A DNA stretch of 64,000 nt from Rhizophagus irregularis. Lineage: Eukaryota; Glomeromycota; Glomeromycetes; Glomerales; Glomeraceae. Made by a program: the position numbers and the translations under genes. This document shows positions 1 to 64,000 of this stretch, one piece after another (positions within the stretch are counted from its first letter, which is position 1; each line of letters starts with the position of its first letter). The stretch is taken from assembly GCF_026210795.1 (NCBI RefSeq), contig NC_089447.1, forward strand, positions 4,094,501-4,158,500, given 5' to 3'. The notes under the pieces are model-generated. The model was not told where the DNA came from, searched no databases, and saw only the letters and a program-made list of their open reading frames with translations.

Positions 1-719
1 AACATAAATAAATATTATAAGTTCTGTTTTGGTGCAATAAATATTTAGTTATTTTTTTCTGGATATAGAAAATACCTTCTAAAAAAATATTACGCAAATT
101 TGAAAAAATCAAATATATATATCATATACTATTGAGAATATCAAGGATAAAAATACTTTTGAAAATAAAAAGGTTATTGCCAAAATTGTAAAAATAATTT
201 CAACATTTTGACATGATGAAATGACAAAATAGAAAAATTTTCAATATGATAAAATTCACTAATTTTAACAAGCAAATTTAATCAAAGAGTCCATTATAAA
301 GTTGAAATATAATATAATTAAAATACATCAAAATCTTAAAAATATTTTATGAGAAATCTATTATTTATTGTATATAATTATATATTTATATGAAATTCTC
401 TAAATCATCTGAAAAATTCGAAGAATCTGATGATTGTACAGATATATATTGTTATCCTGTCAACGATTAAAGCTGACTAAAAAACTTTAATGCTTTAACA
501 GGTTAACTGGAGTTTAACTTAATAGGAGAGTCTTAAGTTAATTACAAATAATCACGTGAAATAATATTGGATGTTTAGTTAAAGAAAATAGGTTTTTATT
601 AAAATAATGTAAGATTTTAAATACAACGAAAAATATAGATAATCTCTTGGTTGCAAAATTAACTATCTTGAATTATACTACTGAGAATAATACTCTTTTC
701 AGAATATATATTTATTCAG
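1..719. other. A+T-rich DNA without a visible gene
   Basis: Stops are dense in all frames. Nothing recognisable is visible apart from an imperfect E-box palindrome (ATCACGTGAA) near 551. Confidence 0.6.
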
Positions 720-1383
720 TACGGTATGAATTTGCAAACCTGTACGGTACAGTTGATCAAATTTTGTGATAATCATTCTGTACCGTACCGTACTGATTCT
801 ATATATAAAGAGATTATTATAGAACCAGTACGGTACAGTACGAAATGATCAACCATAAAATTTAACCAACTGTACTGTACCATACTGGCTCTATAATAAT
901 CTCTCTATATATAGAACCAGTACAGTACGGTACAGTTATTATTTTAAATGGACATTTTGGATATTAGTGTCCAAATTATTAAAATGAATATTTTGGATAT
1001 TGGTGTCCAAATTATCAAAATGAACATTTTGGATATTGGTATCCAAATTATCAAAATGAACATTTTGGACATTGATGACCAAATTATCAAAATGAACATT
1101 TTGGACATTGATGACCAAATTATCAAAATGAACATTTTGGATATTGATGTCCAAATTATTAAAATGGACATTTTGGATATTGGTGTCCAAATTATTAAAA
1201 TGAACATTTTGGACATTGGTGTCCAATTATTAAAATGGACATTAGTGTCCAATTAATTATATGCTAAATGTACCATACTGATTTTCTTTTTATTATAGAT
1301 ACAGTACGGTCATGTTAATCAAATTTTATAATTTTGTATGAGGTGATCAACTGTACTGTACAGGTTTGCAAATTCATACCGTA
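720..1383. mobile_element. MITE-like element with 40-bp terminal inverted repeats
   Basis: The arms 720-759 and 1344-1383 are inverted copies with one mismatch in 40 positions; the outer end reads TACGGTATGAATTTGC. Inside are further inverted blocks made of the GTACGGTAC/CTGTACTGTAC words (780-930), then a 36-bp minisatellite. There is no coding capacity. The CTGTAC(A/G)GTAC words recur in the termini of the MULE-like element at 41779-46035, so this may be a non-autonomous relative; that is inference. I found no clear target duplication. Confidence 0.7.
949..1250. repeat. 36-bp minisatellite, about 8 copies
   Basis: The unit runs approximately AAAATGAACATTTTGGATAT plus 16 more bases (TGGTGTCCAAATTATC). 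It contains an internal dyad (TTTTGGAYATTGRTGTCCAAA). Because 36 is divisible by 3, the array is open in several frames on both strands, giving spurious 12-residue-repeat ORFs. It lies in the middle of the element at 720-1383. Confidence 0.9.
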
Positions 1384-1890
1384 CCAATTATCCTACTACC
1401 TTTCTTTTTGTATAACTTAAAAACTACAATACAATTCTTAATTATCTGTGAAACTATTTAACTAACTACTCCTTCAACTTGGTAAAATCCTATCATTATT
1501 TATAATAAAATAAAAATGAAGAATATTTGATAAAATAAATAAATAAAATAAATAAAATAAATTAAATAAAACTAATAAAATAAATAAATCAAATATATTA
1601 AATTTATCAGATTTATCAAATAAATCAAAAAAATCAAAAAAATCAAGGGATCTACAAAATGATTTACAAAATTGATCTACATAAAATTACTACGCCACAT
1701 TTCTATTTTAACAATATGAAAAAATCAATCATCCTAAAAAGAGGAAAAATATAATCAAGATATGTTAAGATTGTAAAAGTAAAAGATAATTAAATGGATA
1801 AATTAGCCAGTAATGGCTAAAAAATCTAGAAATAATTGATGCAAGACTACAGGTAAGGCTGCATTAAACCTAAACTTTGTTTAACATAAT
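1384..1890. other. Non-coding DNA with an AAATA-type simple repeat
   Basis: Positions 1525-1640 are low-complexity AAATAAATA/AAATCAAA tracts. No gene was seen. Confidence 0.6.
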
Positions 1891-2133
1891 AGGACCCCAC
1901 TTACTTATAATAAAGGTTACCGTAACTCTAAGATAAAATCACTAAGAAAAAAATTTTGATGATCCTACTATAAATAGATAAATTATATCTAAAAAAGGAA
2001 ATGTTATACTGCATTATTATGATTTTTTTCCTTTTAAATCAATTAACCAATAATATTAAAAATTAAAGTAAGGTAAATTACTAGTAAATTTGAAATTTTT
2101 CCTGGAGACCTTTATTAGGAGTAAGCGGGTCCT
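1891..2133. mobile_element. Short MITE with an 8-bp target duplication
   Basis: The ends are inverted repeats: AGGACCCCACTTACTTATAA on the left, and on the right the inverse of AGGACCCGCTTACTCCTAAT. The 243-bp body is flanked by AACATAAT on both sides (1883-1890 and 2134-2141). An 8-bp duplication fits a hAT-type transposase, but the family is inferred from duplication length only. There is no coding capacity. Confidence 0.7.
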
Positions 2134-3271
2134 AACATAATAGAATTATGATTTATCAGAGAGGGGTGCATTTGAACAACAGTTAAACATATAATAAATC
2201 ACGTGATACTAATTATTACTTTACTACCTTATGAAAAAAGTCTGTGTGATTTTTGTTGAAAAATCATTCAATTAAATTCACTACGATTTCTGTATATTTG
2301 ACCATACAATAATTGTGCTAAAAATTGCAATAAATCACACAATTATTGCATGGCAATTCATTCAATAATTATCCTATTTTTGACCTGAATTTATACAATT
2401 ATTGTGTGATTTTTGAGCCAAATTTTAGGCCATATTTTAGGAATTATAGGTTAAATTTTACAGTAATAACAGGCAATTTATAAAGTGAAATTATGAATTT
2501 TTATTGACTTAAAATATAAAAAATATACACAATATTTCATAAATAAAATACTAAATTTGATATAATCATAAATATAAAAATTTGTAAGAAAATAAAATAA
2601 AATAAAGTATGTTAGTAACATGAAAGTAAATTAGTAGTATCGAAGAAAGAAAGTAAATTATTAGTGTAAGTAAATTATTAGTATTAAATAAAAAAGTATG
2701 AAGTTAGTGAAGAAAGCAAATTAGTAGTGTTAAAAAGTAAATTATTAGTGTTAGTAATAAAAAAGTATGAAGTTAGTGAAGAAAGCAAATTAGTAGTGTT
2801 AAAAAGTAAATTATTAGTGTTAGTAATAAAAAAAAAAGTATGAAGTTAGTGAAGAAAGCAAGTTAGTAACATTAAAATGTAAAAAGTTAGGAAAATAAAA
2901 AGATAAAGAACACAAGTTTTTCTTACCTGATATTTTAAAAGAAAGTTGAAGAAAAGTTAAAGGTTAAAAAAACATAAACAAAAACATTTCACATTGTCAT
3001 ATTTATTTTGACGATCAGATCACGTGATCAATATATATAATTTTAAGAGTTGATTTTTACCGCATAATTCTGGCCAAATTATAATTCCAGTCAGAACTAA
3101 TCATGTAACCTAATAAAAAGTTTTTTACTTTTTTTTAGTTACAAGATGATACAAAAATTTCACCAATAGGTGCGGAAGATGTCCGTTTATAAGCAAATAT
3201 GCAGTTGAATTTTGTGTAACCTTACTGCATAAATCACTTTACTTAGGAAAATCTATTTGTAATGGTTAAAA
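2134..3271. other. Repeat-rich non-coding DNA
   Basis: This stretch holds several inverted and direct repeats of CAATAATTGTG/ATTGCA type (2230-2420), the minisatellite listed separately, and two perfect ATCACGTGAT palindromes (2198-2207 and 3019-3028). No gene was seen. Confidence 0.5.
2620..2880. repeat. About 70-bp tandem repeat
   Basis: Three imperfect units contain AAGTATGAAGTTAGTGAAG, followed by GCAAATTAGTAGTG and GTAAATTATTAGTG. The repeated landmark starts near 2695, 2764 and 2838. Confidence 0.8.
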
Positions 3272-3329
3272 GTGGTCTATTTGACCCTAAAAGTAGTCAA
3301 ATGTAACCATACAGGTAAGATGGAAAGTA

Positions 3330-3600
3330 GTATAGTAGGATTACCCAAAAATTGCTTTCCGTATCCTAAATTTAAGTCTATTTTCAAGTTGTACAATAAT
3401 CACAATTTTTATTGTACAAAAATTGAATGTTTTCTGTATCCTAAATTTAAGTTGTATAAAGATCACACAAAAATTGAACATTTTCTATATCCTAAATTTA
3501 AGTTGTACAAAAATTGCATACTTTTAATATGCTTTGAAAGACTTCATAGCTATTTTTATCCAAAAATCTGCAATAATTGTATAATTTCCACACAGACTTG
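3330..3600. repeat. Degenerate short tandem repeat
   Basis: The block TATCCTAAATTTAAG plus TTGTACAAAAATTG is repeated three to four times with drift. It makes an open frame on the plus strand (3272-3601) whose predicted protein merely repeats YPKFKLY, so I do not call it a gene. Confidence 0.6.
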
Positions 3601-3647
3601 AACAAATATTGTACAAAAATTGGATGATTTTTTTTCATAGGGCTATT

Positions 3648-5196
3648 GTGTATCAATCAATCTATTGGCAAAGTGTAGATAGCAAAATGGCTAAAAGATA
3701 CAATAAAGGAATTGCATTGGCATATTGAAATTGGGGATATCTGAAATGGCAAAATCAAAGCATATTGGAAAACAAAGGTAGTCAAGAAAAAATACTTAAA
3801 CAATCATCCTTTGATCAAAGATCTTCAGAATAGGAAAATAAAATAATTTTTGGAAAATATATTGCTAGTCTTTTTTCAAATATTTATGAGAAAAAAGTAA
3901 ATTTAAGTCTGATAGAATTGTATGATATAATTCATCTTCTTTGGAAAATAGGTACTATTGATAGGGATGAGATCAAGATAGGTGATAATGTAGATAAGTT
4001 CTGAACTTCTGATATGGATTATTACATTAAGGTGAAGATTCAATAGCAGAATATTATTTGAAATTAAATAAATGTAATGATATAATCTTAAAATTTAATA
4101 ACTATATTTTTTAATATTCTAAAAGAATAAACAAAGCTTGTCCTAATACTTTTAAATTATCTTAATCTAACATAAACTTACGCATAGTTATTAACCATTT
4201 AAATATATAGTACCATATTTTTTAATATTAAAAGAATAAGCAAAAGCTTGTCTAATACTTTTAAATTATCTTAATCTAACGTAACATGCATAGTTATAAC
4301 CATTTAAATATATAGTACATAATATTAATTAAAGTATAAATTATATAAAATGTAAAAATACTTAATTAACACTTGTTTAACTTTATATAATTAAATAAAA
4401 GTAATGTTTTATTTGGAAGTATAACTTTTAAGATAACTTTTGCATAAAAAGAAAATCAAAGAAATCAGTAAAACTTCATAATTTGAAAAACAACTTTTAC
4501 CTGGTAAAATATCATAATTATAACCTTGCAAGTGTATAGTTTGTCATAAAAAGTTTATAAAATTATGGGAAATTTGTAAGAATAAACTTAACAAGAAACT
4601 TTATTAGAAGTAATTGAAGAAATAAAAGAAAATCAGGACAATTAGGAAGTCGTACTAAATTGAAAATGGTGATAATGGACAAGTGTTAAACCCGATGTCT
4701 AAGATTAGATTCTGAATGTTTCAAAAATATATTTAAAAAAGAAATTCACATTATAGTCTATCTAACTTTTAGTTAATAGTATAAATTTTAAATTTGGATT
4801 ATTAGTTAGTTAAAACAGGAATATATAGTTTAAATGTTTGAAAAATACCTTAAAATTTTATAATTAATATATAATTTTGTTAACTAATTAGCTCAGTAGT
4901 ATTGTTACCAAATAGACTAAAAATTACATGATCATAAAGTTTTTGTCAGTATTACTAAAGTAGCTTTAATTTACTTTAAATTATGATAAAATTTTAAATG
5001 CAAAATTTGAGGTTATTATATCTACTAAACATTTATATTAAAAGTCCAATTCCAGGGTAAAGAAATGATCAACATATCGAAATATGATCAACCCGGCAAA
5101 GACAAAATAAAACCTTATTTGTTGCGGTTAATTTCTTAGTTAGCATTAGACACACCTATTTTTAGTATGAAATTGATCATCAAGTGAGGTTCGATA
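3648..5196. other. Intergenic DNA upstream of the Arb1-like gene
   Basis: The stretch is A+T-rich. A diverged direct duplication is visible near 4105-4200 and 4210-4310 (TTTTTTAATATT, AAAAGAATAA, GCTTGTC, TAATACTTTTAAATTATC). A short open frame at 3844-4003 is not convincing. The promoter of the downstream gene presumably lies in the last few hundred bases, but no TATA box or other element is distinctive. Confidence 0.5.
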
Positions 5197-6516
5197 ATGG
5201 CAGAACAGGTTAGTGAAGAACAAACCCGACAGAAAGAGCTGAATGACATGAGTCAAAACAAGTCAAATGACAGGAGAGTAACGGTAGAAGACGAAAATTC
5301 GGAAGGAGATAAAAGTGATAGCAAAAATGATACGACTAGTTTTTTCGCTTCAACAGGTGAAACTGTTGAAGTAGCAATTTCTACAAAAAAGATAAAGAAT
5401 AATCCTAATCCTAATACTGGATCGAAGAAAGATAACGGCGATGATCCCTATGATCCGTATGTGAACAGTTTTAATTTTATTAATTTTATTCAAACATTTA
5501 GAATGTAAATAGTTGAACTTATTTTTTCAAAATATTACTACGTATTTTACCAATAAAGGTCTAGACCAATAACACATCGTGTAGAAATGGCTGTTAAGAA
5601 ATTCAGAAAGGAGCATGTATCCGAAACTCTGCGAAATCAGTTGTTAAATTCATATCTAACTTTTGGCGGAGTCAACATAAATAAAAAACAATCCGAAGCC
5701 AATGGAATAGATATAGCAGATGTAGAAGACATAGAAGTAGATTTTACGTATAATGTCTGCGTCTATTTGTCTGGCTTTTTGATAGACAAATCTGGTTATG
5801 TTCAAATGAATATTTTCAGGGAAGCACCTCGAGTTGTTATTTTATTTTTAAATTATTTATTTGAAAATAAAGTATGTCCAGAATATGAAGATGATATACA
5901 AGAGGCATTGCGAATCGCTCATAAAGCAAAATATGAATTACCAAACTGTAAAGAACTTGACTTTAATGCGCCAGGAAAATTCAACAAAGCATGTTCTTTG
6001 TTATTCGGGGGAGAGTTGTATGGAGCGTTCGACGATCCTTTTTGTGAAGAAGAATTAGCAGCGTCAATGATTGGAATTTCAAAAGAGGAGGGAAAACAGC
6101 TTATTGAAAAAGTATTTGACGTTAACGAATTGAAAGAATTGAGACAAGTGAAAGAAGATTCTAGGTACAATTTGGCATGTGAAATTATTGAGGTTGAGCC
6201 TTTTCAAGCAAACATTTCAAATGCTGAAAGCTCTAATTCCGAAACCCAAAAAGTTAATGGTGAATCATCTGATCCCAATAACAACATGCAAGTTATCGAT
6301 GAAACAAATCTTAAGAAAATAATGTTACGTGAACGTAATGTTGCCAACATAGAACCCTTTTATATCAGGGAATGTTCTTATGTAACGAATTATGCAATAC
6401 CTGGAATTCTCATCACTGCAGATTTTCATAAATTGTCTAATGGGTTTTGGTATTGGGATAACATAACAAACGTATACCCTTCATATTACCTCGCATGTCC
6501 TGATGACGATGATTGA
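5197..6516 (+). CDS. Arb1-like subunit of an Argonaute siRNA chaperone complex
   Basis: Two exons: 5197-5456 and 5559-6516. The 102-bp intron begins GTATGT and ends ATAAAG. Splicing gives 405 codons plus a stop. The junction creates YDPSRPITHRVEMAVKKFR, which resembles the YDPSRPFEERIE..-type signature I recall for the fungal Arb1 family, followed by a KYLxLGGV-like segment (NSYLTFGGV). In fission yeast, Arb1 holds double-stranded siRNA on Argonaute and is needed for heterochromatin silencing. The first 85 residues are charged and disordered-looking (RQKELND, DENSEGDKSDSKND). The C-terminus has a conserved-looking block, NGFWYWDNITNVYPSYY, then a DDDD tail. The upstream ATG at 5197 is chosen because it opens the frame joined by the intron; starting at 5587 would cut the family signature. 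The gene is tail to tail with the Rab GAP gene. Assignment is from memory of the family, not from a search. Confidence 0.75.
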
Positions 6517-6890
6517 AGTAATTTTTCATTAAAAGATGGACTAAATACTTAAAATCCACACAATTATCATAATTTACAATTTCCCATGATGCTGCTGCCC
6601 CACTTTATTTATTTCTTCAAAAATCTAATACACATTAAATCGTTTTCCAAAGCAAAGCGAAGGACATTAATTAGAGTGAATTTATTCTGATTTAAGGTTA
6701 TGATTATATAATTTTAAATATTATATTTATTTTACTCTAAAAAAAATACAAATAAATATAATAATATTTAAATTAAAATACTTACATTATAATGTATTAA
6801 ACAATATTTATAATAAAATTAAATACAATTTTTTTTTTATATTCTATTAACATTTATATAAAGTAAATTATTCAGAATTAATAAAGCAAG
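6517..6890. other. Convergent intergenic spacer
   Basis: This 374-bp A+T-rich spacer lies between the stop of the Arb1-like gene and the stop of the Rab GAP gene, and presumably holds both polyadenylation regions. No further gene was seen. Confidence 0.7.
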
Positions 6891-9800
6891 TTAATTTATA
6901 TCTTCAAGTAATTTATTAACATCTTCGTCTTCAAGTATATTTGTATTATCTATATAATAAATAAAGATATTAGATTAATTATTTTAAAATTAATGTAATT
7001 TTATACAATTACCTTGTATATCAATTGACAAAGGATTGCTATTATCATCTATAAATTAAATGAAACAAAAGTTAGATCTTATATTATAATATATGCTATA
7101 AGAAAAAGGTCAATTTTTTACCATTTTCATCAATGCTAAATTCACTTAGTAATCTATCAACTTCTTGCATAAGTCCATCGTCTTCTTCATCAGAACCAAA
7201 TGAAACGGGTGACTCATTTCTTTGCATTTTTGATGATTTCTGTGATTCAACTGATATAAACGAATCTTGTGAATTATTTCTTGGCATTAATGATGAAGAA
7301 TCATTATAATTACTTTCTGCATTATTATTTGAACTCTCTAACGATTGAACATGGGAAGTCATATCATTTCTATTCGAATTTGAAGAATTATTCTGATCTG
7401 GTGATGATGGTATATGTGATTTCGGTTTTGCATGGTTAATTCTTTTGCCAAATTTTTCTGCTAATCTCATACCATCTGACATTAATGCATTAAATATTTC
7501 TCTTCCAAGTCCTTTTGATCTTTCTTCTGTTGGTTCAATAAATTGAAATGACGACGCAAATCCTGAATCAAAAAATTCTTCAAGGTAACCATCTGCTAAT
7601 ACTACCATACGAAATGATGGTAATGACATTCTCAAATTATGCTCATTTTCCGTCAATGTATTATTTACTTCATTTTTTTCAGGTAAATTTGAATCTGATA
7701 TATCATTAATATCTCCTACAGAATCTGTATATTCAAAAGCATTTCTTATAAAATTTGATACAGAACCTAAATGACCATCGTCATTTCGATTTCTAAATAT
7801 GAATAAAAAACTTTCCGACATTTGCAATATCTCTTCCTTGAAAAGATATCCATCCAAATCACTATCATGTAAATTAAAAAATAGTTCTATCCGTGACATA
7901 AGATCTCCAAAAATAATCTTTCCAAGTCCACATATAACATCTTGAAGTGTAAGTCCACCAGATTGACTTTGATCAAAATGAATAAATAGCTTATGGATAA
8001 ATTCATATCCTACCAATCTTCGTCCTTGATTATCTCTTGGTGAACCATTTTCCTTTGTAAGATTTTCATCGTCTAATTTGGCCCAGCTGGAGATACTTCC
8101 TAAAAATCGGTAAAATGTATTCAAGTCCATTCGAGAATCATTTCGCACGCTTTTTTGTTTACCATAAAACTGCGCATTATAAAACTTATCGTAAATAATA
8201 GAAATGTCATTTTTTGAAAATTTTGAAGTATCTTTCAAATTTCTTATTTGTCCTCGCTTTGTGAAACTTTCAATATTATGAATTACTTTAAATTGATGTG
8301 TCTTACGAAGTTCTATCACACTTTCGGTTGTGATGTTTGAAAATTCTTTGAAAGCAACCATCATCAATTCATTAAATTTAGTAATTTCTCGAATCTTTTG
8401 ATTCTTATTATTAGGATGGGCTGGCTGATCTAATGTGCTAAAGTATTTTTTTAATACATGTATGAATTGCCCATCATCGGTAATTGTCAAAAGTTCGTCT
8501 CCATTTATTTTGAGGATAGCTGAATTGATCAAAAAAATTTCAAGACTTAACATAATTATTAATTGACAATATTCATCTTCGAAATATATAAGGTTTTCTT
8601 ACCCAGTCTAAGAATAAAAATTAATAAAATTAATTTTTTCAGGTATTGTAATACAAATTAAATTTCACAAAGGTATGAAAAATTCTACTTACCCAATTTG
8701 AAATAATACTCGGGGACCTTCCATAAAGAAACAATCAAGCACTCGAAAAGCAAAAAGAAGGGGCATGGAATTTATATACAAACTTAGAAACCATGGAAGA
8801 CAAGCGACAGATAGCTGTACATCAACGTTTTGAAAATGTTCATAAAGTAAAGGCATCTTATTTTGAACATAATGTTCAAATATTATTTGATCCAGAATAG
8901 CTCCATACATTGAAGTGCTATATACATAGATATATTAAAATACCGATTTTTTTTAAAATAAAAAAAAATCATAAAAAAGATTTCCAACCTATAATATCCT
9001 GGTATCAATCTGTCACATAAAACACTTAAAGTCCAAAATGCTTGTTCTTCACTCATATAACTAATGAAACAATGATTCTTAGACATTAATAAGAAAATTT
9101 TCAAGTCTAGCTTATGATAGTGACTCACATTAAGATAGCAGAAGCAACAATATTCATGGCTTGGCAGTAGCCTAATTCAGGATCTTTCCAAGAATAAGCT
9201 GTTAATACTCTTCTCAGAGTATTTATCCCTTCTTTGGTTTGATAAGCAGGATATTCAGGGAGAGATCTAATTTCTCAAATATAAAACTCAAAATATTAAC
9301 TTAAATTTAATAATAATTCATTTTCAAAAAAATTTACCTATTCAAGTCCTTTTCGATCTCTTCTGTTGAAAGAGAAACTTTACCAGCATTATCCTTCTGT
9401 AATTTCTCATACATCCCATCGTTTACAAATCGCAAAAAAATTGCTCCGGAACAAAGTTCCCAAATTTCTCCACGTAATTTGTTTGGTAATCCGACACGAA
9501 CAAGTTTGGAAAAATAAGGAACTTTTACCAATGTCAAATTCCTGCCATTTGCTAAACATAACAATTATAAATATAAGCGTTTGTTTCTCATCCGCTTTAT
9601 AAATAAATAGTGAAACATAATATATGTAGCGTACTCTGTAAATATTCAATCCATAGCTTTGTTTTGTATCTATCTCTTAATCTAAATAAATAAAAATATG
9701 TTAAGAATTAGTTAAGTAATCATTACAAAGTAACTTTTTTCCTTTACACATACTTTTTAACATCACCAGGAAATCCAAATATCAATCCTAATCCACCAGT

Positions 9801-11605
9801 TGAAATATCTTTTTTTGGATCTACAAGTAAAGCCTCCGAAAAACATGTACTCAAAAAAGATCTTAAGTTCTTCATATAGCGTACCTGGTTTTTAAGGTTG
9901 TCGCGTATTGTGTTACAAAATTTTTCAAAAGTAACCTTATGTCCATTAATTTGCAAAATTAATTTCATTTGGTGCCAATTTAATATTGAAAGCGCAAAAT
10001 TATGCGTTCCGCTATTAATTCTTTCGACTCTTCTCACGGTATATAACGGTAATACAAAATTACAACTTTTTGCATCATCAGCCACAAAGGCAAGATAACC
10101 TTCAGAAAGCTGCAATTTTCCATTTAGAGATTCCTTCATCTCTGGAGTTGAAAAATCACAAGAACACTCTTCCATAAGATGTTCTGTTGCCGGTAGATTA
10201 AAAAATGTTTGAAATTCTATATCTCTTTTCCGTTCCTCAAGGTCTTTCCTTAAAGGTGGTACCATTGGGGAACGTGGTAATTCCGAATTATTAAATTTCA
10301 ATTCGGATTTCTCTTTTTCAGGGCTAGGTTCAAAATTGGAATCAAATATAAATTTTCCAGGTGCTGGCTCTATGGCCGCATTTTTAAGTAATCTCTGCAT
10401 AGACTGAGTAATTAACTGCATTAAAGTCTCATAAGTCTGCGTTTAACAAGTAGAATTAATTTAATGGTTAATAAAAAAAATAAAAAATTCAATCGATTTT
10501 AATTACCTCATCCCGATGAAAAAGATTAGAAAAAAAATGCTAAATAGTTTAAATGCCTGGTTATTTTAGCTGTGAACGTAACTAATAGAATCGTAATTAA
10601 TTTTGATTACAAACCTCTTGACCATCTTTTGTGATAACTTTGATAGAATCTGCAACCATTCCTCGTTTCGATCTTTCTTTTAATAAATCTTGAATATCCT
10701 TTAATTCTATAAAGATTTTTGTTTCGTGACCCAACATAAACGCATAAAAACACAGATAATTTTCGCTGATATACATCCACCCCTGAATAATTCCGCGATA
10801 CGCACAAGAATAAACTACAATAACAGAATTTCAATTATAATTATAATCCGATCAGATCAACTTTATTTCCCAAGGAAAAAAACCAAATTTATTACAGTTA
10901 ACCAGCCTTTCCGTAGGAGCAATATCAAAAGTCTGTCGAAAAGCCCTAGATGCAGAACGGACACTTTCATCTTCGGATACTTCATCAGTTCCCTTATCTA
11001 CAAATGCAAAAATTAAAAAAAAATCATAATAATTACAAAAATATAAGAAAGCCATACCTTGGCGAGTGACCAATGAATTTATTTTTGTTACTACGTAATT
11101 TTCTTTCTCGCTGGGATCATCAAGTTTAGTTAATCCCAGGACTAAATTATCTGATAACAATTACAATAATATTTATAATAATTTTAGTATTTTACAAGAT
11201 TAACAAATAGAATTAACATACCTTCAACCCATTTCCAAGCTTCATTAATTCCTTTCTCAGTTTGAGAAACCGCAATTTGTAAAGAAATACTTGTAAACTC
11301 GGCTCTAAAGATAATTCGAAAAGGTGGTTGTTTTGTATCAAATCTAAAAAAGATTTTTTGAAAACACATATTTAGTAAATTTATGGTATTATAAAGACTT
11401 GATTATGAAGATAAATGAATACAAACACTTACACATTTTGAATCGTACCTATAACACCTCTATAAAAAGAGTTTATATTTGAAGCTTTGGTCCTTTGTAA
11501 AGTAAAATATTTAGAAGATTTTATTACATCCCAAAAAGGATTAGCCAACTCACAAGGTGTAGGTAAAGTGAATACCCCACGAGGAGGTTCAAAATGAGAA
11601 TTCAT
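6891..11605 (-). CDS. GRAM/TBC/EF-hand Rab GTPase-activating protein (TBC1D8/9, Gyp2/Mdr1 type)
   Basis: Sixteen exons on the minus strand: 11433-11605, 11222-11343, 11058-11150, 10896-10997, 10615-10814, 10507-10539, 9754-10436, 9635-9681, 9338-9551, 9129-9266, 8989-9060, 8693-8917, 8603-8607, 7122-8519, 7013-7048, 6891-6949. All introns are GT-AG. They total exactly 3600 nt, 1199 residues. The domain order fits the family: a GRAM domain around residues 145-230 ending [14 protein letters not shown]; a second GRAM-like region around 315-400; a TBC domain around 500-725 with the arginine-finger motif IEKDLNR (R556) and glutamine-finger motif YCQ (Q591); and EF-hand loops at about 885 ([12 protein letters not shown]) and 921 ([12 protein letters not shown]). 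The tail is Ser/Asn-rich and acidic. It should accelerate GTP hydrolysis by a Rab at membranes; the target Rab cannot be told. Both catalytic fingers are present and no frame breaks are seen, so it is probably functional. Confidence 0.93.
8603..8607 (-). other. 5-nt microexon of the Rab GAP gene
   Basis: On the minus strand the exon reads ACTGG, preceded by TTATTCTTAG and followed by GTAAGA. It lies between an 85-bp and an 83-bp intron. Including it yields [16 protein letters not shown] across the TBC domain end; skipping it shifts the frame. I counted that the full model is divisible by three only with it. Confidence 0.85.
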
Positions 11606-12640
11606 ATTAAAAAAGATTTACTTATATATTTTAAAAAATAAATTTTAACATGAAGGACTAAGAAAGTAGGATTTCGTTTAGGTCATTGTTTCATAAAAGC
11701 AAGTGTTTCACTGCATTGATTACACGCGCTGGGAATGAATTACTGTAACACTAACTTTGTTATTTTTATCAATTTGTCGGGAACTTGTCTCTTTAGGAAG
11801 GTTCATTAAAGAAGACCGCCACAAATTTATATAGCACGTGACAAATAGAATCTGTTATACTTGATAAAATTACTATTTCATTTTCTAAATACAGTACATC
11901 TTATCAAAACTTTTTAACCTATATTTGTATAAATATATAATTCATAATAGGTTTTTGAAAATATATAAATGTGTATAAATAATTATATTAGATATAAATA
12001 ATTATAAAATTTTTGTTTGATGTTTACTAATATATGGTAATACTAGTCATAGTAGAATAGTTTTTGCTAAGTTTATTTGCTTAAATTACAGGATGTATTT
12101 TGCTAAGATAAGTCACTAAAATGTATTCCTATTTGTAAAATATTAGTAATTTACTGACTGTATATATTATGTGAAATTTTAAATAGAATAACAAATAGTT
12201 TATTGGTATCCTTTAAGTTAGAGTAAATTTACACTTGTATTTTTATATATTTATATCTTTTTTAACTATTTCTAACATACTTAAAAAAAAAGTAAATAAT
12301 TATATAAATCTGATTAGAATTAAGATAATTTTGATAATTTTAATTAAAAAAATTTGTTAAACTATATCCCTATAAAAAGTATTATATTTAAAATATATCT
12401 AAAATATATTTAAAATATACTTAATTTAAAAATTGTAAAATACATTTTTAATATATTTAAAATAGAAATAATGTATTTACCACACCCTGCATTACAAATT
12501 TATATATATTTGTATGTTTATCATTTGCCATTTTAAGGGGGGTGCGGTGTATAAACTAAAGATCGATATAAACAATTTACAAAAAAGGAAGGATGCATTG
12601 TAACGCAGGGTGCAGTAAATAAATTCACTCTTTAAAATAT
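11606..12640. other. Upstream region of the Rab GAP gene and A+T-rich filler
   Basis: The first 250 bases upstream of the start carry a CACGTG (11836) and probably the promoter. Beyond that are long A/T tracts. A short inverted pair of the CACCCTGCATTAC type (12481-12495 and 12597-12615) flanks about 110 bp and may be a tiny MITE. No gene was seen. Confidence 0.5.
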
Positions 12641-12651
12641 ACTTAAAATTA

Positions 12652-12830
12652 TATATATTATTTTGAATTGCCATAACTATAAATAAAATCCCAAATTCAA
12701 TTATGGCATACCAAATTATTTTGGCACTTTACAATTTACATAGTAAATTACATATAAACTGAATAAATTACAGTATTCCAAATTATAATTATGGCATCCC
12801 AAATTAATTTGGGCATGTATACTTTAAGTA
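12652..12830. mobile_element. MITE, same family as 49592-49773
   Basis: It shares most of its length with the element at 49592-49773 in opposite orientation, for example ATCCCAAATTCAATTATGGC and CCAAATTATAATTATGGCAT, and ends in GGGCATGTATA. The left end is eroded. It is non-coding. Confidence 0.7.
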
Positions 12831-12858
12831 TATTTTAAATATATATATATAGTATATA

Positions 12859-13750
12859 CACCCACCTGCCAAAAGTATTCGGACGACTTCTAAAAAGTGA
12901 CCATTAAATCACATTATTTTGATGTCCAGTGATCAGAATTTAACGATTTATGATTCATTGGATTCGTCTAATTGTGATGCATCTAACTGCAGTATTTTCA
13001 AGTCTATAAGTTCAATAGATCAGATGTTATTGCCGAATGTCTAAAAACAGTAAAATGCAAATAACTTTTGATCTATCAATTCTAGAGACATGAAAATAAT
13101 ATATACAATGTACCTTAACAAGATAAATCTAATGAATCATATTTCATCATTCTAAATTTAATAGGGAAGAAAATGGTGTAAAATTTGTATTTGCTAAAGT
13201 TTTAAAGATAAAAAATAAATTACTTCATAAAGTTAAATCACATTATTTCAATAACCAGTGAACATAATTTAATTATTTATGATTCAATAAATTCATATTA
13301 TCAAGATGCATCTAATTGCAGTGTTTTTATGTCTCTAAATTTGATAGATCAAATGTTATTCTTAACAGAAAAATGCAAATAATTCATTATTCACTTTTAA
13401 AAATTTGATATATACAAATTTCAAAACGTTTTTTTCTATGAACTTAGAAAGATGAAATATATTCTATTGGGGATTTGTTCATAAGATATTGGATCGTATC
13501 TATTATTTTCATATCTCTAGAATTGATGAATCAAAAGTTATTTGCATTTTACTATTTTTAGACATTTAGCAATAAATTCTGTTCTATTGAACTTACAGAC
13601 TTGAAAATACTGCGGTTAGATACGTCTCTATTAGACAAATCCAATGAATCATAAATTGTTAAAGTTATGATCGCTGGACGTCAAAATAATGTGATTTAAT
13701 TTAATTAGGTCAAACTTTTTAGAAAGTGTCGATATTTTGGCAGGTGGGTG
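12859..13750. mobile_element. Foldback, mariner-type non-autonomous element
   Basis: It starts CACCCACCTGCCAAAAGTAT and ends with the inverse (ATATTTTGGCAGGTGGGTG), flanked by TA on both sides. The two halves are long inverted copies of each other over several hundred bases, including CCAGTGATCAGAATTTAACG on the left and its diverged inverse near 13655-13680. There is no transposase frame. The TA flanks suggest mobilisation by a Tc1/mariner enzyme. Confidence 0.8.
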
Positions 13751-14111
13751 TATATATTTTATTATTATTATTATATTCAAAGGAATTATAATACATTAAT
13801 ACAAAGGGGAGACTAAGTTTCTAAAATTCCTTAAATGATTAAAAAAAATTGACTACCTGCTGAAGTGCAATGGTAAATATATTCTATGAGATAACACACT
13901 ATGTTAAAAAAAAGGAATTAGTAGTTAGCAGTAAAAGTAGAAAAACTTTATTCTAAATCCAAATACTAACTAAATAGAGTAAGTAAAATTTCTGAAAGAA
14001 ACAAAATTTCTATCTAAAAAAAAAAAATTAAAACTATTCCACAGTATGTAAGATAAAAAACTAACTTCTCATATATAGACTAAAAGTAAGTTACCCATTT
14101 CAGATCCTGTT
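13751..14111. other. Non-coding DNA
   Basis: A+T-rich with oligo-A tracts. Nothing was recognised. Confidence 0.5.
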
Positions 14112-14411
14112 CGTTAGCTTTTTTAGCATCTCCTTCAATTCCATTATTTTCTTATAAAGTTTTCGCTTGGAGATCCTAGGACTCTTCTTTTCTTTATCCT
14201 TTTTGTCCTTGGATTTGCAATTTTGGTTCGAAGTGCCCTTTGAGTTATCTTTCTTCTTTTCTTGATTATTTTGTGTTCGAGTATTCAGGAAAATCCTATT
14301 AGTACCTGTGACTTTATTCTTAAAATTGGGATTCTTCTTCTGAAAGTTGTTAAAAACCTTAGATTTATCTTTATTACTTGATTTATCTTTAGATTTTCTG
14401 GTGAAGTGTAA
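14112..14411 (-). pseudogene. Lysine-rich open frame, probable transposon remnant
   Basis: About 100 codons are open on the minus strand without a start codon, ending TNRI and a stop. The product is very rich in Lys, Asn and Ser (KSKDKSSNKDKSKVFNNFQ, then KDKKDKEKKSPRISKRKLYK) and ends in a short heptad-like stretch (LYKKIMELKEMLKKLTNRI). Upstream the same strand reads coding-like but with stops. I do not recognise the family; a nucleic-acid-binding ORF1 or gag-like tail of a transposon would fit. Confidence 0.35.
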
Positions 14412-14514
14412 AGAAGTATGGCGGCACTAATTTAAAGTTTTGCCATCAATGTCATAACTTTTTTCTATAAGATTGTTTAGATCTTCCTATTTTTCTAGAT
14501 AAGTTACGAGTTTA

Positions 14515-14760
14515 CTAAGGTTGCTTGCCGAAACCTAGGGGTTTAGGCAAGATGGCGTTTCGCCGAAAAGCGAAATTCTGCCGAAACTATATTAAAGTTA
14601 TATTAAAAAACTGGCGAAACTTTGGAGAATGGCGAAACTGCCAAAACTTATTATAAATGCCGAAACTGCCAAAACTCTGCCGAAACTATAATAAATCTAT
14701 AGTAAAATTTTGACGAAACTAATCGTAGGATTTTGAAGAGGTTTAGACAAGCAACCTTAG
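14515..14760 (+). mobile_element. 246-bp MITE, copy 1
   Basis: The ends are CTAAGGTTGCTTGCC and its inverse. The body is built of repeated GCCGAAACT/GGCGAAACTT words. It is flanked by AGTTTA on both sides (14509-14514 and 14761-14766), a 6-bp target duplication. Copies 2 (37117-37362) and 3 (46355-46600, inverted) have exactly the same length and, by eye, about 97% identity. Confidence 0.92.
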
Positions 14761-14766
14761 AGTTTA

Positions 14767-15239
14767 CGCTTCCTTTCTTCTATAGTAATAATTTTAAAAA
14801 CTTTAAAACTGTTAATTGCTGTTAAAGTCAGATGGATTTGTTTTTAATAGAATAGTAGTATAGCATGCAGCTGTCATTGAGTCCAGAATATTATAGAAAA
14901 CCACTTGGAATCTCTCCCTCTCTTTTCATTTGTAAAGAAACCAGGTGGCAGAAAACCACCTTACTGAAATGTTCTCTAATAGTGCTGTTTAAGACTCCAA
15001 ATTCCATTATTCTATATTTGCATGCAAAGTTGGTTCATCTTCAATTTAAGCCTAATGGTACTGTACTTCTTTTACTGAGTAACTTTGATGGAAACAACCT
15101 TATCCTAGGCTTCCAGGTAGTAAAGTAACTCTACATTTTTTCAGGTCAAAGGAACATCATATATTATAATATCATTGATGTTGACTAAGGCTGGTCTTGT
15201 TGGTTGATATTCTATTATTATGTACATCATCTCTTCTTT
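14767..15239. other. Unassigned DNA
   Basis: A plus-strand frame at 14865-15128 is open for 87 codons but resembles nothing I recognise. The region adjoins the intron-like tandem array. Confidence 0.4.
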
Positions 15240-16134
15240 TGTAAATCTGAAGCAGAGGCCATTTTTTCTTTAATATTTCAGTTTAAGAATATTATTAACG
15301 TTCTTTATTTTTTTTTTGTAGGAGTAACTTCTTAGACCTTTCTTTACAAGCATTTGAAAGGTAAATCTGAGAGGGGGCTATTTTTTCTTTAATATTTTAT
15401 TTTAAGAACATTATTAAACGTTCTTTATTGTTTTTTTGTAGAAGTAACCTCTTGGATCTTTTTTCATAAGCGCTTGAAAGGTAAATCTGAGGCAGAGGCC
15501 ATTTTTTCTTTAATATTTCAGTTTAAAAATGTTATTAATGTTCTTTATTATTTTTTTTATAGAAGTAACTTCTTAGACCTTTTTTTATGAACGTTTGAAA
15601 GGTAAATCTGAAGGGAAGGCCATTTTTTCTTTAATATCTATCTATATATTAAAAAACTGCAATCACGTGGGCCGGTGGGCGTTATGTTTAGATTAACCAT
15701 ATAAATAAGTCATTTGAATTGTGTAACTCTACTCCTATTTGTCGCCAATGTTACACAAAGCCAAAAAAGGAAATTTTATTTCTGGCGAAAAGCTGAAATT
15801 TGGGTTACACAGAATTCCATAAAAGGAAATTGACAGTTACGCGAATTTCCGAAAAAGGAAATTTTATATTCTGTTACTTTTCAGAGAAAGTAAAAAATTG
15901 TGTTGCTCAAAATTTCCAAAAAAGGAAATTCTTTGCAGATCTTTTAATTCTGGCCGGAATTATGCCATTTTAATACATTATTAACCGTTGTTGTAGACAA
16001 CAGGTGAACACTAGTTTTATTTTAAGAACGTTATTAACATTTATTATTATTTTTTTTATAGAAGTAACCTCTTGGACCTTTCTTTACAAATGTTTGGAAG
16101 GTAAATCTGAAGCAAAGGTCATTTTTTCTTTAAT
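15240..16134 (+). repeat. Tandem array of about 120-bp exon/intron-like units
   Basis: Units start near 15240, 15360, 15480, 15600 and 16099. Each has an exon-like piece of about 40 nt (AAGTAACYTCTTGGACCTTT ... TTTGAAAG), then GTAAATCTGA, a T-rich stretch, a dyad of the AAGAACNTTATTAACGTTCTT kind, and a run ending TTTTTTTGTAG or TTTTTTATAG. The fourth unit is split by the Helitron and the fifth by mariner copy 1; a last partial unit follows at 17954-18010. No coding frame is kept between units. Confidence 0.75.
15637..16014 (+). mobile_element. Short non-autonomous Helitron
   Basis: It begins TCTATCTATATATTAAAAAA and ends CTAG, preceded about 12 nt upstream by a small hairpin (GTTGT TGTAG ACAAC). 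It sits between A and T with no target duplication. The neighbouring tandem unit supplies the empty site: TTAATA joined to TTTTATTTTAAGAAC. The body carries a perfect-ended E-box half (ATCACGTGGG) and four near-copies of TTTCCAAAAAAGGAAATT. There is no Rep/helicase gene. Confidence 0.88.
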
Positions 16135-16135
16135 A

Positions 16136-17951
16136 CAGTCAACTCCCTCTATAGTCACTCCCGTTATAGTTATATTCTACTATATAGTCACACCAGTTGA
16201 ATGTTCAAAACACTTTATTATTAAAATCTATCCTATATAGTCACAATCTATCTATAGATCTATCGCACCTATCCTCAAAAATCTTATATTAAAAAGCACC
16301 GTTTATAATCGCAGTTATATAAAGAATATATTAAATAACTTGGCATCTAATAATCGTACAAAGATGTACTATAGCTCGTTAGAATCGTCTCAATCCGGTG
16401 ATCGGAATCCGAATGGCGGTAGTTTTATCCTTTTCCTTTGCAAGCGTTTACGGCCAGACCACCCATTGCCTTTTCGATGTATCTAATCTCGGCCTCGCTC
16501 CTATCATCTTCAACGGGCAACCATTATACCGAAAGACTTAATTCCTCAGTAATAGCACCACTATAGAAGACATCCCCATCGGGCCATTTTAGTTGATCTG
16601 AAGCTGCACACGCCGCCTACTCATCCTATACCCATTGCATGATACTGATACTCAATTTATTTAACGACCTTGGGAGAGCATCTACTTTACATGGGACTTT
16701 CGACAGGTAACATCAACCATCTAAGCACCCTTCCATACCACCATTTTAGTACTAAGTCTCACTCAAAGCGCCACTACAGCCCGCGATTACCTAGCACCGA
16801 TAGTACAGTCGTTTACCCATGGGGTATACTGTATGACCACTCACAGGAAAAGCAGGCATCTGTCCAGGATCACCCCTTATGGGCGTATCAACCACCAGGG
16901 ATCACCAACCAGGACCCAAGGAGTAGGGAATCGAACCCCATAGCCATCTACCTGTTACGTGCGTGAACACGCTTGGTTGGTCTAGGCACTGCAGAAGGTC
17001 TGCTAACCGCATAAGACGTTGCCGCACCCTCAGCTTTACCATGAGGACGACCATCAGCCGTTACTGTTTCCAGCGGTATCGTAGAGTGACCACCCAGATA
17101 GGAAGTCCCCCCCAGGTATAGTAGTGACCTCAGGACAGGACTGCGCGCGTGCCAATGGCACCATAGGGAACGTTGAAGAACGTGTGCTTAGTTGAAATGT
17201 GCGGCCTAACCGTACACACTAATTCACCATGATGCAGTCCAACTACACTAATCCCTGTACCTTCACGCTATTGGTAGTTTTATCCTTTTCCAATTACTGG
17301 CTGATAAGTTATTCAACAAAATGTTAAGCATCGGCATTATTATATTTCTTGATTTACGTTTACTGCGCCATTTAACATTTTGCTGAATTTCTCGGTACCC
17401 AGTAATTATAAAAAGATGATTAATAGCTCGTTGGAATCCCCTTATCAAGACGAATCGAATGGTGGTAAGATCATCTCTCTGTAATCAATATTGACGGAAT
17501 TACTACTTAAAACCATTTAATATTTTTTAATTTCAGAAATTAATCTAGTGATTGGATTTCGATGTATTTTATACCATTAGATTCGTCGCATCACGACGAA
17601 TCGAATAGTAATAAGATCGTCTCTCTAGGATCAATATTGGCAGAGTTATTACACAAAACCATTAATATTTTTTAACTTCAGAAATTAATCTAGTGATTGG
17701 ATTTTGATGTATTTTATACCATTAGAACTGTCTCATCGAGACGAATCGAATGGCGGTAAGATCATTTCTCTACAATTAATATTGGCTGAGTTACGATACA
17801 ATAAAGTTTTAAGTATAATTTTGGCCAAAATTATGTTAATTTTTGGCCAGAATTATGATATACTAATATAAGAAATTTTTTATATAGTCACATCTCTTTA
17901 TAATCACCAAATATGGACTGTCCCAAATATGTGACTATAAAGAGAGTTGAC
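16136..17951. mobile_element. Mariner-type non-autonomous element, copy 1 (enlarged)
   Basis: The ends are CAGTCAACTCCCTCTATAGT and the inverse (ACTATAAAGAGAGTTGACTG), flanked by TA. Copies 2 and 3 are 978 and 961 bp; this one is 1816 bp because a G+C-rich block is inserted at 16437-17272. The body contains several GATTCGTCTC...GAGACGAATC dyads. No transposase was seen. Confidence 0.88.
16437..17272. other. G+C-rich foreign insertion flanked by 19-bp direct repeats
   Basis: GGTAGTTTTATCCTTTTCC occurs at 16418-16436 and again at 17273-17291, and mariner copies without the block have this sequence once. The block has 47-52% G+C in two lines that I counted, against roughly a quarter around it. 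On the minus strand it carries GGTTCGATTCCCTAC, like a tRNA T-arm or a pol III box B (16930-16945), but I cannot complete a cloverleaf. A 98-codon plus-strand frame (16670-16966) reads through that tRNA-like part and is probably spurious. Mitochondrial origin is one possibility; origin is unresolved. Confidence 0.7.
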
Positions 17952-18283
17952 TGTATGTCTGAAAGGTAAATTTGAGGAGGAGGCCATTTTTTCTTTAATA
18001 TTCGGTTTAAAAATGTTATTAAGCTTGTTGCAAGTATTATAAATTTTTTGATAATTTGTTTTGAATAATTTACAACAAACTGCTATGTGCAAAATTTTAT
18101 TAATATTATTTTAGAATATTAATAATAATTTTAATGATTTTAATAATTTTTCATACAATTGTATTTTGAGTAATTATTTTTTAATAAAAAAAAATTCGTT
18201 CAATAAAAACAATAAGATTATTAGCATTTAATGATGTAAAACTTTATTAACTAATAAATGAATGCACATACAAATATAAAACA
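17952..18283. other. Partial array unit and A+T-rich DNA
   Basis: Positions 17954-18010 repeat the start of the 120-bp unit (GAAAGGTAAATTTGAGGAGG). The rest shows nothing recognisable. Confidence 0.5.
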
Positions 18284-18814
18284 GCGCAGGTCGAAAAAGT
18301 GAAAAATCAGGAGCAATCCAGTCAGAATCAGATAACTGATTGGTACTGGATTATGTGTTATGCCGATTGGATTACGAAAGCACAGTCGTAATCAGGCAGT
18401 TTGCTAACATTTAATTCAGTGATCAGAAAAGGATGAAATATAACTCATTGGAATCGTCTCAATATGACGAATCTAATGGTAGTAAAATCTCATTTCTAGG
18501 ATTAATACTTGATGAGAAATTAAGTAAAATATAAAAATAAAAATGTATCATTTATATTTTATTTAATTTTTTATTAACTATTAATCCTAGAAATACGATT
18601 TTACTACCATTAGATTCGTCTTGCCTGAGACGATTCCAATGAACTATATTTAATTCTTTTCTGATCGCTGGATCAAAAGTTAGCAAACTGCCTGATTGGT
18701 TACGATATTTGGCGAAAATGTTAATCCAGTAACTAATCGGTCACCAATCAGGGTTATGATTGGTGACCGATTGGTGACTGATTGATGCCTGATTTTTCAC
18801 TTTTCGACCTGTGC
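18284..18814. mobile_element. Foldback element of about 530 bp
   Basis: The ends are GCGCAGGTCGAAAAAGTGAA and the inverse of GCACAGGTCGAAAAGTGAAA. The inner halves are long inverted copies around 18540-18580, with ACCATTAGATTCGTC facing GACGAATCTAATGGT. It is inserted in, or abuts, the C-terminal end of the hAT pseudogene. It is non-coding. Confidence 0.8.
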
Positions 18815-20350
18815 AGTGATTATATTCATTATCTTCATCACTGGATTCATCATTACTTGATTCTTTGCGCTTATTATTATTACCATTAGAATTAAAAATT
18901 GATGATTGAAAATTAATCATATTTGAAATATCTAAGTTTAAGTCATGTTCATTTGTATAAAGATGTTCAGCTGGATTTCAGTTGACAGTTCCGCATTCTC
19001 TGATTCTTCCAGAAAAGCTTCTTCCTCAAATTTATTAAAAACTGTCTCTGCAACATTTTTCATTGTTTCAGAAGATATTTCTGTTTGAGTTTTATGAAAT
19101 TTTTCTGCAGCAGTTAATAAATTAAACTGATAAATCTTTGCCAACCCTTCTAGCTTATCAATTTCTAATCAAGTTCAATATTTTCCATAAAGCCATCCTA
19201 AAGATGAAAATATATGTTCACATGCTGCAGAACTTGATGTAATAGAAAATAATTTTATTGCTAATTACTGTAGATAATTTGGCTTAACTTCATATATATT
19301 CCACTATATTAATGGTGTATCATTACCAATTGTGTAAGAAGCTACATAAGGGTTTAGCTTTCTATTTACAATGCGTATTTGCTCTTTATAAATGCGCATT
19401 TGAGCTACCGTACTATTCTGAAATTAAACAACCTCCGAAAATAAGCAACCCTAGTCTGCATTATGGCGATTTTGACCAGAATTATAATTACATTGGCCGG
19501 AATTAAGTTCAAAAAATGGTTGTTTAATTTCAGAATGGTACAGTAATAGTTTTTCACAACTTTTTTTTTATTTACCCATTTTTTGCCATAATTCTCCAGC
19601 ATAATTTGCAATAATAAAAATGCACTAAATTTTAATTCTGCTCCCTTATATGCAGAATGAAGAAAAAATGCAAGTTGGTAAGTAGGATTATTGAATTCTT
19701 TAAACCTATGATTAAATTTTTTTATACAATGATTACAAAATCCCTTATATTCATCATCAGTAAAAAGATTTTGAATTACTGCTGCAATTTTCATTAGATT
19801 TACGTATGTATCTGTAAGTGTAGAATTAGTCACTTCAACTGCTAATATTGCATTTTTTATTGGAAATAATACTTCTGAAAGATGCTGCATATCACTAAAA
19901 AATCCCTTATTATAAAGAATTGTTAAAATAGCTGGAGTTATAATAACTTCAGAATGGTTATCTTGAATATTGTCTAAGCAATTTTTAAATTGTACAATCA
20001 AAAAAACACATTCATGTATACTTTTCGTCAAAATGACAAAATACTAATTAAATTTATTTTGACAGACGTAATTAATTCATAGTAATTTTATAATAAATAG
20101 TGAATTAGTCTATTCACCAAAATATGGCATAATTAATTAGTGGAGAAGTATACATTTATATACAGTTGTCCACTTAGTTTCAACATATGTTTTGAGATCA
20201 CCACTACTAATTTCATGTTGTTTAATCTTTTTCTTTTAACATTGCTGCAGCTTTATCACCTTTATAATATTTTTTGAAAAATTGATTATTCTATTGGCAC
20301 GCTAAATCATTCTTTTTGCAAATGTATGTAATATAATGCAACTGCACCTA
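18815..20350 (-). pseudogene. Degenerate hAT-type transposase
   Basis: Minus-strand fragments in several frames read like one hAT-type transposase: a frame after 20350 with FFKKYYKGDKAAAMLKEK and WTTVYKCTSPLIN, then 19405-20031 with NKGFFSDMQHLSEVLFPIKN, TDTYVNLMKIAAVIQNLF and NPTYQLAFFLHSAYKG, then 18938-19144, then an acidic Ser-rich tail up to 18815. Stops and shifts break it, and a small MITE (19406-19545) interrupts it. The DDE residues cannot be traced reliably. Family assignment rests on the WTT...C segment and the order of conserved-looking blocks. Confidence 0.65.
19406..19545. mobile_element. 140-bp MITE inside the hAT pseudogene
   Basis: Inverted ends of 28 bp (TACCGTACTATTCTGAAATT on the left; GAATGGTACAGTAA closes the right) with three mismatches. 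The body has AACCAGAATTATAATT-like and TTGGCCGGAATT words. Removing it brings two halves of the transposase coding region together. Confidence 0.75.
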
Positions 20351-20399
20351 GGACAAAAAGTAATCGAACCTTCCATTTTTATTTTAATTAATTACTTCA

Positions 20400-20760
20400 T
20401 AGTACTCGAAACGAGTCAAGTTGACTCGTGAGTTGGTCAAGTCAAGTCAAGTCAAGTCGAATTGAAAATTACAATCAAATTGAATCGATTCGAGTCGAGT
20501 TAATAATTTAATAAAATTGAGTCGAATCGAGTTAAACTGAATTAAACATAATTCTGGCCAAATTTATGGAATTTCCTTTTTTGGAAATTATGTTATACAA
20601 AATCTGAGACGAAAATTTTTGAAAATTACAAAAATGGAATTTTGTGGAATGGCTATTACTAAAAAAGGAAATGATCAGCATAACCGAATAAAATCACGTG
20701 ATTTAATTCGACTCGACTCGATTCGGTTTGACAGGCCAACTCAACTCGTTCAGAGCTCTA
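20400..20760. mobile_element. TCGAG-rich foldback element
   Basis: The left part is dense in CGAGTCAAGT/CAAGTCGAA words and the right part in their inverses (AATTCGACTCGACTCGATTC). Between them are a CATAATTCTGGCCAAATT motif, TTTCCTTTTTTGGAAATT and a perfect ATCACGTGAT (20693-20702). The borders are approximate and the target duplication is unclear. Confidence 0.5.
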
Positions 20761-20877
20761 ATTACTCAAAAATGTACTACATAATAATTGGAGTTAAAAT
20801 TTAAACTATTATTAGGTTAACTATATATAAAACTAATATTTAGTTAGCCAGCTATTATTCTTAATATACGCTTCTAT

Positions 20878-21760
20878 CTAGCGTGGCATGCTTTCAATTA
20901 AATTTGTTAAAATGTACTTCAGAATTTTATTCCATTTTTCATACAAAATACACTCCAATTCCCTCATATTTTTTGCAAGTTTGAGATAGTGTTCCGCATG
21001 AATCGATTCATAACACAGTGTGACTCTGATTGCTCCTGAATAATAAAAATGTATTTTGTGAATATCTTTTGATCTAGCAGTCCAATTTTGACGATTTTTT
21101 TTATTTTGATCAGGGTAATGAGACCTATCGATTAAAAAAAAGATCATTGAAATTGGATTACTGGATTTTGAGACAATAATTTTTAAAGGTCAAATCAAGT
21201 CGAATCAGTCAATCGAATCAAATTTCAGAAGAAAAATTATCACATCGAAACACTAGTTTGAGACGTCCTCTAATATGCCTTTTCAGCTCTGACTATAAGT
21301 GTTCGATAGGATTCAGGTCAGATGACTGACTTGGCCAATTTTTCAAGATTTTTATTTTTTTTTTGTTTCAATCTATTTTTTAACATTTTTAGCAGTGTGA
21401 ACTGGAGCATTGTCATCTTAAAATAAATAATTTTTTCCATTAAAATTATTGTTAATTAATGGAAGTAAATGTGATTCAAATATTTGAATATAATTATGAT
21501 GGTTCATCAATTTTTACCAGTAGTCCCAATCCTTTTTCTGAAAAATAACCTCACATCATTATGCCTTCACCACTGTATTTTATTGAAGAAATCATGTTTT
21601 TAATATTGAATCTTGTTCTAGAAGTTCTCCAAACACGACCTGGACTATCATTTTTAAATATTATAAAGTGGCTCTCATCACTCCAAATAACTGACTTCCA
21701 TTTTCTAACAGACTAGTCATACAATCCAATCTAATGAATAATAAAAAATTTTTTTAAAAA
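20878..21760 (-). pseudogene. Tc1/mariner-type transposase pseudogene
   Basis: Read on the minus strand, the order of family motifs is intact: VIWSDESHF (first catalytic Asp), a GRVWRTSR segment, DDNAPVHTA (second Asp), WPSQSSDLNPIEHL (catalytic Glu) and a C-terminus reading ILTNLIESMPR. Spacing between second Asp and Glu fits the DD34E class. In-frame stops (one just before DDNAPVHTA) and a foreign stretch around 21000-21250 show that it is dead. It could in principle be related to the enzyme that moved the TA-flanked elements here, but their ends are not found around it. Confidence 0.85.
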
Positions 21761-21821
21761 TTTTTAATGTTATAGTAAAATACTTAAAAAATTTTACTAT
21801 TCAGCTATATTTTTATCAGTT

Positions 21822-21960
21822 ACGGTACATTTTACCAAAAGCCATTTTGCCAAAAGGACGTTTTGCTGAAAAATAGGGCTAACATTATGCAGAATTATAA
21901 ATAACTCAGGCCAGAAATTATTTTTTGGCAAAATGGCTTTCGGCAAAATGTCCTGATACC
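21822..21960. mobile_element. 139-bp MITE with 13-bp direct repeats
   Basis: ATTTTTATCAGTT stands on both sides (21809-21821 and 21961-21973). The ends are imperfect inverted repeats (CATTTTACCAAAAGCCATTT against the inverse of CATTTTGCCGAAAGCCATTT). Non-coding; family unknown. Confidence 0.7.
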
Positions 21961-21973
21961 ATTTTTATCAGTT

Positions 21974-23285
21974 TTGATATTTTCAAATAATTGATTAATT
22001 ATATTTTCTGATTCTGCTATAAGAAGTGCTAACATAGTAACATATTACTTTTTATTATATCATTATAATGTTTTTCTTAAATCTTCCTATATAATAAATA
22101 TAAAAAGAAGTTTTATTAATCTAATTAACTATTAAATAATAAAATAAAATACTTGCCTTTGATAATGCACTTTACAAAATTTAAATATATGAATTAAATG
22201 CTTCTTTTACCTTTTTGTTTTGTCTATATTATTTAGAATTATTTCAAGATCTTTTGCTTACACAATATCTAGATTTGCAATTATACAACTCTATCTAATT
22301 TTATGAATATGATTAAATTTGGGAATTAAACCTGTTAATTGATAAATAAGGTTAAATAATGCTTTAAATATTCTTTGGTATACTATAATTATAGCATGAT
22401 TAGTAAAAATATAAGCAAAAATAAGAACTAGAAATTTATTAAGTAAGTATATTAGAAATATTATATTAATTGCAAATATTATATTTGTAAAAATAAAAAC
22501 CAGCTTACTCAAATTATGTTGATTATTATAATAATTGACCTTAAATTCATTCATCTTATCTGCTATATATTTAAATAATAAATATATCTGAAAATAGTTA
22601 TATTTCATCCATTTGGATCAAAAATTTGTATTTTTAAAGATGACTGTATTTTTGAAAAATTTGCAATTAAAATTTTAGTAATTTTATTAGAGTTTAATTG
22701 TAGTCATATTAAATTATAATAGAATATTTAAAGTTTTTAACTTTAAATTAATATATAATATTTTTTGACTCATATAAAATTTAAATAAAATACTTATTTT
22801 GTGAAAATTTATAAAGTAATACTAAAGTAATCTTTATAAAATAAATAGTTATTATATTTTCATATTTTAAAGTTTTTATTAAATATTAACTAATAATGAA
22901 ATATTTTTTTTTTTACGCTTTTTAGAGACAGTTTATATCTACAACGGATTCGTGATATAGCTCTATCTGTGGATATCCACTATCGGATCACTAAATTGTA
23001 GGTCAGTAACAACACGAGAGGTAATTTTTGTTGAAAATTTCCATAAAAAAGCATAATAATTTTTATTATGCAAATTTTTTAAAACTAAATTTTATTATTC
23101 TTCTAGATTCTATATTATCACTTTCGAAGGCGAATTTTGTGTCATCCGACGATCTCCGATATTTACTCGGTATATCCCGGTATACCCGGTATATCAATAA
23201 ACAAGGACTCTCCGTAATGATAAAATCAAGTACAACTAGTACAACTTGATTCTCCGTATTTCAAGATTATAGTCATATCCTAACC
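21974..23285. other. Intergenic A+T-rich DNA
   Basis: A 105-codon minus-strand frame (22291-22608) is almost entirely Ile/Leu/Phe/Asn and probably reflects base composition. Positions 23040-23250 have a higher G+C patch with repeated GGTATATCCCGGTATACCCGG words. No gene is supported. Confidence 0.5.
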
Positions 23286-23907
23286 TTAACCGTCTTCTTG
23301 TACAATATTAAAAATGCACGCCATTGAAATTGCCAATCCTACAAGCGCAGCTACAGAAAAATGAATGGTTTCATGCTGAACAGCAATATACCTCTCTGCT
23401 AGCATTTTTTGAAAGTGAAAATAATTAAATAAAGCCCATATCAATACAAAAATTCCCAAACATATGAAAAATGAACCCAACAAAATCGAATAAGAATATT
23501 GGTCTTTCTCGTTTTCAGATGGTAATGCTGGTGATATAATATCAAAACGAAAGTAATAAGATATTCCAATAAATCCTAGCGCCACTGAAAGCCGTAACCA
23601 TGACAAAAAATTCCTTTCGATTGCTAAAGAAATTTAAACGTTAATAAAAGTAAGTTACAATTTGAAAGAAGGATAACTTACAACAATTATCACGCGCAGT
23701 GGATCCATCATTTTTTACAACTAATGTTGTTGGAAAAGGTATAGTTTTGCAAAATGTACAACCAGATATAGGATTTCTATAACATTTTTTACCACACTCG
23801 AGTGCTCTCGATAGATTTTTTTGTAGTGCAATGGTAGCGGAGGATTCAGGAAATGTTCCGTATCCATTTTTCAATGATAATAATGAAGTATTCGATGTAT
23901 TTTTCAT
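23286..23907 (-). CDS. DUF202 family membrane protein
   Basis: Two exons on the minus strand: 23682-23907 and 23286-23623, joined by a 58-bp GTAAGT...TTTAG intron; 187 residues. The junction gives ARDNCSIERNFLSWLRLSVA, the hallmark of DUF202 proteins (ARD..A.ERTFLAWLRTG..-like). Three hydrophobic segments follow: LSVALGFIGISYYF, YSILLGSFFICLGIFVLIWA and IHFSVAALVGLAISMACIF, so a small three-pass membrane protein is expected. Fungal relatives are annotated near the vacuolar transporter chaperone small subunits, but the reaction is not established. The N-terminus has a cysteine cluster (CGKKCYRNPISGCTFCKT) that may bind metal or form disulphides. No frame damage is seen. The neighbour at 24517-25766 is on the same strand, 609 bp upstream. 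Confidence 0.85.
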
Positions 23908-24516
23908 AATGAAAAAGTTCTTGAAGGATTAAAGTTTGGAAGAGTCGTCAAAAATAATGTTAATAGAATTATTCCCTTTTATATATACACATAAAAATGA
24001 AATGTAGATCCATATTTAGTATACAATATTTAATATATATATTATTTTTAATCACTTTTGTTACTTTTAAGGTCTAATTTTTTCCGCTATCTATTTTATC
24101 TCATCTATGTTTTCGTTGTATTTATTATTTTTCTGTAACTGATGTATGAGTCTATGCGTGCATGCATCATCAATCACTTTTGTAATACGCAGTAGCAAAA
24201 TTACCCTTCTTTGTATTACTAGCATATATATCAATCAAATCAATCACATAACCCACGTTCTCAAATATTCTCATTTTATTCGATGAAATTTATTTATTTA
24301 TTATTTATAATATTGCGTGCTGAAAATGTATTATTTTATGTTACAAATATTTCTTTTGCCGACAAGATTTTCACATTTTACTATTGTAATAACTTTTTAA
24401 TTTATTATATGTAATTTAAATAATCAACTTTCACAAATTTACTTCACTTTTCGACAAAATTTTAAGGTAAATATATTTATCCTATAATAATATTTAGTGA
24501 TAAGATAATGAAGTTC
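23908..24516. other. Promoter-side spacer of the DUF202 gene
   Basis: A+T-rich, with TATATATAC at about 23980 on the upstream side. Nothing else was recognised. Confidence 0.5.
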
Positions 24517-25766
24517 CTAGATAAATGGCTATAATTTATAAAATAAATGTTATTCACGTGAAATGTAATAAAAACATAATGATCCAATAAACATACATTT
24601 TTCATCACAAACTTGCGATCAGGTTCTTCATTAGATTGTGCTGCTGCAAGAATTCGCAAAGTATCGGGCGATGTACCGTTTAATTTGTCACCAGTAACAA
24701 ATTCTGTAAATATCTGTTTACGTTTGCCCTTTTGAAAATAACCGACCATTGAAGCGTTTCTGTTTGGTGGTGTTATTCTATGATCCGGTTTTTGTTCTGA
24801 AGTCTGGTCGAGCGTAACTTTTGGAGAAAAAGGCAGATGAATGTGTGTAGTAGTCGTATTCTTGGTTACCTTAAACACCGGAAGTTCACCTTCTTTGACA
24901 CCCATTTCTTCGTCATCAGATAAAATCATTACTTGCCTATCAGGACTCGATACAGCTGACGTCATTAATACATCCCCGTTTTCATCTGATATAAAACTGG
25001 AATTTTCAGAAAAGGCCGAAGAAACCATCTCACGAGAAATGGTATCAGAACGAGTGATATCGGGAGAAATGAAATTGGGAGAAATGGTATCAGAGTGATC
25101 AGTATACTCAGTTTTAATTGCCATTCGTTGGAAATAGTTAGTGATGTCGTGCTTTTTAACATTTTTAAGTGGGCTCGTATCAGAACTTTGGTCCGAACCA
25201 GGAGAATCAGTTGGTAAAGTGTATTTTTTATTAAACCGAGGTGGTGTATCTTCTTTATACTTTTCTAAGCGGAATGATGTTTTGTTGCGACGGAATCCTA
25301 CAAAAGGAACCGGGATGTTTTCCTACATATTGAAAAATGAATGAATTATCGTAAAAACATTTTGAATACATTACATTATGTATAATTTTTCCTACCACAT
25401 TAGTACGTTGAAATTCTTCTTGATGATTCCTATTACCAGAACTCGGTTTTTTTGTTTTTGATTTTTTATCTTTGGTCGACTTTCCTTTCTTGCGAGATTT
25501 AATAGTTGTAGGATTCTTTGAGTCCGTGTTTCGCCAAATATCTTTTAAAGATTTTGGTTCCTCCCCTTTCGGTGTAACAACAATATTAGTAATAAAAGAT
25601 TTTTTAGGTCCTGCAGCTCTCGCAACGCCTATATTACGTAAATCAATCAGAAATATTTCAAATTGCTGTTGAAACTTTGAAATTGTTGCTAATATTTAGT
25701 TATAGTTTTACCTTGAGCTCTAGCTTTTCTTAAAAGGTCATTGATTTTTTGCTGGTAATTCTCCAT
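24517..25766 (-). CDS. Unrecognised basic/acidic protein, possibly nuclear
   Basis: Likely exons on the minus strand: 25712-25766, 25396-25628, 24597-25322 and 24517-24528, all GT-AG, giving 341 residues. The last 12-nt exon is uncertain; without it the frame runs on to 24477. The N-terminus (MENYQQKINDLLRKARAQG) looks helical. Residues about 60-90 are strongly basic (SRKKGKSTKDKKSKTKK), like a nuclear localisation signal. The middle and C-terminal parts are Ser/Thr/Asp-rich, with repeated DTIS words and the motif QVMILSDDEEM, which fits a SUMO-interacting motif (hydrophobic core followed by acidic residues). I do not recognise a family. Codon use and clean splice sites argue that it is a real host gene. 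Confidence 0.7.
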
Positions 25767-27137
25767 TATTATTTTTACTCGAACTACTGAAATTAATGAG
25801 CGGTAATATTGAACATAATGCTTCAAGTGCTTCTAAAAAGGTTGTGTAGTCACGTATTACGTCAACTTTGCCAAAGAAACGTCATTAACATTTTTGTTAT
25901 TGTTACACTAACGTGCTGCATTGGGTTGTTCATGTGACAACCACACTTTTTATTCGAAATTGATCAAATTTCTTGATAAAGGCCCAGGTAAAGTGTTGGA
26001 ATGCCAAAAAAATCATGTAGATTATAATTTTTGACAATTCTAGTCAGGAAATATGAGAGGTTCTTAAAGAATTTATATGACATTTGAAGCTATATAAATG
26101 AAAATATCCAAAATTTTAGTAACAATAATATGAAATATTATAAGAATTGAAATGGACTGATTTATTTTAAGACATTGATTTACATTAAATAAAAATTATC
26201 TTACAAAAAAAAAGATACAAAAAAATGTTCAAGTACTGTCCAATATTAAAAAATCTAACTAAGAAGCTCAAGATGTCAATGTTTAAAAGTTTAATGTTAA
26301 AAAACAAATATTTACAAAAAGAAAAGAAAAATTAAAAAAAATAAATTAAAAAAAATGGTTTGAATTTTTGAATCAAAATTTACTATATTAGAATATCTAA
26401 ATCCTAAAACTGAAAGTAAAGATGTTAGCCATAATTAATTGGCTGATGCCATAATATAAAAACCATCATAATCAGAATTACTAATTTATTAATGTAAAAA
26501 ATAAATTACAAGATTTGGTAATACATAAACTTGTTTTACAAAGTGACACCAATTTTTTGCTACTAATACACTCCAGCAGTATGGATTTGCTATAGAGGTA
26601 CAGGGCAAACAATATGAGCAACATATAAAATATTTTTACAAAAATAAGGAAGATTTTGAGAAGCAGTTGATATATAATCAACTTAAAAAAGAATTATGTG
26701 AGGAGAATTTGATTGCACTAAGGTATATTTGGTATTACAAAGACCCATATATAGTTATTCCTAAGCATCTTTGAAAATTGAGTCTTATTGAGTAAACTTA
26801 AAATTCTAAAATTGCTTTATTGATAAATGTGTTTTACAAATTTTATTATTTCAAAGTATAATATATTTTACAATGTAATTTTACATATTTTTGGTTAAAT
26901 GCTATAGCTACACATGCATATATGTAAGTAATCTTAAGTGGTTTTTTTTTTAGGAGACTGCAGGAAAAAATCATAAATGATTATAATATAAAAGATTTAA
27001 AACAATAAAAGATATATTAAATAATAATTAACCTTTTTTTGCTTTCAGAACTGCTATAGGATTCAATTTGATAGATTTGTTAACATGAATAACTTGTATA
27101 TTCTCTGTTTTCTCTGATAACTTGCAAATATCTAATA
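25767..27137. other. Intergenic A+T-rich DNA
   Basis: The first 150 bp upstream of the 25766 start presumably hold its promoter. Beyond it are A-rich tracts (26200-26350) and scattered short frames with no recognisable product. Confidence 0.5.
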
Positions 27138-28406
27138 CAGTCAACTCTCTATAAATGCATTTTCCTTAGGATCAGGTATAAGAATGCATTTAAAAAGAGT
27201 GTGCATTTATAGAATATATATAAATCTATATAATATTAATCTAAAATTAAGGTAATACAAAAATTTTATAAGTAAACTATATAAAATTTTTTTATAAAGG
27301 GTGCATTTACAGAATACATATATATAAAAACTATACATTTAGCATTAAGATCCAAGTTGGAACTACAGTCAACTCCCTTTATAGTTACTCTTGTTATAGT
27401 CACATTCTACTATATAGTCACACCAGTTGAATGTTCAAAACATTTTATTATTAAAATTTATCCTATATAGCCACAATCTATCTATAGTCACTATCACACC
27501 TATTTTCAAAAATCTCATATTAATAAGTACTGTTTATAGTCACAGTTATGTAAAGAATATAATAAATTGCTTGGCATTTAATGATCGTAGAAAGATGTTG
27601 GAATTGTCTCATTGAGACGAATTGAATGGTGGTAATTTCATCTTTCTACGATCACTGACTGACGAGATATTTAGCAAAACGTCCAAAATCAGCATTTTAA
27701 TATTTCTTGATTTACATTTACTGCTCTGCTAAACGTTTTGCTTAATTTCTCGGCATCTAGTGATTGTAAAAATATGATTAATAGCTCTTTAGAATTATCT
27801 AATTGAGACGAATCGAATTGTGGTAAGATCATCTTTCTAAATGAGATGGAACGCAAGTTATACAAGAAAATGTTAAAATGATAAATTATTAGGTATGTCT
27901 CGATCTATTGCACCTAGAAAGATGATCTTATCGTCATTCGATTCGTCTCGATTAGACAATTCTAAAGAGCTATTAATCATATTTTTACAATCACTAGATG
28001 CCGAGAAATTAAGCAAAACGTTTAGTGGCACAGTAAACATATATCAAGAAATATTAAATGCCAATTTTGGACGTTTCGCTAAATATCTCATCAGCCAGTA
28101 ATCGTAAAAAGATGAAACTACCACCATTCGATTCGTCTCAATGAGACGATTCTAACAAGCTGTGTTTCATCTTTCCACGATTACTGGTTGCTGATTTAAC
28201 AATATATACATATATTTTTTAATAAAGTATAATAAAATGTATTAAAAATTTAATTTTTATATATGTTTTTTATATAGTCACACTTCTTTATAATCACAAA
28301 AAATGGCTTGTCCCAAATGTGTGACTATAAAGAGAGTTGACTGTAGATAAAAGATGCATTTATAGAGGGTATGCATTTATAGAGGGTGCATTTATAAAGA
28401 GTTGCA
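27138..28406. mobile_element. Second mariner-type element, host of copy 2
   Basis: It starts CAGTCAACTCTCTATAAATG after TA, and ends in repeated TGCATTTATAGAGGG words and GTTGCATA. The sequence between is interrupted by mariner copy 2 (27366-28343). The right end is slightly eroded, so the border is approximate. Confidence 0.65.
27366..28343. mobile_element. Mariner-type non-autonomous element, copy 2
   Basis: TA-flanked, with ends CAGTCAACTCCCTTTATAGT and the inverse of CAGTCAACTCTCTTTATAGT. It is 978 bp. The interior is a foldback of GAATTGTCTC/GAGACGAAT dyads next to CAGTAATCGTAAAAAGATGA words. It is nested inside the element at 27138-28406. Confidence 0.88.
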
Positions 28407-28639
28407 TAGGTAAAAGTGTAAAACGCTGACCAATTGGGTATATATCTGATTGGTAACTTTTTTTTAAAAAGTCAACTGATTTGTTCAATAGTTAGAAATT
28501 AGTATACACTTCAATCAGGTATCAATCAGGTTAATACCTGATTGATAACTATCATTTAGTTTAAATTTACCAATTGATTTCTATTGTTTCAATTAGACTA
28601 TCAATAAACTATTTTTTTTAAACTAAATTAGACTATTTT
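28407..28639. other. Non-coding DNA
   Basis: Repeated TGATTGGTAAC/CAATCAGG words resemble those of the foldback element at 18284-18814. No gene. Confidence 0.4.
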
Positions 28640-29130
28640 ATACTATTGAAATTTACTTCAAAAATTAACTTTTTTTTAACCTTTTTTTTACTTTTTGTAA
28701 GGATTATTTTTGAATATAAATTTAAAAAAAAACTTTTTTTAAACATTTTACTTTCAAACTTTATTAAAAAAAAACATTTATTTAAAACTATTAAAAAAAT
28801 GGTTTTTGACATTTTTTTTAACAATTATTGTAGAAAATCAAGTCCAAAGTTGAATACTGAATCCCATAGATAAGTTTTGAAAATTTTTTTTTTGAAACTA
28901 TTAAAAAAGAAATTTTTTTATTTTATTGTAGAGAATCAAAATACTAAATCCTATAAGTAAGTTTCAAAAAAAAAATTTTGAAACTATTAAAAAATAGTAA
29001 TAAACATTTTTTTTTTTTATTTTATTATAGGAAATCGGAATACTGAATCCCATAGGTAAGTTTCAAAAAAAAATTTTTGAAATTATTAAAAAAATGTAAT
29101 AAACGTTTTTTTTTATTTTACAGTAGCTCA
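28640..29130 (+). repeat. Tandem array of exon/intron-like units, small
   Basis: Three to four units are seen. An exon-like piece (GAAATCGGAATACTGAATCC, ATAG) is followed by GTAAGTTTC, a stem-loop right behind the donor (AGTTTCAAAA / TTTTGAAACT), A/T-rich filler and TTTATTTTATTATAG. The exon-like parts are 25-40 nt and unrelated to those of the other arrays. The array points toward the LINE ORF1 fragment at 29680. Confidence 0.65.
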
Positions 29131-29679
29131 CAAAAATAATGCAACCATTAAATATAATATTTCAAATTAATGTAATTTTATAATTGTTAAATAAATAATA
29201 ATAAATTTGAATTTTATTTTATTGTCAAAACTAATATTTCCATATATGTATAGTTCACAAGGACCCCGAATAATACTAATATAACTCACAAGTAAACTTT
29301 AAATACCAAAGTAAAAATACATTTTATGATATAACTCTGTCAATATTGAAGCTAGGGATTCGATTTTACTATCATTAGAATCCTCTCATCGAGACAAATC
29401 CAATGATATAAATTTTATTAAAATCGAATCACTGGTTATGTTAAAAACAGAGGAATGTAGGATAACGAAATTTTGAAAATACCCCTGTAATACGCAACTT
29501 TTGAAAAATTTTAATATAAACTTTATGCGAATTGTGAAGATCTACGCAACTCTTTCCCTGATTTTTGAAATTACTAACAAAAAATTATTTTTGAAATTTT
29601 CGTTCGAAAATTTTTAAGTGCTTGTTCAAAATACTAATATTTCCCCAGTTGCTTTCCTCTTAACTGAGCTTTATACTAT
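29131..29679. other. Spacer with one GATTCG dyad
   Basis: It contains ATTAGAATCCTCTCATCGAG with its partial inverse (29375-29410) and AATCACTGG. No gene. Confidence 0.5.
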
Positions 29680-30584
29680 GACTACACCTCCAGCTCCTTC
29701 TGTTATTAACCCAGATATTCCACTGTCACCGTCTCCTGATACTTCAGCTCCTTCTGAAGACTGACCTTTGTCTCCCAATAATACTGCTGGCGTGCCAAAT
29801 AAACGTTTGTGTACTGTCTCTGATGATGCTATGAATGTTAATATAACTTCGCCCTCTACTCCTACTTCCAACCTTATTTCCAGCATTCCTTTTGGTCTTC
29901 CTGTTAATAAAGTCCAAGTGGTTACTTTTTCCAAACTACCACTACACCTGTTGAAATTGTTGACGCTTCTATCCATGCTCCCTCCAATACCAGTGAAAAA
30001 GGCAAAGCTGTTGACTTCTCTGCACCAACCCGTGTTTCCTCTCCTGATGCCTCTAAGGCTTCTGTACAATCTACTTTCTCTTGCTATCACGCTACTGCGT
30101 ATTTATTACGTAACACGCCTGATGCGTTTAAAGTGAAATTTACCACTAACCGTTTCATGTGCGACAAAATCAATCGCGCTTTCTCCAAATTTTCCTCTTG
30201 TGGATCTCGTGCATATTGTGAAGGATCTGGTGATGACAAGAGAATCCTTGTCTCATTTTTTACCCTGACAATCTCACTTTCGCCACTTCTGGCCCATGTG
30301 TCGATCTTCTTAATCTGGTTTTTGTTTCCTATTCTTCTGCAGATGCAAGAAAGAACGTGAAAGCAAAGTTTTTGTTTGTCACCGATATCCCCTTGTTTCT
30401 CACTGAGACACAAGTACATTCTGCCTTCTCCCGTTATGGTTCCATTGTATGTTGCAAATTTTCCCTTCAGAAACATTATTATACTGCCATAGTTCAGTTC
30501 AGCACTGCTGATCCGATCGCCCAATTTGACAACATATGGGCTATCCTTTGTCTCAGTAATTTTCTACATGTTTGTCTGGCTTAA
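29680..30584 (+). pseudogene. LINE ORF1 fragment, RRM-like part
   Basis: Starting ATGACTACACCTCCAGCTCC, the plus strand reads in shifting frames: a Pro/Ser-rich head, KVKFTTNRFMCDKINRAFSK, and KFLFVTDIPLFLTETQVHSA followed by FSRYGSIVCCKFSLQKHYYT, an RRM-like fold of the kind in the LINE ORF1 at 40605-46802. A stop at about 29761, frame shifts and a truncated 3' end near 30584 show decay. Higher G+C than the surroundings agrees with a coding origin. Confidence 0.7.
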
Positions 30585-30974
30585 GGTTGCCTGTCGAAAC
30601 TAAAAAGGAAATTCTGAAAGGTTTCTTTTTTTTTTTTACGGCAAAGTGACTTCAAATTAAAGCCGCACGTTGTTTATTAAACTTTATTAAATTCTATATA
30701 CTAATTATAAATAAAAAGTAATATATGGTGAATTTAAAGTAAAATACACTGCCCAAATAGTCTTCGTCACAAAGTAAAACTAACTAAACCAAGCTTTACA
30801 ACTACCCAGACCAACCCCGTGTCAAATGCTCGCTAACGAGGCCATTTGTTAAAGAACTGAAAATTAATAATAAAAGTTAATAAACGACACGTAGTTAACG
30901 TGCAGCATAAAACCCAAAATATCTCCACCAAAATATATATTATTACGTAATGATTCTAAACTATTCTCTATATA
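30585..30974. other. Non-coding DNA
   Basis: It begins with TTAAGGTTGCCTGTCGAAAC, like an end of the 246-bp MITE family, perhaps a remnant. Nothing else. Confidence 0.4.
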
Positions 30975-31648
30975 AGGCTGCTCCAATTTAATAGTTTGTT
31001 TAACGTCCTAACTTTATATAAAAATTGAGGGAGGGTCAAATTAAGTAAACATTTAAAAATAAACATATAAATTAATAACCTTTAGTTTGGCAAAATGAAT
31101 ATATAGTAGTAAATTTTTCTTCAAGCTATCATCTGGCTCTAATAACTCATTTTTTTCTCCATGATAAAAACAAATAATTTCTGTTTTTAAATGATGACAT
31201 GAATAATATACAGCTTCAATTGGACTACTACAATAGATTTTTTGTCTAACATAAACTTTTTCATAAAGATTGTATTTCAGGAGCTATAGGAGATCCACAA
31301 ATATAAATCATATTATTTAATAAAATTTCTAAATTAGTTTTTTCTTTATCACTCTGCAATTTTACTAAAAATACATCTTGGTTTATTGCAGATAGTGCAA
31401 TTGATAAGTTTATGTATATTACTATTATTAATTGTACCACTAGGAATAAGAAATTTTTTTATTTATTTTTATTTATTTTTATTATAAAGACATAGATCTG
31501 GGAGATTCAAAGAAATTCTTTTAAATATTGACAGATCAGCAATATTGTTATAAATCACGTGATATAACATATGTTTGTTTATTTTTAAAAAATTTTCAAA
31601 AATGAGGGGGGTGGGGTACATTAAACAAACTATTAAATTGGAATGGCC
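30975..31648. mobile_element. TA-flanked non-autonomous element at the LINE 3' end
   Basis: Inverted ends share CCAATTTAATAGTTTGTTTA (left 30983-31002 and the inverse on the right), with TA at both borders. The right end meets the stop codon of the LINE ORF2. An ATCACGTGAT palindrome lies at 31554-31563. There is no coding frame. Confidence 0.7.
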
Positions 31649-33207
31649 TAATCTACACTAGAAAAGTTAGTATTATTAATAAAGTTAAAAGAAGAATTTG
31701 CAGAAAAATTTAAACGACTATCTAGTTTTTTCTTTTTAGTAATAGAAAGATTTTTCTCAAGCACAACTTGAAGCTCACATCGTGATTTCCAAATATTATT
31801 CATTACCTCATTATATGTAAATTCATGTAGATCTCCAATAATAGTACAAACGACTTTATCATTAAAAAATAATGATTTAAGATAATTAGACAAGGTTATA
31901 GGAATAAAACCTTTGATAAAATCAATAAAAGTTAAACAATTATTATCTATAGACCAATTCCAAAAGTTGTCAAGTGAATTAATATCTGTGAGAGAGACAT
32001 GACAAAAATCACTCTTTATATTATTATTAATTACCGTCAAAATAAAATGTTGAGAGTCTCGTACAATTTTTTGAAGTATATTCACGTGACAAACACATAA
32101 CCATATATGATTAAAATCTTCAATAACGTCACTACAAATAGGACACAACCAATTATCGTATATGTCCAGAAGAGATTTTTTTATTTGCTCGATGGTAGGC
32201 AATTTTTCCATCAAAAATTTAATTTTTTCAGCTTTCCTTCGAGAAGATTTGAAAGTGGTAATATTGGAGGGATCATCATCAGACAAAACTTCAAATGTTG
32301 ATTTCCAATCAATATTAGTACGACGATATTTGACATTTCGTGCAAGATTAAAAAATTCTTCAAAACCTTTAACTTTAGACGCTTGAGATATGAATTTCCT
32401 AGGAGATTGTTCAACTTCAATATTGTTCCAGTTTAAGGTATAATGAATATTTTTCATATTTTCTGTTAAGAGCGTAATGATAGAACTCTTATTATTATTA
32501 TGAACTTCACTACATTTAGAGTCAATAAATTCATTTCAAAGGTCACCAGAATGTGCTTTGACATATATAAGTTGAAGTTTCAGATTAAGAGAAGTAACAA
32601 CTTCATTAATTTGATTCCAAACAATATGATTACTTCGTAATTTGAAAATAGATCGTAAGTGAGGATCAAAATTCGTAGACCTGAATTTTAACTAAGTATC
32701 GATAGCACTTTGACTGTCTGTATATATAGTAATGTCAGCGTGAATAGGAGCTACAATAATAGCGGTAAGAATAGCTAACGATTCTGGACAATATGAAGAA
32801 GGCCAGTGTTGACATGTAAAAGTAAATAAAACCTTTGGAGAAAGGTCGCATGCTTGAGCAAAACCAAAGCTCATTGAACAAGACTCTGAACCACTATCTA
32901 TAAGTAATCTGTCAGTATAAAAAGTAAGAGTCAAAGTATCTGATAATTGTTGTTGAATACGTAATAAATCATTTCATGATTCAGAAAAATCTATATATCT
33001 GGTGATAATATTATTAGTTTGTTTGACAAAAATCGAGTCTTGATAAAAAGGAATTAATCTTCGATTAAAATGAAATAGAAATCTTGCTTGTTGAAAAAGA
33101 TCCCTAAGATCAAAAGACGTTCTAGGTCTTATAGTAGCCTGTGTAATCGTGTTTTTTGGAATTAAAACTAAAATCTGTATGAGGAATAATGAAAATACAA
33201 TCACCAC
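31648..33207 (-). pseudogene. LINE ORF2, RNase H and C-terminal part
   Basis: Minus-strand frames at 32692-32934 carry RNase H-like features (IDSGSES, ESLAILTAI, YTDSQSAI). The C-terminal frame 31648-32457 has a Cys/His pattern, CPICSDVIEDFNHIWLC, typical of the ends of fungal LINE ORF2 proteins. Stops and shifts separate the pieces. Confidence 0.7.
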
Positions 33208-33897
33208 TTTGGTGATTATTTAGAACACACCCATGACAAGGATCAAAAAATGTTGAGTTATTTTGACGAGATAATAAAAAATGTTGAACATAAATTTTCT
33301 TTTTTATAATATCTTTCTTAATAATTTTTCCAAAATAAGGGGAATTAAAATGATCTACCCAAAAAACGGTCTATCCTTTAATATTATTTTCGAAAGATGG
33401 ATGAGTAACAAGTATACCTTTAAAGTTATGAGCTGAAGAAGTTTGAAGTTCAGGAGGTAAAGAGTATGAGTTTGGTAAAAGGGAATTAGTTTTAATATAA
33501 TTAAACCAGGAAGGAATAAGGCCAAAGCCATCGATTGAGAATAAGGCCGAAATTTTAAATCTTTCCAGTTAATTAAGGATTTACCATCTAAAGTAGTAAT
33601 CTATTCCAAAAACATTAGGGAATGGTTTTTCAAAACCTTTAAACTTTTAATAAAAAGAGGAAGTGGAATAAGGAAGCGAATTTCAATATTACCACCCATA
33701 ATTGTATAATGTTTCAAATGATTAATGTTAAAAGAAAAATTAAATTGTTTACAAAGTAAAATCATTCTAAAATAAAAATTATAAATAACTAAAGAAAAGG
33801 ATTTATCAAAGGGGAAATTTAATAAAGGAGAGGAAGGGAGCCATAAAAGGTGTTATAATTTACTAATACGAATATCAGTAATAATACCTAAAAGGCC

Positions 33898-35440
33898 TCA
33901 TGAATTGATTTGTAAATTATAATTTGAAATTTTTGATTGAAGTTGTAATTCATATAAATCACGAAAAGCATAAATAAAATTATTATTCAAAATAGCGTTA
34001 GGAATAGATGACGCTAAATGTAGTTTGTATTTAAAAATTTTTCTAAACGGCGCCATTACCGAAGTAGATTCAGATTTGTTAAAAATGGTAATTTGTGAGC
34101 GGTATTCAATCCTTGGGATAATAAGGCTATTATATATATACAGCACCTGTTTGTCAGTTAGACGTTTATATTTCATACATAGAGCTAATTTAAGAATTTC
34201 TTCTTTAATCTGATCAATAACGTAACGTTGAGAACAGTTCATGTTGAACCAGACACCCAGTATTCGAACAGATTGAGATTGATGAACTGGTTTAATGGCA
34301 ATTTGTTGATTTTCGAAATTTAGTTGTATATCATCATTATATTTGAAATTGGGATTTTGAATTCGTAAAAGAAGTTCAGATTTTTGTTTGTTGACTTGTA
34401 TATCAGTAAAGTTATAGAAATCATCCGCAATTTCTAAAATTTTTTCCAAGTTATCTTTAGATTCTGATAACCATTGAGTGTTATCCATATAAGCCATTGA
34501 TAAAATGTGTTGATTAATAATATTAGATTGTAAATCATATATATTATCTTTGTAGGATGCCTGAAAATTATATCCCAAATATTTAGATTCGACTTCACAA
34601 AGTAGAGGATCATAATAAATACACCATAAAAGCGGTGAAATAACCTCTCCTTGATCGATACCAATAATTACATCATAAGGATCAGTATTACCATCAGGAG
34701 TAAACACTAAATTTTTTCTATTAGTAAATAAAGAGAGCACAAGTTTAGTAAAATTTTTAGGTATACTAAGGCGCGCCATTGCTTTCCGCAAAATATGAAT
34801 ATTAACGCGATCGTAAGCCTTGGAGAGATCTTGCGACAAAATCCAAAGATCTTTCTTTTCTTCTTTAGCATTTTGAATTACATCATTCAAAATCTAAATA
34901 GGCTCAAAAGTTGAAGAATGAGGCAAACTAGCAAATTGATTACCTCGAAGTATGTTGTTTTGTATAAAAACAGTAGATAAACGTCTGTTTAGTATTTTAA
35001 CCATTGTTTTCCGAACAGTTTCTAAAAGTGTAATAGGACGAGTATTGTTTAAATTACACCCCCAAGGTTTAGGCTTCGGAATAGGGTATACATTAGCTAA
35101 TTTCCAAGCTGAAGGAATTTCTTGAAATTTAAAACACGTACACACTATCTTAAACAAAACTTGTTGCATTATGTCAGATAAATGTTTAATCATTTCATTC
35201 GAAATGCCAGAGGGACCGGTAGCCTTTCCATTAGGTAATTCAGATACACTTTGAACCCATTCATCCCAAAAAGGCAGATCCATAATATTATTATAAATAT
35301 CTTGATCGATATGAGATAGAGGATTATATTGATTTTTCCATTGATCAGGAATAGGTTTATCTTGATTTACAGCACCAGGACAAAGTTGAAAATGATTATT
35401 TGTAAGTTTTTTAATTTCAATAGGATCAGTAACCAAGGTT
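33898..35440 (-). pseudogene. LINE ORF2, reverse transcriptase part
   Basis: Frames 34894-35436 and 33898-34890 form one reverse transcriptase separated by a single stop. Visible motifs: NGKATGPSGISNEMIKHL, QDLSKAYDRVNIHILRKAM (first catalytic Asp), IDQGEVISPLLW, and MAYMDNTQWLS at the place of the YxDD box. The second catalytic Asp is Asn here, so the enzyme should be inactive. The N-terminal edge is cut by the hAT insertion, and the frame continues at 38767. Confidence 0.88.
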
Positions 35441-35875
35441 GTTCCAGTTAGTGATCTGATCCTATTTCTAAATGGTTATTCGGATCCAATCCCAAATCTC
35501 TTCAGCAGATCCGGATTTCCATCCAGATCTGAAATTTTACGGATTGATCCTTAATTTAGGATCTATCCGGATTAATCCTTATTTGCATTAATTTAAGATC
35601 TATCCGGATCTATCCCAATCTGAATTTTAGCGGATCATCCGTGATCCGTAAATTTTTATTGGTCCATTTACTCGAAGCTTGCGCATTTGGAGAATTTATT
35701 TATTTTTTTTTTTAAAAAAAAAATTAGTCCGCTAATATATTATTATAGAAATTAGTAGTTTATTTTTAATATTTATGAATATTTCATTTATTCCATATAT
35801 TCTTGTTATTTATTACAAATTTAAATACTAAAAAGTAAAAAAACGGTTTAACAATTCATGAATTCAAGGTTAATA

Positions 35876-38433
35876 TTATTCAACTTCGTCCCACTCTTTT
35901 GCAAAAACTTTCATTGAACGGATATTCCTCTTTAAAAACAATATCTGACCCACTAAACTTGTGTCTAAACGATTTCTTTTTGCTGAAATTAGAGAACCAG
36001 CGTGAGAAAATAACCTTTCGCTTGACACAGAAGTAGCTGGAATCCCAAGGTATTTGCGGGCAATTTGTGATAACTTTGGGAAATTTTCTGCACGAACTTG
36101 CCACCAATCTAATGGATCTTCTGCTTTCAATGCAGCTGGCATTGCCAAATAACTATCAACTTCATCAATAGTTACAGTTGTTAACAGTTTTTTAGTCTTA
36201 CTTTTACGGCGCTGGCGTTATTCTTTTTGTGAACGCAACGAAGATTCTGCATCTGAAAAAGGTATGATTGGATTAGATGGCTCTGCTATAGGTGCTATTG
36301 GTGTTGTATTATTTGAGTTATTAGAATTCAACTCATTAAACTCATCACGAAGTTTTTGAATTATTTCAATTTTTTTATCTTCTAGTTCTAAACCTAACTC
36401 CTTATAACGCGGATCTAATAAAGTAGCCATTAATCCTGTATCATTGGGGGTATCCCAGTAATAAAGTAATGCATTGTAAACATTATTTTTTACTTTTTCC
36501 AAAATTCCTTCAGTCTTTAATTGATCTTTAATAGAGATTTTCTTTTTGGTAATGTTGCTTATAATCTCTTCATTATCGATTTCAACATCACCTTCTTCAA
36601 ATATTGTGTCTTCATTAAGATAATCAGCATCATTTGATGGCAGGTTTTCTGAGTCAGTAGCTAAATCAAAGGTGAATTCCTTAATAGTTAGCATCATTTT
36701 ACTAAGCGTTACATATGTACCTCCAGAAAAATATCGAGTAGCTCCCTCAAATGGAGATAAAAGATCAATTAATTTGTCTAACAATTCCCATTCTTTTTCG
36801 GATAACATGATTTTTTTTAGTTTAGTACCATCCTTTTTATCCTCTCTATTTGTACTAGTATATAAATCAGTCTGAAGTTGAATTATTGCATCTTTGAGAT
36901 AAAAAAGTCTATCCCAAGCATAGTATGAAGAGTTCCAACACATTTGTACATCTTGTATACAGCGCATTATATCCTCATATCCCAACTTACGCTGCACTTC
37001 TTCCAATCTTTCTATCTGCTTTTGTCTTGAAAAAAAATTGATTATACATTTTGTACGTGCAGCTAAAATTTCTACAGGTGCCAATCCTTTCCCAATTGCT
37101 AATTGAAGTATGTGTGCTAAGATTGCTTGCCGAAACCTAGGGGTTTAGGCAAGATGTCGTTTTGCCGAAAAGCGAAATTCTGCCAAAACTATATTAAAGT
37201 TATATTAAAAAACTGGCGAAACTTTGGAGAAAGGCGAAACTGCCGAAACTTATTATAAATGCCGAAACTGCTGAAACTCTGCCGAAACTATAATAAATCT
37301 ATAGTAAAATTTTGACGAAACTAATCGTAGGATTTTGAAGAGGTTTAGACAAGCAACCTTAGTGTGTGCAACACAGGGAAGTCTTTGAATAGTTTCACAT
37401 TGATCTTTTTGAGTTAAAATAGGAAATGCCGCCTTCATATTAGAACTGTTGTCAGTAATAATTGCTGTTACACGCCCATTAAGATCCCAACTTGAAATGC
37501 AATCATAAAGTAATTTAGCAACTAAATTTGCAGTATGAGGAGATGGTGCATACTTTATCTCTAACATTACATCTTTGACCTTAAAATTGGGCGTAATCCA
37601 TGCAGCCATAATACCAATATATCCATGCTTAGCCCTACTTGACCAAAGGTCTGTGGTAAGAGATACTACTGTTGCAGCAGTTTCGTTTAGAATATTCTTT
37701 AAATTTTCATAATTATGTTGATAACTTTTAACTATCATAGTTTTAATTTTTTGTTCTCCAGGTACTACAAATGAAGGATCAAAATGGGACATTTTTTCTT
37801 TATATGCTGGATTTGTAATAGCAGCAAGAGGTTGATCGGTAAGCAACATCCATTTAAGAACTGATTCTTCTCGTTGTTTTTGAATATGCTTAGGATGAGG
37901 TCGACGAGATTGAGCAAAATCTGTGATTTTTGTATTTCGTAGCTAAATTTAAATATAATTAAAACATTAATAAAAATCTTTAATAAATTTTTAATTGTAG
38001 CAAAAAATTTTACCTTTTTCAGAGCATTTTCATTATCCTCATCGATAATTTGATGAACATCTCGTAAATGTGCAACAAGATTTTCGGTTGAGCTTCCAGT
38101 ATTTTGATATACTTTACCACATCGATTACCATTTTATCTAAGATTATACAAGTACGAGTTTGTTCTCCTTTTATATTATATCCTATTTCAAAGTGATTTT
38201 TCGTAAACGATGATTTTTTTCTTTTATTTACATGATTTCTGCTTATAGAACTCAATAGGGAACTTGTTTCAGTTTCTTTTTTTTTAATAAAAATTTGAAT
38301 GATTATTAATTTTATTATTGAAAAAAATTTCTTAATTTAAGCTTATTTAGATACCTTTATCTTTTTCTGAAAGGTTTTGTTCGATTATATCAATATTAAA
38401 ATCATCACTTTGAATATAGTTAAAATCATCCAT
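35876..38433 (-). pseudogene. hAT transposase, recently disabled
   Basis: It starts at 38433 (MDDFNYIQSDDFN), with an intron at about 38281-38356 and another near 37945-38013. A BED-type zinc finger follows (Cys...RCGKVYQNTGSS...HLRDVH) but with a one-base shift near 38125. The main frame has TDLWSSRAKHGYIGIMAAW and TAIITDNSSNMKAAFP (catalytic Asp region), CVAHILQLA split by the 246-bp MITE, then LDPRYKELG, one in-frame stop near 36218, and the dimerisation region WWQVRAENFPKLSQIARKYL and SSERLFSHAGSLISAKRNRL, ending EWDEVE. Damage is small: one MITE, one stop, one shift. Confidence 0.88.
37117..37362 (+). mobile_element. 246-bp MITE, copy 2, inside the hAT transposase
   Basis: Same family and length as 14515-14760 and in the same orientation. 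TGTGTG flanks both sides (37111-37116 and 37363-37368). It splits the conserved CVAH...LQLA motif of the transposase. Left end CTAAGATTGCTTGCC has one mismatch to copy 1. Confidence 0.95.
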
Positions 38434-38766
38434 TTTATTTTTAATATTTTGTATTTTATTTATTAGAGTAATTACATTTCAAAGAAATTTGAGGAATTGG
38501 AGAAAAAAAATTCAGTATTAGTAAAGAAGGAAATAAAAAGGGGTTGTATAACCGCCTATTTCATGAAATTTTTTATAAACGATAAAATGGAAAACTTCGG
38601 GAAAAAATCAAACATTGGACATCCGGATGGTCATCCAGATGATAGTCATCCGGATTATTTAACGGATCATCCTTTTAAAAATTATAGGATGCGGATATCC
38701 GAATTCAATCCGGATTGAGGATCTATCCGGATTAAATGGATTTAGGATCGGATCACTAGTTCCAGT

Positions 38767-40242
38767 AGGAGTTTCATGTACAATACGGTTTAAAACGATA
38801 GTACGAATTTCTCTTTCAGCAATAGAATTATCATTGCTTTTTTGTTGTTAGTAAAATCTTCGCAGTGTTTACGAATAAAATTTTTCATTTGCTCTTCATT
38901 GTATTCTTGCATTTTGATACTAAATAATGCCATTAAAGAGCGGCAAAGCGTTTTAATTTGTTTGCGATTTGCGGCCAAATTGATATCAGATTCATAAGTT
39001 CCAGCAATTTCAAAAAGTTTAGCTTTAATATAAAACCAATCATCTTGAAGTTTGATGCGAAATTCATTATGCAAGAATTTTTTATTGGTAAGTCTAATTA
39101 CCAATTTTTGTAGAAAACAAATATTACGATATAGCAATGAAGATCTTAGGGGATGTCCATCTTTTTTGGAAGTGGTTTGTCTAGATTTGATGTAAGTTTT
39201 CGCGGCCTCTTTAATAGAACGCTGAGTATCATCCCATAGCCTGTTAAAATCGTGGATATCATCAACTTCGTCTTTAAAAAGATGTTGAAATTCACATAAA
39301 CGTTTAGTATGTTGAAAAAATTCTAACCAGTCATCTTGGGACATATCATCATACATATAAATAGTTTTTTGTCGATTACGTTGTCGCTGTTTGGCATGAG
39401 AAGGGAGTTTAAAATAATTATTGGTCCAGAACTCCACATACATGACCATATGATCTGTGGAATATTGAGGATTAAACTGATCACTAGTATAAGTATCGTT
39501 AACTAAATTTTGGGAGATCCAGATATAATCGATCCTGGTGTGATGACCTGAATTATTTTTATGTGTATTATATGGATTATTGTTGGTAACATCATGATAG
39601 AGCAGAATAATATCCACCAAATTATCTGAATAAGTCAAAAAATGTAACAATTTTTGTTTATAGGAAGGTTTGTAATTGGGTTTCCGTTGAGATTTCAAAA
39701 ATTTGTGGTAGTTGATATTAAAATCGCCCATTATAATAAGCTTATAATGTTGTTGTTGAGCATCTTTAATAAGTTTAATCACGTGATTCCATAACTCAGT
39801 GATATCTTTTTTGTTGTAGCCAGGATAGCCACAAATTTGAATTACCCTTAACTTTATATTGCCACGCATGACGGAAAAAATCCACTTTCATGACACGGCC
39901 TTTGAAACCCTTGTGATTTTGAATAAATCTAGCATATTCAGCGGAAACTATAATCCCAGTATCTGAACCTTTAGCCTGGTTGCTAGGAGGAGCGGTAAAG
40001 AATGCTTGGTATCTGTTATCATTTTTATATAATAGATTAGATTCACGTTAAGTGCGCCAAGTTTCTGAAATACCACAAATGTGAATATTTTGATTTTCCA
40101 ACATGTCTAACAAATATTGTTGTTTGTCGGATTTTAGTGATTTGAGATTTATTGTTGCTACTTTAAGAGAGGAAGTATTGATAGAAAATGTAGATACATT
40201 AGGAAGAGGGGTTGAATTATTATTATTATTATTAACGTTCAT
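38767..40242 (-). pseudogene. LINE ORF2, apurinic endonuclease-like part
   Basis: The start at 40242 follows an Asn-rich head (MNVNNNNNNSTPLPN), then KVATINLKSL and HICGISETWRT with a stop, and after shifts the frame 38790-39869. Endonuclease motifs are seen: IIMGDFNINYHKFL, RIDYIWISQNL and STDHMVMYVEF (final Asp-His pair). The frame runs into the hAT right end at 38758. Confidence 0.82.
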
Positions 40243-40604
40243 TATAACACACTGATAAAAGAAAGTAGATACATAAAAAGGAATTGTTAAGGAAGGAGTG
40301 ACAAATTAAAATTCGCCACCGGTTTCGTTGTCATGAGTAGATGGATCATAGTCCATTTCTTGTTCCTCATCATCATCACCTCTATCGATGAGATCAGGTA
40401 AAGATCCAAAGCCCATGTAGTTAATAAATTTATCGAGTTTGCTGGACATGAGTGACATCGAGCTGTTGATTTCGGATTGTTGTTTGATAATGTCATTATT
40501 ATCAGAGCCAGAACTAGAAAATTCAACATCAGTATAAGTACGTTTGGCGGAAGAAGTTGAGTTTTCAACGGAAATAGGATTGTGAGGAGCCGGAGCAGTT
40601 TGTT

Positions 40605-41768
40605 TTATTGTTTGTAAGGTAACTGGAGTAGGGACAGAAAGAACAGGTTTTGACTAACAGGGGAGTGAGAGACAGATTTGTTTTTAATTCTATCATCCAC
40701 TTTCCTGTTAAGAGCGGTCACTTCAGCTTGGAGACCTTTAAACATTGATTGGAGTTCAGTCATCATTTGGCGAACTTGGTGAAGTTGAGCATCGACTAAT
40801 TGATTATCATGCATAGAACCACCACTAGCAGTACCATTTTGAAGATTGGGATTAGGCGTACGGTTATATCCATTGTTATTCCTAGGACGACCTTGATTTT
40901 TATCTTTGACTGCATCAGCAAAGGATTTCTTTTTAGATTGTTGACGATTACCTCTATGTTAGGCAGGTTTGAAACAATTGTATATTTCTTGTTTTGATTA
41001 ATTTGTTGCAAACGATCATTACAGCTTTTTGCTAAATGGTCAGGGTTACCACAAAAATTACAACATTGGGCATCAGGAGAAGTCCAATAAAGTGGTTTGC
41101 TTTTGTATGAATGGTGAGTTTGAGCTGCCTTAATTATGTCCTCTTCAGTTAAAAAATTGACATAAGCATAGTTAAAGGTGCGATAATTTTTGGCATTCCT
41201 TGGAAGAAAACAAGAACGTGCATTAATAGATTTGAGATATTCCATTAAATCTCTAGCATTGGTATTCCTGGAAAGTCCTATTAATTTAAAACAATGTAGT
41301 TGTCTATTTTCTTGTTCATTTTTGGGTAAAGTCAAGGGAAGAACCCTAACAGCGTCCTCATAAATGAAATGTGACCAAGCATTTTCAGTAAAATAAGTTA
41401 ATGCTGCAGTCGAATCAAATTGAATATATGCATTCTGGTATAAACCTTTGGTTACCAAGGATAGTTTTACAATATTGCCGAAATTGCTGAAAGCAGCACG
41501 AACATCAGCACCTTTTCTATATAAAGGAATATCAATGACCTGGATGGTACAATTTTTTGCTGCGACCTTTTTGTCTTCAGTTTTATCTGGTTTGATAGTA
41601 GTAAATAAAGTAAAGGTAGGCGCAGAAGCACCTTCTTTTTGCGAGTTAGTTAATGGCGCAGTATCTCTTTTGAGTGCATCATCAACGTCAGACTGTGCAC
41701 TGAAATGGACGCAAACGTAGGATTTTCTGGCCACGTTACGTACTGAAGCAGTAGCAACGCTATTGGTA
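40605..41768 (-). pseudogene. LINE ORF1, RRM and zinc-knuckle part
   Basis: The frame 40796-41734 has two RRM-like regions (CTIQVIDIPLYRKGADVRAA..., CFKLIGLSRNTNARDLMEYL) and a CCHC knuckle, CCNFCGNPDHLAKSC. After a shift near 40965 another frame holds a coiled-coil segment (HQVRQMMTELQSMFKGLQAE). This is an RNA-binding chaperone-like ORF1 protein. Its N-terminal part lies beyond the MULE-like insertion, at 46046-46802. Confidence 0.82.
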
Positions 41769-41778
41769 CTGAAAAATC

Positions 41779-44700
41779 AGGTAGATAGACAAACTGTACA
41801 GTACGATCAGCTGAACTGTACGGTACGATTAATTATAATAAAATCCATACAGTACAGTACAGCACTTATATATATATATATACATATAAGTCTTGTATTG
41901 TACCGTACAGTTAAATTGTAACAAATTTCGTACAGTACAATTGTAAAAATAAATGATTATCACGTGATTCTTATATTAAATTCACAATTAAAAAAGTTCT
42001 TTATTAATAAAATTATAAATAAATAAATAGTTATATTAACTGTTAACGTGCGCAAATATTTTTATTATTGTCATTGGAAAATTACTTTATTTTACTTCGA
42101 ACATGCTGCACTCTCTATAAAAGTAATTGAAAATCATGTTGAAAAAAATTATAAACCTAAGAGTTTGTTTCTTTTCTCAAGCAGTGCAATTTCCCTTTCA
42201 AGCTCATCATTTGCCTGCTTTCGAATAGCTAGTGTTTCTTGCGCCAAAGTATTAACTTTTCTTTGTTGATCAAAACATGGATCTCCGTTTGATTCAATAA
42301 TTTCAATAGTATCATTTTCCTTATTATGAGAATTACTTTTTTGTTTTTTTACTGTACTCAAGGATGAAGTTTGTTTACATTTACGCTTTTTTGCTAAAAT
42401 AATTAAAATACAAATTATTATGTTAAATATATTTTAAAAATAATTAAAATAATTAATTATACTTACCCGCTCTTTTCTCAGCTTGAATTGATCGTGCCAA
42501 TTCAGATTTATCTCTATAAGAATCAGGAATATTATATTTTTCATAGACATTTCCACTTTCCCACTGTCGTTTATCAAAGTTACATCCTCTAAAAAAAAGG
42601 AATTTTAATAAATATTTAATAAGTTTTATATACAAACAAATAAAAAGTTTTACCTAACAATTCTGGCAAGAAGTGATAAATTACGTCCATCATGATTTAC
42701 GTTTACATGTGCACTTTCTCCCACATTGGTATTATTTGGTGTTTGATTCCAAATAATATGATCCATTTTGGTAAATGCAATTGATATACCCGATAGTACC
42801 CATGAAACACGTTTATCTTTTACCCAAGCTATAAAAAAAATACTTTAATATTTGTTTGAATTTTGACGAAAAGTTAAATTTAATGATTACCTTCTGCTCT
42901 TAATTCGCCACTAGATTGTATTTTATCTAATACTATTAACACTTCTTCTTGTGTATCTAAAGTTGGTACTAAATACATAGCACTTCGAATTTCACTTGAT
43001 ATCTGCTTATTTTTGTCAATATTTCTAAATAAAAAAAAAATAAAATATGATTATAAATTAGTAATTAATTCAATTAGATTATAAAAAATTATTAATGCAT
43101 CTAATTACCGCTTATAATGAACTTGGCAAAGTTTATATATATGTTGTAAATGCTCAACTGGCGTTAAATTTGGATACTTTGAATTTAAATATCGACCTAA
43201 ACCTAATTAAATATTAAATTTTATTAATACCTATACTCAAATAATTCGAATTTATACTGTAGTTTAGCTTACCTAAAGCTTGCCCTTTGTGTTGATCTGC
43301 GATAATACATCCCAAACCCCTTCCATGAATATGATAAAAATTAAATATATCACCCGTATCTTTTTCTATGCAATTAAACAAGTCTTCAAATAGGGTTTGA
43401 TACGCATCAGCCGTCTCAATATTTGTAAATATTCGTGCAAAAGTTAAAGCTATATATATTTTTAAAGCAATTAAATTAAAATTATAAAAAATTAAATAAA
43501 TTAAAGTAAATAAAATTTAACTCACTTTTTTGTATTCGTGATACATATGCTGATACTTCTCATTCATTTGTAACACCATGAATTCTTTTGAATGCCATAT
43601 CAATTTCAAAATATGTCAATTCAGGAATTGCTTTAAGTTGTTGCTTTGTAGCACATACAACAATATATTGGCCACTATCAAGAAATCCTGTAAAATAAAT
43701 TAAATTAAATATAAAAAATTAAATTACGATTAAAAAAGTGATATAAACGTATTACGCGTAATACAATTTACTTACGAATTGATCAAATATATAGATCTTC
43801 ACTTTTTTCATGTTTCATAAATTCATGTGTAACTCCCAAGATATTTTGTCCATATGGATATTGTGAACGTCGAGTTTTGCCAATATAATAATCAATTTTA
43901 GATTGATTATTCAATGATGGATGTAATTCACTTAATTGTTTTCCATTTAAGTAGTTTTGAATCATTGTTCCTATTTATTTTATATTATTTTAATTAGCTT
44001 ATATAAATAATTATGATTTATATTTGTGTAATTTAACTTACCAGTTAAAAACTTTCTTCTTGTTAAATCAAGAGTATGTTCATTATTGATTATATTTTGA
44101 AGTTGATTTTTAATATTATATGGGGTTTTATAAGGTGGTGGAGGTGGATGATTATGTTTTCCCACCGATACAGTTGCAATAAATGGGCATTCCTTTAAAT
44201 TTTCTGGAATTATATGATAGAATGTAACTGGACATGCACTAGCCTTCTTACTCACAGATCCTTTAACAATTCGATTTTTGACTTTATGCAAAAATGCTAT
44301 TGAAACAATAATTATTAATTATTTTAGATAACAAAAAGAATACAGTTATTAATTAATTTACTTACGACATTCATCAGATCGTGCAATATTAGGTCGTACC
44401 ATAAAACACTCATCTACCGTATTAACTTCATCGTTCTGCAATTTAAATATTAAATTAATTTATTTATTTTAAAAATATATGTATAACACAGCAAAAAAAT
44501 ATTTATAAAAATAAATTTGAACTAAAATTTTTGTGCGAAAAAAATCAAATTACATAAAAAATCATTTTCTATCGAATTTAGAATTAAAATCCACTATGCT
44601 AATTGCCAAATTTAGTTAAAAACATTTTTGTATAAAATTACTTTTTAGTGAAACGGATCACCAGATTTTTACCTTAAAATCGATACCATAAGGATGATAG

Positions 44701-46035
44701 GAATATTCACTAAACATCGTTTCTAATAATTCCAGATCAACATTATTTGGAATTGTTAAATATTGGTGTTTTTCTTTTAGTTTCCAATTAGTACATCCAA
44801 TAAACTTTTTTTTTGATGTTATTAAACCAGCCACCTGAAAATATTATAAATTTTAGATAATTAAATAATAATAATTATAATTTTAAAAGAACTTATTATA
44901 TAATTTATACGTACTTGATTAAATTCACATAATTTTGGTATACCGTTACATTTTACTCCATTTTGATCAATATATTCACAATGACATTCATATGCTTTAG
45001 CGAACACACTACAAAATAAATTGGTTATTTTATGAACTTTAATATATTATTATATAGTATTTATAAATTAAAATAAATATATGAATTACTAACCAAAGAG
45101 TTGTTTTCTCATGAAATTTTTCATTGGCGTCAAATATATTTTTGAAAAAGGATTTAGAAAAATCCACAGATGTATGACCAACATCTAATTCTTTGGACGC
45201 AAATTCACATACTTTAATACTAAGGCAATTACGTTGTTCCTTGGATACTCTGATTCCAGGAAAAAAATCACAATTTTGTACTTTGCGAATTGTACCATTG
45301 CCTCCATATGAATATTGAATATTATTCATAGCAAACGCTTTTTGTGCTTCATTCTCATCCCAACCTGATACATTATAAATACTTGCGAAACCAGTTTCAG
45401 ATGTATTAGGATATTCTTGAAATTCTAAATAATAGTGAACCTCAGATGCCGTTAAATTTCTACCAAATTTAGCAGTATTTTGGGTAGGCCACTATTGAAT
45501 ATATAAAATATAGAAATAATAATTAATAAATATAAAGTTTAATTTAAAAAATTATTTTGGTAATTTTAATGGTACTAAATACAAGGATAAATGCTAATTT
45601 TAGCATTAGAAACATATTTCTAAGGAATTTATTCGTGTAAAATATCTGTTATACAAAAAATAAATACTAAAATTGGTTTATTGTGGCACTTTCCGAAATT
45701 GACCACCTGCTGAAACAACTATTTTGACCTTTTCAGCATGTTTAGCCCAGGTTATATACCTCTTCGATAATTTCTTTATTGACTTCGGTAGAAATTTCTG
45801 CCATTTTTGTTGTAAGATTTATATGTATAAAGTCTTTGTTGACTTTTAGACGTGTTTCTTTAACGTGTTTCTTTGGGAGAGTGAGAAAAAAAAAAAAGTC
45901 TGATCATAGATCGTTATGTTGTACAAGTGTTATACTGTACACTGTACTAAAATTTTATTGTTACATAAATGATCGTACAACCACAAATGTACAGTACAGT
46001 TCAGCTGATCGTACTGTACAGTTTATATATATACT
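41779..46035 (-). mobile_element. MULE-like DNA transposon, 4257 bp, with 10-bp target duplication
   Basis: CTGAAAAATC flanks it (41769-41778 and 46036-46045). Inverted termini share AAACTGTACAGTACGATCAG followed by CTGAACTGTAC(G/T)GTAC. A 9-11 bp duplication is usual for MULEs. It interrupts the LINE ORF1; without it and one duplication copy the reading frame runs through RRFFSTNSVATASVR. The coding region is listed separately. Confidence 0.9.
42150..45490 (-). pseudogene. MULE-like DDE transposase, multi-exon, one stop seen
   Basis: A chain of minus-strand frames is separated by short GT-AG introns of 50-90 bp. In order: NLTASEVHYYLEFQEYPNTS; a Cys-rich part (CHCEYIDQNGVKCNG); a WRKY/GCM-like zinc-binding part ending VGKHNHPPPPPYKTP (44291-43980); EIDMAFKRIHG (first catalytic Asp); GCIIADQHKGQALG (second Asp); TNVGESAHVNVNHDGR (probable catalytic Glu); and a charged coiled-coil tail (RKVNTLAQETLAIRKQAN) ending near 42150. 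After DMAFKRIHGVTNE an in-frame TGA is present near 43558, so this copy is probably dead. MULE assignment rests on the DDE layout plus the duplication length; a KDZ-like relative is the alternative. Confidence 0.72.
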
Positions 46036-46045
46036 CTGAAAAATC

Positions 46046-46802
46046 TCCTAATGTGAGTTTTCTTGTCAGAGGCACTTTTGTCTTTAACCGTATCTGCAGG
46101 AGTTGCAATAACCAGATTAGGCAAGATCAGAATAGGATCTACTGGTACTACGGGGATTGTTCTTTGTTGAACAGATGTAGATGCAAGATCAATGGGTTGA
46201 TCCATTTCCATATCGGTAGGTGCAGATCCACCAGATTGGGCAGTAGAACATGACGCGTCTGCAGTTTCAATTTGCTGCTGCGGATTTTTGAGCGAAACGT
46301 CCAAGGTTAAAGGAGTATTGGCAATATCGCTGGTGCCAGGGGGAAGCACATAAGCTAAGGTTGCTTGTCTAAACCTCTTCAAAATCCTACGATTAGTTTC
46401 GTCAAAATTTTACTATAGATTTATTATAGTTTCGGCAGAGTTTCGGCAGTTTCGGCATTTATAATAAGTTTTAGCAGTTTCGCTATTCTCCAAAGTTTCG
46501 CCAGTTTTTTAATATAACTTTAATATAGTTTCGGCAGAATTTCGCTTTTCGGCGAAACGCCATCTTGCCTAAACCCCTAGGTTTCGGCAAGCAACCTTAA
46601 CATAAGCGTCTTTAATAATGCTTTTATCAATCTCAGTCGAAGTAGGCTGAGCTGGTTTCTGTAAAGTGTAAGGCTCAGAAGAGACCTTGGATTTCTTGTT
46701 CGTATGCTTGCTGGAGGAAGCAGAACGAAGAGTTGAGTTATGGTTGTCAATAATAACGACAGGCTATTGAGCCATTTTTTTTGAAGTTTTGCTGTTTGAC
46801 AT
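46046..46802 (-). pseudogene. LINE ORF1, N-terminal part
   Basis: The start at 46802 reads MSNSKTSKKMAQ, then a stop, then VVIIDNHNSTLRSASSSKHT and SSEPYTLQKPAQPTSTEI. After the MITE (46355-46600) it continues with LPPGTSDIANTPLTLDVSLK to the MULE-like insertion. It is a Ser/Thr/Pro-rich, disordered head, as is usual for ORF1 proteins. Confidence 0.72.
46355..46600 (-). mobile_element. 246-bp MITE, copy 3
   Basis: Inverted relative to copies 1 and 2. CATAAG flanks both sides (46349-46354 and 46601-46606); its last base is A instead of G. It sits in the LINE ORF1, where the frame KDAYVLPPG continues once it is skipped. Confidence 0.93.
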
Positions 46803-47342
46803 AGTCGCTAGTCCGAAGCTTTGACTAAAAATTTACTAAAAAGTAAGGTAGAAAGTACGTATAAAGGTTTTAGAAAGTTCAAACTTTTGCTCCACTTTTG
46901 GTCAAAAAAGCAACGAAAAAGAGTCAATTCTCAATTCTGAAAGGTTTTGGCCAATCAAATCAAATGCCGAAAATGCCGAAATTAGGCCAAAACTCGGTCT
47001 TAATTTTGGCCAAAATTAAAATTCGGCCGAAATTATGACATTGTGTCACATGACGTTACACAAATTTCCAAAAAAGGAAATTTTGTTTTCCAGTAAAATC
47101 GGAGAAATGTGTCGCACAAAGGTTACACAAATATCCATAAAAGGAAATTTACATGTCGATCATTATGCCGGCCAGAATTATAGTATTAATGTTGGCCAAT
47201 AATTTCGACCAAATTTCGGCTTTTTGGTAAAAGTTTCGGCATTGTATAATTTCAGCAAATTTACTTTTAATTGCCTAAACTTTCAATTTTAAAAAAGTTT
47301 CGGTCTTGGCCTAAACTACTTGATTTTGGCAAGCAATATTAG
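46803..47342. other. LINE 5' region and degenerate element
   Basis: The first 100 bases may be the LINE 5' leader. From about 46940 the sequence has GCCGAAATTAGGCC, TTTTGGCCAAAATTAAAATT, ATTTCCAAAAAAGGAAATTT and an end GGCAAGCAATATTAG, like a diverged relative of the 246-bp MITE family. Confidence 0.45.
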
Positions 47343-48290
47343 TCCAGCTGCCTACTCAAAGACCTAACGAGATGCCCGAAGACAATTTGTTGCGGTCTTA
47401 GCTGGTATTCCTAAGAATATCAAAGAAGCTAACCAAGTTTCTGTTAACAGGGCGGACATCCCCATATTATCACGAAATTGCTGATTATTTTGCCGATCAC
47501 TTGTCCAATATTATCACATAAAAAAATACCATTGAATTAGTTTTTTCACAAATTCTACATAATAATGTAAAAAATTTCAATTTTATTTACTTTATTTTAT
47601 TTATTGTTAATAAATTAGTTCTTAAAATAATTCATAAAAAATTTGTCAAATATCAGACATATATTAATTTTACAATAATTGTAAACATTTATTTAATGAT
47701 AACTTTTGGGTTATCAAAAATTATCCAGGTTTATTTTAGCCATTGATTCTTGAATACCTAAATAATATACTGTAAAAGTTTCAAGTTTCGCCCAAAGATC
47801 TGTGGCTTCACCCGAAGCTTCAAAGTCACGTTAGCAGATGATCGGCATATATATAGCATATATATTAATTATTGAAATTTGACGTAAAATCTAACTTTGG
47901 AAACACATCTTATTTTGCCACAATACTTTTATATTAATTTATTGATAAATGAAACTATTAAATAAAATAATTTAACATAAATTGTCAGAACATTTATTGC
48001 TTGGAATAAAGCTTCAAATTTAACATGATATCACTTATATCATGATCGGCAAGTGATCGACATTGTGATATAATACATGTCCGCCCTGTTGTTTCTACTA
48101 AAGCAATAAACATTCCTTTATTTTTCACTTCTTATAAACCCAAACCTTATATTTATATGAATTTTTATTCTCAAGCTACACTTGATTCAGCTCTAGAATT
48201 AACTGTCTCATTCAAAAACCGTGGTCTTACCTGGCACTTCCCTGATCAAGTTAAAGATCTTTGCCATCACTGGTCGAAATAGTCCAAATC
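47343..48290 (+). pseudogene. LINE ORF1 fragment, second type
   Basis: The plus strand reads RRQFVAVLAGIPKNIKEANQ up to 47445, then after the insertion 47446-48090 continues STKAINIPLFFTSYKPKPYI, YMNFYSQATLDSALELTVSF and GLTWHFPDQVKDLCHH. This resembles an RRM-like portion of a LINE ORF1 of a different subfamily from the one at 40605-46802. Both ends are missing. Confidence 0.6.
47446..48090. mobile_element. hAT-like MITE of about 645 bp
   Basis: The ends are AACAGGGCGGACAT and its perfect inverse. Imperfect flanking duplications GTTTCTGT / GTTTCTAC (two transitions) are seen. The CAGGG start and possible 8-bp duplication suggest hAT. The interior has inverted GATCGGCAAGTGATCG-type words and no coding frame. 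Confidence 0.7.
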
Positions 48291-48925
48291 GGCTAGAAAT
48301 CAGATGTCCGATTTTAGGCTGAATTTGGTGATAAAGATAGCCAAATTATCAATCCAAAAAAAGTTCCGATTGGCAGGCCGATCGATGCCGATCAGAATGT
48401 CAGAATTATATCCAAATTGTTTAGTAATTTTTGATCCGAATTGTTTAAAAAATATTTTCTGATCAAGATAAATTTTGTCTGAATTATAGCAATTTTAGTT
48501 TGAATTTTGTCTGAATTATGGCAAATTTTAGATGATTTTTTTCAAATTTTGTCTGAATTTTGTCTGAATTTTAGATTGAATGTGGATGATTTTTCCAAAT
48601 TTAGTTTTAATTTTATTCAATTTTATTAGACATTTTAAATTACATTGTTATTAAAAATTATATATTCTTTAATTAATATGTTTACCTTTCTAATCTAAAA
48701 CACACCTATGCTATATTAATACCTATAATAAATCATTCTAAACTTGCTATTTTTAACCTAAAGAATAAAAAACAAAAAGAATTAATAAAAAATTAAGCAA
48801 AAAACTCACCAACAATTTACATTTCGAAACTCACCTTTAAATTACTTCTATAGCTCCTATACCAAAATCTTGCGTACCAAATATTCGCCATATTTCCATT
48901 AATATATCCAAATACTCTCGTTAAT
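48291..48925. other. Non-coding DNA with TCTGAATT repeats
   Basis: Positions 48410-48600 carry repeated TTTTGTCTGAATTATGGCAA-like and TTTTAGATGATTTTT words. No gene. Confidence 0.45.
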
Positions 48926-48929
48926 AGAC

Positions 48930-50211
48930 ATGAAGGCTGGTCGCCTAAAAAAAAGAGTAAAATGAAACGTTAGTAAAAAATGCTTCGTTAAATGAATTAA
49001 TTGAAAGTAATAACTAGTAAAAAATATTCCTCACTAAACTTCCGACTAGTCATCCAAATATCGAAGAACCGGCCATCTATAAATAGAAAAAAATGATACG
49101 TTAGAAACGTTTCATTAAGAAATTATTTATTCAAAAAAACTCTATTCGGTGTTCTGGACAAAAAAAAAATGAGAAAAATGAATGTTATCTAACGTTCATT
49201 ATAAAAAAAATTAAAATATTCGAAGTTTTACCTTCGAAATTCCATCTGGAAGAACCAAAAACTTACAAAAAACCAAATGAAACGTTATTAACGTTTCATG
49301 TTAAATAAAAACAATATTTTTGAAGTTACCTTCAAATGGAGTCTGGGACCCGTATCTTCCTTTACGTTCTGGACTTACAAAAAAATAAGAACGAACATTA
49401 GTTAACGTTTGTCAAATAAACACAAATAAACAAAAAAAAAACTTTTTTTCGAAGTTTCACCTTTGAAATACCGTCCGGGAAGTTGAAAACCTAAAATAAA
49501 AGAAAATCAAAACGTTAGTCAACGTTTCATTCAAATAAAATAACAAAAAAAAAATTGGAATTTCGAAAAGGTACCTTCGAAATTCCATCCAAATTATACA
49601 TGCTGCCCAAATTATTTTGGGATGCCATAATTATAATTTGGGATGCTATAATTCATTCGGTTTATATATAATTTACTATGTAAAGTGCTAAAATAATTTG
49701 GGATGCCATAATTGAATTTGGGATTTTACTTATAATTACGGCAGTCCAAAATAATTTGGGTGGCATGTATAATCCAGATATCCAAAAAACCTAAAAAAAA
49801 AAGAAAATCGAAACGTTAATCAATGTTTCGTTCAAATAAAAAAAAGAAAAAATGCAGAATTTTGAAGAGATACCTTTGAAATTCCATCCAGACATATGGA
49901 AATCGGAAAGTTGAAAATCTAAAATAAAAGAAAATCGAAATATTAGTCAACGTTTCGTTCAAATAAATAAACAAAAAAAAATCAGAATTTCAAAGAGGTA
50001 CCTTCGAAATTCCATCCAGATATCCGAAAAACCTAAAAAAAAAAGAAAATCGAAACATTAGTCAACATTTCGTTCAAATAAAAAAGAAAAAATGCATAAT
50101 TTCGAAAAGATACCTTCGAAATTCCATCCAGACATACGGAAACCAGAAAGCTGAAAACCTAAAATAAAAGAAAATCGAAATATTGTCAACATTTTGTTCA
50201 AATTAGTGCTC
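48930..50211 (-). repeat. Tandem array of exon/intron-like units, minus strand
   Basis: About eight units read on the minus strand: TTTTATTTTAG, an exon-like piece of 31-47 nt (for example GTTTTTCGGATATCTGG, ATGGAATTTCGAAG), a donor GTACC/GTATC/GTAAC, a stem-loop whose loop holds the donor (GGAATTTCGAA / TTCGAAATTCC), T-rich filler, a second dyad GAAACGTTGACTAACGTTTC, and the next acceptor. Exon-like lengths are not all multiples of three. One unit is split by the MITE at 49592-49773. Confidence 0.75.
49592..49773. mobile_element. 182-bp MITE in an array unit, 3-bp duplication
   Basis: Inverted ends ATTATACATGC(TG)CCCAAATT, flanked by CCA on both sides (49589-49591 and 49774-49776). Neighbouring units give the empty site. 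The same family is at 12652-12830. Confidence 0.82.
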
Positions 50212-50430
50212 TGAAAAAAATCTGATCTGATCTGGGATCCGCAGATTTGATCTGAGTCAGATCAGTTCAGTTTTCAAAATTTTGATCCATAGATCAGATC
50301 AGATTTAAAAAAAATCTGATCCGATCAGATTCAGATCGGATCAGATCAAACATGAGAAAATCTGATCTGATCTGAACAGATTTTGGATCAGATTTTTTTT
50401 TAAATTTTAAAAAAAATTCATTTTTTTAAA
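50212..50430. repeat. GATCTGATC-rich segment between two divergent arrays
   Basis: It begins TAGTGCTCTGAAAAAAATCT, which resembles the end of the hAT at 35449 (TAGTGATCTGATCC), and is packed with TCTGATC/GATCAGA words. It could be a solo hAT end or MITE. It lies exactly where the minus array stops and the plus array begins. Confidence 0.5.
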
Positions 50431-50439
50431 AACCCTTTC

Positions 50440-53170
50440 CTGGATGAACGGACGCTGGACGACCAAGATTTAAAAGAACGAACTAGGTAAGTTCATTTCT
50501 TTTTTTGTTATTTTTACTTAAGGGAACTTAATTAATGGTTCCCTTCTTTTTTATTAGAAAGCCTGGATGAACGAAGCCTAACGACCAGGATTTAAAAAAA
50601 AAGAACGAACCTATGGTAAGTTCGTTCTTTTTTTTAAGGTTTTTTTTATTTTTTATTTAAGAGAACGTAATTAACGTTCCCTTTCTTTTTTTTTAGGAAA
50701 CCTGGACGTGGACGAAGTCATTAACAACCAGGATTTAAAAAAAGAATGAACTATGGTAAGTTCATTTCTTTTTTTAAGTTTTTTTTTATTTTTACTTAAG
50801 GAAACGTAATTAACGTTTCCTTAGGAAACCTGGACGTGGACGAGGCCATTAATGACTAGGATTTAAAAAAAGAACGAACTATGGTAAGTTCATTTCTTTT
50901 TTTAAGTTTTTTTTTTTAATTTACTTAAGGGAACGTAATTAACGTTTCCTTTCTATTTTTTTTAGGAAACCTGAACGTGGACGAGACTATTAACGACCAG
51001 GATTTAAAAAAAGAACAAACTATAGTAAGTTCATTTCTTTTTTTAAGTTTTTTTTTATTTTTACTTAAGGGAACGTAATTAATGTTTCCTTTCTTTTTTT
51101 TTTAGGAAACCTGGACGAACGAAGTCGTTAAGACGTTAACGACCAGGATTTAAAAAAAAGAACGAACTATGGTAAGTTCGTTTCTTTTTTTAAGTTTTTT
51201 TTTAATTTACTTAAGGGAACGTAATTAACGTTCCCTTTCTTTTTTTTAGAAAACCTGGACGTGGACGAGGCCATTAACAACTAGGATTTAAAAAAAGAAC
51301 GAACTATGGTAAATTCGTTTCTTTTTTTAAGTTTTTTTTTTATTTTTACTCAAGGGAACGTAATTAATGTTCCCTTTCTTTTTTTTTTAGGAAACCTGGA
51401 CGAACGAAGTCGTTAAGACGTTAATGACCAGGATTTAAAAAAAGAACGAACTATGGTAAGTTCGTTTCTTTTTTTAAGTTTTTTTTTTATTTTACTTAAG
51501 GGAACGTAATTAACGTTCCCTTTCTTTTTTTTTAGGAAACCTGGACGTGGACGAAGTCGTTAATAACCAGGATTTAAAAAAAAATGAACTATGGTAAGTT
51601 TTTTTCTTTTTTTAAGTTTTTTTTTTAATTTACTTAAGGGAACGTAATTAATGTTCCCTTTCTTTTTTTTTTAGGAAACCTGGACGCGAGATGAAGCTGA
51701 ACGACCAGGATTTAAAAGAACGAACTATGGTAAGTTTGTTTTTTTATTTTTATTTTTATTTTTTTACTTTAAGGGCGTTCGCCTCGAAACTTTTTTTAAA
51801 TTTTTTTTTTTTTAATTTCTATTAGGAAACGTTACTAATGTTTCCTATAATATTTTTGTAGAACCTTCGGCATATTCGATTTTGGGAAAACGAAATGGTA
51901 AGTTTCGAAGCGTTCGCTTCGAAACTTTTAATATTTTTTTTTTTATTTTTTAGGAACCGTTTCTAACGCTTCCTATACTTCTTTTTAGGACTTTCGGCGT
52001 ATTTGACTGTGGAAAAGAAAGGGTAAGTTTCGAGGCGTTTACCTTGAAACATCTTTAAAGAAATTTATTTTTTAATTTCTTTTTAGGAAACATTACTAAC
52101 GTTTCCTATATTTTTCTTTTGTAGGATCTTTTGGCGCGCTTGACTTGGAATTCGGAAACTTTTTTAAATTATTTTTTTTTTTCATTTCTATTAGGAAACG
52201 TTACTAATGTTTCCATAATTTTTTTTTTTGTAGTACTTTCGACATATTCGATTTTGGAGGAAACGGAATGGTAAGTTTCGAGCTGTTCGTCTCGAAACTT
52301 TTTTTAAAAAATTTTTTATTAGGAAACGTTCTAACTGAACGTCTCCTTTATTTTTTGTAGGTTCAAGAATATCTGGTATTGGATACGGGTCCTGTAACGG
52401 TAAGTTTCGTATGTTTCGTTATGAAACTTCCGTTGTTTTTTTGTTTTTTTTTTATAAATTAGGAAATATTTATTAACATTTCCTTTTTCTTTTTCTTTTA
52501 TTTAGGTATACAATAGAATCCATTCCAAATTCCAATTTTGAAACCAGGATCCTAGAAATTGTTGGAAACCGGCGAAATAATTGGATCGATCAATCAATGA
52601 GTGTGTTCAATAATACATCAATTGCATGAAGGGAAATTGTAAAAATGCAAAGAAGCGATTTGTATAGTATTGTTACATGAGATCGATTGATAATAGTTAA
52701 GCAAAGAAGCTTTAGCGCTGTCGGTGATACTGGTAAAGTACGGGAATCCTGGCAACGATCGATACATCAGAATCCCAGGCCAGTTTTTGAAACGTATCAT
52801 TAATTAGAAATGGTGAACTAATGTATCTCTTGTTTTTTTTTGTAGGTTTCAGATCGGGAATATGCTGGAAACGCTTATAATGTGAGTTTCACAATGTATT
52901 GTGAAATAATCACTTTTTCATTTTAATTAGAAACGTTAGCTAACGTTTCTATTTTACTTTCTTTTGTAGGTTTCGAATCCGGAATGCGTTGGGAATTCTT
53001 GAACTATAAGTTTCGCAACATTCAGTTGCGAAACGAATTATTTTATTATTTTTTTTTAATTAGTTCCACCTTCAATTGAATGGTAAGTTTCGAATTTTGA
53101 AACGAAACTTATTTTATTTTATTATTATTATTATTAATGTTTTTTTTTCTTTTTTTTTATAGGGTTTCAA
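50440..53170 (+). repeat. Tandem array of exon/intron-like units, plus strand
   Basis: About 16 GTAAGT-type donors are spaced 120-140 bp apart up to about 51730, then more irregularly. A typical unit: exon-like GAAACCTGGACGTGGACGAA, GTCGTTAACGACCAGG, ATTTAAAAAAAGAACGAAC, TATG; donor GTAAGTTCG; T-rich filler; dyad AAGGGAACGTAATTAACGTT, CCCTT; TTTCTTTTTTTTTAG. The end of the exon-like piece and the start of the intron-like piece form a stem (AAAGAACGAAC / GTTCGTTCTTT) with the donor in the loop. From 51760 the exon-like pieces change (CCTTCGGCATATTCGATTTT) but the layout persists. Common lengths are 58, 59 and 66 nt, so no frame is kept. Confidence 0.8.
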
Positions 53171-53929
53171 ATAGAATTTTTATGATTCCGAAGCAAAATA
53201 TTAAATATCAGAGATGATGAATTGTGATATTAGACTTCTTTGATTAGTGCGATTTATTCCAACAATCTACAAAAATCAGTGAAAACGATTATCCAGCAAA
53301 AGGGCTTTAAATCAGGTACCTGGATATTGGTACTTCTGAAAACTTAATTTTTTTATTTTATTATATATAGATTTACATTAGATATTTACATTAGTTAAAT
53401 AATTAGATAATTTAATATAAATAATGCTAAATAAATACACTTTTAAATGCGTTTTTCAACTAAAATATACATGTAAATAAATGTATTTTTTAATACTATA
53501 TGTTTATTGTACAATATAAATAAACTAACACATGATACGCGTTGGTTAACATTAATTTGCCATTTTTTTACGCGTATTTTGATAGTGTCGGTCATTATAG
53601 GGTTAGTTTTTCTACATTTTTAAGGCATTAAACAACACTAGTGTCAATTGGCATTAATTAACACTAGTATACACCACCCAAAATCTTACTGATGTATATT
53701 GAGCGGTGTATCTAGTAATTTTGAATAGTTGATACTTTTAAAATGTCAGTTCTTCTACTCTAATAATTTGTAAGTTCATTTCACATTTCCTGCGTGCTAT
53801 ATCTATTGCTTTTATCTGAATTTCCCACTAAATTAATTTGCAAAATAATTTCCCAAAATGTATTAGTAGATTTCACTGGTTTGGAGATGAATTATGAATT
53901 AAATTTATTATATTAAACAAAAATATGTA
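53171..53929. other. Unassigned DNA
   Basis: It includes a run of GTTAACATTAATTTG/TTAATTAACACTAGT words (53540-53680). No gene is supported. Confidence 0.45.
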
Positions 53930-55990
53930 TTTAAACTACATACATACCACGAGTATTTTTTGAGTTTAACCATACTTTATCCATATTATATCTCTCATCT
54001 TTATGACAATTGCAATCAATTGCAATATAGATAAAAGTAATTGGAAGTTGCGGCATTTATAAAGCTACAAATTTCCAATTACCTGAAAGAAATAATTCAA
54101 TAGGCCAAATTGTATTATTTAAATTTTTGTATCCATTTATTTTTAATTGTTCAAGTTCATATGAAAATTTGGCTGATACAGTAGATAAAAAATCATAAGA
54201 TTCCTTTCCTAAATATAAACAAATACTACATATAACAAATATTAATTAAATAAAATATTTACAGTATTATGTAATAATATTTAATATTAAAACTAAGAGT
54301 ATATATAATACATTAGCAAGTTTTAAACAGGCATAAAAAGTGTTGAAAAATGCCATGTGTTGCTCAACACCAAAAAATGTAGGGAAACGAACCCTTTGTC
54401 AATCAATGCTACTTAAAAATGTTTAAAAACGCGTAAAAAAATACCAATTTAAATGTAAAGCTATATGTAGTAAAACAATGATAGTTTAAAACCGTGCATA
54501 CAATGTATAAAACGCGTATATTGATATTAAAAATGTGTATAGCAACGGTATTTTTTAGTCATTGTACGATAGTTAACTTTAATTGTATATACAGTCAACT
54601 CCCTCTATAGTCACTCCCGTTATAGTCACATTCTACTATATAGTCACACCAGTTGAATGTTCAAAACACTTTATTATTAAAATCTATCCTATATAGTCAC
54701 AATCTATCTATAGTCACTATCACACCTATCCTCAAAAATCTTATATTAAAAAGAACCGTTTATAATCACAGTTATATAAAGAATATATTAAATAACTTGG
54801 CATCTAATAATCGTACAAAGATGTATCATAGCTTGTTAGAATCGTCTCACTGAGACAAATCGAATGGTGGTAGTTTTATCCTTTTCCGATCACTGGCTGA
54901 CGAGTTATTCAACAAAATGTTAAACATCGGCATTATAATATTTCTTGATTTACGTTTACTGCGCCATTTAACATTTTGCTAGATTTCTCGGTACCTAGTG
55001 ATTGTGGAAAGACGATTTATAGCTCGTTGGAATCGCCTCATCGAGACGAATCGAATGGTGGTAAGCTCATCTCTCTGTGATCAATATTGATGGAGTTATT
55101 ACTTAAAAACCATTTAATATTTTTTAATTTCGGAAATTGATCTAGTGATTGGATTTCGATGTATCTTATACCATTAGATTCGTCTCATCAAGACGAATCG
55201 AATGGTAGTAAGATCGTCTTTCTAGGATCAATATTGGCAGAGTTATTACACAAAAACCATTAATATTTTTTTAATTTTGGAAATTAATCTAGTGATTGGA
55301 TTTCGACGTATTTTATACCATTAGAACCGTCTCATCAAGACGAATCGAATGGCGGTAAGATCATCTCTCTACGATTAATATTGGCGAAGTTACGATACAA
55401 TAAAGTTTTAAGTATAATTCTGGCTAAAATTATGTTAATTTTTGGCCGGAATTATGATATACAAATATAAGAAATTTTTTATATAGTCACATCTCTTTAT
55501 AATCACCAAATATGGACTGTCCCAAATGTGTGACTATAAAGAGAGTTGACTGTATATTATTGTATATTATTAACATATAAAATGTAAAATATTGTAAATT
55601 TATTTATAAAATACAGTACAATACAAATAATACAAATACATTATCTAAAGAAATTAATAACCTCTTACTATAATTGGATTGCCACGAATTTTTAAGCGAT
55701 CAATATACTAAATTTTCGTTGACAAAGCGCCTCTGGTGACACAACCATAACAAGGTGGATTTTCAAATAAAAAAAACACATTAAAAGTTTTTTTAACAAA
55801 ACTTACACAACCATTCGTTTTTGACGAATTTCTCTAAATCCATTAATAATATTTCACAACAAAAGTAATTTCCTTAACCAATCAAAATCGCTATAATTTT
55901 TATTCATCCAATGATTTAAATCTCCACCTTCTGCGATCTGATCTATATTCCAATAACCTGACTGTAAGCTAAAACGAAAAAGAAAAGAAA
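53930..55990 (-). pseudogene. Transposase-like coding remnant
   Basis: Minus-strand coding-like pieces in order: SGYWNIDQIAEGGDLNHWMN and KNYSDFDWLRKLLLL with a stop (55990-55850); PPCYGCVTRGALSTKI (55780-55710); beyond mariner copy 3, ESYDFLSTVSAKFSYELEQL, NGYKNLNNTIWPIELFLSGN and WKFVAL with a stop (54230-54060). The last segment resembles transposon-encoded proteins common in Glomeromycota, from memory. Stops and an insertion show a dead gene. It lies directly downstream, on the same strand, of the array at 55990-57400. Confidence 0.45.
54592..55552. mobile_element. Mariner-type non-autonomous element, copy 3
   Basis: TA-flanked, 961 bp, ends CAGTCAACTCCCTCTATAGT and the inverse of CAGTCAACTCTCTTTATAGT. 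It is nearly colinear with copy 1 minus its G+C-rich insert, so it serves as the empty-site reference. Confidence 0.9.
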
Positions 55991-57400
55991 ATTAAAAAAA
56001 AATAAAAAAAATAAAATAAAAAATGTAAGTTTTATTCGAAACTTACCAATTCATTTCAAAATGCTAATCTATAGCAATATCACATCTAACGTTAAGAAAT
56101 CTAATTAAAATCCAACGCTGAAGAAACCGGATATCTATAAAAAAAAAAATTAAATTAAAAAACAAACTAAAAAAATTATTAGATAAGTTTTGAATAGAAA
56201 CTTACCATACTGGCATAATAATAAAAAAATCCAAGATATACGAATCTTGGTTTTTCCATTTGTCAGAATATGGAAGCTCACCTGATCCTAAAAAAGAAAA
56301 GAATAGGTATTAATAACCGTTCATAAAAAAAACCAAAAAAAAACCAAGATTCATACTCGTATTTACGAATCTTGATTTACCATTCGTCGGAAGTTCACCT
56401 GAACCTATAAAAAAAAAAGAAAGAAATGGCTTACTTTTTAGCCGTTTTGGGATCTTTGGAGTACTGAAACCTACAAAAAAAAAATAAAAATAAAATGTTA
56501 GAAAAAATTTCATTAAATAAATAAAAAATATATAAAAAAGAATTTTGAAATACCTTCAAAATTCTGTCTAGATGGAAACTGAAAAACCAAAATCCTAAAA
56601 AAAAGAAAATCAAAATGTTGGTAATATTTCGCTAAAATAAAACAAAAGTTAAAAAAAATTTAAAGACTACCTTCGAAATGGAGTCCAAAACCATGTTCTA
56701 GACTTACAAAAAAAAAAGAACGAACATTAATTAACATTTGTTAGATAAAACAGCTTTTTTTAAAGTTACTTAAATTATCTTCAAAATAGAAGTCTAACGG
56801 CAGTGTCCTGGACCTATAAAAAACAAATGAAATGTTAGTAATGTTTTGTTAAATAAAAAACAAAAAAAAAGAAATTTTTCAAAAGTAATTACCTTTAAAA
56901 AATTTTGTATAATTCAGCCATCCAAACTTTAAAAAATAATAAAGCATTAGTTACTAACACTAACATTTCATTTGAATATTAAAAAAAAATAGATTTTGAA
57001 GTTGTAATATCTTCAAAATCTTGAAAGTACGAAACTTTAGTTGTTTCTAACATTTTGTTTTTAAAAAGAAAATAAAAAAAACTACTTATCCTTTTTTTAA
57101 AAAAATAATGTTACAGTTACACAGATCTTGCCATTTTTGTCTGCAAGACTTTAAAACTCAATAAAAGGTTAATTATTTAAACTGAAATCTAAAAAAAAAT
57201 TTTAAAATTAGACGAACCTACTAATTTCATTCATCCTTTACTTTGAAATCTCAAAACCTAAAAGAAAGGAATAAATGAAATGTTAAATAAATATTTCATT
57301 AAAGAACTAAAATTAAAAGAAAAAAATTCTGAAGGTTATACCTTTAGAATAGGCCTTCAAAATGGAAGTAATGGAAGTTTAAAATTGACCAATTCTGATA
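55990..57400 (-). repeat. Third large exon/intron-like array, minus strand
   Basis: About ten units on the minus strand. For example TTTTTTTTAG, GATTTTGGTTTTTCAGTTTC, CATCTAGACAGAATTTTGAAG, then GTATTTCAAAATTC, with the stem GAATTTTGAAG / TTTCAAAATTC over the donor and an A(A/T)CATTTTGATTTTC-type second part. Exon-like sequences differ from the other arrays though CCATCTRGA and TTTCGAAG words recur. Confidence 0.65.
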
Positions 57401-57517
57401 TCCCTACAATAAAAGAATTCTGTATTCTACAGGTTCATAGGCAAATATAAAAAAATAAAAAAATTGGCTTGAAGTCTGACAAACTTAACTATTTCATTTG
57501 CAAGACTTCAAAGTATA

Positions 57518-59717
57518 GTTGTTTCTGAAATTTAATTGGCAAATCCAAAATCTGAAATTACGAAATTATAATTAATTATGTAATTACATAATTAATTACG
57601 TGTTACAAAATTAATTACGTATTTCAAAATTTTGAAATTTGCATAATAGTGCGAAATTGTGAATATCTCAGGATCTAGTGATCAGATTTCAATGTTCTTA
57701 CTACTATTCGATTCGTCTCATCGAGAAGAATCTAATGATATGTGTTTTATTTCTATAGCACCGATATTAATGGAGTAAAATTACTATAAACATTTGATGA
57801 ATTTTGGTATTAGAGCATGATCTAGTGATTGGATTTTGTCATGACGAGACGATTCTAATAGCGGTAAGATCATCTTTCTAGCATTAAAATTGACGGAGAT
57901 ATTATACTATAACTATTTAAAAGTTATTGGAATCAGAGCACGATCTAGTGATTTGATTTAAATGATCTTACTACCATTAGAATTGTCTTATTAAGACGAA
58001 TCAAATGGTAGTAAGATCATCCAAAACGGATCACTAGGTGTCAAGTTATTATTTATTAAAGTTTATATATATAAATCAGCCAAAATTAAGGCTAATTCTG
58101 GCCAAATATATTCGTAATACAAAATTAATTACAGCATATGTGCCGATTTTTGGAATTAGTCTAAATTAAGATTTTTATAAAAATTTAATATTTTAGTAAG
58201 ATTAACATTACACAAATCTAAATTAAATATGTGTTACATATTTACGTAACTCAGATTTAATAAAAAATAAAAAAATTTTTTTAATCAATATTCAAAAATA
58301 ACGGTAATAACCACTTCTTTTCCCCATCACTCCCATCACTTTTCCATCATTTTTCTATTCACTTTTATTAAATATGACAAAAAAGTTTATAAGCAAATAT
58401 AGCAGTTATTTTTAAGTGGTAAGTAAAAGAAAAAACTTAATATTTTATATACATAGATAAGACATATTTTTTCATAATTTTTAGCTTTAATTTATTGTTT
58501 TTTCTTTGTAAAAAATACATGCAAATAAAAAATAATTATGATGTAAAATAGTTGTAAAATGAATAATAAGATATTCTTTTTTTTAAAATAACTAATTATA
58601 TATTTGTTTTTTATCTTTTAAAATTATTTCATTAGATTTATTCTACTAAAATCCTTAAATGGCAAATAAAATCTTTTAAATAAAGTAAAAGAATTTGGGA
58701 TTCTCTTATGAAAGCATTTTTTGGTAAGAAATAAAATTTTCAGATCGGACTTTATGCAGGTGACAAAATCGTGCATTATTATTCCTGAAGATATGCTAAC
58801 GTCATCATTTTACATTCATTTGAAAGCTGAGAATTTGCTCTATCGTAAGAATCAAAGATCAGGAAAATTGGATCACTGGATGAGGCGTAATTAACGATCA
58901 AAGTCAAATCAAATTTAAAAATTAAAAATAAATATATTAGACGTAATTATTCACAATCCAGTGATTCAATTCATTCGATTTTAGGCTTATTAGATAGACC
59001 TCAATTTTCTCTTTCAAATGAATATAATTTCATTCGTGTAGCTTGCATCTACAGGTATTTAATAAATTTTTTTATATCAGATTTTATCAAACTTACAAAA
59101 TTTTATATTAATAATATAATTGATGATTCCTAAACATCTACATATATTAAACGAATTATTTTAAATTTATTTTAAAGATAAAAGTTGGCATCACCTTAGG
59201 GAGCAAAGATCATTCAAATTGAATCACTATATGTGAAGTAATTAATGATCAAATTTAGATAAAATTCAATAATATACTGAACGTGATTACTGAACAACTA
59301 GTGATTCAATTCACTTGATTTTAGATTCATTAGATAGATCTCGATTTTCTCTTTCAAATGAATGTAAATTTATTTGTATAGCTTATTTCTACGAAGAATT
59401 ATCAATGATTTTGTCATGAGAGTTATATTTGATCTTTTAAATTTTAATGATATCTTATATTAAAAAAAAATTAAAAATTATATAATTAATTAGTTTTTTT
59501 TGCATTATCTGGTATAAATTTATTATTCTTATATAAATGATAATTTATATTTGCTTTAATAAAATTATTTTTGTGTAAAAAAATTAGATTCCAAGGATCA
59601 GCCCATATGGGTCTAAAATTAATTATGGAATACGAAGTTTTTCTAATGAATTACTTAATAATTACAGAATTACGTAATTACGTATTTCTGTAATACTAAA
59701 ATAATTTTAGACACAAG
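57518..59717. mobile_element. Mariner-type element A, copy 1, split by an insertion
   Basis: Starts GTTGTTTCTGAAATTTAATT after TA and ends TTTTAGACACAAG before TA. It is colinear with 62970-63675 except for an extra 1.5 kb at about 58136-59612. It holds three GATTCGTCTC/GAGACGAATC dyads next to GATCTAGTGAT words. Confidence 0.8.
58136..59612. mobile_element. Insertion inside element A copy 1
   Basis: Borders are inferred from the uninterrupted copy at 62970-63675. The ends form an imperfect inverted repeat (CATATGTGCCGATTTTTGGA against the inverse of CATATGGGCTGATCCTTGGA). Inside are two inverted pairs of GATCACTGGATGAGGCGTAA and CAGTGATTCAATTCATTCGA type (58855-59045 and 59220-59390). No gene. 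Confidence 0.6.
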
Positions 59718-59879
59718 TATACTTCAAAGCCTAAAAAAATATCAATTTTTTTCTTTTTTTGAGTAGACGCTATAGAAGAAATTATTTCTTTAAAAAGTGT
59801 TAAATTATTTCTATAAAGTCTTGTATAAAAAAAAATTGTTTCTTTAAAAATTTTAAGTTTAAATCATATTAAAAATTAA

Positions 59880-61070
59880 CAGCTTATTATTGAGATTCAT
59901 AGAAGCCTTAAGAATGGTTTTTTTTAAATTTATAAAGCCAGAAAAAACAAGTGATCCTTGTCCGTTATTTGCTTGTTGAAGAATGCTTTTATAGGTAAAG
60001 CCTGAAGTACTGATCAACGCTTTATAATCTTTGGGTGAGAGTAGCTGAGCTGATGTTAATTCGAACTTAACATATTTAATAGCATTTGTATTCCTGTTGT
60101 CTGTTTGGTAAAACTGAGTTCAATAAGTACAAACATTTAAGTTTAAGTTCAGAATTAGTGTATATAAATTTTATAAGGTTATCACAATAAATAGCACTGA
60201 TAATAAAGCGTCATCCACGTTGCATTCAGAAAACAGTTTGAAAATGGTCTACAAGTTGTTCGATTGCCTCATAATATAAGGTAGTATTACTTAGTGATTA
60301 TTTGATCTCAATTTCAGATATAAAATGAATTAAAAATTTGTGATCCATCAATGATAAAAAGATCAATTTTTCCAATAGGGTCCTTTAGCTAGTTTGAAAT
60401 TGATGTATCAATGATATTGCATTTAATTCGTTTCTTCTAAAGAGTTGAAAACTTTATGAATTTTTTTTGCACTTCATTTTCGTTCTTATAATATTGTGGT
60501 AAACTCGTTATATCTAAATTATCAAGTAATATTAGTGTTTCGCTTTTCAAAAAAGAGAAGATTTTGTTAAGAATGGGACTTGCAGTATTTAAGACATTCT
60601 TTTTAACTTCATGAAAACTGTAACAGTAAACTTAGTTTTGTAAAGTTCATTCTCTAAAAGTCGAACCTTCTTCTTAACCTTGTTCATTTCTTCTTAAGAT
60701 CATTTTAAAGAGACTATAAGAAAAAATTTTATTTAAGGATATCAACACAGGAAAGAAAAAAAAGATTGATACCTATCAAGGTTAGTGCGTCATGTTCAAG
60801 TTGACCAATCATTATGATGTAAAGGCTTATCTTGATGTTTATCTAAATTTACAATATATGATAAAGAACAAAAAAAAGTTTAGACATTGCATTACAAATA
60901 ATATACTGGCAGATATTTTATTTAACATATCAGGTATGTTTTAAGAAAACTCTTTAAAAATCTTGTTTTAGCATTATCGTTTTGTTTGTGAGGACAAAAG
61001 GTAACCTTTCTTTTCTTCAGAATTATTAATTAGATTAATTTGTATCTTGTGAGTTTCTGCTTCTCTAAGA
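59880..61070 (-). pseudogene. Heavily degraded coding remnant, family unknown
   Basis: Minus-strand pieces read coding-like between many stops: VRLLENELYKTKFTVTVFMK, LIFLSLMDHKFLIHFISEIE, AIEQLVDHFQTVFCMQRGWR and FIISAIYCDNLIKFIYTNSE. The local base composition is slightly less A+T-rich than the surroundings. I do not recognise a family. Confidence 0.3.
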
Positions 61071-61274
61071 TTAAAACAGGATCCTGCTTACTTCTAATAA
61101 AGGTCACCTACAAGCTTAAGGTAAAAATTACATAGAAAAGTCAAAAAAACTGGTTGAATTTATAAGGTAAAATTCTTTATAAATTAATAAAAAAAGCAAA
61201 TGTAATTCTGTGGTAAGTTTTTTTTATATAACTGTTAAGTATATAGTAAAATTAAATAGATTTTAAAATGTAAT

Positions 61275-61510
61275 TTGTAATTTCGTAAAATTTATTAGTA
61301 TATACTATTTTTAGTATAAAGTTTATTACACAGACACATAAAATTTTATTATACAGATATGTAAAATTTATTATATTATTTTTAGTTACAAATTTATTAC
61401 ACAGAAACGTAAAATTTATTATATTATTTTTAGCATAAGTTTATTACACAGATACATAAAATTTTATTACATAAATACAGACACGTACAATTTTATTATA
61501 CAAACATGTA
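61275..61510. repeat. Tandem repeat of about 55-60 bp
   Basis: Four to five imperfect units contain TTATTACACAGAYACRTAAA followed by ATTTTATTATATTATTTTTAG. Confidence 0.75.
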
Positions 61511-61678
61511 AAATTAAAAAAATAAATATGTAAAAAAGAATTTTTAAAGGATATCTGTGTAATATAAAAAATTATAAAATAAAGTAAAAATCAGAAAAGG
61601 TGGGTGGTTGGAAGCGAAAGATGGGATAAATTAAAGTTATTTTTTTTTATTTTTTTTTGTTAAAAAATAATATATATA

Positions 61679-62145
61679 CAGTCGACCCCCTTTATAGGTA
61701 CCTCCCATATAAGAACTCCCTCCTTAAGGCACACATTTTTTAGTCCAGATTTTTTTATATATAAAATACCCCTTTTATAATCACTTTATTAGTTATAAGT
61801 ACAATCACACCAAACGTCGGTCCCATATTATAGTAAATATATGTAAAATTCCCCCTGCATAAGCACACAAATCACGTGATTTATAAAATAACTGTGCGTT
61901 TTATTTTATTATTTTGTTGTTTTACCATGAGGAAAAATTTAAGTTTTTTATTTTTCAAAAATTCGATGGTTTTACATATAAACTTTTACTTAATTATTTT
62001 ATATATATATATATATATATATAATCACGTTTACTTAAAAATTTATATGTGTGATTATATATTTAACCCTCACCAATAGGCACACCTCATTATAATCACA
62101 TCATTGGATGGTCCCAAGGGGTGTGATTGTAGAGGGGACTGACTG
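61679..62145. mobile_element. Small mariner-type element, 467 bp
   Basis: TA-flanked; ends CAGTCGACCCCCTTTATAGG and the inverse of CAGTCAGTCCCCTCTACAAT. Repeated CATTATAATCACA and GGCACACC words inside, plus a perfect ATCACGTGAT (61871-61880). Non-coding. Confidence 0.8.
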
Positions 62146-62627
62146 TATTTGTAATTATTGATCAATTTTAAACTTATTTAAATAGAAACTTTTTTACTTT
62201 TTTTTAAAATAATTATATCTAAAAATTAAGCTATTTTTAAAAGAAATAAAAAGTACTAAATATATAAAATAAATTATGTTTTATATAATCTATAATTATA
62301 ATTGTTACTGAATTTATAAGATAAAAATATATGATTTAAAAATGTAATTGGAAAGGTGGTAAAATTATTTAGTAAAAGGAAAATTTAGAGTAAGGTAAAC
62401 TTATATATAAATCTTAAGAATTTTACAGTGATCTTTATTAGAAGTTAATGGGATTTTATTAAGATTATTTATTATTTTGTAAATATTGGATATATTGTTG
62501 TTTTGATTTAAAGGAATTAAGATAGAATGAAATATAATTTTTTATGGAAAAGTTTATATTAAATTTATTGATTTTATTGATTTGGAATAATAAGTATTAG
62601 TTATTTATATACTAAACTAGATCAGTA
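62146..62627. other. A+T-rich non-coding DNA
   Basis: No repeat or gene was recognised. Confidence 0.5.
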
Positions 62628-62727
62628 AATAACTTTTTTATCATCCTGGATATACTAATTGGTCCGCCAGTTTATAACTGGTAGAAAAAATCCTAAATAC
62701 CAATTAGTAGCCAGGTGATAAGTTTTA
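62628..62727. repeat. 100-bp inverted repeat
   Basis: AACTTTTTTATCATCCTGGA with TACTAATTGGT faces ACCAATTAGTA with GCCAGGTGATAAGTTTT, and a smaller CCAGTTTATAACTGG hairpin lies inside. Probably a very short MITE. Confidence 0.65.
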
Positions 62728-62969
62728 TTATTATGTAATTATATAAATGTATTGTATTAAACTATTAAATTTTACTGATTATTAATTAATAATGTGTTTT
62801 ATAAATTAGTATTTTAAATAGAGATTGGATTTGTATTTATGTAATTTGAGTTAATTTGAGTTGAATTTGTATTTGAGTTAAAAATTTTTTGATTTGAGTT
62901 AATTAGGATTATGTTGTTGATAGTGCTAATTAAATTTTATTTGTAATTTCTGTATGTATTATGATTATA

Positions 62970-63675
62970 GTTGTTTCCAAAATTCAATTGGCAAATCCAA
63001 AATTTGAAATTACGAAATCGTAATTAATTACTTTTTCCAAAATTCTGAAATTTGCATAATAGTGCAAAATTGTGAATATCTCGGGATCTAATGATCAGAT
63101 TTCGATGATCTTACTACCATTCAATTCGTCTCATCGAGGCGAATCTAATGATATATGTTTCATTTCTATAACATTGATATTTATGGAGTTAATTTACTAT
63201 AAACATTTAATGAATTTTGGTGTCGGAGTACGATCTAGTGATTAGATTTGAATTTATTTACCACCATTAGATTCGTCATGATAAGACGATTCTAATGGCG
63301 GTAAGATCATCTTTCTAGCATTAAAATTGATGGAGCTATTATACTATAAATATTTAAAAGTTATTGGTATTGGAGCGCGATCTAGTGATTGGATTTAATG
63401 ATCTTAATACCATTAGAATCGCCTTATCGAGATGAATCAAATGGTAGTAAGATTATCTAAAATGGATCACTGGTGCTGAGTTATTATTTATTAAAGTTTA
63501 TATATATAAATCGGCCAAAATTAAGGCTAATTATGGCTAAATATTTTCATAATATGAAATTAATTATAGAGTTCGAAATTAATTATGAATACGGAGTTTT
63601 TCCAATGAATTACTAATAATTACAGAATTATGTAATTATGTATTTTCGTAATACTAAAATAATTTCGGACACAAG
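62970..63675. mobile_element. Mariner-type element A, copy 2
   Basis: TA-flanked, 706 bp. Ends GTTGTTTCCAAAATTCAATT and the inverse of CTTGTGTCCGAAATTATTTT. Three GATTCGTC/GACGAATC-type dyads and several GATCTAGTGATTGGATTT words. It is the uninterrupted reference for 57518-59717. Confidence 0.85.
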
Positions 63676-64000
63676 TATAATTATGATTAGATTGATTTAA
63701 GTTAATTCTTTGTTTAATATAATATAGAGGTTCTAATTTAAGAAGGAAGAGAAATAAAAAATAATATATAAAATAAAATACATGGCTAGAATTACCATTA
63801 ATTTTGGCTAAAATTTTGATTAAAAGAGTAGAGTTAGGGTCAATGTTAGATTAGGCGATTTGTAAAATTTTATGAAATAAAAAATGCAAAGAAAAAATAG
63901 AATTTGAACAAGCGACGTCGTTCGGCCAACTTCTGTAAGCTACTGGACGTCCATGTTCGCGTTCCTCCTATTTATACTTGCGACAAATCAATGAAACTTA
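63676..64000 (-). other. Right edge with a TATA box and tRNA-like A/B boxes
   Basis: On the minus strand TATAAATAGGAGG lies at about 63962-63975, followed by GGACGTCCAGTAGCTTACAG, AAGTTGGCC and then TTGTTCAAATTC, which resemble pol III A and B boxes, with a T run at about 63890. The spacing is too short for a normal tRNA. It may be the start of a tRNA-derived element or a gene reaching in from the right; unresolved. Confidence 0.3.

What the first reader, a model, noticed from the sequence alone, without database searches (positions are those of the whole stretch)
50440..53170. Tandem array of miniature exon/intron-like units with the 5' splice site in a hairpin loop
About 16 units carry a textbook GTAAGT donor and a polypyrimidine-AG acceptor in register. 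The flanks of the donor pair with each other (AAAGAACGAAC with GTTCGTTCTTT), placing the donor in the loop, and a second dyad (AAGGGAACGT / ACGTTCCCTT) stands before the acceptor. A minisatellite made of introns is unexpected. It could be an introner-like element amplified in tandem, a long untranslated leader with many tiny exons, or a repeat that only mimics splice sites. Exon-like pieces of 58, 59 and 66 nt break any frame, so a protein is unlikely.
Basis: partly seen in the sequence, partly recalled or inferred. Interest (0 to 1): 0.88.

Follow-up and report, generated by a model that had tools for sequence, protein, structure and literature searches.

The report
Transposon filled with hairpin-intron arrays
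A jumping DNA element, in a genome that fits a root-dwelling soil fungus, is built from rows of tiny exon-and-intron-like units whose splice signals sit in small hairpins, and an unrelated jumping element in the same genome carries rows of the same design; whether the units are really spliced is not yet shown.

Summary
50204-51773 is a 3'-truncated nonautonomous hAT-type DNA transposon (TIR TAGTGCTCYGAAAA; exact 8-bp target duplication in 14 of 16 relatives with both ends, of 22 copies examined). Its interior is ten donor-bearing units of about 140 bp. 51774-53162 is a second, different exon/intron-like array fused to it at a hairpin. One hAT unit has 300 reported matches in the genome. Arrays of the same design but other sequence fill a 4.2-kb CACTA-like noncoding transposon (3-bp duplications in 4 of 4 copies with both ends) and other loci.

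Across divergent arrays donor and branch site each lie in a hairpin: one donor-hairpin pattern has 688 matches against 0 control; its inner arms covary (90% paired, 51% when swapped). Array introns are more structured than 21 ordinary introns (branch z below -2: 67 of 91 against 0 of 21). Exons keep no frame.

Against: young hAT copies show CpG decay without compensation, and no spliced junction was found in the genome. Splicing is inferred, not shown. Searches returned no description.

The parts
50204..50217 (+). 5' terminal inverted repeat of the hAT-type element, TAGTGCTCTGAAAA
   Evidence: genome-wide pattern 52 sites against 2 control
50218..50486 (+). 5' subterminal region rich in GATC/GATCTG repeats, then the first exon-like piece up to the first donor
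   Evidence: all 40 scored candidates match this 290-bp end region
50487..51729 (+). Nine introns and nine following exon-like pieces of the hAT-type array (intron/exon units of about 140 bp; exons 55-66 nt; introns 69-82 nt)
51161..51182 (+). Example of the donor hairpin of a hAT-type unit: AACGAACTATGGTAAGTTCGTT, donor (51172) in the loop, one arm in the exon
   Evidence: fold
51213..51237 (+). Example of the branch hairpin of the same unit: AAGGGAACGTAATTAACGTTCCCTT
   Evidence: fold
51730..51861 (+). Chimeric intron: donor of the last hAT-type unit joined at about 51773 to the 3' half of a donor hairpin, branch hairpin and acceptor of the second array; the 3' end of the hAT-type element is lost here
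   Evidence: searches compared with the complete 3' ends; no 3' TIR found
51862..53162 (+). Second, divergent micro-exon array with intron-internal donor hairpins (GTAAGTTTCG..CGAAACTT type) and branch hairpins (GAAACGTTACTAATGTTTC type); six donors
49797..50165 (-). Tandem repeat, period 112, which read on the - strand looks like another micro-exon array (exon end GGAATTTCGAAG, donor GTATC in a loop closed by CTTCGAA)
   Evidence: for the repeat; - strand reading by eye

Best explanation
The feature is the noncoding interior of a nonautonomous hAT-superfamily DNA transposon (shown by TIRs and 8-bp target duplications). The interior is a tandem array of exon/intron modules that belongs to a wider class of micro-exon arrays in this genome (shown: a CACTA-like transposon and other loci carry arrays of the same design with different sequence). 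In that class most introns present the donor and the branch site in hairpins (shown, with covariation across divergent arrays). Inferred: transcripts crossing an array are spliced by the ordinary spliceosome, many times, into a noncoding RNA, and the hairpins keep 10-20 similar neighbouring introns from mispairing and exon skipping by folding each intron locally and hiding its signals until they are used. Inferred and weaker: being intron-dense raises the expression of the element's transcripts or helps them escape silencing. The copy in the window is truncated and probably dead.
For: Transposon: hAT-type; CACTA-like. Order donor, hairpin, branch hairpin, T-rich tract, YAG kept in arrays of unrelated sequence. 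Two-hairpin introns all on one strand of each array: 7, 5, 7 and 6 in L005-L008 and 0 on the other strand, 0 in 10 shuffles each. Donor-hairpin covariation: 45 long-loop strings of 68 distinct listed, 90% of three inner pairs Watson-Crick against 51% with arms swapped, 0 of 20000; first inner pair formed in 45 of 45 with three pair types (first version on 41 strings). Branch-hairpin covariation: 0 of 2000, and 0 of 5000 without the commonest arm. Structure against ordinary introns: donor z below -2 in 62 of 91 against 3 of 21, branch 67 of 91 against 0 of 21. Noncoding exons.
Against: No transcript data. No spliced exon-exon junction in the genome for either family (7 near-matches, control 13; 0). 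Within the hAT family, 148 units in 22 copies differ mainly at CpG sites and the two hairpin arms do not change together (P = 0.62; branch P = 0.26). hAT exons are themselves structured (15 of 18) so hairpins there are not limited to splice signals. The exon:intron donor dyad covaries only weakly across arrays (7 of 1000 shuffles reach it). The window arrays W15 and W28 and L002b are weak in structure.
Confidence: 0.58

Rival explanations
1. A palindromic minisatellite inside transposons that only mimics introns. Hairpins arise and stay perfect at the DNA level (quasi-palindrome correction, cruciforms or protein-binding dyads) and nothing is spliced.
For: hAT exons fold too (15 of 18); young copies show no compensatory change; no spliced junctions; two junctions (window 51773 and the 3' end of the captured piece in L037) fall in a donor hairpin arm, as breaks at palindromes would.
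Against: Hairpins sit on donor and branch site in unrelated arrays, while exons of the L005-L008 arrays are not structured (3 of 39). Donor consensus, branch motif, T-rich tract and YAG keep order and strand.
Confidence: 0.27
2. Introner-like elements: the introns themselves are mobile or seed new introns in genes, and the arrays are their nurseries.
For: Fungal introner-like elements are reported to have inverted repeats or stable secondary structure (PMC8469720, passages); the introns here do too.
Against: 16 of 16 isolated-looking hits lie in arrays, by eye. What moves, by TIR and duplication, is the whole element.
Confidence: 0.08
3. A protein-coding gene family with repeat exons (for example a repeat effector), or the long leader of an ordinary host gene.
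For: Tandem repeat exons with canonical splice signals; TATA-like box and pyrimidine-rich leader upstream of the CACTA-like arrays (by eye).
Against: Exon lengths modulo 3 are 25/24/32 (P = 0.49); the longest spliced open frame is not beyond shuffles at 5% in any of 9 arrays, lowest L005 at 24 of 300. Arrays are dispersed with TIRs and target duplications.
Confidence: 0.05

Closest known systems
Nonautonomous hAT-superfamily elements (MITE-like)
   Same: TIR TAGTGCTCYGAAAA, 8-bp target duplication, no transposase seen, dispersed copies; five sister elements with the same ends
   Different: The interior is a tandem array of exon/intron-like units with hairpins on donor and branch site
CACTA/CMC (EnSpm) nonautonomous elements
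   Same: TIR beginning CACAG, 3-bp target duplication in 4 of 4 copies with both ends
   Different: TIR does not begin CACTA; no transposase frame in the two copies read; interior again a micro-exon array
Fungal introner-like elements (PMC8469720, passages; PMC9860276, listing only)
   Same: Many similar introns in one genome with inverted repeats or stable folds
   Different: Those are single introns placed in many genes; here introns stay in tandem arrays inside transposons, with two separate short hairpins each
Internally symmetrical stwintrons of Hypoxylaceae (PMC8469720, passages)
   Same: Proliferated intron sequences with inverted repeats
   Different: Stwintrons are nested introns with one terminal inverted repeat of 45-55 nt and no flanking duplications; here not nested
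Splice-site-sequestering hairpins in regulated introns (general knowledge; listing)
   Same: A hairpin over or around a donor
   Different: Here repeated in many consecutive introns, with a second hairpin on the branch site

Membership tests
hAT superfamily (nonautonomous member) | 8-bp target site duplication | tested here: met
   Exact in 14 of 16 copies with both ends, 7/8 and 6/8 in the other two; 6 of 22 copies lack a usable end; L056 exact too
hAT superfamily (nonautonomous member) | Short terminal inverted repeats of hAT type | tested here: met
   TAGTGCTCYGAAAA and GAGCACTA-like ends; that hAT TIRs often begin YAGNG is recalled
hAT superfamily (nonautonomous member) | Mobilised by a hAT transposase | not tested
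   No autonomous partner with these ends was found; window 36218-37849 has weak hAT-like matches under the Pfam cut-offs and its ends were not compared
CACTA/CMC superfamily (second element) | 2-4-bp (here 3-bp) target duplication | tested here: met
   ATC, CTT, TTA, TAA: 4 of 4 copies with both ends, of 5 looked at
CACTA/CMC superfamily (second element) | TIR beginning CACTA | tested here: not met
   CACAGGTCGAA; therefore called CACTA-like only
Introner-like elements | Near-identical introns inserted singly in many coding genes | tested here: not met
   16 of 16 opened hits are in arrays by eye; a sample from the first 100 of 688 matches, not a census
Introner-like elements | Stable intron secondary structure or inverted repeats | tested here: met
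Spliceosomal introns | Removed from transcripts | not testable with these tools
   No RNA data; signals present
Stwintrons | One intron nested inside a splice element of another | not tested
   No nested arrangement was seen in the segmentation, but it was not searched for
Repeat-protein gene | Frame-preserving exons and a long spliced open frame | tested here: not met

The most novel reading that the evidence does not exclude
This genome holds a class of RNA-structured noncoding micro-exon arrays that unrelated DNA transposon families have taken up as their interior. Each of many consecutive introns is marked by one hairpin on the donor and one on the branch site, and the repeated splicing of such transcripts serves the transposon (expression, export or escape from RNA silencing): a splicing-based transposon device for which I know no counterpart.
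Probability: 0.38. Interest if true: 0.92.

Novelty: new variant of a known kind. Interest (0 to 1): 0.76.

Why it matters
If spliced, these arrays are a natural experiment in how RNA hairpins can define 10-20 consecutive similar introns with exons mostly under 70 nt, where plain exon or intron definition should struggle, and they show transposons carrying introns as working cargo rather than creating them. About two thirds of transposable elements of Rhizophagus irregularis are reported as unclassified (PMC11075540, abstract and passages), and the genome fits that species; the ends given here would classify two families. If not spliced, they are a strong case of palindromic DNA evolving to look like introns, and a trap for gene prediction.

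Tried and rejected
Rfam scan of the window: no family at gathering score. Protein-repeat idea (SP7-like repeat effectors, looked at in the literature only): rejected on frame. Within-family covariation of the hAT hairpins: tested, none. Spliced retrocopies: none. Introner test on 16 isolated-looking hits: all in arrays by eye. Autonomous partner through extra TIR sites (7 of the 52 sites opened): one array-bearing element (L056), five short elements without the array (L058-L062) and one locus that looks unrelated (L057). A first, too narrow two-hairpin scan found 3 hits because it could not see exon-side arms; it was widened before the counts.

Weak points of the controls. The 21 ordinary introns were picked by open-frame and signal rules, not by transcripts, and a few may be wrong. 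The 91 array introns came from an automatic segmentation that misplaces some exons. The swaps do not model relatedness between arrays; one search includes L007 and the C16 copy, which are 94% alike. Some matches are self-complementary and are counted on both strands. Counts are capped. Only two CACTA-like copies were checked for open frames, and L005, L006 and L008 were not read to their ends; L005 and L008 share the 5' region of that family, L006 only array similarity.

Full report
WHERE IT IS. The window is G000:C19:4094501-4158500 of an assembly of 146.7 Mb in 32 contigs; GC is 22-38% in 2-kb steps. Size and contig number fit Rhizophagus irregularis, for which a paper draws chromosomes 1-32 (PMC11333574, passages).

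THE OBSERVATION. There are 16 donors between 50487 and 53083, followed by branch-like motifs, T-rich tracts and TAG. The first ten belong to units of about 140 bp. A strict search for introns with both a donor hairpin and a branch hairpin finds 7 in the window, all on the + strand within 50616-52969, none in 12 block-shuffled windows and none in five 10-kb stretches from other contigs.

WHAT CARRIES IT. One unit has 300 reported matches in the genome (a lower bound); the listed rows lie on 20 of 32 contigs. L002-L004 share ends outside the array (by eye). Of 22 copies examined (window, L002-L004, L009-L026), 16 have both ends, TAGTGCTCYGAAAA-like and GAGCACTA-like, with an exact 8-bp duplication in 14, 7/8 in L023 and 6/8 in L014. 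The other six lack an end or pair wrongly (window, L003, L004, L013, L025, L026). L056 is a further exact case. Lengths of the 16 are 1.1-2.7 kb. This is a nonautonomous element of hAT type. Five other elements with the same TIR, 670-773 bp long, lack the array and have 8/8 (four) or 7/8 (one) duplications (L058-L062). So the array is cargo between hAT-type ends. The window copy starts at 50204 and has lost its 3' end.

A SECOND TRANSPOSON WITH THE SAME DESIGN. The pattern GTAAGTTTCG..CGAAACTT, a stem that contains the donor, has 336 + 352 matches against 0 for the reversed control. Opening four clusters showed arrays of micro-exons, mostly 24-45 nt, with introns of about 80-106 nt. Copies on C2 and C16 align over about 4.2 kb at 94% and end at CACAGGTCGAA..TTCGACCTGTG. 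Target duplications are 3 bp in 4 of 4 copies with both ends: ATC, CTT (by eye), TTA, TAA; in a fifth copy, L068, no 3' end was found. The promoter-side region, with a TATA-like box and a pyrimidine-rich leader downstream (by eye), matched in all 40 scored of 143 candidates. The C2 and C16 copies have no stop-to-stop frame over 122 aa. I call it CACTA-like; its TIR does not begin CACTA. Its ends differ from those of the hAT-type element.

STRUCTURE. (1) Donor. In the L005-L008 arrays the first 36 nt of the intron fold strongly on their own (z below -2 in 30 of 39); in hAT-type units they do not (1 of 18), because there the exon supplies one arm. The donor-in-loop form TTCGAAGGTA..CTTCGAA also exists genome-wide, 312 matches against 4. 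(2) Branch. GAAACGTTANTAACGTTTC has 52 sites against 0, and variants keep pairing. (3) Against 21 ordinary introns, 91 array introns have donor z below -2 in 62 against 3, and branch z below -2 in 67 against 0; W15, W28 and L002b are weak. (4) Covariation. Of 68 distinct donor strings listed, the 45 with loops of 10 nt or more have 90% Watson-Crick in three inner pairs that the pattern did not fix, against 51% when arms are swapped, 0 of 20000; the first inner pair forms in 45 of 45 with A-T, C-G and T-A. Branch arms over 107 combinations: 0 of 2000, and 0 of 5000 without the commonest arm. The exon:intron dyad across arrays is weak, 7 of 1000.

RESULTS AGAINST. Inside the hAT family 148 units of 22 copies differ mainly at CpG sites, and the two arms do not change together (P = 0.62; branch P = 0.26). 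hAT exons are themselves structured (15 of 18), so hairpins there are not limited to splice signals. No spliced junction is found in the genome for either family (7 near-matches, control 13; 0). There are no RNA data.

NOT A PROTEIN, NOT CLASSICAL INTRONERS. Exon lengths modulo 3 are 25/24/32 (P = 0.49), and in 9 arrays the longest spliced open frame is never beyond the shuffles at 5% (lowest L005, 24 of 300). Sixteen donor-hairpin hits that looked isolated in the first 100 listed rows all lie in decayed arrays by eye. In one, L037, the array encloses a piece of a mitochondrial carrier gene (PF00153, E 4.4e-12).

NEIGHBOURHOOD. The window element lies between what reads as a minus-strand array (49797-50165) and a plus-strand array (51774-53162). 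L002 and L056 also have another array beside the element. The fusion at 51773 and the 3' end of the captured piece in L037 both fall in the 5' arm of a donor hairpin (by eye).

HOW IT MAY WORK. Shown: transposons; tandem exon/intron-like modules; donor and branch hairpins that covary across divergent arrays; no sign of coding. Inferred: spliced noncoding transcripts in which hairpins keep neighbouring similar introns apart. Inferred and weaker: an advantage to the element through expression or escape from silencing. In Cryptococcus, inefficiently spliced transposon transcripts feed RNAi (PMC5851062, passages), and one paper reports that intron number and position modulate expression cumulatively (PMC3744415, start of abstract in the listing). 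R. irregularis is said to harbour 40 AGO copies (PMC11075540, passage).

IN PRINT. Searches of one open library returned no description of such arrays; I saw listings and abstract starts, and passages of four papers (PMC11333574, PMC8469720, PMC11075540, PMC5851062). Closest are introner-like elements and symmetrical stwintrons (PMC8469720, passages), which are single or nested introns in genes.

Noticed in passing
window 15241-15637 (+): Tandem repeat of about 121 bp with GTAAAT donors, TTAAC-like branch motifs and TAG acceptors (39-nt exon-like pieces); little predicted structure (0 of 4 introns below z -2 at either site).
   Followed up: partly
window 28830-29125 (+): Another small exon/intron-like array with GTAAGTTTC..GAAACT donor dyads (donor z below -2 in 2 of 3).
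   Followed up: partly
window 23681-23624 (-) and 56366-56288 (-): Intron-like stretches with a donor dyad (GTAAGTTA..TAACTTAC; and exon CAAGATTC with intron GAATCTTG), listed by the open-frame scan; their context was not examined.
   Followed up: no
L037:1268-1741: A mitochondrial-carrier gene piece (PF00153) with its own plain intron sits inside a micro-exon array, as if an exon or gene fragment had been captured.
   Followed up: partly
window 51773 and L037 about 1748: Two independent junctions fall in the 5' arm of a donor hairpin, which may mean that these hairpins are breakage points.
   Followed up: no
window 36218-37849 (-): Open frames with weak hAT-like matches (PF14372 19.7 bits, cut-off 27; PF04937 DUF659 32.3 bits, cut-off 34.7); not checked for ends matching TAGTGCTC.
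   Followed up: partly
L058, L059, L060, L061, L062: Elements of 670-773 bp with the same TIR and 8-bp (one 7/8) duplications as the array-bearing family but without the array.
   Followed up: partly
L002-L004, L009-L026 and the CACTA-like copies: Differences between young copies are mainly C to T and G to A at CpG sites, as cytosine methylation or a related process would leave.
   Followed up: partly
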